Source: Metasolibacillus sp.
GTDB taxonomy: Bacteria; Bacillota; Bacilli; Bacillales_A; Planococcaceae
Assembly (NCBI RefSeq): GCF_025291715.1
Contig: NZ_JAMBIZ010000001.1
Location: forward strand, 124,001 to 188,000
Reading direction: 5' to 3'
Length of the DNA: 64,000 nucleotides
Position 1 is the first letter of the stretch; each line of letters opens with the position of its first letter. A program made the translations under genes and the position numbers. Under the pieces are notes generated by a model. That model made no database searches. It saw only the letters and a list, made by a program, of their open reading frames with translations, and had not been told where the DNA came from. Shown piece by piece: positions 1-64,000 of this stretch.

Positions 1-771
1 GTTTATGGCAATGGCACGGTTGCGTTTCAAGGTGTGAAGCTAAATGTCTATTGTTATATCATTGATGGGGTATGTATCGACACAGGAGCACATTCTTTGC
101 GACAGCAGTTTCAACATTTTTTAACAGCACAATCCTTTGAGCAAGTTGTTTTGACACATCATCATGAGGACCATTCAGGTAATGCTGCGTTCTTGCAGCA
201 ACAAGGTGTTCCTATTTATATAGAGGAAAGTTTACTAAAGGAATGCGCTAAAAAAGCAGCATATCCCCTTTATCGCAGGCTGTTTTGGGGTGCGCGTAAA
301 CCGTTTCAGGCACAGCCGCTAGCTAACACATTCACCTCCAAAACAGCTACATGGGAAGTGATTCAAACACCAGGACATGCTATCGATCATGTAGCATTAT
401 TGAATAAAAATACAGGGCAATTGTTCACAGGTGATTTATATGTAATGACTAAGACGCGCCTTATTTTAAGAGAAGAAAGCATTCCAGCGATTATTCGCTC
501 ATTGCAACAAGTATTAGCATCTGATTTTGATGAAGTATTTTGCAGTCATGCAGGCTTATTAAAAAATGGTCGGAAGGCATTGCAAGCAAAGGAGGATTAT
601 TTATTAACAGTGCAAGACAAGGCTTTTTCACTTTATGAACAAGGCTTCACAGTGTCAGAAATTGACCGACAGCTGTTTTCGAAAAAATATCCAATTACGC
701 GTTTTTCACGCGGGGAGTGGGATTCGCAGCATATCGTGACATCTATTTTAAAAGAAGCAAACAAAATTTGA
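1..771 (+). CDS. MBL-fold metallohydrolase, 5' end outside window
   Basis: Metallo-beta-lactamase-fold hydrolase, probably cytoplasmic. The HxHxDH metal-binding motif (HHHEDH) is encoded at 157-174, followed by a PGH motif, a GDLY motif and a late SHAG histidine, the usual order of metal ligands in the family. The reading frame is open to base 1, and the residues before the GTG at 34 (VYGNGTVAFQG) look like the normal first beta strand of such proteins. I therefore think the real start lies upstream and the GTG at 34 is internal. The substrate cannot be told from sequence. The stop lies 6 bases before the -35 element of the next gene's promoter, so the next gene is probably transcribed separately. 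Confidence 0.85.
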   Translation, partial: VYGNGTVAFQGVKLNVYCYIIDGVCIDTGAHSLRQQFQHFLTAQSFEQVVLTHHHEDHSGNAAFLQQQGVPIYIEESLLKECAKKAAYPLYRRLFWGARKPFQAQPLANTFTSKTATWEVIQTPGHAIDHVALLNKNTGQLFTGDLYVMTKTRLILREESIPAIIRSLQQVLASDFDEVFCSHAGLLKNGRKALQAKEDYLLTVQDKAFSLYEQGFTVSEIDRQLFSKKYPITRFSRGEWDSQHIVTSILKEANKI

Positions 772-777
772 GTTTTT

Positions 778-803
778 TGTAACCTTTTTAAGCATCCTAC
801 GAC
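778..803 (+). promoter_or_regulatory. ECF-sigma-type promoter of the first secreted paralogue
   Basis: TGTAAC at 778-783 and CGAC at 800-803 are separated by exactly 16 bases, matching the layout of Bacillus extracytoplasmic-function sigma promoters (SigX/SigW class: TGWAAC, about 16-17 bases, CGWC). The same two boxes with the same spacing lie before the paralogue at 2383-2408, which makes chance unlikely. No better sigma-A promoter is evident. Confidence 0.7.
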
Positions 804-839
804 TAATCGTATGAAACGTATTTAAAGGAGCGAAAAAAG

Positions 840-2252
840 ATGATGAAAAAAACCATGACAATGGCATTAACAGCAACGTTAGCAACGAGTGCAATAACAG
901 CACCATTCGCATTCGCACAAGATAAAGCAGAGCCAATTTCAAATGAAGTGCAGGAGGAAATAGCAACAAACTTCATTCAGCTTACAGGTAAATTAGGGAA
1001 AATTGAAAAGCATGATAACGGCACATTATATACAACAATTGAGCAAGGTGACGAAACATTCTCATTATATATTGAAGAAAGCACACTTGTTTTAGATAAC
1101 CAAGGCAAAGAAGCAGAGTTAAAAGAAGGCGCAAAATTTACAGCGTTTGTTGATAAAAACAAGCCGATGCTAGCAATTTATCCACCCCGCTACACACCGG
1201 AAGTGCTAGTTGTGGAAACGGCTGATTTTGGCATTGTAGAAGTAGGCACATTTGATAAAGATTTCGTTAATAAGGAAAATACATTGAAATTAAATTTATC
1301 AGATGAAACAGTTGTGACAAATGTAGCTGGTGATAAATTGCCGCATGACGCAATCGTTGGCAAAGAAGCAATCGTTCTTTACGGACCAGCAACATTTAGC
1401 ATCCCTGCTCAAACAAATCCATACCGTGTCATCGTATTTGACGGTGCACAAGATGAAGTAGAAGAAATTACGCCAATCGAGGAAGTAGTGGATTTCCAAC
1501 AATTTGAAGGTGAAATTACTGATGTAGTAACACGTGAAAATGGCTCACAACTGCTTGTTATTGAAGATAAAGAGCAACCATTCGCATTAACTGTTGATAA
1601 AGAAACAATTGTCCTTGATAACACAGGGAAAAAAATAGAGTTGCAAAAAGGAATGAAATTTACAGCGTATATAGATGTGATGAAGCCTGCAATTTTAATT
1701 TATCCACCACAATATGCGCCAGAAGTGATTATCGTGCAAACGGAAGGTGCAGGTGTAGCGGAGTTTGGCACATTTGATTTAAATTTGTTAAATCATGAAA
1801 ATACGTTAAAGCTAACGATTGATGATAAAACTGAAATTACAGGCTTAACAGGTGATAAATTAGCAAAAGATGATTTAATCAATGCACAGGCATTAGTGTT
1901 TTACACTGTAGCAACAGCAAGTATTCCAGCTCAGACAACACCAACAAAGGTGATTGTCTTTGGTGAAGCGACATTTCCAGAGGCTGAGCTTGCTGTAGAA
2001 AATAGCAAGCAAGTAGATGGTGTGACAATGGTGCCATTACGCGCTTTAGCAGAGGAATTAGGCTATAAAGTAACATCTACAGGAAAAGGTGCAATCCTAA
2101 CAAAAGGCAATGCTTCATACGAAATTACACGCGGACAAAAGCAATACACGCATAATCGCGCAATCAAAGCATTTGACGTAGCACCTAATTTATTAGAAGA
2201 AAATACAACATATGTGCCACAGACTTTCATTGAAAGCTTACGTGGAGAATAA
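840..2252 (+). CDS. Secreted protein: two copies of a YPPxY module plus copper-amine-oxidase-N-like C-terminal domain
   Basis: Exported protein of 470 residues. Residues 1-26 are a signal peptide (KK, hydrophobic stretch, AFA|QD cleavage site). Two homologous modules follow, about residues 45-205 and 218-378, each with VLDN, a YPP(R/Q)Y-x-PEV motif (Tyr114 and Tyr288, spacing 174), a GTFD motif and SIPAQT. The last 85 residues (from about 386: VDGVTMVPLRALAEELGY, KGAILTKGN, YEITRG) resemble the copper amine oxidase N-terminal-like domain common in Firmicute surface proteins. The start is the ATG at 840 (or 843) behind AAAGGAG at 824-830. The module function is unknown to me. A shorter paralogue lies immediately downstream with the same promoter type, so both probably respond to envelope stress. 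Confidence 0.8.
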   Translation: MMKKTMTMALTATLATSAITAPFAFAQDKAEPISNEVQEEIATNFIQLTGKLGKIEKHDNGTLYTTIEQGDETFSLYIEESTLVLDNQGKEAELKEGAKFTAFVDKNKPMLAIYPPRYTPEVLVVETADFGIVEVGTFDKDFVNKENTLKLNLSDETVVTNVAGDKLPHDAIVGKEAIVLYGPATFSIPAQTNPYRVIVFDGAQDEVEEITPIEEVVDFQQFEGEITDVVTRENGSQLLVIEDKEQPFALTVDKETIVLDNTGKKIELQKGMKFTAYIDVMKPAILIYPPQYAPEVIIVQTEGAGVAEFGTFDLNLLNHENTLKLTIDDKTEITGLTGDKLAKDDLINAQALVFYTVATASIPAQTTPTKVIVFGEATFPEAELAVENSKQVDGVTMVPLRALAEELGYKVTSTGKGAILTKGNASYEITRGQKQYTHNRAIKAFDVAPNLLEENTTYVPQTFIESLRGE

Positions 2253-2334
2253 AGTAAAACGGCATTTCGTAGGGAAAACTCTACTTAATGAAATAGACAT
2301 TTCATATTTTGGCTACCAACCAATATGAATGAGG

Positions 2335-2373
2335 AAAGGGGAAAGCAGGAAAAACCTGTCTTTCCCTTTTCTT
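2335..2373 (+). terminator. Intrinsic terminator
   Basis: GGGGAAAGCAGG (2338-2349) pairs with CCTGTCTTTCCC (2355-2366), followed by a T-rich run to 2373. It separates the two secreted paralogues into independent transcripts. Confidence 0.8.
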
Positions 2374-2382
2374 ATTAGAAAA

Positions 2383-2408
2383 TGTAACCTTTTCATCCAG
2401 TATACGAC
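2383..2408 (+). promoter_or_regulatory. ECF-sigma-type promoter of the second secreted paralogue
   Basis: TGTAAC at 2383-2388, 16 bases, CGAC at 2405-2408. Boxes, spacing and flanks (TGTAACCTTTT and TACGACTAAT) match the promoter at 778-803. Confidence 0.7.
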
Positions 2409-2445
2409 TAATACTGTGAAATGAACGTGAAGGAGAGAAAGTATA

Positions 2446-3360
2446 ATGAAAAAAGCAATGACGATGATTTTAAGTGCAACATTGGCAACAAGTGTCATGG
2501 CAGCACCGCTTGCATTTGCACAGGATAATGCAGAATTAACTTCAAAGGAAGTGAGGGAGGACGTGGCAACAAATTTTAAAAAACTGCAAGGCAAGTTAGG
2601 GAAAATTGAACAAAATAAAGATGGCTCATTCTTCACAACAATTGAAGAAGGCGAATCAGTTTACTGGCTAACAATCGATAAGGAGGCAATCGTTTTAGAT
2701 AATTTAGGAAAAAAAGCGGAGCTGAAAGAAGGATTAGCCTTTACAGCTTATGTTAATGCCAACAAGCCGATGCTGATGATTTATCCACCACGCTACACAC
2801 CAGAAGTCGTGATTGTGGAAACAGGCGAATTTGGTACAGTAGAAATCGGCACATTTGATGGCGATTTCGTCAATAAGGAAAATACATTGAAGCTACATAT
2901 TGCTGATGAAACAGAAATTACAAATATCACAAATGAAAAATTAACGAAGGATGATGTTGTTGGCAAGGAATCACTTGTTTTTTACACTGCCTCAACAAGA
3001 AGTATCCCAGCTCAAACAACACCTTCTAAAATTATCGTATTAGAGGAAGCTATGCCAGAGCCAATTATTCAAATTTTAGATGTATTACCAGGGCTAATTG
3101 CACAGGATAGCTATGAAGTAAACGGTGTGACGATGGTGCCATTGCGCGATTTAGCTGAATATTATGGCTATGCGGTGAAATCAACAGGAAAAGGTGCAGT
3201 GATCACAAAAGGCAATCTTTCCTATGAAATTACGCGTGGACAAAAGGCATATACAGATAATGGTGTAACAAAGAGCTTTGATGAAGCGCCAGCATTATTA
3301 GAAAAAAATAAAACATATGTACAACAAGATTTAATTTATATTTTACGTAACGCACAATAA
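2446..3360 (+). CDS. Secreted protein: one YPPxY module plus copper-amine-oxidase-N-like domain
   Basis: Paralogue of the preceding gene, 304 residues, with one module instead of two. Signal peptide about residues 1-26 (ending PLAFA|QD). The module spans about 45-205 with YPPRYTPEV (Tyr113), GTFD and SIPAQT. The C-terminal domain carries VNGVTMVPLRDLAEYYGY, KGAVITKGN and YEITRGQK. The start ATG follows AAGGAGAG. The two genes probably arose by tandem duplication followed by gain or loss of one module. No enzymatic motif is seen; a surface structural or binding role is an inference. Confidence 0.8.
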   Translation: MKKAMTMILSATLATSVMAAPLAFAQDNAELTSKEVREDVATNFKKLQGKLGKIEQNKDGSFFTTIEEGESVYWLTIDKEAIVLDNLGKKAELKEGLAFTAYVNANKPMLMIYPPRYTPEVVIVETGEFGTVEIGTFDGDFVNKENTLKLHIADETEITNITNEKLTKDDVVGKESLVFYTASTRSIPAQTTPSKIIVLEEAMPEPIIQILDVLPGLIAQDSYEVNGVTMVPLRDLAEYYGYAVKSTGKGAVITKGNLSYEITRGQKAYTDNGVTKSFDEAPALLEKNKTYVQQDLIYILRNAQ

Positions 3361-3364
3361 GCTT

Positions 3365-3416
3365 AATAAGGCTGTTAGAAAAGTAGGAAGATTCTACTTT
3401 CTAGCAGCCTTATTTT
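3365..3416 (+). terminator. Long intrinsic terminator
   Basis: A 22-base arm from 3365 (AATAAGGCTGTTAGAAAAG...) pairs with 3394-3414, with one bulge, followed by TTTT. Its right arm (CTTTCTAGCAGCCTTAT, 3397-3413) recurs nearly unchanged at 3821-3838. Confidence 0.8.
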
Positions 3417-3492
3417 ATGGAGATTTACTATAAGAAAAGAAATTTTTATGGTAATCTAGTATATTTTTGAACTGATTGCATAAAAAGAGGGA

Positions 3493-3714
3493 CTATAAAT
3501 TCGATACATAATTTAAAAGAATAAAAATAGTTGTAACTATTATATCAAGAAGTGCGGATCGTATTTGTTGAATATATAATTTTGATTTCGTTACATCTAC
3601 AAGACTAGTAAAACCAATTACATAAACAATCGTATTATCAATCAGCTCTTCCTCTATAAAAAAATCATGATGATTGGAAAATTTATTTGTGAGTTCATTC
3701 ACTATTTTTGTCAT
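3493..3714 (-). pseudogene. Remnant of a GerA-family spore germination receptor subunit (N-terminal fragment)
   Basis: Seventy-three residues with a good ribosome binding site (AAGGAG about 9 bases before the ATG). The stretch IVYVIGFTSLVDVTKSKLYIQQI resembles the YIDGLVDKxxI region of the N-terminal domain of GerA-type receptor A subunits (normally about 480-500 residues). The membrane part is absent and the last about 20 residues are an unrelated hydrophobic tail. I read it as a decayed germinant-receptor gene; a novel small protein is the alternative. Near-identical short sequences flank it at 3397-3413 and 3821-3838. Confidence 0.45.
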
Positions 3715-3905
3715 AGAGCCTTCTCCTTATTTAAATCAACAATAAAATAATTATTGGCAATAAGCGGTTATTTTATGCAAATGCTGAAATAGGTGGGCAG
3801 AACCAATGTAGGATATTTTGCTTTCTAGACAGCCTTATCGACAAGGAAAATATGGTATCATAATAGTGCTATTGGCAAAGTCTATATAGTAAAAGAGGGG
3901 ATAAA

Positions 3906-5033
3906 ATGACAAAACAATATATCGTAATAGGCGCAGGCATTTTAGGTGCCTCGGCTGCCCTTCATTTAGCTTTAAATAAAGCACAGGTAACAGTTATTGA
4001 TCGTAATGACGCGGGCAAGGCGACAAATGTAGCAGCAGGCATTATTAGCCCATGGCTTTCACAGCGCCGCAATAAAGCATGGTATTTTTTAGCGAAAAAA
4101 GGTGCAGCGTACTATCCGCAGCTTATCGAAAAATTAGCTGAGCTAGGTGAATTCGATACAGGCTATGCACAAGTAGGTGCATTGCATATTCATTCAGAGG
4201 AAAAGCGCATTGAGCAAATTTTAGCATTGGCGGATAAGCGTAAAGCTGAAGCACCTGAAATTGGTGAAACGAGAAAGCTGTCAGTTGAAGAAATAACGAA
4301 AATGTTCCCCTACATAACAGAGCCAATGCGTGCTGCGTATGCAAGCGGTGGTGCACGGGTTGATGGACGAAAAGTAACGCAATCAATGAAAAATGCAGCT
4401 ATTAAGCTAGATGCAAAATATATTGAAGGTGATGCTGCCTTACAAGTGGAGGATGGCAAAGTGATCGGTGTAATGGTCGACGGTATCGTCATTGAAGCAG
4501 ATGAAATCATTGTGACAACAGGTGCATGGGGCAATGAAACATTGCAGCCGCTCAAGCTCGATATGCAAGTGAAGCCACAAAAGGCACAAATTTTAGAGCT
4601 GCAGCTAGAAAGCGAAAAAACAGAGCATTTACCTGTTGTCATGGCACCTTCCACTTTATACATGCTGGCATTTGAAGAGGGGAGATTGATGGTAGGCACG
4701 ACGCATGAGGATGATAAAGGCTTTGATATGCGCCCGACGATTGGTGCGGCACATGAAATGGCAGAAAAAGCCTTTCAAATAGCCCCTGATTTGCGAGAAG
4801 CACAGTTAAGTGAGTTAAAAGTAGGCTTCCGCCCTGTTGTGCCAAATGCCATCCCTGTCATTGGGCGCTTGCCGCAATTTTCGAATGTGCTTGTAGCAAA
4901 TGGCTTAGGCTCAAGTGGCTTAACAGTTGGTCCATACTTAGGTAAGGAATTAGCAGCACTTGCACAAGGGCTAGCGACTGAAATTGATGTAGACAATTAT
5001 CAGTTAACGAATGTGATACGACATGAAAAGTAA
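3906..5033 (+). CDS. FAD-dependent oxidoreductase, DAO family (D-amino-acid dehydrogenase/glycine oxidase-like)
   Basis: Cytoplasmic or membrane-associated flavoprotein of 375 residues. It has an N-terminal dinucleotide fold (G9-x-G11-x-x-G14) with the acidic end of beta 2 (VIDRND), then AAGIISPW, where family members contact FAD. The C-terminal GFRPVVPNAIPVIGR and NGLGSSGLTVGPYLG are typical of the DAO (PF01266) family. The family oxidises D-amino acids, glycine or sarcosine; the exact substrate cannot be assigned. The start ATG follows AGAGGGG. The 3' end overlaps the next gene by 11 bases, so translation of the ynd-like operon downstream is probably coupled to it. Confidence 0.85.
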   Translation: MTKQYIVIGAGILGASAALHLALNKAQVTVIDRNDAGKATNVAAGIISPWLSQRRNKAWYFLAKKGAAYYPQLIEKLAELGEFDTGYAQVGALHIHSEEKRIEQILALADKRKAEAPEIGETRKLSVEEITKMFPYITEPMRAAYASGGARVDGRKVTQSMKNAAIKLDAKYIEGDAALQVEDGKVIGVMVDGIVIEADEIIVTTGAWGNETLQPLKLDMQVKPQKAQILELQLESEKTEHLPVVMAPSTLYMLAFEEGRLMVGTTHEDDKGFDMRPTIGAAHEMAEKAFQIAPDLREAQLSELKVGFRPVVPNAIPVIGRLPQFSNVLVANGLGSSGLTVGPYLGKELAALAQGLATEIDVDNYQLTNVIRHEK

Positions 5034-5931
5034 GCCAATTTATGTTGAAATCGAGATGGATACATCGATGGAGCAATTATGGGCATATACGCAAAATCCT
5101 GAACTGCATGCAAAGTGGGATTTGCGTTTTTCTGAAATCCATTATAAAGACAAGGAAACGCCAGATGCACCGCAATTGTTTACATATAAAACGAAAGTAG
5201 GCTCGCTTTTCACTGTAGAAGGCTGGGGTGAAAGCAAAGGCACACATCATAAAAAAGATGAGTCAAGAACTTCCTCGTTGCATTTTGGGACGGAGCAAAA
5301 AATTTCACCGATTGCAGAGGGAAAAGGGTACTGGCAATACGTGCCGAATGGAGAAACGCTGACTTTTCTAACACAATACGATTATCAGGTGCGCTTCGGT
5401 GCAGTAGGCAGAGCCTTTGATATATTATTTCGCCCATTGATGGGCTGGGCGACAGCACTCAGCTTTGATGTATTGAGAAGATGGCTAAATACAGGAGAGC
5501 CACCAAGCATGCAATATCGTCGCTTCTTTTTATCAGTATTGTTATCACTGACATTTTTCTTTATTTGGTGTTATCAAGGACTTGTACCGAAGCTTATTGG
5601 GCTACATCCAGAGGAAGTAGCGCTTTTTACTGCGGTCAGTGGTATTGGCGGGGAGATGGCACAATGGGCTGTACGTTTGGTTGGTGTAGCTGAAATATTA
5701 TTCGGCATGATTTGGCTATTGCCATTTAATAAAAGCCATTTGTATATGATGCAACTTGTCTTGTTTCCAATTTTAACGATTAGCACAGGCTTGACAAGCA
5801 GTGAAACATTAATAGGTCCGTTTAATGTGATTTCGTTAAATGGCGCATTGATTGCTTTATCGATTGTCGGTTATCTCTGCCAGCAAAATTGCCCTACAGC
5901 GAAAAGCTGCAAAAGGAGGAGAGAGGCATGA
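5023..5931 (+). CDS. SRPBCC-domain protein with C-terminal DoxX-like membrane domain (YndG-like)
   Basis: Two-part protein of 302 residues. The N-terminal part (about 1-150) resembles a START/SRPBCC ligand-binding domain (YVEIEMDTSMEQLWAYTQNPE opening). The rest has about four hydrophobic helices resembling the DoxX-like family. This fusion followed by a DUF4166 protein and a YndJ-type membrane protein is the order of B. subtilis yndG-yndH-yndJ, as I recall it. Function is unknown; an oxidative-stress or lipid role is speculation. It overlaps the oxidoreductase gene by 11 bases and the next gene by ATGA. Confidence 0.7.
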   Translation: MKSKPIYVEIEMDTSMEQLWAYTQNPELHAKWDLRFSEIHYKDKETPDAPQLFTYKTKVGSLFTVEGWGESKGTHHKKDESRTSSLHFGTEQKISPIAEGKGYWQYVPNGETLTFLTQYDYQVRFGAVGRAFDILFRPLMGWATALSFDVLRRWLNTGEPPSMQYRRFFLSVLLSLTFFFIWCYQGLVPKLIGLHPEEVALFTAVSGIGGEMAQWAVRLVGVAEILFGMIWLLPFNKSHLYMMQLVLFPILTISTGLTSSETLIGPFNVISLNGALIALSIVGYLCQQNCPTAKSCKRRREA

Positions 5932-6533
5932 TTTATGAAAAGCTATTAGGGGAAAGCTTTCAGCGGCTCCATCCGAAATTGCAGGAACGCTATGCACTAC
6001 CGTTGAATGAGCCGTTTCAGGCAACTGGTATGATGCAAACGATTGAAACAGGCTCGAAGCTATTACATCCTTTTTATCGATTGGCAACGAAGTTTCATTT
6101 TTTGTTTCCAGAATCGGGACGCAATGTGCCGTTTACGCTTCGCAATGTTTGTAAGCAAATGGACAATGGAGATTATGAAGTAGAGTGGGAGCGTGCCTTT
6201 TATTTTGGAGATAAGGTGCGTCGCTTTGATGCGTTAATGACCGTTGATACAGAGCGGCATATTGTAAAGGATTATTTAGGCACACCTGCCTTGTTTTATT
6301 CGGATTTGCATTTTTCTGTGACGAAGGAAGGGCGCTTGTTGATTCGCTCAGGCTTACAGCGCTTTGTTGCGAAGAAGTTTGAAATGAAGATACCTGCCTG
6401 TTTGGAGGGGAGAGTCATTGTCGAAGAGGGCTATGATGATGCATTACAGGTGTATACGATTCATGTTTCCATCATGAATCCGCTAGTAGGGAGGCTGATG
6501 CTGTATGCTGGGCAATTTACGCCAGTCGATTAA
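5928..6533 (+). CDS. DUF4166-type protein (YndH-like)
   Basis: A protein of 201 residues without signal peptide or clear membrane segment. I place the start at the ATG at 5928 rather than an upstream in-frame codon at 5889, because AAAGGAGG at 5911-5918 sits about 9 bases before 5928 and the ATGA overlap with the previous stop is typical of coupled genes. It is recognised mainly by its place between YndG-like and YndJ-like genes and by the opening MIYEKLLGESFQRLHPKLQ. No catalytic motif is visible. Function unknown. Confidence 0.7.
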   Translation: MIYEKLLGESFQRLHPKLQERYALPLNEPFQATGMMQTIETGSKLLHPFYRLATKFHFLFPESGRNVPFTLRNVCKQMDNGDYEVEWERAFYFGDKVRRFDALMTVDTERHIVKDYLGTPALFYSDLHFSVTKEGRLLIRSGLQRFVAKKFEMKIPACLEGRVIVEEGYDDALQVYTIHVSIMNPLVGRLMLYAGQFTPVD

Positions 6534-8055
6534 TCCGTTATCACTATTTGGTCTGCTTCTTTTTGCCATTGTTGTGATTGGGGCGGATAGGGCTCATTTT
6601 TTCTTGTACTTAACGCTTGCACAGCTCGTATTTGTGCCGGCGATTGTGCAGGGCATCGTGAAATTAACGAAGGGGCAGCAAAACCTTGTAGCACTTGGTC
6701 AACTCAGTGTAGCAATGCTAGCTTTTACGACAAATAAAACGGTGATGCTTGTAGGAGCAACGCTTTATTTGCTAGCAACAGCGATGATTAGCTGGCTAGG
6801 TTTACGTCGTTTTTTACAGCGTGGCTTTACTAATACAGCAGAAATCGCCATTGATATCGGGCTTATATATTTAGTTGTTGGTGGTATGTGGTTTTTTGCT
6901 TATACGGTTGGTATTGATACAGGCTTCACATCTTTAATTACATGGCTAACTGCGATTCATTTTCATTATTCGGCTTTTCTGCTTTGTATTTCAGTTGGGC
7001 TGCTTGGACGTTTAACAGGAGGTATTTTATATAAGCTTGTTATGGCAGTGATTGTGTCAGGTCCAATATGGATGGCAATTGGCATTACACTGTCAACAGT
7101 CATTGAAATGCTGTCAGCGCTGCTTTATATTTTGGCGATTTATTTGCTGCTGTTTCTTGTAATACGTACAAAGCTTTCTTTATGGCAGGGGATTTTTATT
7201 CGTCTTTCCATCGCAGCAATATGTTTCTCCATTCTGTGGTCTGTTTTATATGCATATGGTAATTTTACAGGGCATATGATTGTTGATATTCCAAATATGC
7301 TACAGTTTCATGGCTTTGTTAATTGCTATTTCTTCGGCATTTTTACGGTGCTCGGATGGCTGCTACATATCCCTGCAACGAAGCAGGGCGCTTTTCAATT
7401 TCCGATTAGCCAAATTCGAGGAAAGCTAGTAAATGAGGGAGCTGTACATAAAGGCTTAGTCGAGAAGCTAGATGATTTTGCGGAAACGATAAATTTACAT
7501 CCAGCTATTGCGCATTTTTACGAGCAAACAACCGCCTACCGGTTATTTGCGCAGGTGCGTTGGGCGTGGTGGTTTTTACCCTTTGCTTTTATTTATAAAG
7601 GCTTGAGCAGGTGGCTCCAGCAAATTAATTTGCCATTAAGTAAAACGAAAACAGAAATGACAGGGCGCATTGTGCTCGTGGATGAAAAGGTGGATGGGCG
7701 AACATTTCCACGAGCATGGATTCGCACAGTGAAGGGGCGTCGTGTCTTCACAGCGATTTATTCTCAGCATACATCTGATCAAACCTATATGAATATTGCG
7801 CTGCCATTGCCCTATTCAACGATGATTGGGATTTTAGCATTGTATGAGGAGCAAGGAAAGCTACATTTAACGAGTCGTAATGGCGCAGATGCGGGTGTTT
7901 ATTTAGCGATAGGCTCTGCTGTCATGAAACTACCATTACAGGAGCATTTCACAATTACAGCAATTTCCACAACACAATTAATAGCAGCACATCAAATGAC
8001 GCTATTTGGCTTGCGTTTTTTGCATATTGATTATGAGATTGAGCGAGAAATTTAA
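6505..8055 (+). CDS. yndJ: YndJ-like polytopic membrane protein
   Basis: A protein of 516 residues. The first about 300 residues form roughly nine or ten hydrophobic helices. The remaining about 200 residues are soluble, ending in a beta-rich domain (TGRIVLVDEKVDGRTFPRAW and onward). GGGAGG (6488-6493) precedes the ATG at 6505, which lies inside the end of the preceding gene. It is the last gene of the ynd-like operon. Function is unproven. Its 3' end abuts a fragment of an Rpn-type nuclease gene. Confidence 0.75.
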   Translation: MLGNLRQSINPLSLFGLLLFAIVVIGADRAHFFLYLTLAQLVFVPAIVQGIVKLTKGQQNLVALGQLSVAMLAFTTNKTVMLVGATLYLLATAMISWLGLRRFLQRGFTNTAEIAIDIGLIYLVVGGMWFFAYTVGIDTGFTSLITWLTAIHFHYSAFLLCISVGLLGRLTGGILYKLVMAVIVSGPIWMAIGITLSTVIEMLSALLYILAIYLLLFLVIRTKLSLWQGIFIRLSIAAICFSILWSVLYAYGNFTGHMIVDIPNMLQFHGFVNCYFFGIFTVLGWLLHIPATKQGAFQFPISQIRGKLVNEGAVHKGLVEKLDDFAETINLHPAIAHFYEQTTAYRLFAQVRWAWWFLPFAFIYKGLSRWLQQINLPLSKTKTEMTGRIVLVDEKVDGRTFPRAWIRTVKGRRVFTAIYSQHTSDQTYMNIALPLPYSTMIGILALYEEQGKLHLTSRNGADAGVYLAIGSAVMKLPLQEHFTITAISTTQLIAAHQMTLFGLRFLHIDYEIEREI

Positions 8056-8056
8056 T

Positions 8057-8461
8057 TTTCCTTTAATTACTATATTGGATGCAATTGAGTATTTTGAAAC
8101 GATGATTCGTTATTTAATGGAGGCAGTCAAGCAATTGTCGAAAGACGATATGAAGCATATCTTACAAGAAGTAGAGAAACAATTTCCAGAGGGGAGTGAC
8201 TTAACGATGACATTGGCAGATAGCTTACGAGAGGAAGGACTACAACAAGGCTTGCAGCAAGGACTACAACAAGGACTGCAACAAGGAAAAATAGAGACGA
8301 TGGCACAAGTTGTTCAGCAATTATTGTTCCGAAAATTCGGCAAGCTACCAGAGGATATTCAACAAAGCATTCTCCATGTAGATTCTGTAGATTTGCAAAT
8401 ATTGGTAGGTGATATTTTCACGATTGAAAGTTTGGATGATGTGCGAAAATATTTACAATAG
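8057..8461 (+). pseudogene. C-terminal remnant of an Rpn/YhgA-type PD-(D/E)XK nuclease gene with LQQG repeats
   Basis: This reading frame resembles only the C-terminal third of Rpn-type (recombination-promoting nuclease/putative transposase) proteins: FETMIRYLMEAVKQLSKDD, then MTLADSLREEG, a glutamine-rich hinge and an RKFGKLPEDIQQSI tail. The catalytic N-terminal nuclease domain is missing; yndJ occupies that place. There is no ribosome binding site at the frame's upstream ATGs. The hinge contains four exact-length 12-base repeats (8240-8287) encoding LQQG. A full-length relative lies at 31214-32170. Confidence 0.65.
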
Positions 8462-8470
8462 CATTTGGGA

Positions 8471-8521
8471 AACAATAAAAAGTGTCTGAACGTGTTGGAG
8501 TTCAGGCACTTTTTATTGTTT
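8471..8521. terminator. Bidirectional terminator between convergent genes
   Basis: A near-perfect 21-base stem (8471-8491 with 8500-8520; one G-T pair) with A-run on one side and T-run on the other. It serves the ynd operon on the plus strand and the protease on the minus strand. Confidence 0.85.
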
Positions 8522-8522
8522 A

Positions 8523-9341
8523 TTACAAACCCATTAATTGCAATTCCCTCTGCACGAGCTCAAGCGGCACAAATAGACCGATACGTCCATGCTCCTCATG
8601 CTTTGTCGTAGCGAAGACGACACCAATTACTTGTCCGTCCTCAGTCAAAACAGGGCTACCGCTATTGCCTTTGTAAATCGGGGCTTGTAGCATCATGACA
8701 GGCTCCTGCCAATCATCAAGCTGCAAGGGCTCCAGCACGGTTCCTTCATTGGCAATGCCGGTGAAATAAAGAGGGTTGCCAATGACATAGACATGCTGCT
8801 TACTTGGCTGAAAAGTATTGGCTAATGGAAGATACGGTAGCTCCTCCTCGGTTTCCACCTTTAAAATAGCTAAATCGACTTCAGGGTTGCTTGCAATGAC
8901 ATGTGCTTTATATAAGCCGTTGTCAGGGAAAACAGCGGTAAGCGCTAGCGCATCATCAATGACATGTGCATTTGTCAAAATATAGCCGTCTGCTGAAATA
9001 GCGAAGCCTGTACCTTTACTGTTTTCGGATGAAACTTCAACAATAGCTTTTTTGTATTGCTGAATATCTTCCTGCTGTGACAGCTTTGTTGATACTTTAA
9101 TAAATTCAATTGCAGGAATCGAATAAATTTGAAAAATGATAGCAAATGTATTAAATAATAAGGCGAATGCCATAATATAAACGGCGAAGCGAATGATTGG
9201 ACGCTGTTGTCGTTTTTTCGGTTGGCCATTGAGACGACGCTGCCGTTCTTCCTCTAACGCCTTTTCCTGTTCAGCTAGCACAAGCTCCAAAAATTCTTCC
9301 TCTGTTAAAGGCTCCTCCTGAGGCTGTTGTTGCTTATCCAT
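8523..9341 (-). CDS. Membrane-anchored trypsin-like serine protease (HtrA-type, no PDZ)
   Basis: A protein of 272 residues. A charged cytoplasmic N-terminus (about 1-48) precedes one membrane segment (about 50-75), then an extracellular trypsin-like domain. The catalytic triad is visible: His126 (TNAHV), Asp156 (EVDLAIL) and Ser227 (GNSGSP). There is no PDZ domain after it, unlike HtrA/DegP. It probably acts in protein quality control or processing at the outer membrane face; substrate unknown. The gene lies 15 bases downstream of the TSUP transporter gene on the same strand and may be cotranscribed with it. The start ATG follows GGAGGAG. Confidence 0.85.
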   Translation of the reverse strand: MDKQQQPQEEPLTEEEFLELVLAEQEKALEEERQRRLNGQPKKRQQRPIIRFAVYIMAFALLFNTFAIIFQIYSIPAIEFIKVSTKLSQQEDIQQYKKAIVEVSSENSKGTGFAISADGYILTNAHVIDDALALTAVFPDNGLYKAHVIASNPEVDLAILKVETEEELPYLPLANTFQPSKQHVYVIGNPLYFTGIANEGTVLEPLQLDDWQEPVMMLQAPIYKGNSGSPVLTEDGQVIGVVFATTKHEEHGRIGLFVPLELVQRELQLMGL

Positions 9342-9356
9342 TTAGCTCCTCCTCCT

Positions 9357-10094
9357 TTACGATAACAAAATTAAGTCATAAGCGAGTTGAGCGATTAAAA
9401 TTACTGTAATAATGCGCAATAGCTGACTAGCAAGCTTATTGCTTACTTTGCGTGAAAGCAATAAACCGATTTGCGCACCAATAATTGCACCAGCCATTAA
9501 TGATAATGTTTCCATCCATAAAATTTGCCCAGTTACTATGTATGTAATTGCCGCACCAAAGCAAGTAGCAAAAACACCGACTCTTCCTAATACGACAGCC
9601 TTCATATAGCTTAGTCCAGCACTCGCATAAATATATAATAGCAATGTTCCACTACCAGGTCCAAACATCCCATCATAAATGCCAACACCAATTAACAGTG
9701 CGCGTGTACGATGCTTTAGCTCAAGGACGACCTTTTCACCAAAATTTGTTCGACCTAAAAAAGAGAGAATGAAGGCAAAAATAAGTAAGCATAATGCAAT
9801 CATTGTTAACACTTTACTCGGTAATAGGGAGGCAATTAATCCTCCAAGCAAGCCGCCGCTAAAGCATAATATAGCTATTGGACGAGCTTCTGCCAAAGTC
9901 ACTTCTTTATGACGCAGAGCCGAATAAAAGTTGGATAATGCACTAACTGCGCTCGCAACTTTATTAGCACCAATTGCAGAGTGAACAGGCATTCCGATCA
10001 ACAGCATAGTTGGTAATGTGATAAGTCCGCCACCACCTGCTAGTGTGCCAATAATATTTCCTAGAAAACCAATTAAAAATAATAATGTTAACAA
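9357..10094 (-). CDS. TSUP (TauE/SafE) family permease
   Basis: Integral membrane protein of 245 residues with about eight hydrophobic helices. The family signature is clear: GNIIGTLAGGGGLITLPTM at the N-terminus with repeat GxxxGxxxGxGSG-type motifs (YDGMFGPGSGTLLL) at the start of the second half. TSUP proteins export or import sulfite, sulfoacetate or related anions. A start GTG/ATG context with AGAAGGCG lies upstream. Its substrate here is unknown. It may form an operon with the protease gene 15 bases downstream. Confidence 0.85.
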   Translation of the reverse strand: MLTLLFLIGFLGNIIGTLAGGGGLITLPTMLLIGMPVHSAIGANKVASAVSALSNFYSALRHKEVTLAEARPIAILCFSGGLLGGLIASLLPSKVLTMIALCLLIFAFILSFLGRTNFGEKVVLELKHRTRALLIGVGIYDGMFGPGSGTLLLYIYASAGLSYMKAVVLGRVGVFATCFGAAITYIVTGQILWMETLSLMAGAIIGAQIGLLLSRKVSNKLASQLLRIITVILIAQLAYDLILLS

Positions 10095-10281
10095 AAAATC
10101 GCCTTCTTTCTATATGCTCAACTTTACATTATTTTTTGAATTTTTAAAATGTATTTTGCGAATGTGTCTAAAATGTGACGGATTATACTTGTGACTTTGT
10201 GAAAATTTTCATAATTTTGCAGTGAAAATGAATCGTGTATATTTTCACAAAAAAGTAGCTTGTCTGAATAGTGCTAGAAAA

Positions 10282-10295
10282 TGTAAGCGCTATTT
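10282..10295 (+). promoter_or_regulatory. Candidate CcpA (cre) site upstream of malic enzyme
   Basis: TGTAAGCGCTATTT fits the core of the Bacillus cre consensus TGWAANCGNTNNCA except for the last two bases. Its position about 110 bases upstream of the -35 is compatible with an upstream regulatory site. Function is inferred. Confidence 0.35.
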
Positions 10296-10407
10296 TATTG
10301 CTATGTTAAAAAACTAATTTTTAGCCATTTATTATTTGTGAAACATTGAGCAATCCGTTGCTATATATGGCTTTAAATATATTTTTCAAACTGGCGGGAA
10401 ATTATTA

Positions 10408-10436
10408 TTGACTTCATATTTTGGAGGCGATATGAT
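10408..10436 (+). promoter_or_regulatory. Sigma-A promoter of malic enzyme gene
   Basis: TTGACT (10408-10413), 17-base spacer, TATGAT (10431-10436). It lies about 45 bases before the start codon. Confidence 0.75.
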
Positions 10437-10481
10437 ACGTAACTATAAAGAAAATTCAGATAACTAAAAGGAGATATGCGA

Positions 10482-11684
10482 ATGGATGTTATGCAAAGAG
10501 CGTTACAATTACATGAGGAATATTGTGGGAAGATGGAAATCAAAGCACGTGTGCCGCTTGCGGATGCCTATGATTTAAGCTTAGCTTATTCACCTGGTGT
10601 AGCAGCGCCTTGTATTGAGATTGAAAAAAATCCATCTCTTGTTTATGACTATACAATAAAAGGTAATTTTGTAGCCATTGTCACAGATGGGACAGCGGTG
10701 CTTGGACTCGGTGATATAGGACCTGAAGCTGCATTACCTGTAATGGAGGGCAAGGCATTATTATTAAAGCGCTTTGCCAATGTGGATGCTGTACCGATTT
10801 GCTTAAATACAAAAAATGTAGATGAGATTGTGCAAACAGTAAAGCATCTTGCGCCAACATTTGGCGGGATTAATTTAGAGGATATTTCGGCACCGCGCTG
10901 CTTTGAAATTGAGGATCGACTGCGTGCTGAGTGTGGAATTCCTGTCTTTCATGATGACCAGCATGGCACAGCTATTGTCGTTGCCGCAGGGCTGATGAAT
11001 GCGCTGAAAATTGTGCACAAGGAATCAAGTGAGGTCAAGGTCGTGATTAACGGGGCAGGGGCAGCGGGGATTGCCATTTTGCGTATTCTTGTGCAAATGG
11101 GCTTTACGAATATATTTATGTGCGATACGACAGGTATTATTTATAAAGGACGAAAAGAGGGCATGAATGCGATGAAAGAGAGCATTGCCCATTTAACAAA
11201 TAGCGGATTGCAGCATGGACAGCTTGCGGATGCGTTAGTAGGAGCGGATGTCTTTATCGGCGTGTCTGTTGCCAATTTATTAACAGAGGCACATATTGCT
11301 TCGATGAATGCTGACCCGATTGTTTTTGCTTTAGCGAACCCAAACCCAGAAATCACCTATGAAAATGCCAAAGCATGGGGTGTGCGTGTAATGGGCACAG
11401 GGCGTTCTGACTATCCGAATCAAATTAATAATGTGCTGGCGTTTCCAGGCGTCTTTCGTGGTGCATTAGATGTAAGAGCAACGGACATTAACGAGACGAT
11501 GAAGTTGGCTGCGGTAGAGGCTATTGCTTCATTAATAACAGAGTCGGAGCTGCATGAGGAGTATATCGTACCGAAGGCATTAGATGAGCGCGTTGTAGGT
11601 GTTGTCGCAAAGGCGGTTGGCAGCGCTGCAATTGATACAGGTGTATCAGATTTGTTTCAGCAGCCGATAACAGCATACGAATAG
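10482..11684 (+). CDS. NAD(P)-dependent malic enzyme (decarboxylating)
   Basis: Oxidative decarboxylation of malate to pyruvate in the cytoplasm, 400 residues, the short bacterial form. Visible motifs: YSPGVAAPC, the catalytic region around TDGTAVLGLGDIGPEAALP, LEDISAPRCF and FHDDQHGTAIV for metal and malate binding, then the cofactor fold GAGAAGIA. I prefer the ATG at 10482 over that at 10476, because AAGGAG at 10468-10473 is 8 bases from the former and only 2 from the latter. The gene is monocistronic between its own promoter and a terminator. Resembles B. subtilis ytsJ/maeA-class enzymes; the cofactor preference cannot be read with certainty. Confidence 0.9.
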   Translation: MDVMQRALQLHEEYCGKMEIKARVPLADAYDLSLAYSPGVAAPCIEIEKNPSLVYDYTIKGNFVAIVTDGTAVLGLGDIGPEAALPVMEGKALLLKRFANVDAVPICLNTKNVDEIVQTVKHLAPTFGGINLEDISAPRCFEIEDRLRAECGIPVFHDDQHGTAIVVAAGLMNALKIVHKESSEVKVVINGAGAAGIAILRILVQMGFTNIFMCDTTGIIYKGRKEGMNAMKESIAHLTNSGLQHGQLADALVGADVFIGVSVANLLTEAHIASMNADPIVFALANPNPEITYENAKAWGVRVMGTGRSDYPNQINNVLAFPGVFRGALDVRATDINETMKLAAVEAIASLITESELHEEYIVPKALDERVVGVVAKAVGSAAIDTGVSDLFQQPITAYE

Positions 11685-11691
11685 CAATAAC

Positions 11692-11730
11692 TATCCGAAA
11701 AGCAGCGCTTTAAGCTACTTTTCGGATATA
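11692..11730. terminator. Terminator between malic enzyme and pepF
   Basis: TATCCGAAAAG (11692-11702) pairs with CTTTTCGGATA (11718-11728), then a T-rich tail on the plus strand. The convergent pepF gene ends at 11733. Confidence 0.75.
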
Positions 11731-11732
11731 TT

Positions 11733-13535
11733 TTATGCATTCATCGCTTCTGTTAATTTTTCAAGCTCGTCAACTAAGCTACCAATATAGGCAATCGTGT
11801 TGCGTAGCGGCTCCTCCGTTGTAATATCGACACCCGCCATTTGTGCAAGCTCAACAGGCGTTTTCGCACCACCTTGTTTTAACATATCAAGCCAATCTGT
11901 GACAGCTGTTTCACCTTCCACTAAAATGCGCTGTGATGCTTCTGTTGCAATTGTTAAACCAGCAGAGTATGTGTATGGATATAAGCCTTTGTAATAATGC
12001 AGCTGACGCATCCATGTTAATTCAGCACCTTCTGTAATTTCAACCGTATCGCCCCAAAATTCCTCGATGACGCTATGCTTTAATTCATTTAGCTTCGCCG
12101 CGTTGACAGCACCTCCTGTATCAACAATTTCATACACTTTGCGCTGATACGCAGCTTCTAATAAATGTGTCACGAATTGATGATAATATGTGCGCGATAC
12201 CATTTTCGCAATGACCCAGCGTTTAAAGCGCGCATCCGTGGCATTTTGCAATAAATGATGTGCCATTAGCATTTCATTCATCGTCGAAGGTGCTTCAATA
12301 AAGTACATCGATGGGCGTGCATCGAAAATATTTTGATGCGTGTTTGCTAAATAGAAATGACCAGCATGACCAAGCTCATGCGCTAAAACGAATACTTGCT
12401 TCATACGGCTCGTCCAAGAAATTAATACATATGGATGGTAGCCATATGGGCTTGAACAAAAGGCGCCATTCGATTTGCCGATATTTTGTGCAAAATCAAT
12501 CCAACGCTCATCGAATGCACGGTCAAGCATTTGTGCGTAATCCTCACCTAAAACGGCAAGACCTTCTTTGACATATTGGCGTGCCTCTTCAATTGATACT
12601 TGTGGCTCGTAAGCTGGATCAAGTGAAATTTTTAAATCCGCATAGGTCATGTGCTCAATACCGTGCACCTTTTGGAGTAATTTAGCATAGCGGCGCATAT
12701 GCGGTGCCAGCTCCTGCATAATTAAATCAATTTGTCGGTCATACAATGTGCGATCCACTTCCTGCGATTGCAGCAAATAGTCAAAAACAGATGTGTAGCC
12801 GCGCAAATCTGCCTCTGTTTTTTCACGTTGGATATGCGTGTTATATGTTTTCGCCATCGTATGCTGATAGTTGCGCAATTGCCGATGGAATGTCTCAAAT
12901 GCAGCACGACGGAGTGTCAAATCATTTTCAAATTCCCAATCCCCTTCAAATGAATTGAAGCTAAGCGGATAGCTTTTGCCATCTACCTCAAAGTCAGGGA
13001 ATTGTAAATCAACTAGTTTCGTAATGTAGTAAAGCTCAAAGGCAGCACCGAATGTCGTGCCGAATGACGCTAATGCCTTTTCTGCATCTGGATGAAGCTG
13101 ATGTGGCTTTTGACGCAATAGCTTATCAATAAAATGAGCATAGTGCGGTGCTAGCTGACCAGCCTGACGCAAAGTTGCTTCATCCAATTGTAAAAGCTCA
13201 CTTTGAATGAAGGATAGCTGAGAGTTTAATGAAGCTGAAAGCTGTGATATTTTGGCAGAACGTAATTGTGATTCACTATTCGTTTGATCCGTACTTTGTG
13301 CAAGAAAAGCAAATGTCGTAATTGGCATCATTTGCTCAAGGAATTTTTCATATGCAGCAATGACTGCCACTGCTTTGTCGGCATTGACAATATTTCCTTT
13401 ATACGTCGCCTCTGTAGTGGAAGCATAAGCTTTGACATCTTCAATTGCCTGGTCAAATTGTTGCTCTGTGGCAAATAAATCATCTAAATTCCATGTTTCT
13501 GTGATATTGACTTCGCTTCGTTTAAGTGTTGTCAT
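11733..13535 (-). CDS. pepF: Oligoendopeptidase F (M3 family), first paralogue
   Basis: Cytoplasmic zinc metallopeptidase of 600 residues that cleaves short peptides. The HExxH zinc motif is in LAHELGHAGHF, with the third glutamate ligand downstream in FIEAPSTMNEML. The opening (LKRSEVNITETWNLDDLFATEQQF) and the length are standard for PepF. AGGGGG lies about 10 bases before the ATG. A second, highly similar gene in the same orientation lies at 15158-16963. The two are separated by a methyltransferase gene on the other strand and a deletion scar, consistent with an old tandem duplication. Confidence 0.93.
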   Translation of the reverse strand: MTTLKRSEVNITETWNLDDLFATEQQFDQAIEDVKAYASTTEATYKGNIVNADKAVAVIAAYEKFLEQMMPITTFAFLAQSTDQTNSESQLRSAKISQLSASLNSQLSFIQSELLQLDEATLRQAGQLAPHYAHFIDKLLRQKPHQLHPDAEKALASFGTTFGAAFELYYITKLVDLQFPDFEVDGKSYPLSFNSFEGDWEFENDLTLRRAAFETFHRQLRNYQHTMAKTYNTHIQREKTEADLRGYTSVFDYLLQSQEVDRTLYDRQIDLIMQELAPHMRRYAKLLQKVHGIEHMTYADLKISLDPAYEPQVSIEEARQYVKEGLAVLGEDYAQMLDRAFDERWIDFAQNIGKSNGAFCSSPYGYHPYVLISWTSRMKQVFVLAHELGHAGHFYLANTHQNIFDARPSMYFIEAPSTMNEMLMAHHLLQNATDARFKRWVIAKMVSRTYYHQFVTHLLEAAYQRKVYEIVDTGGAVNAAKLNELKHSVIEEFWGDTVEITEGAELTWMRQLHYYKGLYPYTYSAGLTIATEASQRILVEGETAVTDWLDMLKQGGAKTPVELAQMAGVDITTEEPLRNTIAYIGSLVDELEKLTEAMNA

Positions 13536-13643
13536 TATATAATAGCCCCCTAATTATTCCGCTGTACGAAATAAATTGTAGCATTGTTTGCTGAATATTT
13601 CAAAAATTTTTATGGGGTATAATAGTTAAATGGAGGGAAGATA

Positions 13644-14366
13644 ATGAAACAAAATAAATATGATAACGACAAATTTTTCGATATGTATGCACAAATGCCT
13701 CGCTCTGTAGATGGCTTAAAGGCGGCAGGGGAATGGCATATTTTAAAGGAGCTATTGCCCCCCTTTGCAAGAAAAACGGTGCTTGATTTAGGGTGTGGCT
13801 TCGGCTGGCATTGCCGCTATGCAGTGGAGCAAGGTGCAAACGCTGTAACGGGTATCGACTTATCTGAAAAAATGTTAAAGCAGGCAAAGAAGCTTACAAA
13901 TAGCGATGCGATTACATATTTGCAAATGCCGATTGAGGATATCGATTTTGCGGAGGAGCAATTTGATATCGTCATTAGCTCACTGGCGTTTCACTATGTT
14001 GAAGCATTTGATGTAGTTTGTAAAAAAGTATTTAACGTTTTGAAAAAGGGTGGCTCCTTCGTTTTTTCAGTGGAGCATCCGATTTTCACTAGCCGTGCAG
14101 AGCAAGATTGGCATTACGATGAAAAGGGGCAACCTAGGCATTGGCCCGTCGACGATTATCATTTAGAGGGTCTACGTCAAACATCATTTTTAGCCGAGGA
14201 TGTTGTTAAATATCATCGCACAGTAGCAACCTATGTCAATACATTGATTGAGGCAGGATTTACAATTAAGACAATGAAGGAATCCTACCCATCAGAGGAA
14301 ATGCTCGAAACGATGAAGGATGAGATGAGAAGACCAATGTTTTTATTGCTAGCAGTTGAAAAATAA
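13644..14366 (+). CDS. Class I SAM-dependent methyltransferase
   Basis: A protein of 240 residues. Motif I VLDLGCGFGWH binds S-adenosylmethionine, the acidic motif II is GIDLSEKML, and later VISSLAFHYV and VFSVEHP match motifs IV and V of the family. The substrate is unknown; the closest general type is the small-molecule methyltransferases related to UbiE/YcgJ. The start ATG follows GGAGGG. It lies between the two pepF genes on the opposite strand and has its own terminator. Confidence 0.85.
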   Translation: MKQNKYDNDKFFDMYAQMPRSVDGLKAAGEWHILKELLPPFARKTVLDLGCGFGWHCRYAVEQGANAVTGIDLSEKMLKQAKKLTNSDAITYLQMPIEDIDFAEEQFDIVISSLAFHYVEAFDVVCKKVFNVLKKGGSFVFSVEHPIFTSRAEQDWHYDEKGQPRHWPVDDYHLEGLRQTSFLAEDVVKYHRTVATYVNTLIEAGFTIKTMKESYPSEEMLETMKDEMRRPMFLLLAVEK

Positions 14367-14370
14367 TTTG

Positions 14371-14423
14371 AAATGGTTGTCTGAAAAGCGGTATGCTAAC
14401 ATGCTTTTTGGACAACCATTTTT
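14371..14423. terminator. Terminator after methyltransferase
   Basis: AAATGGTTGTC...AAAAGC (14371-14389) pairs with GCTTTTTGGACAACCATTT (14403-14421), followed by T's. The tetR remnant converges from the other side. Confidence 0.8.
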
Positions 14424-14426
14424 ACC

Positions 14427-14921
14427 TTATTGAGGCTTAATATATTCCATAAATATGCCTTTAATAATGGTCAATTGAAGGCGGGGATCAAGCTCGTCCT
14501 CGAAGAAGGGCATTCTTTCGAATAAGGATAGCTTCCTTGAAAATAAACCGAATGCATTGATAATAGATAATAAAACATCCTTTGCTGAAATATCTGTTCG
14601 AATCGAGCCATCCAACGCGCCATCCTCAATGATTACGGTAAGCGTTTTGGCGATTTTTTGACGAATTAAAATATAGTCCTGATAATCACTTAGCTCCTCA
14701 AGCGATGTAGAAGCATAGCTCTCAAAAGCTTCTAACAATTTTGTAGCTGCTAAATTGTCAGGCTCTATATCTGCTATAAAATAATCAAATAACGTTTCTA
14801 TTTTTTTGAAGCAAGTCGTATTGTCAACTGCAACAGCTGTGAATATGCTATCGTACCTTTCTAATACATGAACAGCTACTGCGACAATTAGTTTATCTTT
14901 TTTAGGAAAGTATTGAAATGT
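14427..14921 (-). pseudogene. TetR-family regulator lacking its DNA-binding N-terminus
   Basis: The frame is open from base 14921 to the stop at 14427, giving about 164 residues. It begins TFQYFPKKDKLIVAV, which matches the end of the TetR helix-turn-helix (usual form YYYFxxKxxLxxAV), and continues into a normal helical ligand-binding domain. The first about 40 residues with the DNA-contacting helices are absent. An in-frame TAA lies immediately upstream, at the junction with the SDR fragment that starts at 14918 on the other strand. The gene cannot encode a working repressor. Confidence 0.75.
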
Positions 14922-15088
14922 TTACAAGCAATAAAGAAGTAAGAGAAGCGACTTTAGCAGGCATTCCTTTAAATGTTCTTGGTCAGCCATCTGATATTGC
15001 CTATGGTGTTCTTTATTTAGCTTCAGACGAATCCAAATTTGTAACGGGTATTGAATTAATTATTGATGGTGGTTCCATCTTACATTAA
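14918..15088 (+). pseudogene. 3' fragment of a short-chain dehydrogenase/reductase gene
   Basis: Fifty-six residues starting at the ATG at 14918. The part GIPLNVLGQPSDIAYGVLYL, followed by ASDESKFVTGIELIIDGGS, is the standard C-terminal signature of classical SDR enzymes. The Rossmann fold and the YxxxK active site (about 190 residues) are missing. No ribosome binding site is present. It abuts the tetR fragment with only a few bases of overlap. A single deletion of the divergent promoter region and both 5' ends explains both fragments. Confidence 0.75.
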
Positions 15089-15091
15089 TAA

Positions 15092-15139
15092 AAATAAGGC
15101 TAGCGAGAAAATATTAATATTTCCCGCTAGCCTTTATTG
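15092..15139. terminator. Terminator between SDR fragment and second pepF
   Basis: AATAAGGCTAGCG pairs with CGCTAGCCTTTATT across a long AT-rich loop region. It is flanked by A and T runs on both sides, so it can serve both converging transcripts. Confidence 0.75.
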
Positions 15140-15157
15140 ATGATGGTTCAATTGCTA

Positions 15158-16963
15158 TTAAATTTCGCCAAGCTCAGCTGTTAATTTTTCAAGCTCATCA
15201 ATTAAGCTGCCGATGTAAGAGATTGTGTTGCGCAATGGCTCCTCTGTTGTAATATCAACACCTGCCATTTTAGCAAGCTCAACAGGTGATTGTGTGCCAC
15301 CAGCTTTTAGGACGTTAATCCAATCCGCTACAGCAGGCTCACCTTCTTCTAAAATACGCTTCGATACTTGTGTAGAAATCGTTAAGCCAGCAGAGTATGT
15401 GTATGGATATAAGCCCATGTAGTAGTGTGGCTGGCGCATCCATGTTAATTCAGCGCCATCTAAAATATCCACTGTATCGCCCCAGAATTGTTCTAGTACG
15501 CTACGTTTTAATTCATTTAGCTTCGGTGCATTGACAGAGCCACCAGCGTCGATAATATCGTACACTTTACGTTGATATGCTGCTTCTAATAAATGGGTCA
15601 CGAAGTTATGGTAGTAAGTGCGTGACACGATTGTTGAGATGACCCAGCGTTTGAAGCGTGCATCGTTAGAATTTTGTAATAAATGATTCGCCATTAACAT
15701 TTCGTTCATCGTAGAGGGTGCTTCGATGAAATATAGAGAAGGGCGTGCATTGTAAATGTTTTGGTTAGCATTCGCTAAATAGAAATGACCAGCATGACCT
15801 AGCTCATGAGCTAATACGAATACTTCGTTCATTTTGCTCGTCCAAGAAATTAAAATATATGGGTGGTAGCCAAATGGGCTAGAGCAAAATGCGCCTGTTG
15901 ATTTGCCCGCATTGTTCGCAAAGTCCGTCCAGCGCTCGTCAAATGAACGATCTAACATTTCTGCATAGTCAGCGCCCATTACAGCTAAGCCTTCCTTCAT
16001 ATATTTGCGTGATTCATCAATTGTCACTTTTGGCTCATAAGATGGGTCAAGTGAAATTTTTAAATCAGCAAATGTCATTTGCTCAAGCTTATGCACCTTT
16101 TGCAATAATTTTGCGTAGCGGCGCATATGTGGTGCCAACTCAGACATAATTAAGTCGATTTGACGGTCGTAAAGCGTGCGGTCCACTTCTTGTGATTGTA
16201 ATAAATAGTCGAAAACAGAGCTATAGCCACGTAGGTCTGCCTCTGTTTTTTCTGTTTTTAAATGCGTATCGTATGTTTTAGCTGTTGTATGCTGATATTC
16301 GCGCAGCTTGCTATGGAATGCCTCAAATGCCGCATGGCGAACCTCTTTATCGTTTTCTGGCTCCCAATCACCTTCAAAGAGGTTATAGCTAAGTGGGTAG
16401 CTTTCACCGTTTGCTTCAAAATTAGGGAACTGCATATCAACTAATTTTGTCGTATTGTACAGACCGTATGCTGCATCAAATGTTGTGCCAAAAGCTGCTA
16501 ATGCTTTTTCAGCTTCAGGATGTAGCTGATATGGCTTTTGGCGCAATAGCTTACGAATATAGTTTGCATATTGTGGCGCTTTTTCGCTTGCCTCAACTAA
16601 TACGCTCTCATCTAATTGTAATAGCTCGCTTTGGATAAATGATAATTGAGCACCGAGCGCAGAGTGGAATTGACCTACTTTCGCTGCGCGCATTTGTGCC
16701 TCGCTATCTGTTTGCTCAACGCTATGTGCAAGATTTGCGTATGTACCAATTGGAACTAATTTTTCATACAGTTTTTCATATGCAGCAATTACATTGACTG
16801 CGCTCTCTGTATCTACAATTTTTCCTTTATATGTTTCAGCGATTGCTGTAGCAACTTCCTTCGCTTCCACAATGGCATCTTCAAACTGCTGCTCTGTTGC
16901 AAATAAATCTGCTAAATTCCAAGTTTCTTCAATATTTACTTCACTACGTTTTAATGTTGACAT
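15158..16963 (-). CDS. pepF: Oligoendopeptidase F (M3 family), second paralogue
   Basis: Zinc peptidase of 601 residues, closely similar along its whole length to the product of 11733-13535. It has HELGH in LAHELGHAGHF and FIEAPSTMNEML. I place the start at the ATG at 16963 (MSTLKRSEVNIEETWN) rather than an upstream in-frame ATG, because GGAGG lies 8-9 bases before it and the paralogue begins at the equivalent residue. Both copies keep all metal ligands, so both are probably active; a division of labour in substrate range or expression is an inference. Confidence 0.93.
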   Translation of the reverse strand: MSTLKRSEVNIEETWNLADLFATEQQFEDAIVEAKEVATAIAETYKGKIVDTESAVNVIAAYEKLYEKLVPIGTYANLAHSVEQTDSEAQMRAAKVGQFHSALGAQLSFIQSELLQLDESVLVEASEKAPQYANYIRKLLRQKPYQLHPEAEKALAAFGTTFDAAYGLYNTTKLVDMQFPNFEANGESYPLSYNLFEGDWEPENDKEVRHAAFEAFHSKLREYQHTTAKTYDTHLKTEKTEADLRGYSSVFDYLLQSQEVDRTLYDRQIDLIMSELAPHMRRYAKLLQKVHKLEQMTFADLKISLDPSYEPKVTIDESRKYMKEGLAVMGADYAEMLDRSFDERWTDFANNAGKSTGAFCSSPFGYHPYILISWTSKMNEVFVLAHELGHAGHFYLANANQNIYNARPSLYFIEAPSTMNEMLMANHLLQNSNDARFKRWVISTIVSRTYYHNFVTHLLEAAYQRKVYDIIDAGGSVNAPKLNELKRSVLEQFWGDTVDILDGAELTWMRQPHYYMGLYPYTYSAGLTISTQVSKRILEEGEPAVADWINVLKAGGTQSPVELAKMAGVDITTEEPLRNTISYIGSLIDELEKLTAELGEI

Positions 16964-17069
16964 AAAAAGCCTCCTCGTCATTCCGATATTCGAAATAAAT
17001 TGTACCATCATTTACGAAATTGCGCAAAAATTATGACGGTATTGAGAAAAGAAGTAGGTTTCAATAGAT

Positions 17070-17174
17070 TGGTTGAGCGAATTTATGTGCTCGATGGGCG
17101 AATTTAGCCATTCGATGAGCGAATTTGGCTGTTGGTTGAGCGAATTCCACAGTTCGATGGGTGAATCAATCCTG
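17070..17174. repeat. Five tandem copies of a degenerate 21-bp repeat
   Basis: Units start at 17070, 17091, 17112, 17133 and 17154. The shared core is T(C/G)G(A/T)TGRGCGAATTT followed by about six variable bases. Two variants (starting TGGTTGAG and TCGATGGG/TCGATGAG) intermix. There is no associated protein gene and no unique spacers, so it is not a CRISPR array. Confidence 0.75.
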
Positions 17175-17294
17175 CATCGAGCCAAATAGAATAAAGTATT
17201 GCTTTTGAATTGAAAGAAAAACTGATAATCAACAGGGAATGTTGTATTCGAGTATTTGTGGTGCACAGCGGACGAGAGAGAAGAGAAGTTACAT

Positions 17295-17325
17295 AAAAAG
17301 GGAACACAGCTAATCTCTGTGTTCC
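17295..17325 (-). terminator. Terminator of the purC-like gene
   Basis: On the minus strand GGAACACAG, loop, CTGTGTTCC is followed by a run of five T's, just after the stop codon. Confidence 0.8.
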
Positions 17326-17335
17326 AAATAGTTTC

Positions 17336-18019
17336 TTATGCAAGCATAATTTTTTCTAATTGTAATGGTTCGATATATTCATCGCCCTTGTATGCCCGCA
17401 TGTTGCCGCCTGAAATTTCATCAATTAAAAGGATTTCATTGGTTTTTGCATCGCGACCAAACTCAAGCTTAATATCGTATAAAGTTAAGCCTTTTTTAGC
17501 CAGCTCTGCTGCAACGAATTTCGAAATTTCAATTGTGCGTTGCTTTAAAATTTCGTATTCCTCTAATGATAAAATGCCTAGCATAGCAAGCGCATCTGCT
17601 GAAATGGGTGGGTCTTGTCGCTCGTCATCTTTAATCGTTACTTCAACAAAGGCGTCTAAATCTTGCCCTTCCTTGACATAGGCACCGTAGCGACGAAGGA
17701 AAGAACCCACTGCTTTAAAGCGGCAAATGACCTCTAAGCCGTTACCAAAAACCGTTGCAGGCTTCACCGTCATTGTTGCATCATCGAAATTGGCATCCAC
17801 ATAATGCGTTGGTACACCTTGCTCATTAAGCTTTGAATAGAAGAAGGAAGTGAGGCGAAGTCCTGCTAAGCCAGCGCCTTCAATTGTTAAGCCAACTGTG
17901 TTCGCACCTGGATCAAACACGCCGTCCTCACCTGTTACATCATCTTTAAATTGCAATAAATAATGACCATCTTCAAGCTGAAAGACATTTTTCGTTTTAC
18001 CTGTGTATACTAATTCCAC
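17336..18019 (-). CDS. purC: Phosphoribosylaminoimidazole-succinocarboxamide synthase (SAICAR synthetase), stand-alone
   Basis: A protein of 227 residues that would join aspartate to CAIR in purine synthesis. Family features are visible: YTGKTKNVF opening (ATP-binding), ICRFKAVGSFLRRYG, IKDDERQDPP (KDD-x-x-x-DP), YDIKLEFG and LIDEISGGNMR. It is somewhat diverged from the usual forms (VGSFLRR for AGSxxxR; DEISGGNMR for DEISPDxxR). It is not inside a pur operon; its neighbours are pepF and gdhA. The start is GTG at 18019 behind GGAGGG. It may be a second copy or a functional variant; the window cannot tell. Confidence 0.8.
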   Translation of the reverse strand: MELVYTGKTKNVFQLEDGHYLLQFKDDVTGEDGVFDPGANTVGLTIEGAGLAGLRLTSFFYSKLNEQGVPTHYVDANFDDATMTVKPATVFGNGLEVICRFKAVGSFLRRYGAYVKEGQDLDAFVEVTIKDDERQDPPISADALAMLGILSLEEYEILKQRTIEISKFVAAELAKKGLTLYDIKLEFGRDAKTNEILLIDEISGGNMRAYKGDEYIEPLQLEKIMLA

Positions 18020-18059
18020 AAGAAACCCTCCAATTCACAAAATTATAATTACATTTTAA

Positions 18060-18097
18060 CACGAACGATTACATGTTTGTCTATATAAAATGTTCGT
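18060..18097 (-). promoter_or_regulatory. Candidate PurR-box-like inverted CGAAC pair
   Basis: CGAAC at 18062-18066 faces GTTCG at 18092-18096. Read on the minus strand, AAAAACGAACATT differs by one base from the B. subtilis PurBox (AWWWCCGAACWWT). The distance between the two CGAA cores (27 bases) is slightly larger than I expect for PurR, and the second half is poor. This is a weak candidate. Confidence 0.3.
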
Positions 18098-18105
18098 TTT
18101 TGAAA

Positions 18106-18136
18106 TTAAAAATAGACTGTCGATTTGTCGACAGCC
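18106..18136 (-). terminator. Terminator of gdhA
   Basis: On the minus strand CTGTCGA, loop CAAA, TCGACAG is followed by TCTATTTTT. It lies just after the gdhA stop. Confidence 0.8.
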
Positions 18137-18143
18137 TACATTA

Positions 18144-19517
18144 TTAATAAACGCCTTCTGCAATCATCCCAGTTGCAACTTTTTTAAAGCCAGCAATGTT
18201 TGAGCCTACAACTAAATTGTTTGGGTAACCATATTTTTCAGCCGCATCTTTGCTTTCTGCAAAAATATCTTTCATAATATCATGTAATTTCGTATCTACA
18301 TCGTTAAATGCCCAGTTATGGCGGCTTGAGTTTTGTGCCATTTCAAGCGCTGATACAGCAACGCCACCAGCATTCGCCGCCTTGGCAGGACCGAATAAAA
18401 CACCAGCATTTAAAAAGACGTTAATCGCCTCTAAATCGGATGGCATATTAGCCCCCTCGGCAACTAGTTTGACACCATTTTCAACGAGCGTGCGTGCAGC
18501 GTCACCGTTAATTTCGTTTTGTGTCGCGCAAGGTAGGGCAATATCACAAGGAATTGTCCAAATGTTTGAGCAGCCTTCCACATATTGTGCATTAGGGTGG
18601 TAATCTAAATATGTGCTAATACGTGCGCCTTTTACTTCTTTAATTTCTTTTATTGCCTTTAAGTCAAGGCCCTTTGGATCGTAAATATAGCCGCCTGAGT
18701 CAGAGCATGCGACAACATTGGCACCGAAATGCTGCGCCTTTTCAATTGCATAAATAGCGACATTGCCTGAGCCAGAGACAACGACTGTTTTATTCATAAA
18801 GGATAGATGGGCATCATGCAGCATTTCGCTGACAAAATACACTAAGCCATAGCCAGTTGCTTCCTTGCGTCCTAAAGAGCCACCATAGCCCGGCTTTTTA
18901 CCTGTTAGTACACCTTGCTCGAATTGCCCGCGAATGCGCTTGTATTGTCCCCATAGATAGCCAATTTCGCGTGCGCCAACACCGATGTCACCTGCTGGGA
19001 CATCGCAATCAGGCCCGATGTAGCGATAGAGCTCTGTCATGAATGCCTGACAGAAGCGCATAATTTCAGCATCAGACTTTCCTTTTGGATCAAAATCTGA
19101 ACCACCTTTTGCGCCGCCGATTGCCTGACCTGTTAAGGCATTTTTGAAAATTTGCTCGAATGCTAAAAATTTCATAATGGATTCGTTAACAGTAGGGTGG
19201 AATCGAAGACCGCCTTTATATGGACCTATTACATTATTAAATTGTACGCGATAGCCGCGATTCACTTGTACTTTATTTTCATCATCTAACCATGCAACAC
19301 GGAATGAAATGATGCGGTCAGGTTCAACAATACGTGCTAAAATATTATGGTGAATATATTCTGGATTTTGGGCAAAAACAGGTACTAACGATAAAAAGAT
19401 TTCTTCAACTGCCTGTAAAAACTCTAATTCAAAGGCATATTTCTTTTTTAATTTTTCAAATACACCATCAATATATTCTTTTGCTAGCTGTTCATGGTTC
19501 ATTACATCAGTCGTCAT
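18144..19517 (-). CDS. gdhA: NADP-specific glutamate dehydrogenase
   Basis: Hexameric-type GDH of 457 residues that forms glutamate from 2-oxoglutarate and ammonia. Motifs: YKGGLRFHPTVN and LTGQAIGGAKGGSDFDPKGK around the catalytic lysines, the DVPAGDIGVGAREIGY loop, and the nucleotide fold VVSGSGNVAIYA. Length and motifs match the E. coli GdhA class rather than the RocG/GudB class (about 425 residues), which supports a biosynthetic role. GGAGGG precedes the ATG. It is monocistronic with its own promoter and terminator. Confidence 0.93.
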   Translation of the reverse strand: MTTDVMNHEQLAKEYIDGVFEKLKKKYAFELEFLQAVEEIFLSLVPVFAQNPEYIHHNILARIVEPDRIISFRVAWLDDENKVQVNRGYRVQFNNVIGPYKGGLRFHPTVNESIMKFLAFEQIFKNALTGQAIGGAKGGSDFDPKGKSDAEIMRFCQAFMTELYRYIGPDCDVPAGDIGVGAREIGYLWGQYKRIRGQFEQGVLTGKKPGYGGSLGRKEATGYGLVYFVSEMLHDAHLSFMNKTVVVSGSGNVAIYAIEKAQHFGANVVACSDSGGYIYDPKGLDLKAIKEIKEVKGARISTYLDYHPNAQYVEGCSNIWTIPCDIALPCATQNEINGDAARTLVENGVKLVAEGANMPSDLEAINVFLNAGVLFGPAKAANAGGVAVSALEMAQNSSRHNWAFNDVDTKLHDIMKDIFAESKDAAEKYGYPNNLVVGSNIAGFKKVATGMIAEGVY

Positions 19518-19552
19518 AAAAAAGTTCCCTCCTAAAAATACGGTTAAATGTT

Positions 19553-19581
19553 ATAGTATTATGATTTTTCTTGCAATTCAA
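19553..19581 (-). promoter_or_regulatory. Sigma-A promoter of gdhA
   Basis: On the minus strand TTGAAT (19576-19581), 17 bases, TACTAT (19553-19558), about 35 bases before the start codon. Confidence 0.6.
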
Positions 19582-19692
19582 TAAATTTTTATTCACTTTT
19601 ATGAGAAGGGAGGAGAAAAAGCCGGCAAAAAATTATATAAAAATAATAAAATAAGAGAGAGAAACGTGCTTTTTTGAAAGGGGAAATCATTG

Positions 19693-20163
19693 ATGATTCA
19701 ATTGCTAATTGATGCAGATGCCTGCCCAGTTATTGATTTGGCGCTATCTGTTTCATCTCGATATAAGATAAAACCTATCTTGTTTTGCGATACTTCACAT
19801 CGCATTGAGCGTGATAATGTAATAACGATTGTCGTGCCAAAGGGACCTGATTCAGTTGATTTTAAGCTAGTGAATGCGCTTTCTAAAAATGATATTGTCA
19901 TAACGGGGGATTATGGATTAGCTGCCATGTGTTTGGCGAAAGGCGCATTTGTTGTGGACCATAATGGCAGAGAAATGACTGCCGATAATATAGACCAGTT
20001 GCTCGCTTTTCGTTATGAGAGTGCAAAATTCCGCCGAGCAGGTGGAAGAACGAAAGGACCCAAAAAGCGCACCGAGGAAAATAATATTGCCTTCAAAAAA
20101 TTTTTTCAACAAATTTGTGAACGGGCTGTCAAATTGAAAGGAGAAATGAATAATAATGCATAA
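19693..20163 (+). CDS. YaiI/YqxD family protein (UPF0178, DUF188)
   Basis: A protein of 156 residues with the family's DADACPV motif near the N-terminus, then FCDTSHR, DSVDF, VITGDYGLA and the C-terminal FRRAGGRTKGPKK. The arrangement of conserved aspartates suggests a PIN-like nuclease fold, an inference from the family. I place the start at the ATG at 19693 (AAAGGGG 9 bases upstream) rather than the TTG one codon earlier. It overlaps the D-serine dehydratase start by 8 bases, so the two are translationally coupled. Confidence 0.85.
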   Translation: MIQLLIDADACPVIDLALSVSSRYKIKPILFCDTSHRIERDNVITIVVPKGPDSVDFKLVNALSKNDIVITGDYGLAAMCLAKGAFVVDHNGREMTADNIDQLLAFRYESAKFRRAGGRTKGPKKRTEENNIAFKKFFQQICERAVKLKGEMNNNA

Positions 20164-21424
20164 TTCATTCGAAAAAAGACTAGAAAATTTACCGCTTATT
20201 CCATCTTTACAACGAGCTGAGCCTGTCATTTGGTTGAACGATCAAGTAAATAATGAACAAAGCTTCCCTTTTTCAATGGCAATGGTTTATGAGGCGGAAG
20301 CAAGATTGAAGCGTTTTGCGCCATATTTGCAAGACGCTTTCCCAGAAATACAAGACGGAATCATTGAATCGCCTATTATCGAAGTCGAGCAAATGAAGGC
20401 ATATTTAGAAAATGCTTATGCAACGAAAATTGAAGGAAAGCTTCTATTAAAATGTGATCATGCATTACCAATTGCAGGCTCAGTAAAGGCGCGTGGTGGT
20501 ATTTATGAAATATTAAAGCATGCCGAAAGCTTAGCAATTGAACACGGGTTATTATCGAAGGAAGATGATTATCGCAAATTGCATGATGACCGCTTCCGCC
20601 AATTTTTCCAAAACTATAAAATTGCAGTGGGCTCGACAGGAAACTTAGGATTAAGCATTGGCATTATTAGCGCAAAGCTAGGCTTTCATGTAACAGTGCA
20701 TATGTCGATGGATGCGAAGGAATGGAAAAAGCAATTGCTGCGAGATTTAGGTGTCACAGTGATAGAGTATGAGGCGGATTATAGTGAGGCTGTCAAACAG
20801 GGGCGTTTAGAGGCAGAGCAGGACGCTACATGCCACTTTGTTGACGATGAAAATTCACTTGATTTATTCGCAGGCTATGCGGTTGCAGCGCTACGTGTGA
20901 AGGCTCAGCTAGAGGCACAAAACATAGCGGTTGATGAGGAACACCCGCTATTTGTTTATATTCCATGTGGTGTTGGTGGGGCACCTGGTGGGATTAGCTA
21001 TGGCTTGAAGCAGTTATATGGTCAAAATGTTCATATTTTCTTTGCCGAGCCAACGCAATCGCCATGCATGCTGCTCGGGATGATGACAGGCTTACATGAT
21101 GAAATTGATGTGGCACAAATCGGCTTAACGAATGAAACCGAGGCGGATGGGCTTGCGGTTGGGCGAGCGTCGAAATTTGTTGGCGCACAGATGGAAACGA
21201 TTGTGAGTGGTTGTTATACTGTAAAAGATGCGTTTTTATTTGAAAGTTTGCGAGAAATGTATAAGCGGGAGCATATTTTCATGGAGCCATCTGCACATGC
21301 AGGCTTTTTTGGCCTTATACAGCTAGCGGACACTTATTCACAGAAAAATGCCAATCATCTCGTCTGGTCAACAGGCGGCAATTTAGTACCAAATGAATGG
21401 CGCACGCATTATTTACAAAAATAA
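20156..21424 (+). CDS. dsdA: D-serine dehydratase (D-serine ammonia-lyase)
   Basis: PLP enzyme of 422 residues converting D-serine to pyruvate and ammonia. Lys111 in IAGSVKARGG is the expected Schiff-base lysine; STGNLG (160-165) binds the cofactor phosphate; GVGGAPGG is the glycine-rich loop. Length and N-terminal extension match DsdA rather than threonine dehydratases. AAAGGAG lies about 9 bases before the ATG. No dsdC regulator or dsdX permease is adjacent; instead it is coupled to a UPF0178 gene. A role in detoxifying D-serine from peptidoglycan turnover or the environment is likely. Confidence 0.9.
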   Translation: MHNSFEKRLENLPLIPSLQRAEPVIWLNDQVNNEQSFPFSMAMVYEAEARLKRFAPYLQDAFPEIQDGIIESPIIEVEQMKAYLENAYATKIEGKLLLKCDHALPIAGSVKARGGIYEILKHAESLAIEHGLLSKEDDYRKLHDDRFRQFFQNYKIAVGSTGNLGLSIGIISAKLGFHVTVHMSMDAKEWKKQLLRDLGVTVIEYEADYSEAVKQGRLEAEQDATCHFVDDENSLDLFAGYAVAALRVKAQLEAQNIAVDEEHPLFVYIPCGVGGAPGGISYGLKQLYGQNVHIFFAEPTQSPCMLLGMMTGLHDEIDVAQIGLTNETEADGLAVGRASKFVGAQMETIVSGCYTVKDAFLFESLREMYKREHIFMEPSAHAGFFGLIQLADTYSQKNANHLVWSTGGNLVPNEWRTHYLQK

Positions 21425-21445
21425 AAATTTGAGGAGTTTTAGGCT

Positions 21446-21796
21446 GTGATTATAACTGTTTTTATCGTCGGCTTTATAATGGCTGGCATATTAGACTTAT
21501 TATTAAGAAAGAAGTTCAAAATTGAAAAAAATGAAAGATTTATGGATCAATATATCAATAAAGCGCATTTTGTATTTGAAATTTTGCTCTGTGCATTTTT
21601 TATCGTCAATGTGGCAGTGAGGGGCTTTCCTGAGAAATATTTGTATTTTTTATTGTTTCTATTTTTCGGACTTGTCTTTGCAGTTCGCCTTGCGCTGGAA
21701 TATATCTTTAAAAAGGCACAACGAAAATATATTATTTCACTTGCTTATATGATTGTTTGTCTAGCTTGTGCGTTAACAATTTTATTGTTCTTATAA
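21446..21796 (+). CDS. Small membrane protein, DUF4181-like
   Basis: A protein of 116 residues with about four hydrophobic segments (about 2-18, 42-58, 67-85 and 96-116) separated by short basic loops. It resembles DUF4181 proteins of Bacillales in length and pattern; function unknown. The start is GTG at 21446 preceded by GAGGAG. It lies 21 bases after dsdA and 15 bases before cobQ, so it is probably part of one long transcript linking them. Confidence 0.65.
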   Translation: MIITVFIVGFIMAGILDLLLRKKFKIEKNERFMDQYINKAHFVFEILLCAFFIVNVAVRGFPEKYLYFLLFLFFGLVFAVRLALEYIFKKAQRKYIISLAYMIVCLACALTILLFL

Positions 21797-21811
21797 GGGG
21801 AGAGAAGGCAA

Positions 21812-23293
21812 ATGGCACAATCCATTATGATTCAAGGCACTGCCTCGGATGTTGGGAAAAGCTTAATTTGCACAGCATTATGCCGCATTTTTGCAAACGA
21901 CGGATACCGTGTCGCCCCGCTTAAATCACAAAATATGGCACTCAATTCCTATATTACAGAGGATGGCTATGAGATTGGGCGTGCGCAAGGTGTGCAGGCA
22001 GAGGCGGCGCGCGTGAAAGCGACAACACAAATGAATCCGATTTTATTGAAGCCAAAGCAAAATATGCGCTCAGAAATTATTTTTAATGGCAAGCGTTATG
22101 TTGAAATGGATGCGATGGATTATCGAGAAAATTTTGTTGAGAAGGTTATGCCAGAGGTGGAAAAATTGCTGCGCTATTTGCAAGAGCATTTTGATGTGAT
22201 AGTGCTTGAAGGGGCGGGAAGTCCAGCTGAAATCAATTTAAAGGCACGAGATATTGCGAATATGCGCATGGCACATTTAGCAGATGCACCTGTTATTTTA
22301 GTAGCAGATATCGATCGTGGTGGGGTGTTTGCCACAATTGTTGGCACGCTTGCGTTGTTAGATGACGGTGAGAGGGCACGTGTCAAAGGTATCGTGATTA
22401 ATAAATTTCGCGGCTTGAAGGAGCTGCTTGATGACGGGCTCACTTGGCTAGAGCAGGAGACAGGCATTCCGGTTTTAGGTGTTATTCCGTATTTAGATGT
22501 ACCGATTGAGGCAGAGGATTCATTAGCATTATCATCATTGCGTTTGAAGCAGGCTGCAAAAGGGGAGTTTGCTATTGATGTAGCTTTTATTCGTCTACCA
22601 CATCTTGTCAATTTCACCGATATGGATCCACTATTAGAGGAACCTGGTGTTGGTGTACGTGTGGTAACGACAGTTGCAGAGCTTGGTAGCCCTGACCTTC
22701 TTATTTTACCAAGCTCAAAAAATATTGTTCATGATTTACAATGGCTAAAGGACGCAGGTCTTGCACAGGCAATTGTTCAACGTGCAACAAAAATTGTTGG
22801 TATTGGTACAGGCTATTATATGCTTGGTGCAACGATAATGAGCGAGCATAACCTGTACAAAGGGCTACAGTTACTGCCGCTACAGACAACGCTTTTACAA
22901 CAAGAGACGAAAAGGCAAGTAGCTGGCAGCATTATTGCAACAAAGGAGCAAATTGTTGGCTATGAAATGAACATAGGTGAAGTGACATTATTAAATGGAG
23001 CTATACCATTTATTCAATTGGCGGATGGGCATGACAATGGTGCTGTATTAGAAGATGGACATGTGCTTGGAACAACGCTACACCATCTACTGCACAACCG
23101 ACATGTCACGCGTCGCATGATGAACGAGATTCGTCAAGTGAAGAGGCTGCCGTTCATCAATGAACAGCTTCAAAGCGATGAAGAGCTGCGTGATCAAGCC
23201 TATGAATTGCTTGCACAGCACGTTCGTATGCACTTAAATATGGAAAAAATTTATGAATTTATGCAAATGGAGGAACGACATGCTGACGGTTGA
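21812..23293 (+). CDS. cobQ: Cobyric acid synthase, glutaminase cysteine replaced
   Basis: A protein of 493 residues that amidates the corrin ring side chains of adenosylcobyrinic acid diamide. The N-terminal synthetase half is intact: GTASDVGKS P-loop at residues 9-17, SQNMALNS, LEGAGSPAEINL and DIDRGGVFA. In the C-terminal GATase half the expected nucleophile segment GICGGYQMLG reads GIGTGYYMLG, placing Gly at residue 332 where the essential Cys (C333 of Salmonella CbiP, from memory) should be. The C-terminal region around GTTLHHLLH keeps a histidine. The enzyme may therefore use free ammonia or have another role. It is the first gene of a salvage-type cluster. Confidence 0.85.
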   Translation: MAQSIMIQGTASDVGKSLICTALCRIFANDGYRVAPLKSQNMALNSYITEDGYEIGRAQGVQAEAARVKATTQMNPILLKPKQNMRSEIIFNGKRYVEMDAMDYRENFVEKVMPEVEKLLRYLQEHFDVIVLEGAGSPAEINLKARDIANMRMAHLADAPVILVADIDRGGVFATIVGTLALLDDGERARVKGIVINKFRGLKELLDDGLTWLEQETGIPVLGVIPYLDVPIEAEDSLALSSLRLKQAAKGEFAIDVAFIRLPHLVNFTDMDPLLEEPGVGVRVVTTVAELGSPDLLILPSSKNIVHDLQWLKDAGLAQAIVQRATKIVGIGTGYYMLGATIMSEHNLYKGLQLLPLQTTLLQQETKRQVAGSIIATKEQIVGYEMNIGEVTLLNGAIPFIQLADGHDNGAVLEDGHVLGTTLHHLLHNRHVTRRMMNEIRQVKRLPFINEQLQSDEELRDQAYELLAQHVRMHLNMEKIYEFMQMEERHADG

Positions 23294-23948
23294 ACTAGGT
23301 GAGGAGCTACTTATTATTAAAAGTGAGCAGCCATTAAAAGTGTTAAGCTCGGCTATGCTGAATCCAGGGATTGGTCGTTATCAATATTTCGTCAATCGAA
23401 CGGTTGATAAAAATTATTATCCTGAGGATGCAAAGTGTGAGTATGAGCAATTTTTACAGCAATATACAATGCCCCTCCAGATGACAGTTGCGATGATGAC
23501 CGCGGTGCAGCAACGCTTTGTGATGAGGGAGCAATATGTGGATGGAGAAACTGCGATTGATGTTTTTATTACGGCAGGATTAGGCAATGCGGTCGATGTA
23601 ACACAATCCTATCAATATACATATAAGCCAGCCGTCGGAACGATTAATATTTTCGTTTTTGTGGATGGAGATATGAGCGATGAGGCGTTCATCCAAGCAT
23701 ATCATTGCATCATTGAGGCGAAGGTGAAAGTGCTGCATGAGCGTGGTGTTATAGATAAGCAAAGTGGCACAATTGCGACAGGCACGTCAACAGATAGCGT
23801 CGCTCTGGCGGTGATGGGGCGTGGTGAATTTCATGCATATGGTGGCTCAATTACTCGTTTAGGGGCGCTGATTGGCAAAGGTGTTGCGGCGACATTGCAT
23901 AAAGCGATTGATGGCTATGATGCTTATCAAAAAGGTGAGCTGCGATGA
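23280..23948 (+). CDS. cbiZ: Adenosylcobinamide amidohydrolase
   Basis: A protein of 222 residues. CbiZ cleaves the aminopropanol arm of adenosylcobinamide to give adenosylcobyric acid, so that incomplete corrinoids can be salvaged. Recognised by TAGLGNAVDV, GTINIFVFV, IIEAKVKVL, ATGTSTDSVALA and the C-terminal YGGSITRLGALIGKGV. The start is the ATG at 23280, 8 bases after GGAGGA and within the end of cobQ (14-base overlap), not the upstream in-frame codon. Its presence between cobQ and cbiB marks the operon as salvage-oriented. Confidence 0.85.
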   Translation: MLTVELGEELLIIKSEQPLKVLSSAMLNPGIGRYQYFVNRTVDKNYYPEDAKCEYEQFLQQYTMPLQMTVAMMTAVQQRFVMREQYVDGETAIDVFITAGLGNAVDVTQSYQYTYKPAVGTINIFVFVDGDMSDEAFIQAYHCIIEAKVKVLHERGVIDKQSGTIATGTSTDSVALAVMGRGEFHAYGGSITRLGALIGKGVAATLHKAIDGYDAYQKGELR

Positions 23949-24898
23949 ACATCGTCATTGTTGCCATCGCAATTTTGCTTGATCGTCTTGTTGGAGATCC
24001 ACCTAGGCTACCGCATCCTGTTATATGGATTGGCAAGCTTATTTCATTTTTTGAGCAGCGCTGGAATCATGGGACGGCACGTGTTTTAAAGGGAGCTATG
24101 ACAGCAATATTTGTTGTTAGTTTAACAGGAATTATTGTTTGGGGGCTTATTTATTTAGCTGGACTACTGTCTGTTTGGCTTGCAGTAGCGCTAGAAATAT
24201 TGCTTATTGCGATAGCGATTGCACAAAAGAGCTTGAAGGATGCGGCAATGGTCGTTTATGATGCGCTGCGACGAGGCGATATGCAGGAGGCACGCATAAA
24301 GCTTGGCTGGATTGTTGGACGTGATACAGCACATTTAGAGGAGCCTGAAATTGTCCGAGGTGTTGTTGAAACCGTTTCTGAAAACACAAGTGATGGCATT
24401 ACAGCGCCAATTTTTTATGCGCTGTTATTTGGTGCAACAGGCGCGTGGGTCTATAAGGCAATCAACACGCTTGATTCGATGATTGGCTATCGCAATGAAC
24501 GCTATGGGGAGTTTGGTCGCTTTGCTGCAAGACTTGATGATGTGGCCAACTTTATTCCGAGTCGTCTTACAGGCTTGTGCATTTTATTATTTACGAAAAA
24601 TGAAGGACCTTTTGCATTAAAGGAGCGCCTGCGCTATTGGCTACGCGATGCGAAAAAGCATCCAAGCCCAAATAGTGGCTATTTAGAGGCAGCAACCGCC
24701 TTGCAGCTAGGCATTCGTTTAGGTGGAGAAAATACCTATCAAGGGAAAACCTCATTTCGTGCCTACATGGGTGAGCCTATAGTGGAACTAAGCAAGGTAC
24801 ATATTTTACGTGCTATTCAGCATTTATATGCGGTGACAATACTTTTTACGTTATTGATTGGAGGCATGATGTATGCGATATCCCGCACATGGAGCTAA
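23945..24898 (+). CDS. cbiB: Adenosylcobinamide-phosphate synthase
   Basis: Polytopic membrane protein of 317 residues that attaches the aminopropanol (phosphate) arm to cobyric acid. Family motifs: LLDRLVGDPPRLPHPVIWIG at the N-terminus, GRDTAHLEEPEIVRGVVET and VSENTSDGITAPIFYAL, then NTLDSMIGYRNERY. Hydrophobic segments at about 50-95, 150-170 and 290-312. It overlaps cbiZ by ATGA-type coupling and cobD by 26 bases. Confidence 0.93.
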   Translation: MNIVIVAIAILLDRLVGDPPRLPHPVIWIGKLISFFEQRWNHGTARVLKGAMTAIFVVSLTGIIVWGLIYLAGLLSVWLAVALEILLIAIAIAQKSLKDAAMVVYDALRRGDMQEARIKLGWIVGRDTAHLEEPEIVRGVVETVSENTSDGITAPIFYALLFGATGAWVYKAINTLDSMIGYRNERYGEFGRFAARLDDVANFIPSRLTGLCILLFTKNEGPFALKERLRYWLRDAKKHPSPNSGYLEAATALQLGIRLGGENTYQGKTSFRAYMGEPIVELSKVHILRAIQHLYAVTILFTLLIGGMMYAISRTWS

Positions 24899-25940
24899 TC
24901 CAGCTACATTATACCAGCAGCTACAACTAGAGATGCCTGCACAAATTGTTGATTTAAGCGAAAATGTCAATTTTTTAGGGCCACCAGCAAGCTTTCACAA
25001 GGTGTGGTCAGCAATATTTGAGCAAATTGCGCTCTATCCACATGAGGGTGCTGAGCCTTTGCGTAGCGACTTGGCGAGACATCATCATGTGCTAGCAGAG
25101 CATGTTGTCATAGGCAATGGCGCAGCGGAAATCATAATGGCATTAGCAAAACGCTATAGGTCAAAGCCTGTTATTATTGTGGAGCCTTCTTTTTCTGAAT
25201 ATAAGCGAACGTTAATGCAGCAGCATGCAAGCATTCAATCGCTTATTGTGGAGGAGCTAACGAGCTATGTACTACCAATGGAACGATTAAAGCAAGCGAT
25301 GATAGGCGCAGAGGCGGTTTATATTTGTAATCCGAACAATCCAACTGGCGTGGTGACGCCTAGGTCAAAGCTGTTGGAATTGCTACAATATGGGCAACAA
25401 GTAGGCTGTGAGTTAATTGTAGATGAGGCATTTATGGATTGGACGGATGAATCACAATCCGTTATTGATTTGGTAGCGTCATTCAACAATCTAGTTGTAC
25501 TGCGCTCGATGACAAAAATGTATAGTATGGCAGGTGTTAGACTAGGCTATGCGATTACACAACACGCTGCTAATTTAAAGCTAGAGCTGCCGCATTGGAA
25601 TGTCAGTGCGCCCTCGATGGCGCTTGGGATGCAGGCATTGCAAGAAGCGGAATTTTGCGAAAATTCAAGGCAACAAGCGACAGCAATGCGCACAAAAGTG
25701 ACACATTGGCTAAAGGAGCATGGCTGTACTGTGACAAATAGTGAAACAAACTATATAGCATTTCGTTTGCCTTCTTGCTATGACCCAACAGAGTTTTATT
25801 TTGCATTATTGAAAAAAGGCATTGTATTGCGCCACACGCAAAATTTTGTAGGCATGGACGGAGCATGGTTCCGCCTTGCCCTAAAGGAGCCATATAAAAT
25901 GACCGCCTTCCAACAAGCGATGGAGCAATTTTTTCGATAG
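24873..25940 (+). CDS. cobD: L-threonine-O-3-phosphate decarboxylase-like aminotransferase fold enzyme
   Basis: Fold-type I PLP enzyme of 355 residues. CobD makes (R)-1-amino-2-propanol phosphate, the substrate CbiB attaches to cobyric acid. Motifs: an N-terminal HGANPATLYQQ and DLSENVNFLGPP typical of CobD, NPNNPTG for PLP contact, DEAFMDW, and the PLP lysine in RSMTKMYSMAGVRLGY. Histidinol-phosphate aminotransferase is the sister family, but context and the N-terminus favour CobD. GGAGG lies 8 bases before the ATG at 24873. Later genes of the nucleotide loop (cobU, cobS, cobT) are not in this window. Confidence 0.85.
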   Translation: MRYPAHGANPATLYQQLQLEMPAQIVDLSENVNFLGPPASFHKVWSAIFEQIALYPHEGAEPLRSDLARHHHVLAEHVVIGNGAAEIIMALAKRYRSKPVIIVEPSFSEYKRTLMQQHASIQSLIVEELTSYVLPMERLKQAMIGAEAVYICNPNNPTGVVTPRSKLLELLQYGQQVGCELIVDEAFMDWTDESQSVIDLVASFNNLVVLRSMTKMYSMAGVRLGYAITQHAANLKLELPHWNVSAPSMALGMQALQEAEFCENSRQQATAMRTKVTHWLKEHGCTVTNSETNYIAFRLPSCYDPTEFYFALLKKGIVLRHTQNFVGMDGAWFRLALKEPYKMTAFQQAMEQFFR

Positions 25941-25999
25941 AGTAATTTCAAACTTCCCTCACATTTGTACGTTATACTGAAAAAGTAGGAGGGAATCGA

Positions 26000-26824
26000 A
26001 TGAAAAAAATAATGATGCTTGTAGCGGTATGCTTTTTATGTGTAATACAAAGCGTAGAAGCGCATACTGTGACAGAAAACAATATGTATGAGGATGTAGC
26101 ACCCACAGCTGAAAATGCACAAAAAATATTATTATTAAATAGCTTAGGCTTGCTTGGCTATAATGGTCAGGATATGAAGCTAGGGCAGGATGAAAATTTG
26201 TCACGCATGGAGTTTGCGGCGTGGCTTGCAGGCTTTTTCCATTTAGAAGGGGATAATTTTGAGCAACAAGCCAATGCGAGCTTGCAGGAGGAATATGTGT
26301 CCTCCTTGCAAGGCGATTTGACATATGGCGAGCTTAATGCAGCCTTGTTCCATAAAAAACTCAAGCTGGACAAGCCTGAGGCAACATTAACAAAGGCACA
26401 GTATATCGATTTTATTTTTGAGCATTTAAATGAGGATATGGGCGGACATACGCTAGTACAGATGGGCGGCTATATGGAAGGACCTACAGGTGTGATTGAT
26501 GATGTGAAAACAGCGGATGGCGCTGTGACACTCACAATTGATGGCAAAGACTATTTGTTATCAGGACATCCACGCATATCTGCACAGACGGATAATTCAG
26601 AAGAGTGGGCTGGTAAAACGGTAGAACTGTCTTATTTTACAACAAGCAATAGTAGTCATGGGCATCACCATGCCGACCAGCAATCAAATGATGAAGCTGT
26701 CTTGCAATATGTTCAGCTAGAGCAGACAGTGGCAGAGGACAATACGAAAAGCAAATGGCTTATGCCCGCAATTATCATTGCAGTGCTTGCAATACTGGCA
26801 TTGTTATTTTTGAAGCGTAAATAA
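26000..26824 (+). CDS. Secreted, C-terminally membrane-anchored protein with SLH-like repeats and a His-rich segment
   Basis: A protein of 274 residues. Signal peptide about residues 1-21 (ending SVEA|HT). Residues about 28-80 (MYEDVAP... LSRMEFAAWLAGFF) resemble an S-layer-homology repeat; about 105-145 look like a second, degenerate one. A small beta-rich region follows, then a His-rich stretch (HGHHHADQQ), and a C-terminal hydrophobic helix (about 252-270) ending LKRK, which should anchor it in the membrane. AGGAGGG precedes the ATG. It lies between the cobalamin salvage operon and the B12-riboswitch-controlled metE. A role in corrinoid or metal capture is possible but unproven. Confidence 0.65.
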   Translation: MKKIMMLVAVCFLCVIQSVEAHTVTENNMYEDVAPTAENAQKILLLNSLGLLGYNGQDMKLGQDENLSRMEFAAWLAGFFHLEGDNFEQQANASLQEEYVSSLQGDLTYGELNAALFHKKLKLDKPEATLTKAQYIDFIFEHLNEDMGGHTLVQMGGYMEGPTGVIDDVKTADGAVTLTIDGKDYLLSGHPRISAQTDNSEEWAGKTVELSYFTTSNSSHGHHHADQQSNDEAVLQYVQLEQTVAEDNTKSKWLMPAIIIAVLAILALLFLKRK

Positions 26825-26832
26825 AGGAAAGG

Positions 26833-26862
26833 GGCTGTTTGAAAATCCATTTTCAGACAGCC
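26833..26862 (+). terminator. Hairpin after SLH-like gene
   Basis: GGCTGTTTGAAAAT pairs with ATTTTCAGACAGCC, but no clear T-run follows, so termination strength is uncertain. Confidence 0.45.
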
Positions 26863-26952
26863 TATTAAAGTATAGTAAAGAAATAAAAATATTAAGAAAA
26901 GATAGCATTTTCATTTAAAAGTATGATACAGTAATAGCACAATTGAATAATG

Positions 26953-27127
26953 TGTAAGATTTGGTGCCAAGCGAAAGCTTGACTTAAAAGGGAAGTCGGT
27001 GTGAATCCGACGCTGTCCCGCAACTGTAAATCGGAGCAAATCACAAATGCCACTGGTGAGAAACTGGGAAGGCTGTGAGGAGCGATGATGATAAGCCAGG
27101 AGACCTGCCAACATCTAGTACACACCA
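26953..27127 (+). promoter_or_regulatory. Cobalamin riboswitch (AdoCbl aptamer)
   Basis: Conserved elements occur in order: GGTGCC (26963-26968), AAGGGAAGTCGGTGTGAATC (26998-27007 region) with GACGCTGTCCCGCAACTGTA, and the B12 box AGCCAGGAGACCTGCC (27094-27109). A closing segment (TGTGTAAG and TACACACC) pairs at the base. It lies directly upstream of metE with terminators between, so B12 should reduce metE transcription. Confidence 0.95.
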
Positions 27128-27192
27128 AATACCTACGTGGAAATAGGTGGTGAAAAGTAACAATTGTTACGAGTACGAGCGATCAAACAATA

Positions 27193-27222
27193 GCGAATGG
27201 AGCACCCATTTCGTGTTTTTTT
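27193..27222 (+). terminator. First terminator in the metE leader
   Basis: GCGAATGG (27193-27200) pairs with CCATTTCGT (27206-27214) with one bulge and is followed by seven T's. Its weak stem suggests a role in switching or a backup. Confidence 0.5.
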
Positions 27223-27239
27223 GCAATGTTCGAATTTAT

Positions 27240-27272
27240 AGCCATTTTCCATCAAAGGAAAATGGCTTTTTT
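27240..27272 (+). terminator. Second, strong terminator in the metE leader
   Basis: AGCCATTTTCC (27240-27250) pairs perfectly with GGAAAATGGCT (27257-27267), followed by six T's. It is the likely expression platform of the B12 riboswitch, or constitutive attenuation below it. Confidence 0.85.
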
Positions 27273-27302
27273 GCGCACTTTAAAAATGACAAAGAGAGGT
27301 TG

Positions 27303-29594
27303 ATGAAAAGCATGGCATATGTAGCAACAGCAATTGGTTATCCGTATATCGGAGAAAATCGCGAATGGAAAAAGTCATTGGAGAAGTTTTGGAAGCAGGA
27401 ATTAACAGAGGACGAATTTGTCACACAGCAAAAGGAAATTCGTTTAAGCCGTATTGAAAAGCAATTACAGCTTGGCTTGAACGTAGTTTCGGTTGGCGAT
27501 TTTACCAACTATGACCGCATACTAGATACAGCAGTAATGTTTGGACTTGTACCAAAGCGCTTTAATTGGCAAGGTGGCAAAGTCGATTTAGCAACATATT
27601 ATGCGATGGCACGTGGAAATAAAGAGGCCGTTGCCTGTGAAATGACGAAATGGTTTAATACAAATTATCACTATATTGTGCCAGAATATGAGGGACAGAC
27701 ATTACAGCTCACAGAAAATACTTTATTGAAGCATTTTGTTGAAGTAAAGGCAGCATTTGATATTACAGCAAAGCCAACGCTTATTGGTCCTTATACATTT
27801 ATCAAGCTAACGAAAGGCTATGACCGCGTATCGAAGGCATCCTTTGTCTTAGCCCTATTACCTTTGTATATACAAGTAATCAAGGAATTAGCAGCAGCTG
27901 GCGTACAATGGGTGCAGCTTGAAGAGCCTGCCCTTGTTACCACGTTAGATCAAGAGGAAATTCAACTTGTACAAGAAATATATGGACAGCTTACAACAGC
28001 AGCACCTGAAGTGAACATTATGCTGCAAACGTATTTTGAGTCGTTATCAGCCTATGAGCAGCTTGTTCAGCTACCAGTGCAAGGTATCGGACTTGATTTT
28101 GTGCATGGCTATCAGGATAATATGCAGGCATTGCGTCAGCATGGCTTCCCAAGCGACAAAGTGCTAGCGGCAGGTGTGATTAACGGACGTGATATTTGGC
28201 GTGCAAATTTAGCCGAAGTGAAGACAATGATACAGGCAATCGAGCAGCTTTCAGGTGCAAAGGAGCTATGGATTCAGCCTTCTTGTCATTTACAGCATGC
28301 ACCGATTACAACGAAATTTGAGACAAAACTAGATAAGGTGCTGCTCAATGCACTCGCTTTTGCAGATGAAAAAGCAGTAGAAATTGTAGAGGTGGTTGCC
28401 AATTTACAAGGACAAGAATCAACGGCTATTTCTGCTAGTATGAAGGCGATTGAAGCTTTGAAAAATCATCCGATTCGCAACAACAAAGTAGTTCAGCAAG
28501 CGGTTCAAACAATTGAACAAGCAGATTTTGAGCGCAGCACGCCATTTACAGAACGTTTAGCTATTCAACAAAAGGCACTGCAATTGCCGCTTTTCCCAAC
28601 AACAACAATTGGTAGCTTCCCACAGTCTGATGAGGTCAAGCAAAAGCGCAACGCATGGCGCAAAGGCAATTTAACAAATGAGGAGTACACTGCCTTTTTA
28701 GAGCAGGAAACAGCACGCTGGATTGCCATCCAAGAGGAGCTGGATATTGATGTGCTTGTGCATGGCGAGTTTGAGCGTACAGATATGGTGGAGTATTTTG
28801 GTGAAAAGCTAACAGGCTTCGCATTTACAACGAATGCATGGGTCGTGTCCTATGGCTCTCGCTGTGTCAAACCACCGATTATTTATGGTGATGTAGCATT
28901 CGAGGCACCCATGACAGTGAAGGAAACGGTGTATGCACAAAGCTTAACAAAGCGTCATATGAAAGGGATGTTAACAGGCCCTGTAACGATTTTAAATTGG
29001 TCGTTTGTGCGTGATGATATTGCACGTAAAGATGTCACATATCAAATTGCCTTAGCACTACGAAAAGAAATTGAATCTCTGGAGGAAGCAGGTATTTCGA
29101 TTATTCAAGTGGATGAGCCTGCATTACGTGAGGGGTTACCGCTGCGTAAAGAAAATTGGAATGCTTATTTAGAATGGGCAGTAGGGGCATTTAAATTAGC
29201 AACAGCAAGCGTCAAAGATGAAACGCAAATTCATACACATATGTGCTATTGCGAGTTCAACGATTTCATTGAGCCAATTAGCGCCTTAGATGCTGATGTT
29301 ATTTCCATTGAAACATCGAGAAGTCATGGCGAATTAATTAACTCATTGCAGCATAACCCATACGATAAAGGCATCGGCTTAGGCGTTTATGATATTCATA
29401 GCCCCCGTGTGCCAAGCGAAGCAGAAATGTTAACAATTATGCAGGACAGCTTGCAAGTGTTAGCACGCAATCAATTTTGGGTCAATCCAGACTGTGGCTT
29501 AAAAACGCGTAAAGAGCCTGAAACAGTGGCGGCACTTGCCAATATGGTGCAAGCAGCCAAAACATTGCGTCAGCAAATCGAGCAAGTGATTTAA
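27303..29594 (+). CDS. metE: Cobalamin-independent methionine synthase
   Basis: 5-methyltetrahydropteroyltriglutamate-homocysteine methyltransferase of about 763 residues. It methylates homocysteine without B12. The N-terminal half has the usual TAIGYPYIGENREWK opening; the C-terminal catalytic half has TTTIGSFPQS, HGEFERTDMVEYF, zinc ligands in HTHMCYCEF and a late NPDCGLKTR. The true start is the ATG at 27303 or 27312; frames further upstream run through the riboswitch terminators and cannot be coding. Control by the B12 riboswitch fits a cell that also uses or salvages B12. Confidence 0.95.
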   Translation: MKSMAYVATAIGYPYIGENREWKKSLEKFWKQELTEDEFVTQQKEIRLSRIEKQLQLGLNVVSVGDFTNYDRILDTAVMFGLVPKRFNWQGGKVDLATYYAMARGNKEAVACEMTKWFNTNYHYIVPEYEGQTLQLTENTLLKHFVEVKAAFDITAKPTLIGPYTFIKLTKGYDRVSKASFVLALLPLYIQVIKELAAAGVQWVQLEEPALVTTLDQEEIQLVQEIYGQLTTAAPEVNIMLQTYFESLSAYEQLVQLPVQGIGLDFVHGYQDNMQALRQHGFPSDKVLAAGVINGRDIWRANLAEVKTMIQAIEQLSGAKELWIQPSCHLQHAPITTKFETKLDKVLLNALAFADEKAVEIVEVVANLQGQESTAISASMKAIEALKNHPIRNNKVVQQAVQTIEQADFERSTPFTERLAIQQKALQLPLFPTTTIGSFPQSDEVKQKRNAWRKGNLTNEEYTAFLEQETARWIAIQEELDIDVLVHGEFERTDMVEYFGEKLTGFAFTTNAWVVSYGSRCVKPPIIYGDVAFEAPMTVKETVYAQSLTKRHMKGMLTGPVTILNWSFVRDDIARKDVTYQIALALRKEIESLEEAGISIIQVDEPALREGLPLRKENWNAYLEWAVGAFKLATASVKDETQIHTHMCYCEFNDFIEPISALDADVISIETSRSHGELINSLQHNPYDKGIGLGVYDIHSPRVPSEAEMLTIMQDSLQVLARNQFWVNPDCGLKTRKEPETVAALANMVQAAKTLRQQIEQVI

Positions 29595-29607
29595 AGAGGT
29601 GTACACG

Positions 29608-29799
29608 ATGGACCAGCAAATAGTTAAACATTACGAGCAAGTATTAAAAGCAAATATTATGCAGATTCAGCTTAACGGAGCTTCACTAACTTTGTCTGAG
29701 CAAGTAGCACAATTAGTGGCGAAGGATAGAGCAGACCAAGCTGAGATTCGTCGAGCCTATGATAATGTGGTACGTGAATTAATCGGAGAAGCGCTGTAA
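29608..29799 (+). CDS. Small hypothetical protein
   Basis: A charged helical protein of 63 residues (MDQQIVKHYEQVLKANIMQ opening, ending VVRELIGEAL) without cysteines or membrane segments. The start is the ATG at 29608, 8 bases after AGAGGTG; a GTG at 29599 overlaps that site. It lies 13 bases after metE and before a strong terminator, so it is cotranscribed with metE and under the same riboswitch. I do not recognise a family. Confidence 0.6.
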   Translation: MDQQIVKHYEQVLKANIMQIQLNGASLTLSEQVAQLVAKDRADQAEIRRAYDNVVRELIGEAL

Positions 29800-29800
29800 T

Positions 29801-29836
29801 GAAAAAGAGTCACTTTACGAAGTGGCTCTTTTTCAT
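29801..29836 (+). terminator. Terminator of the metE transcript
   Basis: GAAAAAGAGTCACTT pairs with AAGTGGCTCTTTTTC, then T's. Confidence 0.85.
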
Positions 29837-29918
29837 TTGCAAAAAATAGGAATTTATAGCAAAATAGAATTTGATATTTCTAATTTTTACATATATTTCA
29901 CATCGTGGAGGTAAATAA

Positions 29919-30152
29919 ATGAAAATTCAACAAGAGGGCGATTATGTCGTGATTAATAATTTTAAAATCGAAGGATATATTTTAGCAGAGCGCTGTGAGC
30001 AATGTGGCAACCCGAAAATTCGCAACGATCAATACGATGCTTATTTTTGTGCCTACTGCAATAAATGGCTTGAGGAGAAATGCACAGACCCCAACTGTCG
30101 TTATTGTCCACAAAGACCAGACAAACCGATACCAGAGGCATATGTGAAATGA
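29919..30152 (+). CDS. Small zinc-ribbon-like protein
   Basis: A protein of 77 residues with seven cysteines: CEQC, CAYC and CTDPNCRYC, arranged as two or more CxxC knuckles, suggesting one or two zinc sites. A GTGGAGG site lies 7 bases before the ATG. The stop overlaps the start of the next gene (ATGA), so it is coupled to the histidine phosphatase. I do not recognise a named family; a protein- or nucleic-acid-binding adaptor is possible. Confidence 0.7.
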   Translation: MKIQQEGDYVVINNFKIEGYILAERCEQCGNPKIRNDQYDAYFCAYCNKWLEEKCTDPNCRYCPQRPDKPIPEAYVK

Positions 30153-30700
30153 CCACTATTTATTTTGTACGTCACGCACATTCACATTACACGCCGGATG
30201 AGTATAATCGCTCATTGTCAGAACAAGGCTGGATAGAGGCACAAAAGTTAGTCAATGTATTTGAAGGAATTGATATTCAGGCAATCTATGCTAGCTGCTA
30301 TCAAAGAGCAGTAGAAACTGTTCAACCGATTGCGGCAAGTAAAAAACTGGCTATCACTCAAGAAAAAGCATTGAATGAGCGCATTTTAGCAAAGAGCAGT
30401 GTTCCTGATTTCGCAAGCGCCATCGCTAAAGTGTGGGCAGAGCCAACGTTCTCTTTTGATGGCGGAGAGTCTAATATTGTGGCTCAGCAGCGAGTGATAC
30501 CAATGATAGAGGAATTATTAATGCGCCATCAAAATGAAAAGATTATCATTGGCATACATGGTAACATTTTAACATTGTTGTTGCAGCATTTTAATCCAAA
30601 ATATGATATAGATTTTTGGCAAAGCTTGAAAATGCCAGATATAGTTGTAGCGAAGTTTAAAAATAAACAATTGCTTTCTACAACACGATTAATTAAGTAG
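30149..30700 (+). CDS. Histidine phosphatase family protein
   Basis: A protein of 183 residues of the phosphoglycerate-mutase-like superfamily. The phosphorylated histidine is in YFVRHAHSHYT (RHxH form), the second active-site histidine in IGIHGNIL. I place the start at the ATG at 30149, overlapping the previous stop, because the catalytic RHAH then sits at the usual position near residue 9; the longer frame from 30080 only reads through the previous gene. The substrate is unknown. A CobC (alpha-ribazole phosphatase) role is conceivable given the nearby B12 genes but not supported by motifs. Confidence 0.85.
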   Translation: MTTIYFVRHAHSHYTPDEYNRSLSEQGWIEAQKLVNVFEGIDIQAIYASCYQRAVETVQPIAASKKLAITQEKALNERILAKSSVPDFASAIAKVWAEPTFSFDGGESNIVAQQRVIPMIEELLMRHQNEKIIIGIHGNILTLLLQHFNPKYDIDFWQSLKMPDIVVAKFKNKQLLSTTRLIK

Positions 30701-30709
30701 GAGATACCT

Positions 30710-31180
30710 ATGGAAATAAAAAATCATGGATATATATTTCAAAAATTTATACCGCTTCAAGAGCATGAGCTAACAAGCTTTGAGCAGCTAGCTGGCTCCT
30801 ATGCTATTATTCAATCCGAGGGTAGATGGCTTATTTGCTATAATCGCTGGCGCAAGCAATGGGAGTTGCCTGCGGGAGGTTGTGAGGCAGATGAAACACC
30901 GAAACAATGTGCTGTTCGAGAATTGTATGAAGAAACGGGGCAAATAGCAGCCGAGCTCTCTTTTTGTGGGGTGCTAAAAAGTCGAAATATTCAAAACGAC
31001 AATGTCAAATATAATCCAGTATATTATGGGGTAATAGAACAATTGATGCCTTTTGTTGAAAATGAGGAAACGGCTTGTATTTTACTATGGGATATGCGAG
31101 CAGCAATTGAGGCAATTGATGAAGTGGATTTAGCGCTCTTGCAGGCAATCAATCTTTTGTCCTTGAAGCGCCTTGTATGA
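30710..31180 (+). CDS. Nudix hydrolase
   Basis: A protein of 156 residues. The Nudix box is complete (GGCEADETPKQCAVRELYEE followed by TGQ, fitting Gx5Ex7REUxEExGU). It hydrolyses a nucleoside diphosphate linked to another group; the substrate cannot be told. It follows the histidine phosphatase by 9 bases with a GGAG site before the ATG, suggesting an operon of phosphate-ester hydrolases. Confidence 0.9.
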   Translation: MEIKNHGYIFQKFIPLQEHELTSFEQLAGSYAIIQSEGRWLICYNRWRKQWELPAGGCEADETPKQCAVRELYEETGQIAAELSFCGVLKSRNIQNDNVKYNPVYYGVIEQLMPFVENEETACILLWDMRAAIEAIDEVDLALLQAINLLSLKRLV

Positions 31181-31213
31181 TATAGTTAAATCAATATATT
31201 AGAGGTGATTGTG

Positions 31214-32170
31214 ATGAATCGAAAGATACTGAAACGGCTTCCTTTACACAAATTAATGGACTTAAAAGTTGATTACGCCTTTAAACAAATGTTCGGTAGT
31301 GAAAAGAATAAAGAAATTACGATTGTGTTTTTAAATGCTATTTTGCAACGAACAGGTCGTGATACGATACAAGAAGTGCTATTTGCTAATCAAGAAACTG
31401 GTGGCGAGTATGAAGAAGATAAGCAGTCGCGCTTAGACATTGTTGTTAAAACGCAAAAAGGCGAATGGATTAATGTCGAGATGCAGCTATCCAATCAAGA
31501 AGATATGTTAAAGCGTACATTATATTATTGGTCTCGTTTATACGCGGCACAACTACAAAAAGGAAAAGGCTATCGTACATTGCGTCCAACGATTACGATT
31601 AATATTTGTAATTTTACGGTTTTTGAGGAGCAAAATTATTATCATAGCACATACCATCTATATGAAGATACAACTTTGAAGCGCTTGCAGCCAAAGGATG
31701 ATGTATTAGAAATCCACTTCATCGAAATGAACAAATTTTTAAGTGCTTGGCATCAAGAGCAGCTAAAACCACTGGATGATATTTTAGCGAGGTGGCTGTT
31801 ACTACTTGGCATGGTTGACGCTCGTAAAGAGCGCGTCTATCAAGACATTTACCGAGAATTGGAGGTATTAGCAATGAAAGATGAAACTTTATTAGAAGCA
31901 TTCAATGTATGGGAAAGCTTAAGCCAAACACCGGATACAATCATTGCGTACCAATCCCGTCTAAAAGCTATTTTAGATGAAGAAGCGCGTTTGGATGATG
32001 TGCGCGAAAAAAGCCTGCAGGAAGGGTTAGAAAAAGGGCTTGAACAAGGTATCGAAAAAGGCGTGCTAAAAGTAGCCAAGGAGCTAATCGCTTTAAATTT
32101 AGACATGGAAACAATTCAGCGAGCGACAGGGCTAACTGAGCAAGAGATTGAAAAGCTATGTAGCGAGTAA
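31214..32170 (+). CDS. Rpn-type PD-(D/E)XK nuclease/putative transposase
   Basis: A protein of 318 residues. The N-terminal nuclease domain carries DLKVDYAFKQMFGSEKNKE and the catalytic core RLDIVV...INVEMQL (D...ExQ variant typical of this family). The C-terminal part has the EKGLEQGIEKG hinge and a helical tail. E. coli RpnA-E of this family promote RecA-independent recombination. The start is the ATG at 31214 behind AGAGGTG. No inverted repeats flank it, so I do not call it an insertion sequence. A truncated relative lies at 8057-8461. Confidence 0.8.
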   Translation: MNRKILKRLPLHKLMDLKVDYAFKQMFGSEKNKEITIVFLNAILQRTGRDTIQEVLFANQETGGEYEEDKQSRLDIVVKTQKGEWINVEMQLSNQEDMLKRTLYYWSRLYAAQLQKGKGYRTLRPTITINICNFTVFEEQNYYHSTYHLYEDTTLKRLQPKDDVLEIHFIEMNKFLSAWHQEQLKPLDDILARWLLLLGMVDARKERVYQDIYRELEVLAMKDETLLEAFNVWESLSQTPDTIIAYQSRLKAILDEEARLDDVREKSLQEGLEKGLEQGIEKGVLKVAKELIALNLDMETIQRATGLTEQEIEKLCSE

Positions 32171-32201
32171 TAGGTTAACCTACTCGCTGCATAGCTTTTT
32201 T
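32153..32201. terminator. Terminator overlapping the Rpn gene's end
   Basis: AAGCTATGTAGCGAGTA (32153-32169) pairs with TACTCGCTGCATAGCTT (32181-32197), followed by TTTTTTG. It also can stop the converging small gene. Confidence 0.85.
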
Positions 32202-32203
32202 GT

Positions 32204-32380
32204 TTAAAATCCTAACTTCCCAAATAAACCTTTACGTGCGTCTAATTCCACTTTGTGACTACAATCATCACAGGCAAATCTGCCGTTCATATTTTGTTTA
32301 TAGAGCTGATACTTGCGAGTGCCTTCTAAAATTTTGAAATCCTTTTTGCAACAAATACAATTTGATACGTAATAAAACAT
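32204..32380 (-). CDS. Small zinc-finger-like protein
   Basis: A protein of 58 residues read on the minus strand (MFYYVSNCICCKKDFKILEG opening; CDDC in the second half; ends ARKGLFGKLGF). CxCC and CDDC can form one zinc site. A GAGG ribosome binding site lies about 8 bases before the ATG at 32380, and TATAAT lies about 36-41 bases upstream (32416-32421). I do not recognise a named family; small zinc ribbons such as DUF2197 members look similar. The gene was found by reading the strand directly. Confidence 0.65.
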   Translation of the reverse strand: MFYYVSNCICCKKDFKILEGTRKYQLYKQNMNGRFACDDCSHKVELDARKGLFGKLGF

Positions 32381-32522
32381 TTTGATTTCCTCGCTTTCAT
32401 CTCGTTTCTTCTATTATAGCATGCAATTTTCAGAAAATATTGTGACATTAAGGGAAACTTTCAATTGGGGGGTTAATACAGAAGAAAGTGCAACACTTCC
32501 TGCAAATGAACCAATAGACCTA

Positions 32523-32551
32523 TTGTATATACTTAGTAATGTTTTTATACT
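32523..32551 (+). promoter_or_regulatory. Sigma-A promoter of the pnuC-nadR-nrtR operon
   Basis: TTGTAT (32523-32528), 17 bases, TATACT (32546-32551). Both operator-like palindromes overlap it or its start site. Confidence 0.7.
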
Positions 32552-32578
32552 AACGTTAAAGTATCGAAATGTTACTAA
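32533..32578 (+). promoter_or_regulatory. Two tandem NrtR-operator-like palindromes
   Basis: Box 1 is TTAGTA-N9-TACTAA (32533-32553); box 2 is AAAGTA-N9-TACTAA (32558-32578). Both are 21 bases and 25 bases apart, so on nearly the same DNA face interval. Box 1 lies between -35 and -10, box 2 over the transcription start. NrtR sites are known as 21-bp palindromes, and an nrtR gene is the third gene of the operon. Confidence 0.65.
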
Positions 32579-32596
32579 GTAAAGGGGAGAAGGAAA

Positions 32597-33307
32597 ATGA
32601 CAGCAGTTTTTGGCAAATGGCAAGATTGGACTTGGTTTGAGCGCATATGGCTTGCTTTGTTCACCGCAATTAATTTTATTTTATTTTTTGCATGGAATGA
32701 CACAATATTAGGATTAATTTCATCCATTTCAGGGATGCTATGCGTCGTTTTAGTTGCAAAGGGAAGAATTGGTAATTACTTTTTCGGCATCATCCAAACG
32801 GCAACATATGGCTATATTGCATACACGTATCAATTGTACGGAGAGTCGATGCTGAATTTATTATTTTATTTACCAACACAATTTATCGGTATCTATATGT
32901 GGCTAAAGCATAAAAAGCCTGAAAATGAGGCAGTGCATGGAGAAACCGTTTATGCAAAAAGACTTTCTATGAAGCAATGGCTAATTGTTATAGTAGCATT
33001 TGCTATTGGTGCGGTGCTCTATGGGTGGCTTTTAACGTCAATTAATGCACAGCAAGTACGAATTGATAGCATGGCAGTAGTGTTGTCTGTCATCGCACAA
33101 ATTTTAATGATTTTACGCTTTGCGGAACAATGGATTATTTGGATTTTAGTCAATGTATTAACAATTACACTATGGGTTATTACACTTGTGCAAACAGGTG
33201 GCAATGATTGGACGATGGTCGTGATGTGGAGTGCCTTCCTAGCAAACTCAGTGTACGGCTATGTGAACTGGCTACGCATTGCGAAAGGGCAGGTGAATGA
33301 ACAATGA
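32597..33307 (+). CDS. pnuC: Nicotinamide riboside (mononucleotide) transporter, PnuC family
   Basis: Membrane protein of 236 residues with about seven or eight helices. Family features: W-rich opening (WQDWTWFERIWL), GRIGNYFFGIIQTATYGYIA, then FYLPTQFIGIYMWLKHK and a tail with ANSVYGYVNWLR. PnuC takes up nicotinamide riboside by facilitated diffusion coupled to phosphorylation by NadR. GGGGAGAAGG precedes the ATG. The stop overlaps the nadR start by 4 bases. Confidence 0.9.
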   Translation: MTAVFGKWQDWTWFERIWLALFTAINFILFFAWNDTILGLISSISGMLCVVLVAKGRIGNYFFGIIQTATYGYIAYTYQLYGESMLNLLFYLPTQFIGIYMWLKHKKPENEAVHGETVYAKRLSMKQWLIVIVAFAIGAVLYGWLLTSINAQQVRIDSMAVVLSVIAQILMILRFAEQWIIWILVNVLTITLWVITLVQTGGNDWTMVVMWSAFLANSVYGYVNWLRIAKGQVNEQ

Positions 33308-34326
33308 AAGTAGGATTTTATGGTGGGAAGTTTATGCCATTTCATCAAGGTCATTTGTATAGCACATTAAAGGCGAGTGCCATGGTGGATAAATTATATG
33401 TCATTGTTTTATATGATGAAGCACGTGATCGCCAGCTTTGTGCTGAGGGCAATATGCTATACGTTCCATATAAGGAGCGGGCATTATGGATTTCACAGGA
33501 GACGAGAGATTGCTCGAATATAGAGGTGCTTTATATAGAGGATGCTGACTCGCCGGATGAAGATTATAATTGGTTTGAAGGTGGCAAGCGCATTAAAGCA
33601 GCAATTGCTGAGCCAATTACCCATGTATTTAGCTCTGAGAGCAGCTATAGCAAATGGTTTGATGTGATTTATCCAGAGGCGGAGCATGTCGTATTAGATG
33701 AACAACGTCAAATGTTCCCAATTAGTGCCACACAAATTCGAACAGAGGGTGTCTATAAGCATTGGCATATGCTGCCTGTTAGCGCTCGTCCATTTTTCAC
33801 AAAAAAAGTAGCTGTTGTAGGTACAGAAAGCTGTGGAAAAAGTACGTTAGTGCGCAATTTAGCAAAGCTTTTTCAAACAGCCTATGTTGAAGAATATGGT
33901 CGGACAATTTGTGAGGAAATCGGCAATGGCTCAAATTTAATTATGGATTGTCATTATGAAGCAATTACTTATGGACATAAGCATTTAGAGTTCCAGCGCT
34001 TAAAAGAAGCAAATCAAGTGTTATTCATTGACTCAGAGCAAGTAGTGACACAATATTATACAAAAGTGTATCAAGGTTATGAGCTACCGATTGTCGAAGC
34101 GGCAATTGCGACACAGCGCTATGATTTATATTTATACTTAGAGCCTGATGTGCCATGGGTTGAGGACGGCTACAGAGTATTAGGTGAGGAAACGGTGCGT
34201 GAAAAAAATAATGCTTTATTAAAAGAAATGTTTGCACAGCGTCATATTCCAATAAAAATTATTAGCGGCACATATGAGGAACGAATGGAGCAGGCGATAC
34301 AGCTTGTACGTGCACTATTCAAATAG
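33304..34326 (+). CDS. nadR: NadR-like bifunctional NMN adenylyltransferase / ribosylnicotinamide kinase
   Basis: A protein of 340 residues. The N-terminal adenylyltransferase (about 1-165) has the GGKFMPFHQGH nucleotide motif and late ISATQIR (ISxTxxR class). The C-terminal kinase has a P-loop GTESCGKST and a downstream DSEQVVTQ acid motif. The N-terminal repressor helix-turn-helix of enterobacterial NadR is absent; here regulation is taken over by the separate NrtR. Together with PnuC it imports and converts nicotinamide riboside to NAD. Confidence 0.9.
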   Translation: MKVGFYGGKFMPFHQGHLYSTLKASAMVDKLYVIVLYDEARDRQLCAEGNMLYVPYKERALWISQETRDCSNIEVLYIEDADSPDEDYNWFEGGKRIKAAIAEPITHVFSSESSYSKWFDVIYPEAEHVVLDEQRQMFPISATQIRTEGVYKHWHMLPVSARPFFTKKVAVVGTESCGKSTLVRNLAKLFQTAYVEEYGRTICEEIGNGSNLIMDCHYEAITYGHKHLEFQRLKEANQVLFIDSEQVVTQYYTKVYQGYELPIVEAAIATQRYDLYLYLEPDVPWVEDGYRVLGEETVREKNNALLKEMFAQRHIPIKIISGTYEERMEQAIQLVRALFK

Positions 34327-34341
34327 AAAGGAATGGTTATA

Positions 34342-35214
34342 GTGGACAATGAACAGCAATTTCTTGCGCAATATCAGAAGGAAAAGGATCAGTATGAAAA
34401 GCCGAGCGTAACAACAGATATCGTCGTATTTACCGTTTCACAGGAGCGTCCCGCATTAGAGTTATTGCTGATTCAACGGAAACACCATCCATATAAAGAT
34501 TGCTGGGCCCTTCCTGGCGGCTTTATGGATATTGATGAATCATTGGAGCAGGCAGTACAGCGAGAGCTGGCTGAGGAAACGGGTATTACAAATATTTATG
34601 CTGAGCAGCTCTACACATGGTCGGATGTAGCACGTGATCCACGTATGCGTATTTTAAGTGCCTCTTATATGGCGCTGACGCCAAAGGATAAATTGCAGCT
34701 AAAGGCGGGCGATGATGCACGGGATGCAGGATGGTTTACGGTGAAGACAGAAAGCTTGCTCAAAGAATATAAAGAAACGAAGGAAATGCTAGAGGAAACA
34801 GAGGAAATTTTATTAACATTGACGAATACACAAAAGGATGTGCAGGCAAAGGCAACATTGCGCGTACGCAAGCAAGCATATGGCACGAAGACGAGCGAAA
34901 CCATTGAAATGGTAGAAGATGCTGTGAATACGATTGCCTTTGATCATGCGAAAATTATTTTGTATTCTTTATACCGCCTACGTAATAAAGTAGAGTATAC
35001 GAATATCGCCTTTAATTTAATGCCTGAAAAATTTACATTGCCTCGCTTACAAGCAGTGTATGAAATGATTTTAGGGAAGAGTTTATTCAAGGCGCAATTC
35101 CGCCGTCATATCGCAGATAAAGTGATTGCAACAGGGGAAGAGGTGAAGGAGGGAGCGCATCGTCCATCACAGCTTTACCGCTACAATCATCGTTGGGTAT
35201 TCGGCTCATTGTAA
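34342..35214 (+). CDS. nrtR: NrtR-type regulator: Nudix domain plus winged helix
   Basis: A protein of 290 residues. The N-terminal Nudix domain (about 20-160) keeps a full Nudix box (GFMDIDESLEQAVQREL followed by AEETGI). The C-terminal part, about 210-290, is the NrtR-type winged helix (LMPEKFTLPRLQAVYEMILG, FRRHI, ending HRPSQLYRYN). NrtR represses NAD genes and is released by ADP-ribose or related metabolites. The start is GTG at 34342, 9 bases after AAAGGA; an ATG at 34333 is too close to that site. It likely autoregulates through the palindromes before pnuC. Confidence 0.88.
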   Translation: MDNEQQFLAQYQKEKDQYEKPSVTTDIVVFTVSQERPALELLLIQRKHHPYKDCWALPGGFMDIDESLEQAVQRELAEETGITNIYAEQLYTWSDVARDPRMRILSASYMALTPKDKLQLKAGDDARDAGWFTVKTESLLKEYKETKEMLEETEEILLTLTNTQKDVQAKATLRVRKQAYGTKTSETIEMVEDAVNTIAFDHAKIILYSLYRLRNKVEYTNIAFNLMPEKFTLPRLQAVYEMILGKSLFKAQFRRHIADKVIATGEEVKEGAHRPSQLYRYNHRWVFGSL

Positions 35215-35232
35215 CGAAAGTAGGTGGAATCT

Positions 35233-36657
35233 ATGAAAGCAATGCACTTACAATCATTGCTTGATGCTTATCGTGATTTATCTGAATCGGCCTTTCTGCA
35301 ATACACGGCACAATTTGATATGGAGAAAATGCGGACGAATGAGCTGGATGATTTAAATCAGCTAGTGGAGGAGCTGACTGCTACAGGGAAGCCCTCACTA
35401 CATCATTTCTTCGTCGGCTATAAAATTAAACAAATTAGCAAGGAATTTGATTTATTGCGTATCGGCAAAAATTATATTGTCAATATTGAGCTGAAAAGTG
35501 AGAGCACGAAGCAGCGCATGCGCAAGCAATTGCAGCAAAATGTTTATTATTTGAAATTTTTAGAGGTTGATATTTTGAGCTTTACCTTTGTATCATCAAC
35601 GAAAACATTGTATCAATTAAAGGATGATAAGCTGATTAAAGTATCCTTTCTGCATTTGCTCAAAGTGCTAGAAAATCAGCAAATTCGCCTGCTAACAAAT
35701 ATTGATGATGTATTTGATCCAATTAATTATCTCGTGTCACCATTTGAGCTACCGCATGCCTTTATTAATGGCGAATATTTTTTAACTTCTCCACAAATGA
35801 CCTTTAAGCGAGAAATACTGGATTTAGTGGAGCACAATACATCTGTTGTCATCGACGGTGCACCAGGTACTGGTAAAACGTTGCTGACTTATGATTTAGT
35901 GAAGACATGGAGAAAAGCAGGGAAACGAGTTGTGCTTGTACATGGTAATGTGTTGAATAAAGGGCAACGTATTTTAAATGAGCAATATGGCTGGACGATT
36001 CAGACGGTGGATGTGATGTCATTAGCCAATGTAGATATTGTCGTTATTGACGAGGCACAAAAGCTTAGCTATGAGCAGCTGCAGCGTATTCGAGCAGAGC
36101 TATTAGAAAGTAAAATACCAGCTGTTTTCTCACTTGATGCAGGCTATTATTTGTTTGGTGAGGGTCATAGAATTGATGTGCGAGGCTATATTGAAAAGCA
36201 TTTTGCAACGAAAATTTATGAGCTGAAAATGGTTATGCGTTATAACAAGGAAATGCAGTCCTTCGTGCATCAGCTTTTCGACCAACGCCTTGTTATTGAG
36301 AAACAGCATTTTCCAAATATTAGCGTCCATTATTTTTCCACAGAGGCAGCTTTTACACAGCATATTGAGGAATGTAAGCGGACGAACTGGCTTGTTGTTG
36401 ATTGCTATCATTTTGAACGGCCGACAACACGCGATATTTTAGGACATGAATTTAATCGTGTATGTGTCATCATCGACAATCACTTTACGTACAAGGCAAA
36501 TGGTCGTCTATCCGCCGCAAAAAAAAGCGCAACAATTGACCCGTTGCAAGTGCTCTATCACACCATTATTCGTACACGTAAAAAATTGCAATTAGTTATA
36601 GTAGATAACGTAACAATATTACAAGCCATTATCAATTTATTGAAAAATGAGCATTGA
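35233..36657 (+). CDS. Nuclease-ATPase: PD-(D/E)XK-like domain fused to DUF2075-type P-loop NTPase
   Basis: A protein of 474 residues. The N-terminal about 190 residues hold a possible restriction-like nuclease core (EFDLLRIGKNYIVNIELKSE: D...ExK). The C-terminal part has Walker A (DGAPGTGKTLL), Walker B (DIVVIDEAQKL) and, at the end, TIIRTRKKL, as in superfamily I helicase-like DUF2075 proteins. A DNA- or RNA-processing or defence function is inferred. It lies 18 bases after nrtR without a terminator between, so it is probably cotranscribed with the NAD operon. GTAGGTGG lies just before the ATG at 35233; 35242 is an alternative start. Confidence 0.7.
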   Translation: MKAMHLQSLLDAYRDLSESAFLQYTAQFDMEKMRTNELDDLNQLVEELTATGKPSLHHFFVGYKIKQISKEFDLLRIGKNYIVNIELKSESTKQRMRKQLQQNVYYLKFLEVDILSFTFVSSTKTLYQLKDDKLIKVSFLHLLKVLENQQIRLLTNIDDVFDPINYLVSPFELPHAFINGEYFLTSPQMTFKREILDLVEHNTSVVIDGAPGTGKTLLTYDLVKTWRKAGKRVVLVHGNVLNKGQRILNEQYGWTIQTVDVMSLANVDIVVIDEAQKLSYEQLQRIRAELLESKIPAVFSLDAGYYLFGEGHRIDVRGYIEKHFATKIYELKMVMRYNKEMQSFVHQLFDQRLVIEKQHFPNISVHYFSTEAAFTQHIEECKRTNWLVVDCYHFERPTTRDILGHEFNRVCVIIDNHFTYKANGRLSAAKKSATIDPLQVLYHTIIRTRKKLQLVIVDNVTILQAIINLLKNEH

Positions 36658-36661
36658 AGGT

Positions 36662-36838
36662 AGTCGCAAATAAATCAAGGAAAACGCAAATAAAAGTGAG
36701 AAGTCGCAAATAAATCAAGGAAAGCGCAAATAAAAGTGAGAAGTCGCAAATAAATCAAGGAAAGCGCAAATAAAAGTGAGAAGTCGCAAATAAACCAAAA
36801 AAAGCGCAAATAAATTTGAGAAGCCAACAAATAAATCC
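36662..36838. repeat. Four tandem copies of a 40-bp repeat
   Basis: Units start at 36662, 36702, 36742 and 36782, plus a degenerate partial unit from about 36822. Each unit is two half-units of about 20 bases, AGTCGCAAATAAATCAAGG and A(A/G)CGCAAATAAAAGTGAG. Degenerate relatives occur at 50698-50755. No cas genes and no unique spacers. Confidence 0.85.
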
Positions 36839-36839
36839 A

Positions 36840-36884
36840 AAAAGCTGAACTATTAGGGAGCATTTCACAATAGTTCAGCTTTTT
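36840..36884 (+). terminator. Terminator of the NAD/nuclease-ATPase operon
   Basis: AAAGCTGAACTATT pairs with AATAGTTCAGCTTT, then T's. It lies after the repeats, so these are transcribed as a 3' untranslated region. Confidence 0.85.
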
Positions 36885-36945
36885 AATTGAGAGCTCAGTA
36901 TCCTCAACTACTAGATTTTATAGCTTTTGAAGGCTGTTTTTTAAT

Positions 36946-36974
36946 TTTGTCGCGACAAATGTGACGAAATTGTG
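36946..36974 (+). promoter_or_regulatory. Operator-like palindrome before mtlA (candidate MtlR site)
   Basis: TTTGTCGCGACAAA (36946-36959) is a perfect 14-bp palindrome, followed by TGTGACGAA. The composite TTGTCGCG-N5-TGTGACGAA resembles the MtlR consensus of Bacillus relatives (TTGNCACA-N4-TGTGNCAA, from memory) with substitutions and one extra spacer base. It lies about 25 bases upstream of TTGACA (36993-36998), suitable for an activator. Confidence 0.5.
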
Positions 36975-36992
36975 TTTTGATTTGATGGTGAA

Positions 36993-37012
36993 TTGACAAG
37001 AAAGCGCTTACT
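36993..37012 (+). promoter_or_regulatory. -35 element and cre-like site of mtl operon
   Basis: TTGACA at 36993-36998 is followed by AGAAAGCGCTTACT (36999-37012), which in reverse reads AGTAAGCGCTTTCT, close to the CcpA cre consensus. Binding here would block the promoter under carbon repression. No ideal -10 at 17 bases is visible; the promoter is probably activator-dependent. Confidence 0.55.
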
Positions 37013-37068
37013 ATAAATGTAGTAGTAAAAAATACTTAATTTATAGATTTTACAAGGGGGTTATTGTA

Positions 37069-38457
37069 GTGAGTGAAAAGAAAGGGTTTCAGGTGAAGGT
37101 GCAGCGATTTGGTAGCCAATTGAGCTCAATGATTATGCCAAATATCGGTGCTTTCATCGCATGGGGGTTAATTACAGCCTTATTTATTCCGACAGGTTGG
37201 ATACCAAATGAAAGCTTAGCTTCATTAGTTGGTCCAATGATTACGTATTTATTGCCATTATTAATCGGTTATAGCGGAGGTAAATTAATACACGGTGAGC
37301 GTGGAGGTGTCGTTGGTGCCATTGCAACGATGGGGGTAATCGTTGGAACGGATATTCCAATGTTTATCGGTGCCATGATGATGGGTCCACTCGGTGGATT
37401 TGTCATTAAGCAATTTGATAAATTAGTAGAAGGTAAAATTAAGTCTGGCTTTGAAATGCTAGTAAACAACTTCTCAGCAGGAATTTTAGGTGGCGCATTA
37501 GCCATTCTTTCCTTCAAAGTAATTGGTCCTGTTGTTGTGAAATTTAGCGATATTTTAGCATCAGGCGTTTCATGGATCGTTAATGCTGGCTTATTACCAT
37601 TTGTTAGTATTCTAGTAGAACCTGCAAAAGTGCTATTTTTAAACAATGCCATTAACCACGGTGTATTTAATCCGATTGGTATGGCAGAGGCAGCAGAAGC
37701 AGGGAAATCGATTATTTTCTTATTAGAAACAAATCCAGGACCGGGGCTTGGTATTTTACTTGCCTTTTGCTTATTCGGTAAAGGCATGGCGAAAAACTCT
37801 GCACCAGGGGCAGTGGTGATTCACTTCCTAGGTGGGATTCATGAAATTTACTTCCCGTATATTTTAATGAAGCCGGCGTTAATTTTTGCAGCAATTGCTG
37901 GTGGAATGAGCGGTGTGTTCACGTTTACACTATTGAATGCAGGACTTGTAGCAGCACCATCACCAGGTAGTATTTTCGCTTTATCTTTGATGGCACCACG
38001 CGGTGGGTTACTGCCAGTGTTAGCGGGGGTATTAGTAGCAACGATTGTTTCCTTTGCGATTAGTGCACTTATTTTAAAAACAAGTAAAGATGCAGAGGAT
38101 GATATTGCAAAGGCGAGCCAAGAAATGGAAGCGTTAAAAGGGAAGAAGAGCTCTGTAGCAAGCACATTCCAGCAACCAGCAACAGAAGTGCGCAAAGTGG
38201 TGTTCGCTTGTGATGCAGGAATGGGTTCTAGTGCGATGGGTGCTTCCATGTTAAAAAATAAATTCAAAAAGGCAGAAATTGATATTGAAGTAACGAATAC
38301 ATCGATAAGTAATTTGCCGAGTGATGCAGATATTATTATTACGCACAAAGATTTAACGGATCGTGCTCGCGCTCAGCAGCCAAATGCCGAACATATTTCA
38401 GTGGAGAATTTCTTAAATAGCCCGAAATATGAAGAGTTAATTAATCGTTTAAAATAA
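37069..38457 (+). CDS. mtlA: PTS mannitol-specific EIICB component
   Basis: Membrane permease of 462 residues that imports and phosphorylates mannitol. The EIIC part (about 1-345) has the usual RFGSQLSSMIMPNIGAFIAWG opening helix and the LGGIHEIYFPYILMKP substrate loop (GGIHE). The EIIB part has the phosphocysteine Cys381 in VVFACDAGMGSS. The EIIA function is encoded separately (mtlF). The start is GTG at 37069 about 10 bases after AAGGGGG. First gene of mtlA-mtlR-mtlF-mtlD. Confidence 0.95.
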   Translation: MSEKKGFQVKVQRFGSQLSSMIMPNIGAFIAWGLITALFIPTGWIPNESLASLVGPMITYLLPLLIGYSGGKLIHGERGGVVGAIATMGVIVGTDIPMFIGAMMMGPLGGFVIKQFDKLVEGKIKSGFEMLVNNFSAGILGGALAILSFKVIGPVVVKFSDILASGVSWIVNAGLLPFVSILVEPAKVLFLNNAINHGVFNPIGMAEAAEAGKSIIFLLETNPGPGLGILLAFCLFGKGMAKNSAPGAVVIHFLGGIHEIYFPYILMKPALIFAAIAGGMSGVFTFTLLNAGLVAAPSPGSIFALSLMAPRGGLLPVLAGVLVATIVSFAISALILKTSKDAEDDIAKASQEMEALKGKKSSVASTFQQPATEVRKVVFACDAGMGSSAMGASMLKNKFKKAEIDIEVTNTSISNLPSDADIIITHKDLTDRARAQQPNAEHISVENFLNSPKYEELINRLK

Positions 38458-38480
38458 AGTTAATTATCAATAATAAACAT

Positions 38481-38508
38481 AAGCGTTTTCACATTGGTGA
38501 AAACGCTT
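38481..38508 (+). other. Perfect 12-bp hairpin between mtlA and mtlR, both arms cre-like
   Basis: AAGCGTTTTCAC (38481-38492), loop ATTG, GTGAAAACGCTT (38497-38508). No T-run follows, so it is probably an mRNA-stabilising or attenuating hairpin rather than a full terminator. Each arm also matches the cre core (AAGCGTTTTCA), so CcpA binding within the operon is possible. Confidence 0.6.
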
Positions 38509-38566
38509 GTCTAGCTAAGGGCATTTTGACTGAGAATAAAAATAGTGCAGAAACGAGGTGAGTGCG

Positions 38567-40657
38567 ATGTATATATCGGCTAGGGAGCGATCAATTTTGG
38601 CATTGTTAGTCGGTCAGGAAAAGGCGCTTCCTATTCGTGAGATTGCAAAGGAATTGGAAGTCAGTACACGCACAATCCAACGTGACCTTAAAGGGATTGA
38701 ATCGATTTTAGAGAAATTCCAGCTCTCTTTGCAAAGGGAAGGTTCAACGCTGTCAATCAAGGGAGAGACTGAGCGACGGGTAGATATTATGTCATATATT
38801 TGGAGCCTTGAGCATGAGGAATACACGCCAGAGGAGCGACAAGTTGTTCTGTTGGCGCATCTACTGCGTGCTGTGGAGCCAGTTAAGCTATATACGCTCG
38901 CAAACGAATTGCATGTGGCAGTAGCAACGGTGAGTGCTGACCTACAAAAGGCGGAGAAATGGCTCGAAACCTTTTCATTGCAGCTTGTTAAAAAACGCGG
39001 CTATGGTGTTGAGGTAGTTGGGGATGAATGGATGGTTCGGACAGCGCTTAAAAAGTTAATTAGCGAAAATTTGAGCGAGGATTATTTTTATCATTTACTT
39101 AGCAGGGATGATAGTGAGCCACCGACAATTGTTCAAGAGGCATTAAGTCACCTTCTTTATTATGTAGATGTTGAAGTAATTAAAGGTGTGAAACAAGCAA
39201 TTAGTGAATGGCGTCAATTAGTAGAGCGCAGAATTGTTGATAGCTCCTATATCTCGCTGATTATTCATGTGACACTTGCGGTGGAGCGAATAAAAGCTAA
39301 TGAGCGAATTGAGCTTAGCCATAGTCAGCTAGAGAAAATGCAGGAGGAGCCTGAATATGCATTAGCGCAAAGCTTGGCAAATAAGTTAAGCATGATACTT
39401 GGAATGGATATTCCTGAGGAAGAGATAGGCTATTTTGCTATGCATATTCATGCATTGAAGTGGGATGAACAAAAGGATGAGGTGCTATATGGCTCAGACC
39501 TTGTGCTTGCTGTCCAAGTAAAGAGCTTAATTGAAATAATTGCTTCTAAATATCATATTCATTTTGAGGACCAGCAATTATATAAAGGCTTATTTGCACA
39601 TATGAAGCCTGCTCTCTATCGAATTGAGCATAAAATGAAAATTCATAATCCGCTGCTTGCTAAAATTAAGGAAGAGTACCGAGAGCTATTTGATGCAGTG
39701 ACAAGTGCAGCTATAAACGTATTCAAAGGGATAAATCTCCCTGAGGAAGAGATAGGCTTTATCGTGATGCATTTTGGCTCAGCTATTGAGTTATGGCGAA
39801 TGAAGGTCAATATTCGAGCATTAGTCATTTGCTCAAGTGGTATTGGCTCTTCCAAATTACTCGCGAGTAGACTAAAGAAGGAATTTCCAGAAATCGCAGA
39901 GCTTCATCATGCATCACTTTTTGACTTGCGTGAGGAGCAAATTGCGCAATATGATCTTGTCATCTCCACTGGTCCTGTTCCGGGAAGAAAAGATTATATT
40001 TATGTCAAACCGTATTTGGATTATCAAGAGGTTGAGGAAATACGCAAGTGGCTCGATAGCTATATCGGTAAGCAAAGAAATCTGTTGGAGGAATTTTCTA
40101 AGCAGCAAAAGGAGCTTGTTCCACGCTATGAGCTTAGCCTATTTGAGCGCTTACGTGATATTAACCAAGATGTACTCACGATACTTCAACACTTTGAAGC
40201 TCGTAAGCTAACAGAGCAGACAATGGAGGAAAACTTAATGTCCATGTGTGCAGCTTACGTCCAAAAGGGTGCATTGCGTGCAGCACAGGATGTTGTTACA
40301 TCTTTATTAACAAGAGAGCAGAGTGGAGGATTAGCTATTCCAGGCACACATTTAGCTCTTTTCCATACGAGACATCGGGATATTAAAGAGCCTGTTTTTG
40401 CAGTGTATGAATTAGAGGAAGGAATGCATCGCAAAGGCATGGATAACCAGCCAACCTTGGTCAAAAGGGTGTTATTGCTACTAGCTCCTGAGAAAATGGA
40501 GGAGCATCGGCTTTTATTTATTAGCTCCATTAGCGCCAGCATCATTGAGAATGATGCCTCCATTCATTTATATGAATATAGTGAAGAAGCGGAAATAAAA
40601 GCACATTTAGCAAATCAATTTAAACAATATTTACAAGAAATGTCGAGTGAAGGGTGA
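38567..40657 (+). CDS. mtlR: Mannitol operon activator, PRD/EIIB/EIIA domain protein
   Basis: Transcription activator of 696 residues. N-terminal helix-turn-helix domains (about 1-90, LEVSTRTIQRDLKGIE), two PTS regulation domains with conserved histidines (YFAMHIHALKW; EEEIGFIVMHFGSAIE), an EIIB-like domain with CSSGIGSSKLLASRL, and a C-terminal EIIA(Mtl)-like domain (AIPGTHLALFHTRH). Phosphorylation by HPr and by the mannitol PTS controls it. The start is the ATG at 38567, 6 bases after GAGGTG; GTG at 38558 overlaps that site. It follows mtlA by 110 bases including a hairpin. Confidence 0.93.
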   Translation: MYISARERSILALLVGQEKALPIREIAKELEVSTRTIQRDLKGIESILEKFQLSLQREGSTLSIKGETERRVDIMSYIWSLEHEEYTPEERQVVLLAHLLRAVEPVKLYTLANELHVAVATVSADLQKAEKWLETFSLQLVKKRGYGVEVVGDEWMVRTALKKLISENLSEDYFYHLLSRDDSEPPTIVQEALSHLLYYVDVEVIKGVKQAISEWRQLVERRIVDSSYISLIIHVTLAVERIKANERIELSHSQLEKMQEEPEYALAQSLANKLSMILGMDIPEEEIGYFAMHIHALKWDEQKDEVLYGSDLVLAVQVKSLIEIIASKYHIHFEDQQLYKGLFAHMKPALYRIEHKMKIHNPLLAKIKEEYRELFDAVTSAAINVFKGINLPEEEIGFIVMHFGSAIELWRMKVNIRALVICSSGIGSSKLLASRLKKEFPEIAELHHASLFDLREEQIAQYDLVISTGPVPGRKDYIYVKPYLDYQEVEEIRKWLDSYIGKQRNLLEEFSKQQKELVPRYELSLFERLRDINQDVLTILQHFEARKLTEQTMEENLMSMCAAYVQKGALRAAQDVVTSLLTREQSGGLAIPGTHLALFHTRHRDIKEPVFAVYELEEGMHRKGMDNQPTLVKRVLLLLAPEKMEEHRLLFISSISASIIENDASIHLYEYSEEAEIKAHLANQFKQYLQEMSSEG

Positions 40658-40662
40658 TTAAT

Positions 40663-41094
40663 ATGACAATATTAGCAAAAGAAAATATCCGTTTTAATGG
40701 GCAAGCAAAGACGAAGGATGAGGCAATTCGTGAAGTCGGCAATGTATTAGTGGAGCAAGGCTATGTACAGGCTTCATATGTTGAGAAAATGTTAGAAAGA
40801 GAAGTGCTGACATCAACGTATATGGGTAATATGCTAGCCATTCCTCATGGTACAGAGGAGGCAAAGGCACAAGTTATTACATCGGGGCTTGCGGTGATGA
40901 TTTATGCCAACCCGATTGAGTGGAACGGTGAAGAAGTGCGTTTAGTCATCGGTATTGCAGGGGCAGGTGGCGAGCATTTAGAGCTGCTTTCTAAAATTGC
41001 GATTGTTTGCTCAGAGGAAGAAAATGTGGAACGCATCTTGAACGCCTCTTCAGCTGAAGAAGTGCTATTAACATTTGAAGAGGGAGACGAGTAA
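40663..41094 (+). CDS. mtlF: PTS mannitol-specific EIIA component
   Basis: Cytoplasmic phosphocarrier of 143 residues. His62 in MLAIPHGTEEAK is the phosphorylation site; EVGNVLVEQGYV and LLSKIAIVCSEEENV match the family. It passes phosphate from HPr to the EIIB domain of MtlA. The start is the ATG at 40663, 6 bases after AAGGGTG. The stop TAA overlaps the mtlD start (TAATG). Confidence 0.92.
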   Translation: MTILAKENIRFNGQAKTKDEAIREVGNVLVEQGYVQASYVEKMLEREVLTSTYMGNMLAIPHGTEEAKAQVITSGLAVMIYANPIEWNGEEVRLVIGIAGAGGEHLELLSKIAIVCSEEENVERILNASSAEEVLLTFEEGDE

Positions 41095-42227
41095 TGATGA
41101 AAGCAGTTCATTTTGGTGCTGGCAATATTGGACGTGGCTTTATCGGCGCACTTCTTTCTAAATCAGGCTATGATGTAACATTTGTGGATGTCAATGCTGA
41201 CATTATCCAAGCACTCAAAGACAAGGGCAGTTATACGGTATTAATGGCAGAGGAAAACGGTGCAGCTGAAGTGATTTCAGGTGTTCACGCATTGAATTCT
41301 GAGCGTGAGCTGGATGCTGTAGTGGAGGCAGTGGCTCAGGCGGATATCGTGACAACGGCGGTAGGGCCAAATATTTTACGCTTTGTAGCAGAGCCGATTG
41401 CAAAAGGCTTAGAGCAAAAAGGCAATCGCCCAACGCTTGTTATTGCATGTGAAAATGCTATTGGCGCTACGGATACTTTACGTGCCCATATTGAGCAGCA
41501 TGTGGATTCAGAAAAATTAGCAGGTATTTTAGCAACGACAAGCTTCCCGAATTCAGCCGTTGATCGGATTGTGCCGAATCAACAGCATGAAGAGCTGTTA
41601 ACGGTTGCTGTGGAGCCTTTCTTTGAATGGGTAATTGATGCTTCGATGATTCAGACAGAGAAGCCAAAGTTAGCGGACGCTTTATTTGTGCCAGATTTAA
41701 CACCATTTATTGAAAGAAAGCTGTTTACTGTTAATACAGGGCATGCAACGGTTGCCTATTTAGGCTATCAAAAGGGCTATACGACAATTTATGAGGCGAT
41801 GCAAGATCAGGAAATTGTAGCAACGGTGCGTGCCGTTTTACAGGAAACAGGCTATGTGTTGACAACGGTATATGACTTTGACAAAGAGGAGCAAAGTGCC
41901 TACATTGATAAAGTGCTAAATCGTTTCAGCAATTCTTATGTATCCGATGAGCTAATTCGTGTCGGTCGTAGCCCATTGCGTAAATTAAGTCGCTATGAGC
42001 GATTTATTAAACCGGCGATGATGCTATTGCAGCTTGGTCAACAACCAGTCGCTTTATTAGATGGTATCAAGGCGGCATTCCAATTTGATGTGACCGAAGA
42101 TGCTGAAAGCGTGGAACTACAAACAAAGCTTAAAACACTACCATTAATAGATGTAGTTGTGGAAGTGACAGGCTTGACGAAGGAAGACGAGCTTGTTAGC
42201 CTAATTTTAGCTAAGCTAGAAGCATAG
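41094..42227 (+). CDS. mtlD: Mannitol-1-phosphate 5-dehydrogenase
   Basis: NAD-dependent enzyme of 377 residues converting mannitol 1-phosphate to fructose 6-phosphate. The Rossmann motif is FGAGNIGRGFIG at the N-terminus; the catalytic lysine region lies in FIERKLFTVNTGHATVAYLG (K of ERKLF, with NTGHA). Length is standard. It is the last gene of the operon, followed by a strong terminator. Start at 41094, or 41097 one codon later. Confidence 0.95.
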   Translation: MMKAVHFGAGNIGRGFIGALLSKSGYDVTFVDVNADIIQALKDKGSYTVLMAEENGAAEVISGVHALNSERELDAVVEAVAQADIVTTAVGPNILRFVAEPIAKGLEQKGNRPTLVIACENAIGATDTLRAHIEQHVDSEKLAGILATTSFPNSAVDRIVPNQQHEELLTVAVEPFFEWVIDASMIQTEKPKLADALFVPDLTPFIERKLFTVNTGHATVAYLGYQKGYTTIYEAMQDQEIVATVRAVLQETGYVLTTVYDFDKEEQSAYIDKVLNRFSNSYVSDELIRVGRSPLRKLSRYERFIKPAMMLLQLGQQPVALLDGIKAAFQFDVTEDAESVELQTKLKTLPLIDVVVEVTGLTKEDELVSLILAKLEA

Positions 42228-42230
42228 AAA

Positions 42231-42272
42231 AACGGATGGAAAAAACAAAGCGTTTTTTCCATCCATTTTTTA
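42231..42272. terminator. Bidirectional terminator mtlD / trhO
   Basis: GGATGGAAAAAAC pairs with GTTTTTTCCATCC, followed by TTTTTT on the plus strand. It overlaps the stop codon of the converging trhO gene. Confidence 0.85.
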
Positions 42273-43217
42273 TACTTGCTCAAGCGCAGCAATTGCTTGT
42301 TGCACCTGCTCTTCTGTTAAATTATGTCTAACGATATAGCGATTGCGCTCATGCTTCGTACATTCAATCGTACAACCGCCTAAATGTTTCGCTTCATTTT
42401 CTTCTGATGTTAAAATTTGCTTGTTACATTCTGGATTTGCACAATTAATGTAGCGCTCACACGGTGTACCATCGAAATGGTCACGTCCAACAACGACATG
42501 CTCCACTTGGTTAATTGGCACAGTTAAACGCTCATCAAAAACATACATTTGTCCGTCCCATAGCTGACCTTTCGTTTCAGGGTCTTTACCATATGTTGCA
42601 ATCCCACCATGCAATTGCCCTACATCCTCAAAGCCTTCACGCTTTAGCCAGCCTGAAAACTTCTCACAGCGAATACCGCCTGTACAATATGTTAAAACGC
42701 GCTTTCCTTCGAATAATTCGCGATTTTCACGCACCCATTGTGGTGTATCACGGAAGTTGTCAACCTCTGGACGAATGGCACCACGGAAATGACCAACATC
42801 ATACTCATATGTGTTACGCACATCTAATACCACTGTATCCTCACGTTGCATTTGCTCTAAAAATTGCGCAGGGGATAAATATTCGCCCGTAATTTCATGC
42901 GGATTGACATCATCCTCTAGGCTTAAGTTAACTAACTCAGGACGTGGACGCACATGCATTTTTTTGAATGCATGACCTTCTACCTCATCAATTTTAAAGA
43001 CAATTCCTTTAAATAACGGGTCATTTTGCATCAATTCCATATAAGCATTTGTCGCTTCAATTGTACCTGATACTGTTCCGTTAATGCCCTCTGTTGCGAC
43101 TAAAATACGACCTTTTAGCTCAAGCTCCTTACACTGCTCTAAATGCTGTGCTGAAAATTCAGCAGGATCTTCAATTGTTGTATAAAAATAATACAGTAAA
43201 ACGCGGTAATCTTTCAT
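42270..43217 (-). CDS. trhO: tRNA uridine(34) hydroxylase, rhodanese family (UPF0176)
   Basis: A protein of 315 residues. An N-terminal UPF0176 domain ([12 protein letters not shown] opening), a central rhodanese domain with the active cysteine in [11 protein letters not shown], and a C-terminal cysteine-rich part ([19 protein letters not shown]). TrhO/YceA members hydroxylate uridine 34 of certain tRNAs. The start is the ATG at 43217, 8 bases after AAGGTGG; a codon four residues upstream overlaps that site. Confidence 0.9.
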
Positions 43218-43545
43218 GTTTAATTCCACCTTATGCGTGTTTGCAGGACACGTTTTTTAACTTGCTTCAGCAGACATCTCACACATTTATAGTGGTCGGA
43301 TGTATGCAAAAAAGGCTTTTAAATCAGAAAGTTAAACTCCCTACTCCTGCGATTACTCGTCGTAGAAAAGAGTTGCTGATTCAGGTTAAGCCTTTGGCAG
43401 ATGTCACAGATTTTGAGAAAAATCTAGACGCAATTACACTCAGGCGTAATTGATAGCCGACGATAATTATATCAAAAATGGCTAAAGAGTGCTATCAGTA
43501 ATTGGTCTGAAATGAATGCTATAATTATAAAAAGGGGTGAGAGGA
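43218..43545. other. Intergenic region, possible dispersed repeat element
   Basis: No gene. From about 43256 to 43455 the sequence has the look of a non-coding interspersed element: TTGCTTCAGCAGACATCTCACAC at its left, AAAGAGTTGCTGATTCAGGTTAAGCC in the middle, and a right end with GCAATTACACTCAGGCGTAATTG, an imperfect inverted repeat. I recall similar blocks scattered in Lysinibacillus genomes, but no second copy is in this window. Confidence 0.35.
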
Positions 43546-44655
43546 ATGAAAATTGTTATTAGCCCAGACTCATTTAAAGGAACGATGACGGCATCTGAGG
43601 CAGCAACAAGTATCGAGCGTGGTGTGAAACAATGTCTGCCTGACGCAACAACAGTTTTGTTGCCTGTTGCTGATGGAGGAGAGGGAACATTAGAAACGCT
43701 TGCACAGCAATTACATACAATACAGGTGCTTGACCCACTTGGCAGAGCCATTACTGCGAGCTACGGCGTATTGGCTGATGGCACAACATGTGTCATTGAA
43801 ATGGCACAAGCTTCAGGGCTGACATTGCTACAACAGTCAGAACGTAACCCTGCAATCGCTTCAAGCTATGGTACAGGGCAATTGATTCGCCATGCGCTCG
43901 AGCAAGGCTATCGAGAGTTTATTATATGTATCGGTGGCAGTGCGACGAACGACGGTGGTGTTGGCATGCTACGTGCATTAGGCTTGCGCTTATTAGATGA
44001 AGCAGGTGTAGAGGTGGCACATACAATCGCAGGTTTATATGATGTGCAGCAAGTAGATTTTTCTAATTGGGATGAAAAAATTCAGCACGCGACATTCCTA
44101 GTTGCCTGCGATGTGGATAATCCGCTTGTTGGCGAAAAAGGCGCAACAGCCGTGTTTGGCAAGCAAAAAGGTGTAGAAGACATCGCTTATTTTGACACAG
44201 CTTTAACAAAGTGGGCGAATATCGTGGAAAAGGAAATCGGTATTCGCCTGCATGATTATCCAGGTGCTGGTGCTGCTGGTGGGATGGGTGGAGCGTTAAT
44301 TGCTTTTTTAAACGGTCAGCTTCAACAAGGTATTGAGCTTGTACTACAGCGCCTACATTTTGCACAAATCATTGAAGGCGCTGATTTAATTATTACTGGA
44401 GAAGGTCAGTCGGATGCGCAAACACTGCATGGTAAAGCGCCATTTGGTGTACTGACATATGCAAAAAAGCACAATATCCCTGTGCTTTTATTATCGGGAG
44501 TAATTAAGGATAGCGAATTATTGTCGCAGCATTTCCAATTTTGTCATGCCGTTGTACAAAATGATGTTACAGTAGAAATGGCGATGGAGAGACCTGCAAA
44601 ATATTTAACAGAGGCAACTTATCAGTGGATGATTAAAAATTTCAAAAATGGGTAA
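43546..44655 (+). CDS. Glycerate kinase (GlxK/GarK family)
   Basis: A protein of 369 residues that phosphorylates D-glycerate. It opens MKIVISPDSFKGTMTASEAA, with VADGGEGT, CIGGSATNDGGVGMLRALG and ITGEGQSDAQTLHGKAP, all standard family motifs. The start is the ATG at 43546, 8 bases after AAAGGGG; GTG at 43537 overlaps that site. It appears monocistronic; no glyoxylate or glycerate pathway genes are adjacent, so the carbon source it serves is unknown. Confidence 0.93.
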   Translation: MKIVISPDSFKGTMTASEAATSIERGVKQCLPDATTVLLPVADGGEGTLETLAQQLHTIQVLDPLGRAITASYGVLADGTTCVIEMAQASGLTLLQQSERNPAIASSYGTGQLIRHALEQGYREFIICIGGSATNDGGVGMLRALGLRLLDEAGVEVAHTIAGLYDVQQVDFSNWDEKIQHATFLVACDVDNPLVGEKGATAVFGKQKGVEDIAYFDTALTKWANIVEKEIGIRLHDYPGAGAAGGMGGALIAFLNGQLQQGIELVLQRLHFAQIIEGADLIITGEGQSDAQTLHGKAPFGVLTYAKKHNIPVLLLSGVIKDSELLSQHFQFCHAVVQNDVTVEMAMERPAKYLTEATYQWMIKNFKNG

Positions 44656-44691
44656 AGTATAGTGTACTAAAAAATAAAGGAGTTTTGATGT

Positions 44692-45147
44692 ATGTCACAA
44701 AATTTAAATGCAAAATTAAACGAGCTTGTTTCAACGTATTCTGTGCTGTATACAAAGTTACACAATTACCATTGGTATGTAAGTGGTCCATCATTTTTCA
44801 CATTGCATGACAAATTTGAAGAATTGTATAATGAAGCAACATTGAATCTCGATGAGCTAGCGGAGCGCATTTTATCGAAGGATGCGAAGCCTGTGGCGAC
44901 ATTGCGTGAGCATTTAGCGCAATCATTAATTCAAGAGGCTGAAGGCAAAGAAACAGCAGAGCAAATGGTTGCTACTATTGTTGCCGATTTTAAAACAATT
45001 ATGCAGGCACTAAATGAAACGATGTCGATTGCAGCAGAAGATGGCGATGACCGTACAGAGGACATGCTGAATGCGATGTATCAAAGTATTGAAAAGCATA
45101 CGTGGATGTTGAATGCCTATCTTGGTGAAAGCGTCAGCGCACAATAA
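44692..45147 (+). CDS. dps: Dps-family DNA-protecting ferritin-like protein
   Basis: A protein of 151 residues that assembles as a 12-mer, oxidises iron and protects DNA. The ferroxidase ligands are in the LHNYHWYVSG helix (His) and FTLHDKFEELYNE (His, Asp, Glu). The length and lack of a long lysine-rich tail match the Bacillus Dps/MrgA type. AAAGGAG lies 9 bases before the ATG. It is followed by a strong terminator and is monocistronic. Control by PerR or sigma B is likely in the family, but I see no clear box. Confidence 0.9.
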   Translation: MSQNLNAKLNELVSTYSVLYTKLHNYHWYVSGPSFFTLHDKFEELYNEATLNLDELAERILSKDAKPVATLREHLAQSLIQEAEGKETAEQMVATIVADFKTIMQALNETMSIAAEDGDDRTEDMLNAMYQSIEKHTWMLNAYLGESVSAQ

Positions 45148-45577
45148 GTGGGTAGAGCTATGTGGAATTTTTCCATATAGCTCTTTTTGTCATTAGTTCT
45201 GTTAAAAGTAGATGTTCAGGTTAATACTTATTTGAATTATTGATGTCAGCACATTCTATTAGTTTCATTTGTATTGGAAATAACATACATATATAATAAT
45301 TGAGAATGCCGAAATTTGATACAATGAACGGCAGGTTGCTTGGATAAAAAGAGCCATAATTGGAGAAAGGTAGCCAACGAATGGAGAATAAAAGGTTTAA
45401 TGTATAAATAATGTTCATAAGAAAAAGCAATAAACTCTGTCCCATCAGTGTTTGTTGCTTCTCTTTATGTAACCAAACTTACATTTGTTTTGTATATGCT
45501 ATAAATCCTTATTGTACTAAAGCACCCGTTAGTGAAACAAGAATGCTTATCATGGGGATAGGTTTCGTTTTATATAC
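45148..45577. other. Intergenic region without recognisable gene
   Basis: After the dps terminator about 390 bases contain no open frame with a ribosome binding site. Short hydrophobic minus-strand frames (for example 45221-45445) may be a decayed membrane-protein gene. I cannot assign it. Confidence 0.5.
45154..45189 (+). terminator. Terminator of dps
   Basis: AGAGCTATGTGGAA pairs with TTCCATATAGCTCT, followed by TTTTTG. Confidence 0.85.
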
Positions 45578-45868
45578 TTAGACATATTTTTCTGGTATGT
45601 ACAACCGCATATAAAGATAACCATCCTCCATATCGTCTGTTATTTCAAAGCCTATGTTGCGCCAAAATTTTTGTGCGGTTATATTTTCTAATTTATTTTG
45701 AATCAGTTCTCCTTGATAATTACTTTTTTTCTCTAACCATTTAGAAAATAGAAGTAGACAATTCAAATAGGGTATTGCAGAGCTTTTACCAATTTGCCCT
45801 AAACAATCATGATAATAATCTGTCAAAGGAATAAAGGGCTGGTTATCTTTTAATACAATTACTTGTAC
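45578..45868 (-). pseudogene. C-terminal fragment, possibly of a GNAT acetyltransferase
   Basis: The frame is open from 45868 (an in-frame TAA lies just upstream) to the stop at 45578, about 96 residues. The tail LENITAQKFWRNIGFEITDD resembles the NxxAxxFYxxxGF motif of acetyltransferase C-termini. There is no ribosome binding site or plausible start at the upstream end, and the acetyl-CoA-binding loop is absent. I read it as a truncated gene. Confidence 0.4.
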
Positions 45869-45925
45869 TTAATCTTACAGAGTAAGAGCTTCCATTCATT
45901 TTTGCGTTTTTTCAACAACAGAGCC

Positions 45926-46327
45926 CTATAATTCAGGAGCAACTAATTCAACTTTCATTCTGTCTGGATCTTCAAAGTAAACGGCATAATGCTGCTGTCC
46001 ACCAGCAAATGGATGCTGCTTCTTGTAGAGGATTTTGACGCCACGTTCTTCGAGTTTTTTTGTCATATTATCCACATGCTCACGTGAGGTTGCATGAAAG
46101 GCTAAATGATTCAGACCCACTCTGCAGCGATGATAAGCAATGTCTAAAAATCGTTCCTCTGCTTGAACAAACACAATATATGTATTTTCGAGCTTCCAGC
46201 TTTGTCCGCCATCCCATTTTTGAAACGGTTCATAGCCTAATTCCTCTAACAGCCAGCCCCAAAACATAACGGATTGCTCCAAATTGGAGACATATAATTC
46301 GATATGGTGTAATAGCCCTTTAGTCAA
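45926..46327 (-). CDS. VOC-fold (glyoxalase/bleomycin-resistance-like) protein
   Basis: A protein of 133 residues. Metal-ligand-type positions are visible: HHIELYVSNLEQS in the first strand, GLNHLAFHA in the third and FEDPDRMKVELVAPE in the last. This is the vicinal oxygen chelate fold of glyoxalase I, dioxygenases and fosfomycin-resistance proteins. The substrate is unknown. AAGGGGAAAT precedes the ATG. It is divergent from bioY. Confidence 0.85.
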   Translation of the reverse strand: MTKGLLHHIELYVSNLEQSVMFWGWLLEELGYEPFQKWDGGQSWKLENTYIVFVQAEERFLDIAYHRCRVGLNHLAFHATSREHVDNMTKKLEERGVKILYKKQHPFAGGQQHYAVYFEDPDRMKVELVAPEL

Positions 46328-46369
46328 TATAATTTCCCCTTCCTTTGAAAATTATAGCAAATTTCCATA

Positions 46370-46398
46370 TTGACGAATATACAACATTTCGATAATAT
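46370..46398 (+). promoter_or_regulatory. Sigma-A promoter of bioY-bioB
   Basis: TTGACG (46370-46375), 17 bases, TAATAT (46393-46398). Confidence 0.65.
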
Positions 46399-46402
46399 TT
46401 AC

Positions 46403-46429
46403 GTTAACATATAAAATATTTTGGTTAAC
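46403..46429 (+). promoter_or_regulatory. BirA-type biotin operator
   Basis: GTTAAC (46403-46408), 15 bases, GTTAAC (46424-46429), the same half-sites and spacing as the B. subtilis bio operator. It covers the predicted start of transcription, so biotin-loaded BirA should repress bioYB. Confidence 0.85.
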
Positions 46430-46447
46430 TTAAATGGAGGGTGTTTG

Positions 46448-47038
46448 ATGGAAATAGTATCAAAAAGTACGACTTGGCGTACGGTGGATTTACTTTATTG
46501 CAGTGCGTTTGCAACATTAATGATGATTGGAGCAAATATTACGTCGTTTGTGCCGTTTTTAGTGGCGGGCGGTGTGCCTATTACACTGCAAACCTTTTTT
46601 GGTGTACTGGCAGGGCTTGTACTTGGGCGTGTGAAAGGCGCCGTAGCATGTACGGTTTATATGTGTATTGGATTAGCAGGTGCACCTGTTTTTGCGAAAT
46701 TTACAGGAGGTCCAGCCGCTCTCGTTTCACCGACATTTGGCTTTATCATTAGCTTTATTATTTGTGCATATATCGCTGGTGCGATTGTGGAGCGCTACCA
46801 AACAACAAAGGCGTATATCGCTAGCGCTTTAATTACAATGACATTAATTTATCTATTAGGCACGAATTGGATGTACTTTGCCTATCAATTGTGGGCAGCC
46901 GCACCGGATGGCTTTAGCTATAAAATGGCATGGGCATGGATGGTGCCACCGATGCCGAAGGATGTTATTTTAGCGATTGTGGCAGGCTTACTGGCATATC
47001 GACTGCAAAAAACATTGCGTATTTTACCAATTAAATAG
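46448..47038 (+). CDS. bioY: Biotin transporter, BioY family
   Basis: Membrane S-component of 196 residues with six helices. Family features: GGVPITLQTFFGVLAGLVLG and GLAGAPVFAKFTGGPAALVSP, then GFIISFIICAY. BioY binds biotin and works alone or with an ECF energy-coupling module. The start is the ATG at 46448 behind GGAGGGTG; the frame further upstream reads through the operator. It is cotranscribed with bioB 15 bases downstream. Confidence 0.93.
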   Translation: MEIVSKSTTWRTVDLLYCSAFATLMMIGANITSFVPFLVAGGVPITLQTFFGVLAGLVLGRVKGAVACTVYMCIGLAGAPVFAKFTGGPAALVSPTFGFIISFIICAYIAGAIVERYQTTKAYIASALITMTLIYLLGTNWMYFAYQLWAAAPDGFSYKMAWAWMVPPMPKDVILAIVAGLLAYRLQKTLRILPIK

Positions 47039-47053
47039 AGGGTAGGGGAAAAT

Positions 47054-48058
47054 ATGAACTGGCAACAACTAGCGAACGATGTAATTGAGGGGAAAATGTT
47101 AACAAATGACGAAGCATTAGCTATTTTACACACACCAGATGAGGAGCTGTTACCGCTATTGCATGGTGCTTATACGATTCGTAAGCATTATTACGGCAAT
47201 AAAGTAAAGCTGAATATGATCATGAATGCGAAAAGTGGCTATTGTCCTGAAAACTGTGGCTATTGCTCACAATCGTCCATTTCAACAGCACCAATTGAAA
47301 AGTATCCGTTTATTACGAAGGAGGAAATTTTAGCAGGGGCAAAGCAGGCGTTTGACAATCAAATTGGCACGTTTTGTATCGTTGCGAGTGGGCGAGGGCC
47401 GACGCGTAAAGATGTCAATGTTGTGAGTGAGGCAGTGAAGGAAATTAAAGAGAAATACGGCTTGAAGGTTTGCGCCTGCCTAGGCTTATTGAAGGAAGAA
47501 CAGGCGGAGCAGCTAAAGGAAGCAGGCGTTGATCGCTATAATCATAATTTAAATACGTCCGCAAGGCACCATGATTATATTACGACATCGCATACGTATG
47601 AGGATCGTGTCAATACGGTGGAAATGGCGAAAAAGCATGGACTTTCGCCTTGCTCAGGTGCGATTATTGGAATGAAGGAAACGAAGCAGGATGTGGTAGA
47701 TATCGCCTATGCGCTTCATGCCCTTGATGCGGACTCAATTCCAGTTAACTTTTTAAATGCCATTGATGGCACAAAGCTTGAAGGGACAAAGGAATTAAAT
47801 CCGCGCTATTGCTTAAAGGTGCTCGCCTTGTTCCGCTTTATTAATCCAACGAAGGAAATTCGTATTTCTGGTGGACGAGAAATTAACTTAGGCACATTGC
47901 AGCCGTTAGGGCTATATGCGGCAAATAGCATTTTTGTTGGTGATTATTTAACGACAGCGGGGCAGGAGAAAAATAAAGATTATCAAATGCTTGAAGATTT
48001 AGGCTTTGAGATTGAGCTGACAGCGAAGCAACGGGAGCTTTGCGAAATTTCTAGTTAA
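47054..48058 (+). CDS. bioB: Biotin synthase
   Basis: Radical-SAM enzyme of 334 residues inserting sulfur into dethiobiotin. The [4Fe-4S] cysteines are Cys64, Cys68 and Cys71 (YCPENCGYC). NHNLNTS, and RISGGREINLG with the Arg ligand of the second cluster, are present. The other bioADF genes are not in this window, so the cell may import precursors or hold them elsewhere. The gene is regulated with bioY through the BirA-like operator. Confidence 0.96.
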   Translation: MNWQQLANDVIEGKMLTNDEALAILHTPDEELLPLLHGAYTIRKHYYGNKVKLNMIMNAKSGYCPENCGYCSQSSISTAPIEKYPFITKEEILAGAKQAFDNQIGTFCIVASGRGPTRKDVNVVSEAVKEIKEKYGLKVCACLGLLKEEQAEQLKEAGVDRYNHNLNTSARHHDYITTSHTYEDRVNTVEMAKKHGLSPCSGAIIGMKETKQDVVDIAYALHALDADSIPVNFLNAIDGTKLEGTKELNPRYCLKVLALFRFINPTKEIRISGGREINLGTLQPLGLYAANSIFVGDYLTTAGQEKNKDYQMLEDLGFEIELTAKQRELCEISS

Positions 48059-48085
48059 AAAGTAGTGATTCGCCTATTAAATAGT

Positions 48086-48113
48086 TAGGGGCATGTCTTT
48101 TTTAGACAGCCCC
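48086..48113. terminator. Hairpin after bioB
   Basis: GGGGC-TGTCT pairs with AGACA-GCCCC around a T-rich loop. The run following it on the plus strand is weak, so its strength is uncertain. Confidence 0.5.
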
Positions 48114-48123
48114 AATTAAAAGT

Positions 48124-48309
48124 TTAGACTTCCTCAATATCATATACCACTATTTTATTTTGGTTTAATAGCATAATAACGGACATTTTTTGACTTGGAT
48201 TGAATGCGATTTCAATAAATGTACCGCTATCTTTCCCTTCAAAGCCTTGTTCTTTTAGGACAGCAAGCGCCTGTGAAATATTCGTGACATAAATTTTATA
48301 TGTTTGCAT
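48124..48309 (-). CDS. Small hypothetical protein
   Basis: A protein of 61 residues (MQTYKIYVTNISQALAVLKE opening). It looks like a small alpha-beta protein with an acidic tail (VVYDIEEV). AAGGAGGG lies about 6 bases before the ATG at 48309, which decides the start; the longer frame to 48381 has no such site. I do not recognise a family. It lies alone between bioB and a chemoreceptor gene. Confidence 0.65.
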   Translation of the reverse strand: MQTYKIYVTNISQALAVLKEQGFEGKDSGTFIEIAFNPSQKMSVIMLLNQNKIVVYDIEEV

Positions 48310-48499
48310 AAAATCCCTCCTTGCTTTGACATAATAGCATTTTTTAAAAGCATTTACTAAAATTATTGCTTTGTGTGACATTTTATTGAAAAAACTGAAA
48401 CTTATATCCTGATATATGTGTAAAAAGTATTAATATATTTGAACTAGTAATGTATGATAGAGATAATGCTACATGTAGGGATGGAGGAGAGGTTGTAAA

Positions 48500-50494
48500 A
48501 TGCTAAAGTCGATGAAGTGGAAAATGATGTTTGAAATTATGTTAGTCGTTGTAATAATTATTGGGGCATTTTCAGTTTATATTTACTACACAACTTCTCA
48601 CAATATAAAAAGCAATGGAGAGGCGTTAGTAGAGTCGGTTGCAATGGGGATGGAGGGCGCTATCCATTCACGGGAGAAGGCTGAAGAAATTATGGAAAAA
48701 GAGATGCTTGGACAGTCAGTTATGGCATCGTATATTATTCAGCAAGGGGCTACATATAACGATTTAAAAGAAATTGCGGAGCGTGCAGGCATTGATGAAA
48801 TTTGGAGCACAGACGATAAAGGCAATACAGGTGTGACATCTGTTGCTCCGTCTATCGATTTCAACTTTGGATCCGATCCGAATGGCCAAGCAGCTGAATA
48901 TATGCAGCTATTAGACGGACGTGCACAGCAAATTGTTCAAAAGGCGCAAATTCGCGATATTGATAATGAGTTTTATAAATTCGTAGGTGTTGGTGGCTGG
49001 GATGCGGCAAATCCGCAGATTGTTCAAGTGGCACGTAACGGTCAACAATTGTTAGATTTAGAGGCAAGCATCGGTAGCGAATATTATGTCAATCAGCTAA
49101 AGGAGCATTTATCTGCTACTGTTTTATATGCAGCGATGGTATCTGACAGCGGGGAAGTGCTAGCTGCTACATCAGAGCAAGCGTTAACAGATTTAGGCTT
49201 TACTAGTCAGCATTTTACTGATGAAGCTTTGCAGCAGTGGACAGGAGAATACGATAATGAACGTGTTACACAATATGTAAAGAAGCTTTCAAACGGCTCT
49301 TATTTAGCTATTTCTGTATCCAATGCCATTTTAACAAAAATTCAAGTTGGTACAGTGATTGCTGCACTTATCGTTATTATTGTTATTTTTATCGTGACAA
49401 ATTTAACGCTTTCAAGACAAGTTTCTCGTATTTTAGCTGTGCGAGATTCATTGGAGGATATTGGACAAGGGGAAGCCGATTTAACGAAGCGTATTGCTGC
49501 AAGCTCACAGGATGAAATTGGGCAGCTTGTCGTATCCTTTAATGCGATGATGGATAATTTCCAGCACATTATTCGTGATTTACAGCAGGAGGCAAATGGT
49601 ATTCAGCACGCAGCAGCAACGATTCAGCACAGTGCAAGTCAAACATTACAAGCATCGCAATTCATTCAAACGCAGTCAGAGCAGGCGGCAATAGGCTCTA
49701 GTCAGCAGCTTACAAGCACACAGGAAAGCGCCTATGCAATGGGCGAATTAGCACAAGGCATTCAGCATATTGCAGAATCTATTACGGAAATTGCCACGAT
49801 TTCACGTACAACTGAAGAAAATGCCACTGGTGGCTTAGCCATTATGAATCAATTGCAGCAGCATTTGAAAGTGATTTATGAAAAAAATGATTCCTCTGTT
49901 GCGAGCACACAGGAATTAGTGAAGCTATCATCAACAATTGGTGAATTTACGAAGGTGATTACAGACATAGCGGATCAGACGAACTTGCTCGCATTGAACG
50001 CATCAATTGAGGCAGCACGTGCTGGTGAGGCGGGCAAAGGCTTTGCTGTCGTTGCAGATGAGGTGCGCAAGCTGGCAGAGGATTCGAGAACAGCAGCTGA
50101 ACGCATTTCACAGGTTGTGATAAATGTACAGCATGAAACAACCGATATTGTACAAGTGATTCGCTCATTAGCAACTGTTTTAGATGAAGGGCATATGACA
50201 GCAGATAAAGTACAGCAATCGTTTGAGGGCATCAATGCAGATATTCGCTCATTAGCTGTAGAGGTGGACTCTGTTTCGGGGGCTGCACAGGAGATGGCGG
50301 CAAGCACGCAGGAGGTAACAGCGACGATGGAGGATGTTTCAAGCTTGGCAAAGCAAACAACTTCAAGCATGGAGGACATGGCAGAGCAAGTGAAAAATCA
50401 AGTGGCAAGCATGGACAATATGACTAATGCTATTACGCAATTAAATGACACGGTCAATAGCTTAGAGCGTGTCGCAGGGCATTATAAAGTATAA
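48500..50494 (+). CDS. Methyl-accepting chemotaxis protein
   Basis: Transmembrane chemoreceptor of 664 residues. First membrane helix about 11-30, extracellular sensor about 31-280, second helix about 283-307, HAMP domain about 308-360, then a long coiled-coil signalling domain. The hairpin tip [20 protein letters not shown] is the conserved CheA/CheW contact. The sensor resembles a single Cache-like fold; its ligand is unknown. GGAGGAGAGG precedes the ATG. It has its own terminator and stands apart from other chemotaxis genes. Confidence 0.92.
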
Positions 50495-50499
50495 AGGAT

Positions 50500-50530
50500 G
50501 GGAGCTGCCCGCAAAGGGTGGCTCCTTTTT
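50500..50530 (+). terminator. Terminator of chemoreceptor gene
   Basis: GGAGCTGCCC pairs with GGGTGGCTCC, followed by TTTTT. Confidence 0.8.
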
Positions 50531-50697
50531 ATCATGATTCAGCAGAAAACGCCTACTGCTATAGGCTGTGCCATGAATCGCTTCATTCAGTGACTGTCCA
50601 AGCATAATACAAAATCCCGAAACAATTAAGCCAAAGCGTAATTGATATTTGAAGCGTTGTTAGTTTAATAAATTAACCTATTCAATTATCTTGGAAA

Positions 50698-50755
50698 AGT
50701 CACAAATAAAACTGAGAGTTCGCAAATATCTTAGAGAAATCGCAAATAAAAAAGC
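50698..50755. repeat. Degenerate GCAAATAAA-type repeats
   Basis: AAGTCACAAATAAAACTGAGAG, TTCGCAAATATCTTAGAG and AATCGCAAATAAAAAAGC follow each other about every 20 bases. They resemble half-units of the array at 36662-36838. Confidence 0.6.
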
Positions 50756-50872
50756 AAACCCTGAATATTTAAGACAATCGCTGATATATTTTATCAAGTG
50801 TTTTGCAGTATTTTATGTGAAATAAAGAATAATCAACATGCTTGCTATTTTATAAATCTACCGATTCTTAGC

Positions 50873-50926
50873 ACAAAAGGCTTACTGGAAAAGGGAACGC
50901 CCATTTCCAGTAAGCCTTTATTGTGC
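50873..50926. terminator. Terminator of the squalene/phytoene synthase-like gene
   Basis: AAAGGCTTACTGGAAA pairs with TTTCCAGTAAGCCTTT. On the minus strand a TTTTG run follows. Confidence 0.8.
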
Positions 50927-50929
50927 AGT

Positions 50930-51748
50930 TTAATCTGCTTGAATTTCCTCGACTGTTTGCTCTACTTCTGCACGCGACACTTTTTCACGACCATCGCGTA
51001 ATGCCTTTAATGTTTTATGTGCTAATGCCAATGGTAAACGACAGAATAACAAGACTGTGCGCTTATTAATGCTTTTCATATATTCATCAGCCTTCGCTAA
51101 GTTTTCCTCGGCATAGGCAAATAGCTCAGGGCGCCCCCAGCCATCTGGTACGAAGCTGACACCGCGCTCATTTAAATCTTCCTGCTCGTTGCGCAAAATA
51201 TTGACGGCCTGTAAGCCGCGACCGTAACCAATAGCTAAGTCTCGGTCTGTTTGGATGCCCTCAAACTCATACCATAAATCAGACAGCATAACACCGACAA
51301 GACCTGCGACATAATATGTATAATCATCCAAATCTTCACGTGTCGACACCTGCCAATTTGCCTTCGCCCATTTCGCCATACCTGTTGCCATTTCGCTCGT
51401 TGCTGCTGTTACAAGTGGCAGTGCTCTTGCAGGACATGCCTCTAACCAATCGGCTAAACGCAATGTTACTTCAGGTAATTTATCTTGCTGTGGTGCAAGA
51501 AGTGCTGCATATGCATTTGCATCAAATGGCTTTTGCAACAGCTCGCTTGTTGCCATTAATAGCGCATGCTTTGTGTCATTATCAATCTCTTCGTGGTCTT
51601 CAATTTCGTCGATAGCACGCATCGCTAAATAGGCTGTAGCTACTGCCATCTTCAATTCTTTTTGTAAAAATGTTATCGGAATATAAAAAGTGCGGCTCGT
51701 TTCTTTTAAAACGCGCATTGCCTCTTTTTGAAGCACTTTATTTGTCAT
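50930..51748 (-). CDS. Squalene/phytoene synthase family protein with altered second aspartate motif
   Basis: A protein of 272 residues that would join two prenyl diphosphates head to head. The first acidic motif is intact (AIDEIEDHEEID). The second, normally DxxED in NILRDxxED, reads NILRNEQEDLNERG, with Asn for the first Asp. The SRTFY motif near residue 20 is present. No carotenoid desaturase or hopanoid gene is nearby. The product could be dehydrosqualene, squalene or phytoene; the Asn may change metal binding. A GAGG-type site precedes the ATG. Confidence 0.85.
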   Translation of the reverse strand: MTNKVLQKEAMRVLKETSRTFYIPITFLQKELKMAVATAYLAMRAIDEIEDHEEIDNDTKHALLMATSELLQKPFDANAYAALLAPQQDKLPEVTLRLADWLEACPARALPLVTAATSEMATGMAKWAKANWQVSTREDLDDYTYYVAGLVGVMLSDLWYEFEGIQTDRDLAIGYGRGLQAVNILRNEQEDLNERGVSFVPDGWGRPELFAYAEENLAKADEYMKSINKRTVLLFCRLPLALAHKTLKALRDGREKVSRAEVEQTVEEIQAD

Positions 51749-51912
51749 ACCGACGCCTCCTCAAATATATACACACTCTATCGTAACGCAAAATAGTGAA
51801 AAGATAAAATGCAAACTGCTAAAATCATTATTTTATTTTCGGCTGTGGGGTTTTCCTCCTTACTAATCTACGTTAAAATGGTAGAAGCAATACAACAATG
51901 GTAGGTGGCTAA

Positions 51913-52974
51913 ATGACACGTGAAAAAACGTACATATTTATCGATATTGAGGCTGCGCTAATTCGAGGACGACAATGCATCATTGAAATTGGTGCGGTTA
52001 AATGGCTGCCAAATGGTTCGCAGGAAACCTTTACGCAGCTTGTTCAGCCTTATAAATTTAAAAAATTAAATAAGCATATACAGAAACTAACAGGTATCAC
52101 AACAGAGGAGCTATTAACAGCCCCCTCCTTTAAAGAAGCAATTGCCAAATTTCAAGATTGGTGTGAGGGACAATATATATTGTTTACGTTCGGGGAGTTT
52201 GATCGCAAAGTGTTAGAGGAGGAAATGGAGCGTCATCGTTTAAGCAGTGATTTTTTATTTCCAATGGTAGATTATCAGCAAAAATATATGATTGCTCATG
52301 GTTTACGTGAACAGCCGAGCTTGCAAAAATTAATGACGGAGCTAGACTTAGAGGCGAGCACACAGCATCGTGCATTAGCTGATGCGGAAAGCTTGCAGCA
52401 AATTTTTGCAGCAACGAACGGCGAAGTGTTAATGGAAGGACAGCAAACAACCGATATGCTAATGCTGTTCACCTATTCCCGTCAGCTTGATGCCGAGTTT
52501 GATATGATAGTTTCCTATGTGCATTGTAAAGTACAAAAGGACCGCATTGACATCGTGCAACAGGCAACACATCGCGAAAGTCTGCCTTTCTCTGTTCAGG
52601 AAAAAGAGCAAGTAAATGAAAATGGCGAAGTGTATACGAAGCAATATATTAAAATGAAGCCTTCGCAAAAGCTACAAAGGACATTGCAGGAAATTAGTGT
52701 ACAATCCGTAGGGAAGGTTATTTTAACGTACGCAGGCTTAAAGTCAATTTCCAAATGGATGCGCCTACATCAATGTGTGATGCCAAAAACAGAAAATATG
52801 AAATGGCAAAGCTTGTTGAAGGAAGAGGAGCTAGCCATTGAAAAATTAATCGAAGTGCCAACAGTAAAGGTGTACGAAGAAAATATTTGTCAATTACTAA
52901 AAAAATATGAATATGTCATTATTGAGGAGTATAAAAAGCGCAATTTATTCCCAAAGGAAGTAGTTGGCATATAG
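51913..52974 (+). CDS. DEDDh-type 3'-5' exonuclease domain protein
   Basis: A protein of 353 residues. The N-terminal about 165 residues form an exonuclease domain: FIDIEAA (DxE), LTGITTEELL, FGEFDRKVLEEE (second Asp) and HRALADAE (H-x4-D), so all DEDDh residues are present. The C-terminal about 185 residues have no recognised domain. It may act in DNA or RNA turnover like KapD-related proteins. GTAGGTGG precedes the ATG. The CoA kinase gene follows by 16 bases, so an operon is likely. Confidence 0.8.
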   Translation: MTREKTYIFIDIEAALIRGRQCIIEIGAVKWLPNGSQETFTQLVQPYKFKKLNKHIQKLTGITTEELLTAPSFKEAIAKFQDWCEGQYILFTFGEFDRKVLEEEMERHRLSSDFLFPMVDYQQKYMIAHGLREQPSLQKLMTELDLEASTQHRALADAESLQQIFAATNGEVLMEGQQTTDMLMLFTYSRQLDAEFDMIVSYVHCKVQKDRIDIVQQATHRESLPFSVQEKEQVNENGEVYTKQYIKMKPSQKLQRTLQEISVQSVGKVILTYAGLKSISKWMRLHQCVMPKTENMKWQSLLKEEELAIEKLIEVPTVKVYEENICQLLKKYEYVIIEEYKKRNLFPKEVVGI

Positions 52975-52990
52975 TTTAAAGGGGATTATT

Positions 52991-53818
52991 ATGTTGAAGT
53001 CGATAGGCATCGATGCAGGGGGAACATTAACGAAAATTGCTTATGTCAATGAGCATGACCAACTAATAGTAGAAAGTTTCCCGTCAAATGATTTACAGCT
53101 GGTTAAAGAGTGGCTCAAGCAGCACCCAGCAGTTGAAGAAATTGGACTAACTGGTGGACGTACAGAGCAGCTACGCGAACAGCTAGAAACAATGAAGTCG
53201 ATTGAATATATTGTCGAATTTGAAGCAACATTAAAAGGTGTGCGCTATTTACTGATGCGTGAAGGCTATCAAATTGATGATGCCATTATTACAAATATCG
53301 GTACAGGCACATCAATTCATTATATGAACAATGGGCAGCATATACGTGTAGGTGGCACAGGTGTCGGAGGGGGCACATTAGTAGGGCTTGCAGCACTGTT
53401 AACTGGCTGTAGCGATTTCAATAAAATTAAGCAGCTTGCCTCAAAGGGTGTACGTGAAAATATCGATTTGCTTGTGCGCGATATTTATCAAGGCATGGAT
53501 ACACCAATTGCAGGAGACCTAACAGCGAGCAATTTTGGTAAGGTTGGGATTACGGCGCATACAGAGCATCCACAGGAGGATGTGCTAGCAACGGTGCAAG
53601 GGCTTGTTGGTGAAGTCATCACAACGCTTAGCATTCAATTTGCAGAGCAAAAAGAAACGTCACATATCGTTTATATTGGCTCAACACTCGCAGACAATGC
53701 CGATTTACAAAAGGTCATTGCCAACTACACGATTTTGAAAAAGCATAAGCCGATTTTTTTACAAGATCGTGGCTTTGCGGGGGCAGTTGGAGCGTTGTTA
53801 AATGTAGGTCGAAAATAA
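52991..53818 (+). CDS. coaW: Type II pantothenate kinase
   Basis: A protein of 275 residues catalysing the first step of CoA synthesis, of the staphylococcal CoaW type that is insensitive to CoA feedback. Motifs: GIDAGGTLTKIAYV, LTGGRTEQL, FEATLKGVRYLL with the catalytic Glu, TNIGTGTSIHY, GGTGVGGGTLVGL and YIGSTLADN. The start is the ATG at 52991 after AAAGGGGA; frames further upstream read through the end of the exonuclease gene. Confidence 0.92.
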   Translation: MLKSIGIDAGGTLTKIAYVNEHDQLIVESFPSNDLQLVKEWLKQHPAVEEIGLTGGRTEQLREQLETMKSIEYIVEFEATLKGVRYLLMREGYQIDDAIITNIGTGTSIHYMNNGQHIRVGGTGVGGGTLVGLAALLTGCSDFNKIKQLASKGVRENIDLLVRDIYQGMDTPIAGDLTASNFGKVGITAHTEHPQEDVLATVQGLVGEVITTLSIQFAEQKETSHIVYIGSTLADNADLQKVIANYTILKKHKPIFLQDRGFAGAVGALLNVGRK

Positions 53819-53850
53819 AAAAGATGTTTGGTGCGCCAAACATCTTTTTT
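53818..53850. terminator. Bidirectional terminator coaW / chrA
   Basis: AAAAGATGTTTGG pairs with CCAAACATCTTTT, with A and T runs on the two sides. Confidence 0.85.
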
Positions 53851-53857
53851 GATTTGT

Positions 53858-55039
53858 TCACAACAATAGCATGCCACCAAGCATACCAGCTATGACGATG
53901 CTCCAAGGCGGTAGCTTAAAATAAGCTAGCATGCTAAATAGCAGCGCTGCAAAGGCAAAATCAATCGCTTGCGTAACGGTGCTCGTCCAAATCGGCTGAT
54001 AAAAGGCAGCAATCAAAATACCAACGACCGCTGCATTGACACCCATCAATGCACCTTGAATAGAAGCATACTGACGGAGAGATGCCCAAAAAGGCAGTGC
54101 TCCTAAAATTAATAGAAACGCAGGCAAAAAAATCGCCACTGTTGCGAGGAGACCGCCTTGCCAGCCATCCATTACTGCGCCTAAATATGCCGCAAACGTA
54201 AATAATGGACCGGGAACGGCTTGTGCTGCGCCGTATCCTGCAAGAAAGGCTTCACTACTAAGCAAATGTGTTGCAACAAACTCCTTCTCAAGCAATGGCA
54301 GGACGACATGTCCACCACCAAAAACGAGCGAGCCCGCACGATAAAAACGGTCAAACATTGCAATCCACTGTAAGGAAGTGACTTCCCTTAGAAACGGCAG
54401 CAGTGCAAATAAGCTAAAAAATAACGTTAAGCAAAAAATACCAAGCTTTTTTGAAATGACAAAGGGTGTATGTACAGGATGCGTCTGCATCGTCTGTTTG
54501 CGATAAATAAAGTAACCAATTACACCAGCTAATGCAATGACAGTAATTTGTGTGTATGCTGTTTGCCATAATAAAGTGATGATCAGTGCCAATAAGGCGA
54601 TTGCTTTGCGTTTGATATCAGGCGTTAAATTTTGTGCCATGCCTAAAATCGCATGTGCTACGATGGCGACAGCTACTAGCTTCAAACCTTGTAGCCAGCC
54701 AGCCTCAGCAATAGGCAGTCCTTGTAAAACAAGCGCAAAAAGTATGAGTGCTAGAACAGACGGAAATGTGAAGCCTAGAAATGAAACGATGCCACCTAAA
54801 ACACCGCCTCGTGCAACACCAATGCCAATGCCAACTTGACTGCTGGCAGGGCCTGGAAGAAATTGCGCTAATGCTACTAAATCCGCATAGCTTTTTTCAT
54901 CCATCCATTTTCTTCTGCGAATATATTCCTCATGAAAATAGCCTAAATGTGCTGTAGGGCCGCCAAAGGAAGTAAAGCCTAATTTGGTGGAAACAATAAA
55001 AATTTCAAATAATGACTGCTTGTTTGTTTGATTTGCCAT
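53858..55039 (-). CDS. chrA: Chromate transporter, CHR family (two-domain)
   Basis: Membrane protein of 393 residues with about ten to twelve helices in two homologous halves. The first half carries GFTSFGGPTAHLGYFHEEY and AQFLPGPASSQVGIGIG, the second FGGGHVVLPLLEKEFV and GYGAAQAVPGPLFTFAAYLG. The family exports chromate or imports it as a sulfate analogue, and gives resistance in some bacteria. No chromate regulator is adjacent. AGGAG lies 8 bases before the ATG. Confidence 0.93.
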   Translation of the reverse strand: MANQTNKQSLFEIFIVSTKLGFTSFGGPTAHLGYFHEEYIRRRKWMDEKSYADLVALAQFLPGPASSQVGIGIGVARGGVLGGIVSFLGFTFPSVLALILFALVLQGLPIAEAGWLQGLKLVAVAIVAHAILGMAQNLTPDIKRKAIALLALIITLLWQTAYTQITVIALAGVIGYFIYRKQTMQTHPVHTPFVISKKLGIFCLTLFFSLFALLPFLREVTSLQWIAMFDRFYRAGSLVFGGGHVVLPLLEKEFVATHLLSSEAFLAGYGAAQAVPGPLFTFAAYLGAVMDGWQGGLLATVAIFLPAFLLILGALPFWASLRQYASIQGALMGVNAAVVGILIAAFYQPIWTSTVTQAIDFAFAALLFSMLAYFKLPPWSIVIAGMLGGMLLL

Positions 55040-55139
55040 GTTGTATCTCCTAAAATGTAGTTGCTTATAAAGTTAGCACAATGCAATAGCGAGGTTCTAG
55101 CGAATTCAATATTTTTTACAAAACCTTTACATTTAATTG

Positions 55140-55535
55140 TTAGCGTTTTTCCTTTTTTTGAATCGCCTCACGTGCAAGGGCGTCTGCTGCGCGATTTTCT
55201 TTTTCTGGAATCCATTTAATGAAAAACAGCTCAAATTGCTCGATTAAGGTTAAAGCCTGTGCTAAAAAAGGCTTGAATTCTTCATTTTTAACGTAGGCTT
55301 TTTCAATTGAGGCAACGACGATTTTAGAGTCAGAGCGCAAGGATATCAATGTAGCGCCAAGCTTTTTGGCTTCCTCTAGGCCGCGCACAAGTGCGGTAAA
55401 TTCCGCAATATGATTATTTGTCTCGCCGATATACTCACTTATTTGAAGGTGATGACCTTCGCCTTTAATAAATAGACCAATACCACTGGGTCCTGGATTG
55501 CCAGCACTTGCGCCATCAATATAAATTTCTAACAT
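55140..55535 (-). CDS. RNase H-like protein (RnhA family, YpdQ-like)
   Basis: A protein of 131 residues. The RNase HI active-site residues are present: Asp in YIDGASAGNPGPSG, Glu in HIAEFTAL, Asp in RSDSK and the last Asp in RAADALA. It lacks the N-terminal hybrid-binding domain of RnhA-fusion types. It is divergent from a zinc-finger gene that looks like B. subtilis ypeQ; ypdQ and ypeQ are neighbours in B. subtilis as I recall. GGAGGG precedes the ATG. Confidence 0.85.
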   Translation of the reverse strand: MLEIYIDGASAGNPGPSGIGLFIKGEGHHLQISEYIGETNNHIAEFTALVRGLEEAKKLGATLISLRSDSKIVVASIEKAYVKNEEFKPFLAQALTLIEQFELFFIKWIPEKENRAADALAREAIQKKEKR

Positions 55536-55645
55536 CGAAACCCTCCTTTTCTTTCTCTATTATAAGCGTAAAACAGCTTGCAATGGACAAAATAATTTGT
55601 AGCACAGTATAATAAAGAAATGTGAAAATCAAAGGGGGAGCAGAT

Positions 55646-55837
55646 TTGAATAAAGTGTCTGTTATGCAGGAAATTGACTTTATTACGGATACGTACTGTG
55701 TCGACTGCCCTGTGATACGAGATTTGCGACAAAAGCGTGGCAAGCCAGGTGCACATAAATTTTGCATCCAATCCTGTACGGTTGGAGAGCAGCTACAATT
55801 TTTAGGGCGAGAATTAATGAAGGTCAGCGATAAATAA
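55646..55837 (+). CDS. Small zinc-finger protein (YpeQ-like)
   Basis: A protein of 63 residues with four or five cysteines: TYCVDCPV and FCIQSCTVGEQL. The start is TTG at 55646, 6 bases after AGGGGGA; this gives MNKVSVMQEIDFITDTYC, as in relatives. A frame from 55622 lacks a site. Function unknown; a zinc-binding fold is inferred from the CxxC and CxxxC pairs. It is divergent from the RNase H-like gene. Confidence 0.75.
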   Translation: MNKVSVMQEIDFITDTYCVDCPVIRDLRQKRGKPGAHKFCIQSCTVGEQLQFLGRELMKVSDK

Positions 55838-55870
55838 AAGGAGACAGCCGAGGCTATCTCCTTATTTTTT
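55838..55870. terminator. Bidirectional terminator
   Basis: AAGGAGA-AGCC pairs with GGCT-TCTCCTT, followed by TTTTTT on the plus strand; it separates the zinc-finger gene from the converging SEC-C gene. Confidence 0.75.
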
Positions 55871-56837
55871 ATGCAGTCGCCAGCTGGTAAGCAAGCATAT
55901 CTTGATAATATTTGTTCAGCGATGCTGCGGAAATGCCAAAATGCTCCGCAATTTCCTTTACCGTAAAGGAGGCTTCAAATAACGAGCGCTCCTGACCGAA
56001 ACGGATAGCACCTGCGGCAATTGCGGCAGCTTTACGCGCTGCTGGTTGCTGCTCAATTAAATAATCCTCTACAATAGGAATTAATTGCTCCTCATTCAGT
56101 GCATGCTGCTGTAAAAACTGCTTTACTTGTGTCAGCACATCTGCTTCAAATGATGTAAATTCCTCTCCTGCATAACCATTCTCTACAAGCAGTTGCCAAA
56201 AGGCCAAATGATTTTCTGTCGCTTTTTCAACAGATGGGTAATCTGCTGCGAATTTTTGGAAAACTTTAGCGTATTCACTAGAGAAGAAAATCAATGTTGA
56301 AACAGCTAGGAAATGGTCTTCCTGCTCTGAGCCATCTGGTAATAAAAATGTAAAGATTTGCATCTCTTCAGGAATTGGCTTATTATTTTCGCGACGAATT
56401 TTTACGTTTTCCTTTGTAATTGCGTGTGTCGCATGGATATACTGTTCATCTATATGAGAAATCGCACCGATAAACATGGCAGGCGATGTCCATTTTTCTA
56501 ATAAGCGAGCCGTTGCAGGACGGACCGTTTTTTTGCTTACTTTCTTCAAATAGCCTGTCCAAATATCAGGTCTTACATGGAAGAAAAATTCGTCTAAAGC
56601 AACCGCTTCAATTAGCTCTTTTTGTAGATGTGCTTGTAGCTTAGGGCTCCACGCTTGTACAAGCTCGATATATTGTCCAATATCTTTACGTTGAGGATAG
56701 GCTTCATAAAAGCTCTGTAAAATCGTTTCAATTTCTTCATTAAATAGTGAAGCTGAAGTGATTTGTGCTTTTCCCTCACAGCATTTTTTATATTTTTTGC
56801 CGCTACCACAAAGGCATGGATCATTACGTCCGATCAT
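55869..56837 (-). CDS. SEC-C motif protein with C-terminal helix-turn-helix-like segment
   Basis: A protein of 322 residues. The SEC-C zinc motif is at the very N-terminus (GRNDPCLCGSGKKYKKCC, residues about 3-20), the same motif that ends SecA. The middle about 230 residues are helical without a recognised domain. The last about 40 residues (FTVKEIAEHFGISAASLNKY) look like a helix-turn-helix. The combination suggests a zinc-stabilised nucleic-acid- or ribosome-associated protein; its role is unknown. The gene appears monocistronic. Confidence 0.75.
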   Translation of the reverse strand: MIGRNDPCLCGSGKKYKKCCEGKAQITSASLFNEEIETILQSFYEAYPQRKDIGQYIELVQAWSPKLQAHLQKELIEAVALDEFFFHVRPDIWTGYLKKVSKKTVRPATARLLEKWTSPAMFIGAISHIDEQYIHATHAITKENVKIRRENNKPIPEEMQIFTFLLPDGSEQEDHFLAVSTLIFFSSEYAKVFQKFAADYPSVEKATENHLAFWQLLVENGYAGEEFTSFEADVLTQVKQFLQQHALNEEQLIPIVEDYLIEQQPAARKAAAIAAGAIRFGQERSLFEASFTVKEIAEHFGISAASLNKYYQDMLAYQLATA

Positions 56838-57038
56838 TTTAATAACACGTCCTTTATATATTGTTTCATATACACGAATAGAAAAATCACATATTCTATC
56901 ATACCGCGTGTTGCATTACTTGAAAACTGATTATATATTTCGAACTGTCAGAATAAGGCGCGCCTATTGTTAGTATATTCCTAGATGGTAAAAAGTAGAA
57001 CAAAAAAGTTGCCAGAAAAAAATTTCTGACAACAATCT

Positions 57039-57938
57039 TTAATAGGTATTTTCCTCTATTGCTTGCTCGCGAACAAAGCGTAGCTGGTAAAATTGCTCTA
57101 ATTGGGCAACTAAATTTCCCGCTAAAATAAAAGTGCCACCGATGATTAATTGTATTGTTACCACTTCCCCTAAGAAAAGTAGGGCAAACATCGCAGCGAA
57201 AATCGGCTCTAATGAGAAGATTAAGCCTGTATGTGTAGGCGATGTATATTTTTGTGCAACAGATTGCCCGATAAAGCAAAATGCGCTACAAATAATGCCA
57301 AGACCTAAAATCGCAATCCAACCAGATGTTGTTGTTGGAATTTGTGGGACCTCGAAAAATAAACAGAACACTGCACCGAAAAGTCCAGCAAAGCCTAATT
57401 GGTAAACACCGTAGGCAATCGAATCTACATTTTTTGTGAATTTGCTATTTAAAATTAAATAAATTGTGTAACAAATCGCTGCAATCGCCATTAAAATATC
57501 GCCGATTTGGAATGACATAGACCCTTTCAACGTTAAAACAGAAATACCAATCATTGTCATCACGATAGCGAACATGACAGCGCGTGAAGGCAGCTTTTTA
57601 TCTAAAATGCTCACAAAAATGGGTACAAGTACAACTGTTAAGCTTAAAATAAATCCTGCATTTGATGCTGAAGTCGTTTGCAAACCGAATAATGATAATG
57701 AAAAAACAACGAATAACAGAAAGCCTTGAATACTTGCATAAAAACACGTTTGTTTGTTTATTTTCAACATTTTTTGATAAAAAATAAGCCCAGCTACTGC
57801 AAATGCAATAAGGCATCTGAGCGCAACAATATTGTATGTTTCAAGCGCATCCAACCCCATGACCATGAACGTATAGGATAATCCCCAAAACATTGTCACA
57901 ATCACCATTAATATATTTGCTTTACTTTGTATGCTCAA
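57039..57938 (-). CDS. DMT-superfamily (EamA) transporter
   Basis: Membrane protein of about 299 residues with ten helices in two EamA halves (FWGLSYTFMVMGLDALE in the first, CFIGQSVAQKYTSPTHTGLI and LEPIFAAMFALLFLGE in the second). The family exports amino acids or metabolites. I prefer the TTG start at 57938, 5 bases after GGGGTGA; GTG at 57947 is an alternative. It is divergent from a LysR gene that probably controls it. Confidence 0.85.
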   Translation of the reverse strand: MSIQSKANILMVIVTMFWGLSYTFMVMGLDALETYNIVALRCLIAFAVAGLIFYQKMLKINKQTCFYASIQGFLLFVVFSLSLFGLQTTSASNAGFILSLTVVLVPIFVSILDKKLPSRAVMFAIVMTMIGISVLTLKGSMSFQIGDILMAIAAICYTIYLILNSKFTKNVDSIAYGVYQLGFAGLFGAVFCLFFEVPQIPTTTSGWIAILGLGIICSAFCFIGQSVAQKYTSPTHTGLIFSLEPIFAAMFALLFLGEVVTIQLIIGGTFILAGNLVAQLEQFYQLRFVREQAIEENTY

Positions 57939-58023
57939 AACATTCACCCCATCCAATAGTGCTCTAAAAAACAATATAAACGGTGCTTTACGATTAGTAA
58001 AACGAATGTTTATAATAGGTAAT

Positions 58024-58038
58024 ATGAAAAGTTTTCAT
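58024..58038. promoter_or_regulatory. LysR-type operator palindrome
   Basis: ATGAAAAGTTTTCAT is a perfect palindrome about one central base and contains T-N11-A, the LysR-family binding pattern. It lies between the divergent transporter and LysR genes. Confidence 0.5.
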
Positions 58039-58172
58039 GTATAAAATAAAGATGATTGTTCCCGATTTTAGAGAGGGTATTGCCTATTATTTTGCTTTTA
58101 CAGCAATATAGAAGGTTGAAATTGTAATTGATTTCTGCTACCAAATGATTTGAAAATTTGAAGGAGGCTGCT

Positions 58173-59063
58173 ATGAGCTTAGTAAAATATGAGATTTTAA
58201 GTAAGGTGGCGGAGGTGCAAAGCTTTACAGAGGCGGCACAGCTACTTGGTTTAACGCAATCTGCTGTGAGCCATGCAGTATCAAGCCTGGAAAAGGAATT
58301 TGGCTTTGCTTTAATTCACCGCAATCGCAATGGTGTGAGGCTGACAACGGAAGGACAGACGATGCTCTTGGCAATGCGTCAAGTGCTGCAGGCGGAGGAG
58401 CTGCTACAGCAGGAGGCAGCAAAAATTGTTGGTGTGACGAAGGGAACAGTGCGAATTGGGCTAATCTCAAGTATTTCCACACAATGGATGCCAAATATTA
58501 TTCATTCGCTTGACGGCCAGTATCCGGGCATTAAAATTGAGCTACGTGAGGGCGATTATTATGAAATCGAGCAATGGTTGATTAATGGAGAAATCGACTG
58601 TGGTTTTTTAAATAGAACGAGCTCTAAGCAATTTAATTTCATGCCATTAAAAAAAGATTATTTATTTTGTATCGTATCTTCTAAAAGTCACCTTTATAAT
58701 AAAGAGGAGATTGATTTATTTGAAATTGCGCAGGAGCCATTTATTATGCCCTCGTATCGAGGTATGAACGATGTGGTAGCGACATTTGAAAAGCATGATA
58801 TTAAGCCGAATATTCGCTTTGAGCTGTTTGATGACTGGGGCATTATGTCGATGGTTGGGCATCATGTTGGCGTGTCAATTTTACCGAAGCTTGTGTTGTC
58901 ACAGCTACCAGAAAATGTGCGCGTCATTCCATTGAAGCAGAAGAGCTTTCGAACGATTGGCTTAGCAACGAAGCAAACGTTGTCACCAGCAGCGCAAAAA
59001 TTTGTAGAAGTGTTACAGCAATGGCTAGAGGAAAATGAGGAAGATTTAACAGCTAGGAAATAA
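58173..59063 (+). CDS. LysR-family transcriptional regulator
   Basis: A protein of 296 residues. N-terminal winged helix (FTEAAQLLGLTQSAVSHAVS then LEKEFGFALIHRNRNGVRLT), and a periplasmic-binding-like effector domain from about 90. It is divergent from an EamA transporter with a T-N11-A palindrome between, the usual arrangement for control of an exporter. The start is the ATG at 58173 after GGAGG. The effector is unknown. Three further genes follow closely and are probably cotranscribed. Confidence 0.9.
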   Translation: MSLVKYEILSKVAEVQSFTEAAQLLGLTQSAVSHAVSSLEKEFGFALIHRNRNGVRLTTEGQTMLLAMRQVLQAEELLQQEAAKIVGVTKGTVRIGLISSISTQWMPNIIHSLDGQYPGIKIELREGDYYEIEQWLINGEIDCGFLNRTSSKQFNFMPLKKDYLFCIVSSKSHLYNKEEIDLFEIAQEPFIMPSYRGMNDVVATFEKHDIKPNIRFELFDDWGIMSMVGHHVGVSILPKLVLSQLPENVRVIPLKQKSFRTIGLATKQTLSPAAQKFVEVLQQWLEENEEDLTARK

Positions 59064-59075
59064 GGGGAGAACAAT

Positions 59076-59756
59076 ATGCTACAAGGGAAAAAAATTGTCA
59101 TTACAAGCGGAGGTACGCTGGAGAAATGGGATGACGTACGTGCGCATACGAATTTATCAAAAGGCATCATGGGATGCTATTTAGCGGAGGATGCATTAAA
59201 CTTAGGTGCAGAGGTCATTTATATGCATGGTTATTTCGCACAATTGCCTGAGCGCATTGCAGAAATGCGAAAAATTGGCTTTGAGGGCATTGAAGATTTG
59301 GCGCAAAAGCTGCAACAGCTTTTACAGGAGGAGCATATTGATATCGTCATTATGGCGGTGGCAGGCTCTGACTGGCTTGTGGACAAAGTGTTTGACCAGG
59401 CAGGGAACCCGCTTGCGGCTGGTGGCAAAATGTCATCGGATGAGCCACCAACAATTCGCTTTAAAAAAGCACCAAAAATATTGCCGCAAATTAAAGCATG
59501 GGCACCAAATGTAACATTAGTTGGCTTCAAGCTAGAAGCAACAACAGACCCGCAATATTTAATTGATCGTGCAAGGCTGCGCATGCAAACATCGCAGGCG
59601 CAATATACTGTAGCAAATAGCTCTGAGTCATTGTATGGCAATAATGCACTGCATTTAATCGTTCATCAAGATGGACAAGTAATAGAGGCAAATGGAAAAA
59701 AGGAAGCGAGTAAAAAGCTTATGCAATTATTAGGGGGACAAGCAGATGGCGAGTGA
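59076..59756 (+). CDS. coaB: Phosphopantothenate-cysteine ligase (CoaB)-like, stand-alone
   Basis: A protein of 226 residues matching the CoaB half of CoaBC: IVITSGGTLEKWDDVRAHTNLSKG (nucleotide loop), MAVAGSDW, TLVGFKLE and VANSS. It would join cysteine to 4'-phosphopantothenate. Most Bacillales have a fused CoaBC; a separate CoaB is known in some Firmicutes such as streptococci. Whether a fused coaBC also exists in this genome cannot be seen. It follows the LysR gene by 12 bases and overlaps the next gene by 11. Confidence 0.8.
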   Translation: MLQGKKIVITSGGTLEKWDDVRAHTNLSKGIMGCYLAEDALNLGAEVIYMHGYFAQLPERIAEMRKIGFEGIEDLAQKLQQLLQEEHIDIVIMAVAGSDWLVDKVFDQAGNPLAAGGKMSSDEPPTIRFKKAPKILPQIKAWAPNVTLVGFKLEATTDPQYLIDRARLRMQTSQAQYTVANSSESLYGNNALHLIVHQDGQVIEANGKKEASKKLMQLLGGQADGE

Positions 59757-60222
59757 GCGCGTACAGGCATATTTTCAAAAGCTGCACTATGCTGCACATA
59801 TTTTAACATTTGCAGAGTCAACGGCAACGGTGGAGCAGGCAGCAAATGCTTTGCAAGTTGTGCCAGGACGCATTGCAAAAACATTAGCTTTTGCTGCAGC
59901 AGACGGCTCCACATTTTTAGTTGTAGCAGCTGGGGATGCAAAAATTGATAATGCAGCGTTTAAGTCGACCTTTCAGGTAAAAGCAAAAATGCTTAGCCCT
60001 GAAGAGGTGCTTGCGCATACAGGACATCCAGTTGGTGGTGTTTGCCCATTTGGCTTAGCGACAGCTATGCCTGTTTTTTTAGATGTTTCGCTACAGCGCT
60101 TTCAAACGGTGTTTCCAGCGTGTGGTACGGCGAATTCAGCAATCGAATTAACATGCGAACAGCTAATGCAGTTTGCTGCTGCAAAAGAGTGGGTAAGTGT
60201 GTGCAAAGCTTGGCAAAAGTAA
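59746..60222 (+). CDS. YbaK/EbsC-family aminoacyl-tRNA deacylase
   Basis: A protein of 158 residues. The family lysine is in VPGRIAKTLAF; GVCPFGL and the C-terminal GTANSAIELT match the YbaK fold, which hydrolyses misacylated tRNA (Cys-tRNAPro in E. coli YbaK). It overlaps the CoaB-like gene by 11 bases and is followed by a VOC-family gene after 13 bases. The specific tRNA substrate is unknown. Confidence 0.9.
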   Translation: MASERVQAYFQKLHYAAHILTFAESTATVEQAANALQVVPGRIAKTLAFAAADGSTFLVVAAGDAKIDNAAFKSTFQVKAKMLSPEEVLAHTGHPVGGVCPFGLATAMPVFLDVSLQRFQTVFPACGTANSAIELTCEQLMQFAAAKEWVSVCKAWQK

Positions 60223-60235
60223 AGGGGGAATAAAG

Positions 60236-61036
60236 ATGTACGAACTAGATCATATCGTTCATTTTGTCAGAAAGCCTGAAAAAACGATGGAAGAGATGAA
60301 GACACATGGCTTCCATGTAGTGCAAGGCGGTCAGCATGAAATATGGGGCACGTATAATACGTTAAGCTATTTTGATTTAACATATATTGAATGGATTGGC
60401 ATTAACGATGAGGCACAGTTTACGATTGCAGCAAGTCAACCATATACATTACATGAAACGTATGCGAAAAAAGGGCGAGAAAATGGCTTTGCGCGCATCG
60501 CGATTCGCACAACAACGATTGAGCAAGATGCACAAATGTTTCGTCACGCTGGCTTAGAGGTGCACGGACCAGAGCATTTTTCACGCACACGACCAGACGG
60601 CAGTGTTGTGCGCTGGCAGCTCCTACATATTGGACATCCAGAGCAGCGCTTAGATTTCCCATTTTTTATTCAATGGGAGGCTGAGGAAGAGGCGCGACAT
60701 GCTGAATACAAGGCACTGAATATTATTGCACCACACCCAAAAGGTGATTTAAAGCTTACTGAAGTGATTTATTTCGTCAATCGCCTTGATTATATGAAGC
60801 AGCTGCAAAAGCTAGGTAAGCTAAAGGCAGAGGAGCATTTTGATGAAAAGCTTAATGCGATGAAATATACATTATATTTACCAAACGCAAAAATTATTTG
60901 CTACTGTGCGCAAGGAGAAGGCGAGATTTGGGATGCAATTTTAGCGGAGGGGTTAGGCATCCATGCAGTTGTATTTGAAGGTGCCTCACAGCCAGAAACG
61001 ATTGTTTGTGAAAATGCGACCTATATTTTGAAATAA
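60236..61036 (+). CDS. VOC-family (glyoxalase-like) protein
   Basis: A protein of 266 residues with two VOC modules. The N-terminal one opens YELDHIVHFV and has the usual metal-ligand His position; IEWIGIND and LLHIGHPEQRLDFPFFIQWE are conserved in the glyoxalase-like domain of this class. Substrate unknown. The start is the ATG at 60236 after AAAGGGGG; the longer frame reads through the end of the deacylase gene. Last gene of the LysR-CoaB-YbaK-VOC group. Confidence 0.8.
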   Translation: MYELDHIVHFVRKPEKTMEEMKTHGFHVVQGGQHEIWGTYNTLSYFDLTYIEWIGINDEAQFTIAASQPYTLHETYAKKGRENGFARIAIRTTTIEQDAQMFRHAGLEVHGPEHFSRTRPDGSVVRWQLLHIGHPEQRLDFPFFIQWEAEEEARHAEYKALNIIAPHPKGDLKLTEVIYFVNRLDYMKQLQKLGKLKAEEHFDEKLNAMKYTLYLPNAKIICYCAQGEGEIWDAILAEGLGIHAVVFEGASQPETIVCENATYILK

Positions 61037-61040
61037 AAAA

Positions 61041-61075
61041 GAGGGCTACCTAGACATAGGCAGCCCCAGTTTTTT
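61041..61075. terminator. Bidirectional terminator
   Basis: GGGCTACCTA pairs with TAGGCAGCCC, flanked by A and T runs. It ends both the VOC gene group and the converging cold-shock gene. Confidence 0.85.
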
Positions 61076-61274
61076 ATAATTTAGAGACGTTTGCTGCCTG
61101 TGGTCCACGATTGCCCTCCACAATTTCAAATGCTACTTCTTGTCCTTCTTCTAATTGACGGAAGCCTTCTCCAATAATGCCAGTGAAGTGAACAAAAACA
61201 TCCTCACCGTTCGCACATTCGATAAAGCCGTAGCCTTTTTCATTATTAAACCATTTAACCTTTCCTTGATGCAT
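61074..61274 (-). CDS. Cold-shock protein (CspA family)
   Basis: A protein of 66 residues binding single-stranded nucleic acid. The RNP1 motif KGYGFI and RNP2 motif VFVHF are present in a single OB fold ([18 protein letters not shown] opening). The start is the ATG at 61274 behind GGGAGGCG; the frame upstream is not coding. The 5' leader is about 60 bases as far as the sequence suggests; I see no clear cold-box. Confidence 0.93.
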
Positions 61275-61461
61275 GAGCGATCGCCTCCCATACTTGCGGA
61301 TTGAATTGAAAAGTGTCGAAAAATTAAGACAACTATTCATTAAATATACGTGATTTCTGTATGAATGTCAATAATTTGGTGAATTTTGACGCTTTTTCCC
61401 CGCTATTTTTGTAGCAAATGCTTTATAATAAAAATAATAAGGATAGAAAGCAGGGAATAAG

Positions 61462-63135
61462 ATGACACTGACAAAATATTTATCCGATTTAGAAATTGCA
61501 ACAAATGCCAAAATGCAACCGATTATGGACATTGCGAAAAAAGCAGGCATTCCAGAAGAAGCGCTTGAGCAATATGGCCGCTATAAAGCGAAAATTGATG
61601 TCAATCAAATTGCTTCAACAAAAAAAGGGAAAGTCGTGTTAGTAACAGCAACAAGCCCAACACCAGCAGGGGAAGGCAAGTCAACAGTGACAGTTGGGTT
61701 AGCCGATGCCTTTCAACAACTAAAGCATAATGTTATGGTCGCATTGCGTGAGCCATCATTAGGACCTGTCATGGGTGTTAAAGGTGGTGCAACAGGTGGT
61801 GGCTATGCGCAAGTTGTCCCAATGGAAGATATTAACTTGCACTTCACAGGCGATTTACATGCCATTACATCGGCAAATAATGCTCTTGCAGCGCTTATTG
61901 ATAATCATATCCACCAAGGCAATGAATTAAACATTGACCCACGCCGTATTATTTGGAAGCGTGTGTTAGATATTAATGATCGCGCACTGCGTAAAGTGAC
62001 AATCGGCTTAGGTGGTCCATTACAAGGCGTGCCGCGCGAGGATGGCTTCGATATTACAGTAGCGTCTGAAATTATGGCGGTTTTCTGTTTAGCGACAAGC
62101 GTAGATGATTTAAAGCAGCGTTTAGCAAATATCGTAATTGGCTATACATATGACCGAGAGCCAGTATTTGTGCGCCAATTAGGTGTGGAAGGTGCCTTAA
62201 CATTATTATTAAAAGAAGCATTTAAACCAAATTTAGTACAAACGCTTGGTGGCACACCAGCATTGATTCATGGTGGGCCGTTTGCCAATATTGCGCACGG
62301 CTGTAACTCAGTAATTGCAACAGGGACTGCGCGTAAACTCGCTGATATCGTTGTGACAGAGGCTGGCTTCGGGGCAGATTTAGGCGCGGAAAAATTTATG
62401 AACATTAAAGCGCGACAAAGCGGTATTTCTCCAGATGCAGTCGTTGTTGTGACAACAATTCGCGCATTAAAAATGCATGGCGGTGTTTCAAAATCGGAGC
62501 TCACAATAGAAAATGCAGCAGCAGTGACGACGGGGATTGCCAACTTAGCACGCCATATTGAAAGCGTTCGTGCATTTGGTGTCGAGCCAGTGATCGCATT
62601 AAATCGCTTTGTTGCAGATACAGAGGCAGAGTTAGCCGTTGTTTTAACATGGGCTAAGGAAAACGGTGTGCGCATCGCCCTTACAAATGTCTGGGAGCAA
62701 GGCGGAAAAGGTGGCATCGAGCTTGCTGAAAAAGTGTTAGAAGTGCTAGCAAAAGAGCAGAATTTCCATCATTTATATGAGCTTTCTGAAACAGTAGAGC
62801 AAAAAATTACGAAAATTGTTCAAAAAGTATATGGTGGTGCGGGCATCCATTTCACAGATAGTGCACAAAAGCAGCTGATGCAAATTAAAAAATTAGGCTG
62901 GGATGGGCTGCCTGTTTGTATGGCAAAAACGCAATATTCCTTGACTGACCAACCTTCTTTATTAGGTCGACCGGAAAACTTTACGATTACGATTCGCGAA
63001 ATTGTGCCTAAATTAGGCGCGGGCTTTTTAGTGTGTTTAACGGGCGATATTATGACAATGCCTGGCTTACCAAAGCAGCCTGCCGCATTAAAAATGGACG
63101 TAACAGCGGATGGCCGCGCAGAAGGGTTGTTTTAA
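61462..63135 (+). CDS. fhs: Formate-tetrahydrofolate ligase
   Basis: A protein of 557 residues that activates formate to 10-formyl-THF with ATP. The P-loop is in [43 protein letters not shown] and the C-terminal [13 protein letters not shown] are signature sequences. Length is standard. It supplies one-carbon units to purine and methionine synthesis. TATAAT lies about 30 bases before the start. It overlaps nothing, and the HD gene starts one base after its stop. Confidence 0.95.
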
Positions 63136-63136
63136 G

Positions 63137-63766
63137 ATGAATGTGATTGAGCAATGTCAAAGGCTGGTGTATGCCATTTACGAGCAAATGGATGCAAGTC
63201 ATGATTTTCAGCATATTGAGCGAGTGTTAATGAATGCGGAAGCGATTTTACAAGCGGAGCCAACAGCGGACGAAAAAATCGTCAAGCTTGCGGTGTATTT
63301 ACATGATGTTAGCGATGCAAAATATGCTACAGATAAATCGGTACAAAATGATATTTTAGGGCAACTTATTTTAACGGATGCAGAGCGTCAACATATTGAG
63401 GATATTATCGAATCGGTCTCATTTAACGGTGGCAACTCACTTGAAGCTAAAACCATCGAGGCGAAAATTGTGCGTGATGCGGATCGTTTAGACGCAATTG
63501 GTGCTGTTGGTATTGCCCGTACATTTGCTTACGGCGGAGCAAAAGGGCGCAAGTTATACGATGATACGGAGGAAGCACGCTTTCAAATGACAGCAGATGA
63601 GTATCGCACAAAATCAACCGCATCTGTTACACACTTTTACGAGAAGCTGCTATTGTTAAAGGATTTAATGGTGACAGCAAAAGGGCGTGAAATGGCAGAA
63701 GCACGTCATGCGTTTATGGAGCAGTTTTTACAACAGCTTGCAAATGAGAAAAATGGCCATGCTTAA
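63137..63766 (+). CDS. HD-domain phosphohydrolase
   Basis: A protein of 209 residues of the YedJ type. Metal ligands H...HD...D are visible: SHDFQHIERV, VYLHDVSD and RDADRLDAIG. The domain removes phosphate from nucleotides or related esters. The start is the ATG at 63137, about 10 bases after GAAGGG and one base after the fhs stop, so it is cotranscribed with fhs. The longer frame from 63110 reads through fhs. Confidence 0.88.
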   Translation: MNVIEQCQRLVYAIYEQMDASHDFQHIERVLMNAEAILQAEPTADEKIVKLAVYLHDVSDAKYATDKSVQNDILGQLILTDAERQHIEDIIESVSFNGGNSLEAKTIEAKIVRDADRLDAIGAVGIARTFAYGGAKGRKLYDDTEEARFQMTADEYRTKSTASVTHFYEKLLLLKDLMVTAKGREMAEARHAFMEQFLQQLANEKNGHA

Positions 63767-63770
63767 AAAT

Positions 63771-63816
63771 GGAGCTTGTTTGAAAAGGTTTTCCTTTTCA
63801 GACAGCTCCTTTTTTA
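63771..63816 (+). terminator. Terminator of fhs-HD transcript
   Basis: GGAGCT-GT-TGAAAAGG pairs with CCTTTTCA-AC-AGCTCC, followed by TTTTTT. Confidence 0.85.
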
Positions 63817-63877
63817 TAGGCGGAAAGTAGTGATTCGCCTGCAAGGATATCATTTTCGCCCATGAAAATGTATCGTG

Positions 63878-64000
63878 CTACTCAATGTCCAATGCTGTGA
63901 CATAAGTAGCCGTACCCTCTTTCCAAGTAGCGACGATTTCAATAATGTACCCCCCTTTTTCCTCTATTTCTTCAAGGGAAGAATACGTTTTGACAATCGC
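63878..64000 (-). CDS. 3' end of an unidentified gene, cut by window edge
   Basis: On the minus strand the frame is open from base 64000 to a TAG at 63878, giving the last 40 residues of a protein (SLEEIEEKGGYIIEIVATW and TATYVTALDIE). The sequence has alternating hydrophobic strands and codon use like its neighbours, so it is probably real. I do not recognise it. Confidence 0.5.
   Translation of the reverse strand, partial: AIVKTYSSLEEIEEKGGYIIEIVATWKEGTATYVTALDIE

Follow-up and report, generated by a model that had tools for sequence, protein, structure and literature searches.

Degenerate glutaminase site in a CobQ paralogue of a Metasolibacillus salvage operon and repeated glutaminase loss in corrin amidotransferases of Bacilli

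The cobQ operon and the glutaminase site of its CobQ

The 64-kb stretch of Metasolibacillus DNA analysed here (the window) contains a cobalamin gene cluster with the operon order cobQ-cbiZ-cbiB-cobD, in agreement with the original prediction that cobQ is coupled to these three genes. The operon and its upstream neighbours are arranged as follows, with the residues of interest in CobQ given by codon.

20156-21424, + strand: dsdA, D-serine ammonia-lyase (PRK02991, 637 bits), upstream of cobQ and co-directional with it
21446-21796, + strand: gene of a DUF4181 membrane protein (PF13789, 48.7 bits), by synteny the upstream edge of the site of cobQ insertion or loss in congeners
21812-23293, + strand: cobQ paralogue, intact frame of 493 codons (493 residues) with a degenerate glutaminase half; NCBIfam name cobyric acid synthase
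21812-22531, + strand: ATP-dependent synthetase half, residues 1-240, conserved; PF01656 and PF13500 over their cut-offs
22577-23104, + strand: GATase_3 domain, residues 256-431 (PF07685, 111 bits), predicted to be catalytically dead
22712-22714, + strand: codon 301, Gly to Ser (G301S); Gly in 128 of 130 other alignment rows
22724-22726, + strand: codon 305, Thr to Ile (T305I); Thr in 127 of 130 other rows
22805-22807, + strand: codon 332, GGT, Gly where the nucleophile Cys is expected (C332G)
22808-22810, + strand: codon 333, adjoining the nucleophile position, Gly to Thr (G333T); Gly in 128 of 130 other rows
22817-22819, + strand: codon 336, Gln to Tyr (Q336Y); Gln in 128 of 130 other rows
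22970-22972, + strand: codon 387, His to Asn (H387N); His in 128 of 130 other rows
23081-23083, + strand: codon 424, catalytic His424 kept; His in all alignment rows
23280-23948, + strand: cbiZ, adenosylcobinamide amidohydrolase (PF01955, 162.5 bits)
23945-24898, + strand: cbiB (TIGR00380, 293 bits)
24873-25940, + strand: cobD-like PLP enzyme (threonine-phosphate decarboxylase), for which the best NCBIfam match, TIGR01140, reaches 265.7 bits, below the cut-off of 290.55

The likely start of cbiZ is the ATG at 23280, which overlaps the cobQ stop; the mechanical start of the open reading frame is at 23253. The product of dsdA is an ammonia-releasing enzyme, and gaps of 15-21 bp lead from its gene via the DUF4181 gene to cobQ; congeners keep dsdA without cobQ. 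A search upstream of the cobQ operon gave no riboswitch match. The sole cobalamin riboswitch of the window (RF00174, 124.5 bits, 26945-27126, + strand) lies ahead of metE (27147-29594), and a cobalamin riboswitch precedes metE in two congeners as well.

The window CobQ scores above the curated cut-offs of its family, with 562.7 bits for PRK00784 (cut-off 273) and 473.6 bits for TIGR00313 (cut-off 309.9). Its C-terminal GATase_3 domain is present and lacks the catalytic cysteine: the motif encoded at 22799-22830 reads GIGTGYYMLG, and the canonical form is GICGGYQMLG. Full-length CobQ sequences from Bacillota, cyanobacteria, Fusobacteria, Chloroflexota, and other groups were aligned (132 rows, some of the Cys rows being duplicate fetches); the nucleophile column contains Cys in 128 rows, which bears out the claim that Gly332 replaces the nucleophile. 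Glycine occurs there only in the window, in strain G002 of the same species, and in duplicate copies of those two. Every full-length CobQ fetched from outside the window species, including those of Solibacillus, Lysinibacillus, and Sporosarcina, has Cys, and the expectation that these relatives would share the glycine as a clade feature was rejected. Two assemblies, one of 83 contigs and the other of a single contig, agree on Gly332, so a sequencing error is an unlikely source of it and was discarded. No other cysteine near residue 332 stands in as a substitute nucleophile, and neighbouring active-site residues, Gly333 and Gln336 among them, are changed too. A search by sequence for relatives with solved structures found none.

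A second CobQ, the history of the gene, and its unequal halves

The window genome also encodes a canonical CobQ (G000:C8:36241-37716), which is 68% identical to the window protein and has both the nucleophile Cys and a GTYLHGIF motif. Its gene lies in an operon for de novo anaerobic B12 synthesis, together with cbiA, cbiG, cobA, sirC, btuR, and btuCDF, and CbiC is encoded nearby. The window CobQ is thus a paralogue and not the only cobyric acid synthase of the cell. In strain G002, which has a one-contig assembly, the Gly form is the sole CobQ (98% identical to that of the window), and searches of this genome for CbiC and CbiA found neither. Because G002 lacks both CbiC and CbiA, the Gly copy is independent of the de novo pathway and in that strain is limited to scavenged corrinoids. 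Its place in the cobQ-cbiZ-cbiB-cobD operon also suggests that the Gly copy serves salvage.

The same locus in three congeners has the arrangement dsdA-DUF4181-cbiZ-cbiB-cobD, without cobQ. In G003 the gap holds a cobQ scar (L156, 8777-8888), in which a 43-bp internal piece of the gene (86% identical, E 8e-11) is fused to its last codons. The scar indicates that cobQ was present in the common ancestor of the window strain and G003 and was then deleted in G003. No trace of cobQ was found at the syntenic locus in G001 and G004. The interval between DUF4181 and cbiZ in G001 is occupied by foreign genes over about 3 kb (L155:6185-9300), regulator-like and flavoprotein dehydrogenase-like. Since these congeners manage without the gene, the window cobQ may be in the course of being lost.

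The two halves of the window CobQ differ in how far they have changed. The synthetase half is 80% identical to that of the Cys-bearing CobQ encoded elsewhere in the window genome and keeps 64 of 65 near-invariant columns, the exception being F37L, where G002 has Phe; the original prediction of an intact synthetase half thus holds. The C-terminal half has lost 6 of 22 near-invariant columns, and its PF07685 score is 111 bits, against 204.5 bits for the canonical copy. Cys-bearing CobQ rows never have more than two departures from near-invariant columns in either half. The two halves were placed in separate trees. For the synthetase half, the stem branch of the window species measures 0.24 changes per site, against 0.12 for the canonical CobQ of the genus; in the tree of the GATase half, the two values are 1.15 and 0.20. 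The ratio of GATase to synthetase branch is 4.8 in the window CobQ versus 1.7 in the sister canonical copy, and the synthetase half of the window CobQ evolves about twice as fast as that of the canonical copy.

The cobQ genes of the window and G002 differ by eight non-synonymous and nine synonymous changes (dN/dS 0.26), and the non-synonymous changes are fewer than expected under neutrality (p = 0.006). For the GATase half alone, five of nine changes are non-synonymous, which is not significant (p = 0.12). For every 100 missense single-base changes, about 5.6 should create a stop codon; an unconstrained GATase half with about one substitution per site would therefore be expected to contain stops, and the frame is open in both strains. 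A full-length fold is predicted with a mean pLDDT of 90.5, and its nearest folds are CTP synthase, GatD, and dethiobiotin synthetase. The synthetase half is under purifying selection. The GATase half has lost its catalytic constraint, yet its frame has stayed open and it is predicted to fold.

Glutaminase loss in CobQ and CbiA of relatives

A wider pattern, to which the window CobQ belongs, is found in relatives, outside the 64-kb window. In a family-wide search of 261 genomes, CobQ is present in 206 and CbiC in 82, so CobQ is often retained without corrin-ring synthesis. Full-length, near-canonical CobQ proteins are encoded in five genomes without CbiC (G120, L203; G097, L204; G144, L205; G158, L206; G151, L207), where the gene is solitary or part of cobQ-cbiB-cobD-cobC.

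A second type of CobQ consists of frames of 272-347 residues in which the GATase domain is missing after the synthetase half. By row count it occurs in 91 genomes, in genera g2, g11, g13, and g17, and its gene is part of a salvage operon, btuF-btuC-btuD::cbiZ-cbiB-cobD-cobU-[cobQ]-cobS-cobC-..., in which relatives from g5 and g12 encode a full-length CobQ with Cys at the corresponding place. The C-terminal helix of CobQ is retained in the short proteins (YDxWAxHxKxHxDW versus YExLxQHVRxHLDM), which shows that the GATase domain was excised internally. These loci are:

L120-L129, L134-L136, L200-L202, L208, and L219: GATase-less CobQ in B12 salvage operons

At L134 (G008), cbiB-cobD is duplicated in tandem and two long open reading frames (456 and 663 residues) contain CobQ-like pieces; this assembly is flagged as 7% contaminated. 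In trees, the short CobQ of G292, from another family, is sister to a CobQ from Cohnella and represents a second, independent excision; a single origin of all GATase-less CobQ was rejected (AU p = 0.0004). Trees also rule out that the window CobQ belongs to the GATase-less clade, as it falls among the canonical CobQ proteins of Bacillales and outside both short lineages. PRK00784 scores both of the short proteins tested above its cut-off as cobyric acid synthase, and the loss of the domain is therefore masked.

There is no full-length CobQ in 86 of the 91 genomes with the short form, and among these CbiC is encoded only in G190, G216, and G219. The de novo corrin operon of G190 and G216 comprises cbiX, cbiH, cbiJ, cbiC, cbiD, cbiET, cbiL, cbiF, cbiG, and cobA, and G219 has the same set. 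All three genomes encode CbiA, and the GATase-less protein is their sole CobQ. All that is left of the canonical cobQ in G219, between btuR and a methyltransferase gene, is a scar that begins MKAIMI-stop (L199, about 10545-10648). The genes of these pathways look intact; if the pathways work, four amides would be made in these three genomes without a glutaminase of CobQ's own. The short-CobQ operons showed no separate GATase subunit that could take the place of the lost domain. The genome of G182, which has a short CobQ, gave no GATase_3 match, and the only matches in G190 and G216 are a Cys-less CbiA and one below the cut-off.

The CbiA of G190 and G216 has the motif AEGGGFSYL in place of AECGGFMYL. 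CbiA was compared in 93 family genomes, in two of which (G065 and G247) the matches did not cover the nucleophile site. Glycine is present in exactly seven (G176, G190, G203, G206, G216, G217, and G218), all of which have only GATase-less CobQ. The exchange thus occurs in seven of the eight family genomes that combine CbiA with GATase-less CobQ only, and in none of the 84 scorable others; the Fisher p value for co-loss is 1e-9 (7/1 versus 0/83), a figure that ignores relatedness. The eighth genome, G219, has a full-length CbiA with Cys retained. G292, from the other family, has both Gly-CbiA and GATase-less CobQ, and its loss of Cys may or may not be separate from that in genus g17 (AU test p = 0.31, with a long branch). 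The loci with Cys-to-Gly CbiA are:

G190: L179
G216: L178
G176: L223 and L309
G203: L224
G206: L225
G217: L227
G218: L226 and L310
G292: L220:4578-5966, - strand

The near-invariant columns altered in Gly-CbiA number 9-14 of 75 in the GATase half and, in g17, 1-4 of 97 in the synthetase half. This half-specific loss is the same signature as that of the window CobQ. The glutaminase site of corrin amidotransferases has thus been lost repeatedly and in one half only, and the loss co-occurs in both enzymes of the pathway; G190 and G216 have a full de novo corrin operon with no glutaminase in either CbiA or CobQ. In G176, G218, and G292, CbiC is missing and single operons encode BtuCDF (in some with a CbiZ-BtuD fusion) along with CbiA and BtuR, which suggests the uptake and completion of under-amidated corrinoids.

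Ammonia as a candidate amide donor

CobQ and CbiA (cobyrinic acid a,c-diamide synthase) are described as dependent on glutamine; CobQ amidates the b, d, e, and g side chains, and enzymes of the CbiA/CbiP type accept ammonia in vitro. We consider it probable, with moderate confidence, that the window CobQ is a paralogue from a late-stage or salvage operon, with a degenerate glutaminase and a constrained synthetase, which amidates corrins with free ammonia. The protein would no longer hydrolyse glutamine, would use free ammonia to amidate corrin side-chain carboxylates, and would retain the dead GATase domain as a scaffold only, as in carbamoyl phosphate synthetase I (CPS1). Its role in salvage may be to complete or repair the amides of scavenged, incompletely amidated corrinoids ahead of CbiB. 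The loss of the active site here and the excision of the GATase part in many relatives indicate that free ammonia probably feeds a part of the B12 pathway. In Bacilli, corrin amidation would then have moved off glutamine several times independently: in the window CobQ, in CobQ proteins whose GATase domain was excised (at least two events), and in CbiA by the Cys-to-Gly exchange, so far found only beside GATase-less CobQ. The window protein itself is not the strongest support for ammonia; that comes from the relatives in which a full pathway is combined with a CbiA and a CobQ that both lack the glutaminase. We lean, slightly beyond even chances, towards the broader view that in several lineages of Bacilli the whole of corrin amidation by CbiA and CobQ (six amides) moved from glutamine to ammonia by repeated, coordinated glutaminase loss (C-to-G in CbiA, excision or C-to-G in CobQ), with the window protein as an independent case in progress. 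Sporosarcina is ureolytic, and an ammonia-rich life such as this could explain why glutamine hydrolysis became dispensable.

The original prediction offered free ammonia, another glutaminase, or a role confined to salvage as possible explanations. Free ammonia and salvage remain the leading ideas; neither a second, canonical CobQ in the genome nor the pattern in relatives had been foreseen. The prediction also took the full-length frame as an argument against decay, which is weakened by the scar in G003 and by the absence of the gene from G001 and G004. The window gene could be a paralogue in decay under relaxed selection, either after the gain of a canonical CobQ with the de novo operon or in a life of pure salvage with cobyric acid already supplied by CbiZ, with the glutaminase lost first and the gene being deleted from the genus. 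The congeners without cobQ, the long GATase-half branch, and redundancy with the canonical copy of the window genome are consistent with decay, and the case of the window protein itself, which rests on two strains, may be one of slow decay. Nevertheless, we regard decay as rather unlikely, because relaxation is seen in one half only, the frame has remained intact in two strains despite the expected rate of nonsense changes, and the substitutions between the strains show purifying selection.

It is improbable that the window CobQ has left amidation altogether and that its DTBS-like ATPase half now serves a different ligation or the handling of salvaged corrinoids, with a different amine donor, as a chaperone, or as a regulator of CbiZ or CbiB. 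Such a change would suit the CbiZ operon, where textbook cobyric acid needs no more amidation, and the many family genomes that have CobQ and no CbiC. The synthetase half has, however, kept the invariants of CobQ, and in G190, G216, and G219 a GATase-less sole CobQ accompanies a complete de novo operon, so that the b, d, e, and g amides are still needed if the pathway works. The conserved synthetase half and the retention of CobQ in many genomes without CbiC also agree poorly with the related claim that salvage through CbiZ makes amidation superfluous. The least probable of the readings is a supply of ammonia in trans, from another glutaminase or a local producer such as the CbiA GATase or D-serine ammonia-lyase, channelled through the dead GATase domain. 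Such channelling would agree with a GATase domain that is full-length and predicted to fold, with the co-directional dsdA upstream of cobQ, and with the pairing of a full-length, Cys-bearing CbiA with a GATase-less CobQ in G219. It is opposed by the lack of CbiA in G002, by the congeners that have dsdA-DUF4181-cbiZ without cobQ, by the Cys-less CbiA of G190, G216, and G292, and by G182, which combines a short CobQ with zero GATase_3 domains.

A replacement of glutamine by free ammonia would give a textbook B12 step a second, ammonia-fed form that evolved several times. It would also provide natural glutaminase-free synthetases for studying the ordered synthesis of four amides at one active site, and these might also be simpler components for producing B12. 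That CobQ persists where corrin-ring genes are missing hints at a salvage function not yet described, for example restoring amides on corrinoids that are damaged or incomplete. Under the annotation models, Cys-less and GATase-less CobQ bear the same name as the canonical enzyme. The literature searched, with few subscription journals included, yielded no description of a glutaminase-less CobQ or CbiA, and the loss has apparently gone unnoticed so far.

The window CobQ shares with typical CobQ/CbiP cobyric acid synthases the family scores, two-domain layout, synthetase invariants, and cbiB and cobD as neighbours; it differs from them in the missing nucleophile Cys, the degenerate glutaminase site, the neighbouring cbiZ, and its presence without CbiC in G002. 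MurT/GatD and CTP synthase have the nearest folds, GatD being a CobQ-type GATase and CTP synthase a DTBS-like synthetase joined to a GATase, but both are active glutaminases with other substrates. Some NAD synthetases (NadE) are ammonia-dependent and lack the glutaminase domain present in other members of their family; they parallel the short CobQ as synthetases without a glutaminase domain, and differ from it in the synthetase fold and the type of glutaminase domain. A genomic prediction had earlier placed DUF71-B12, a protein of ammonia-ligase type, in B12 salvage clusters; unlike the window CobQ, it belongs to the PP-loop family and was proposed as a CbiZ substitute (PMC3541065). CPS1, in which Ser occupies the position of the catalytic Cys in the GATase-like domain, is ammonia-specific and uses free ammonia (PMC4655335). 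The window CobQ resembles CPS1 in its full-length GATase domain with the nucleophile replaced and in its conserved synthetase, although the two synthetases are unrelated and the use of ammonia by the window CobQ is deduced from its relatives.
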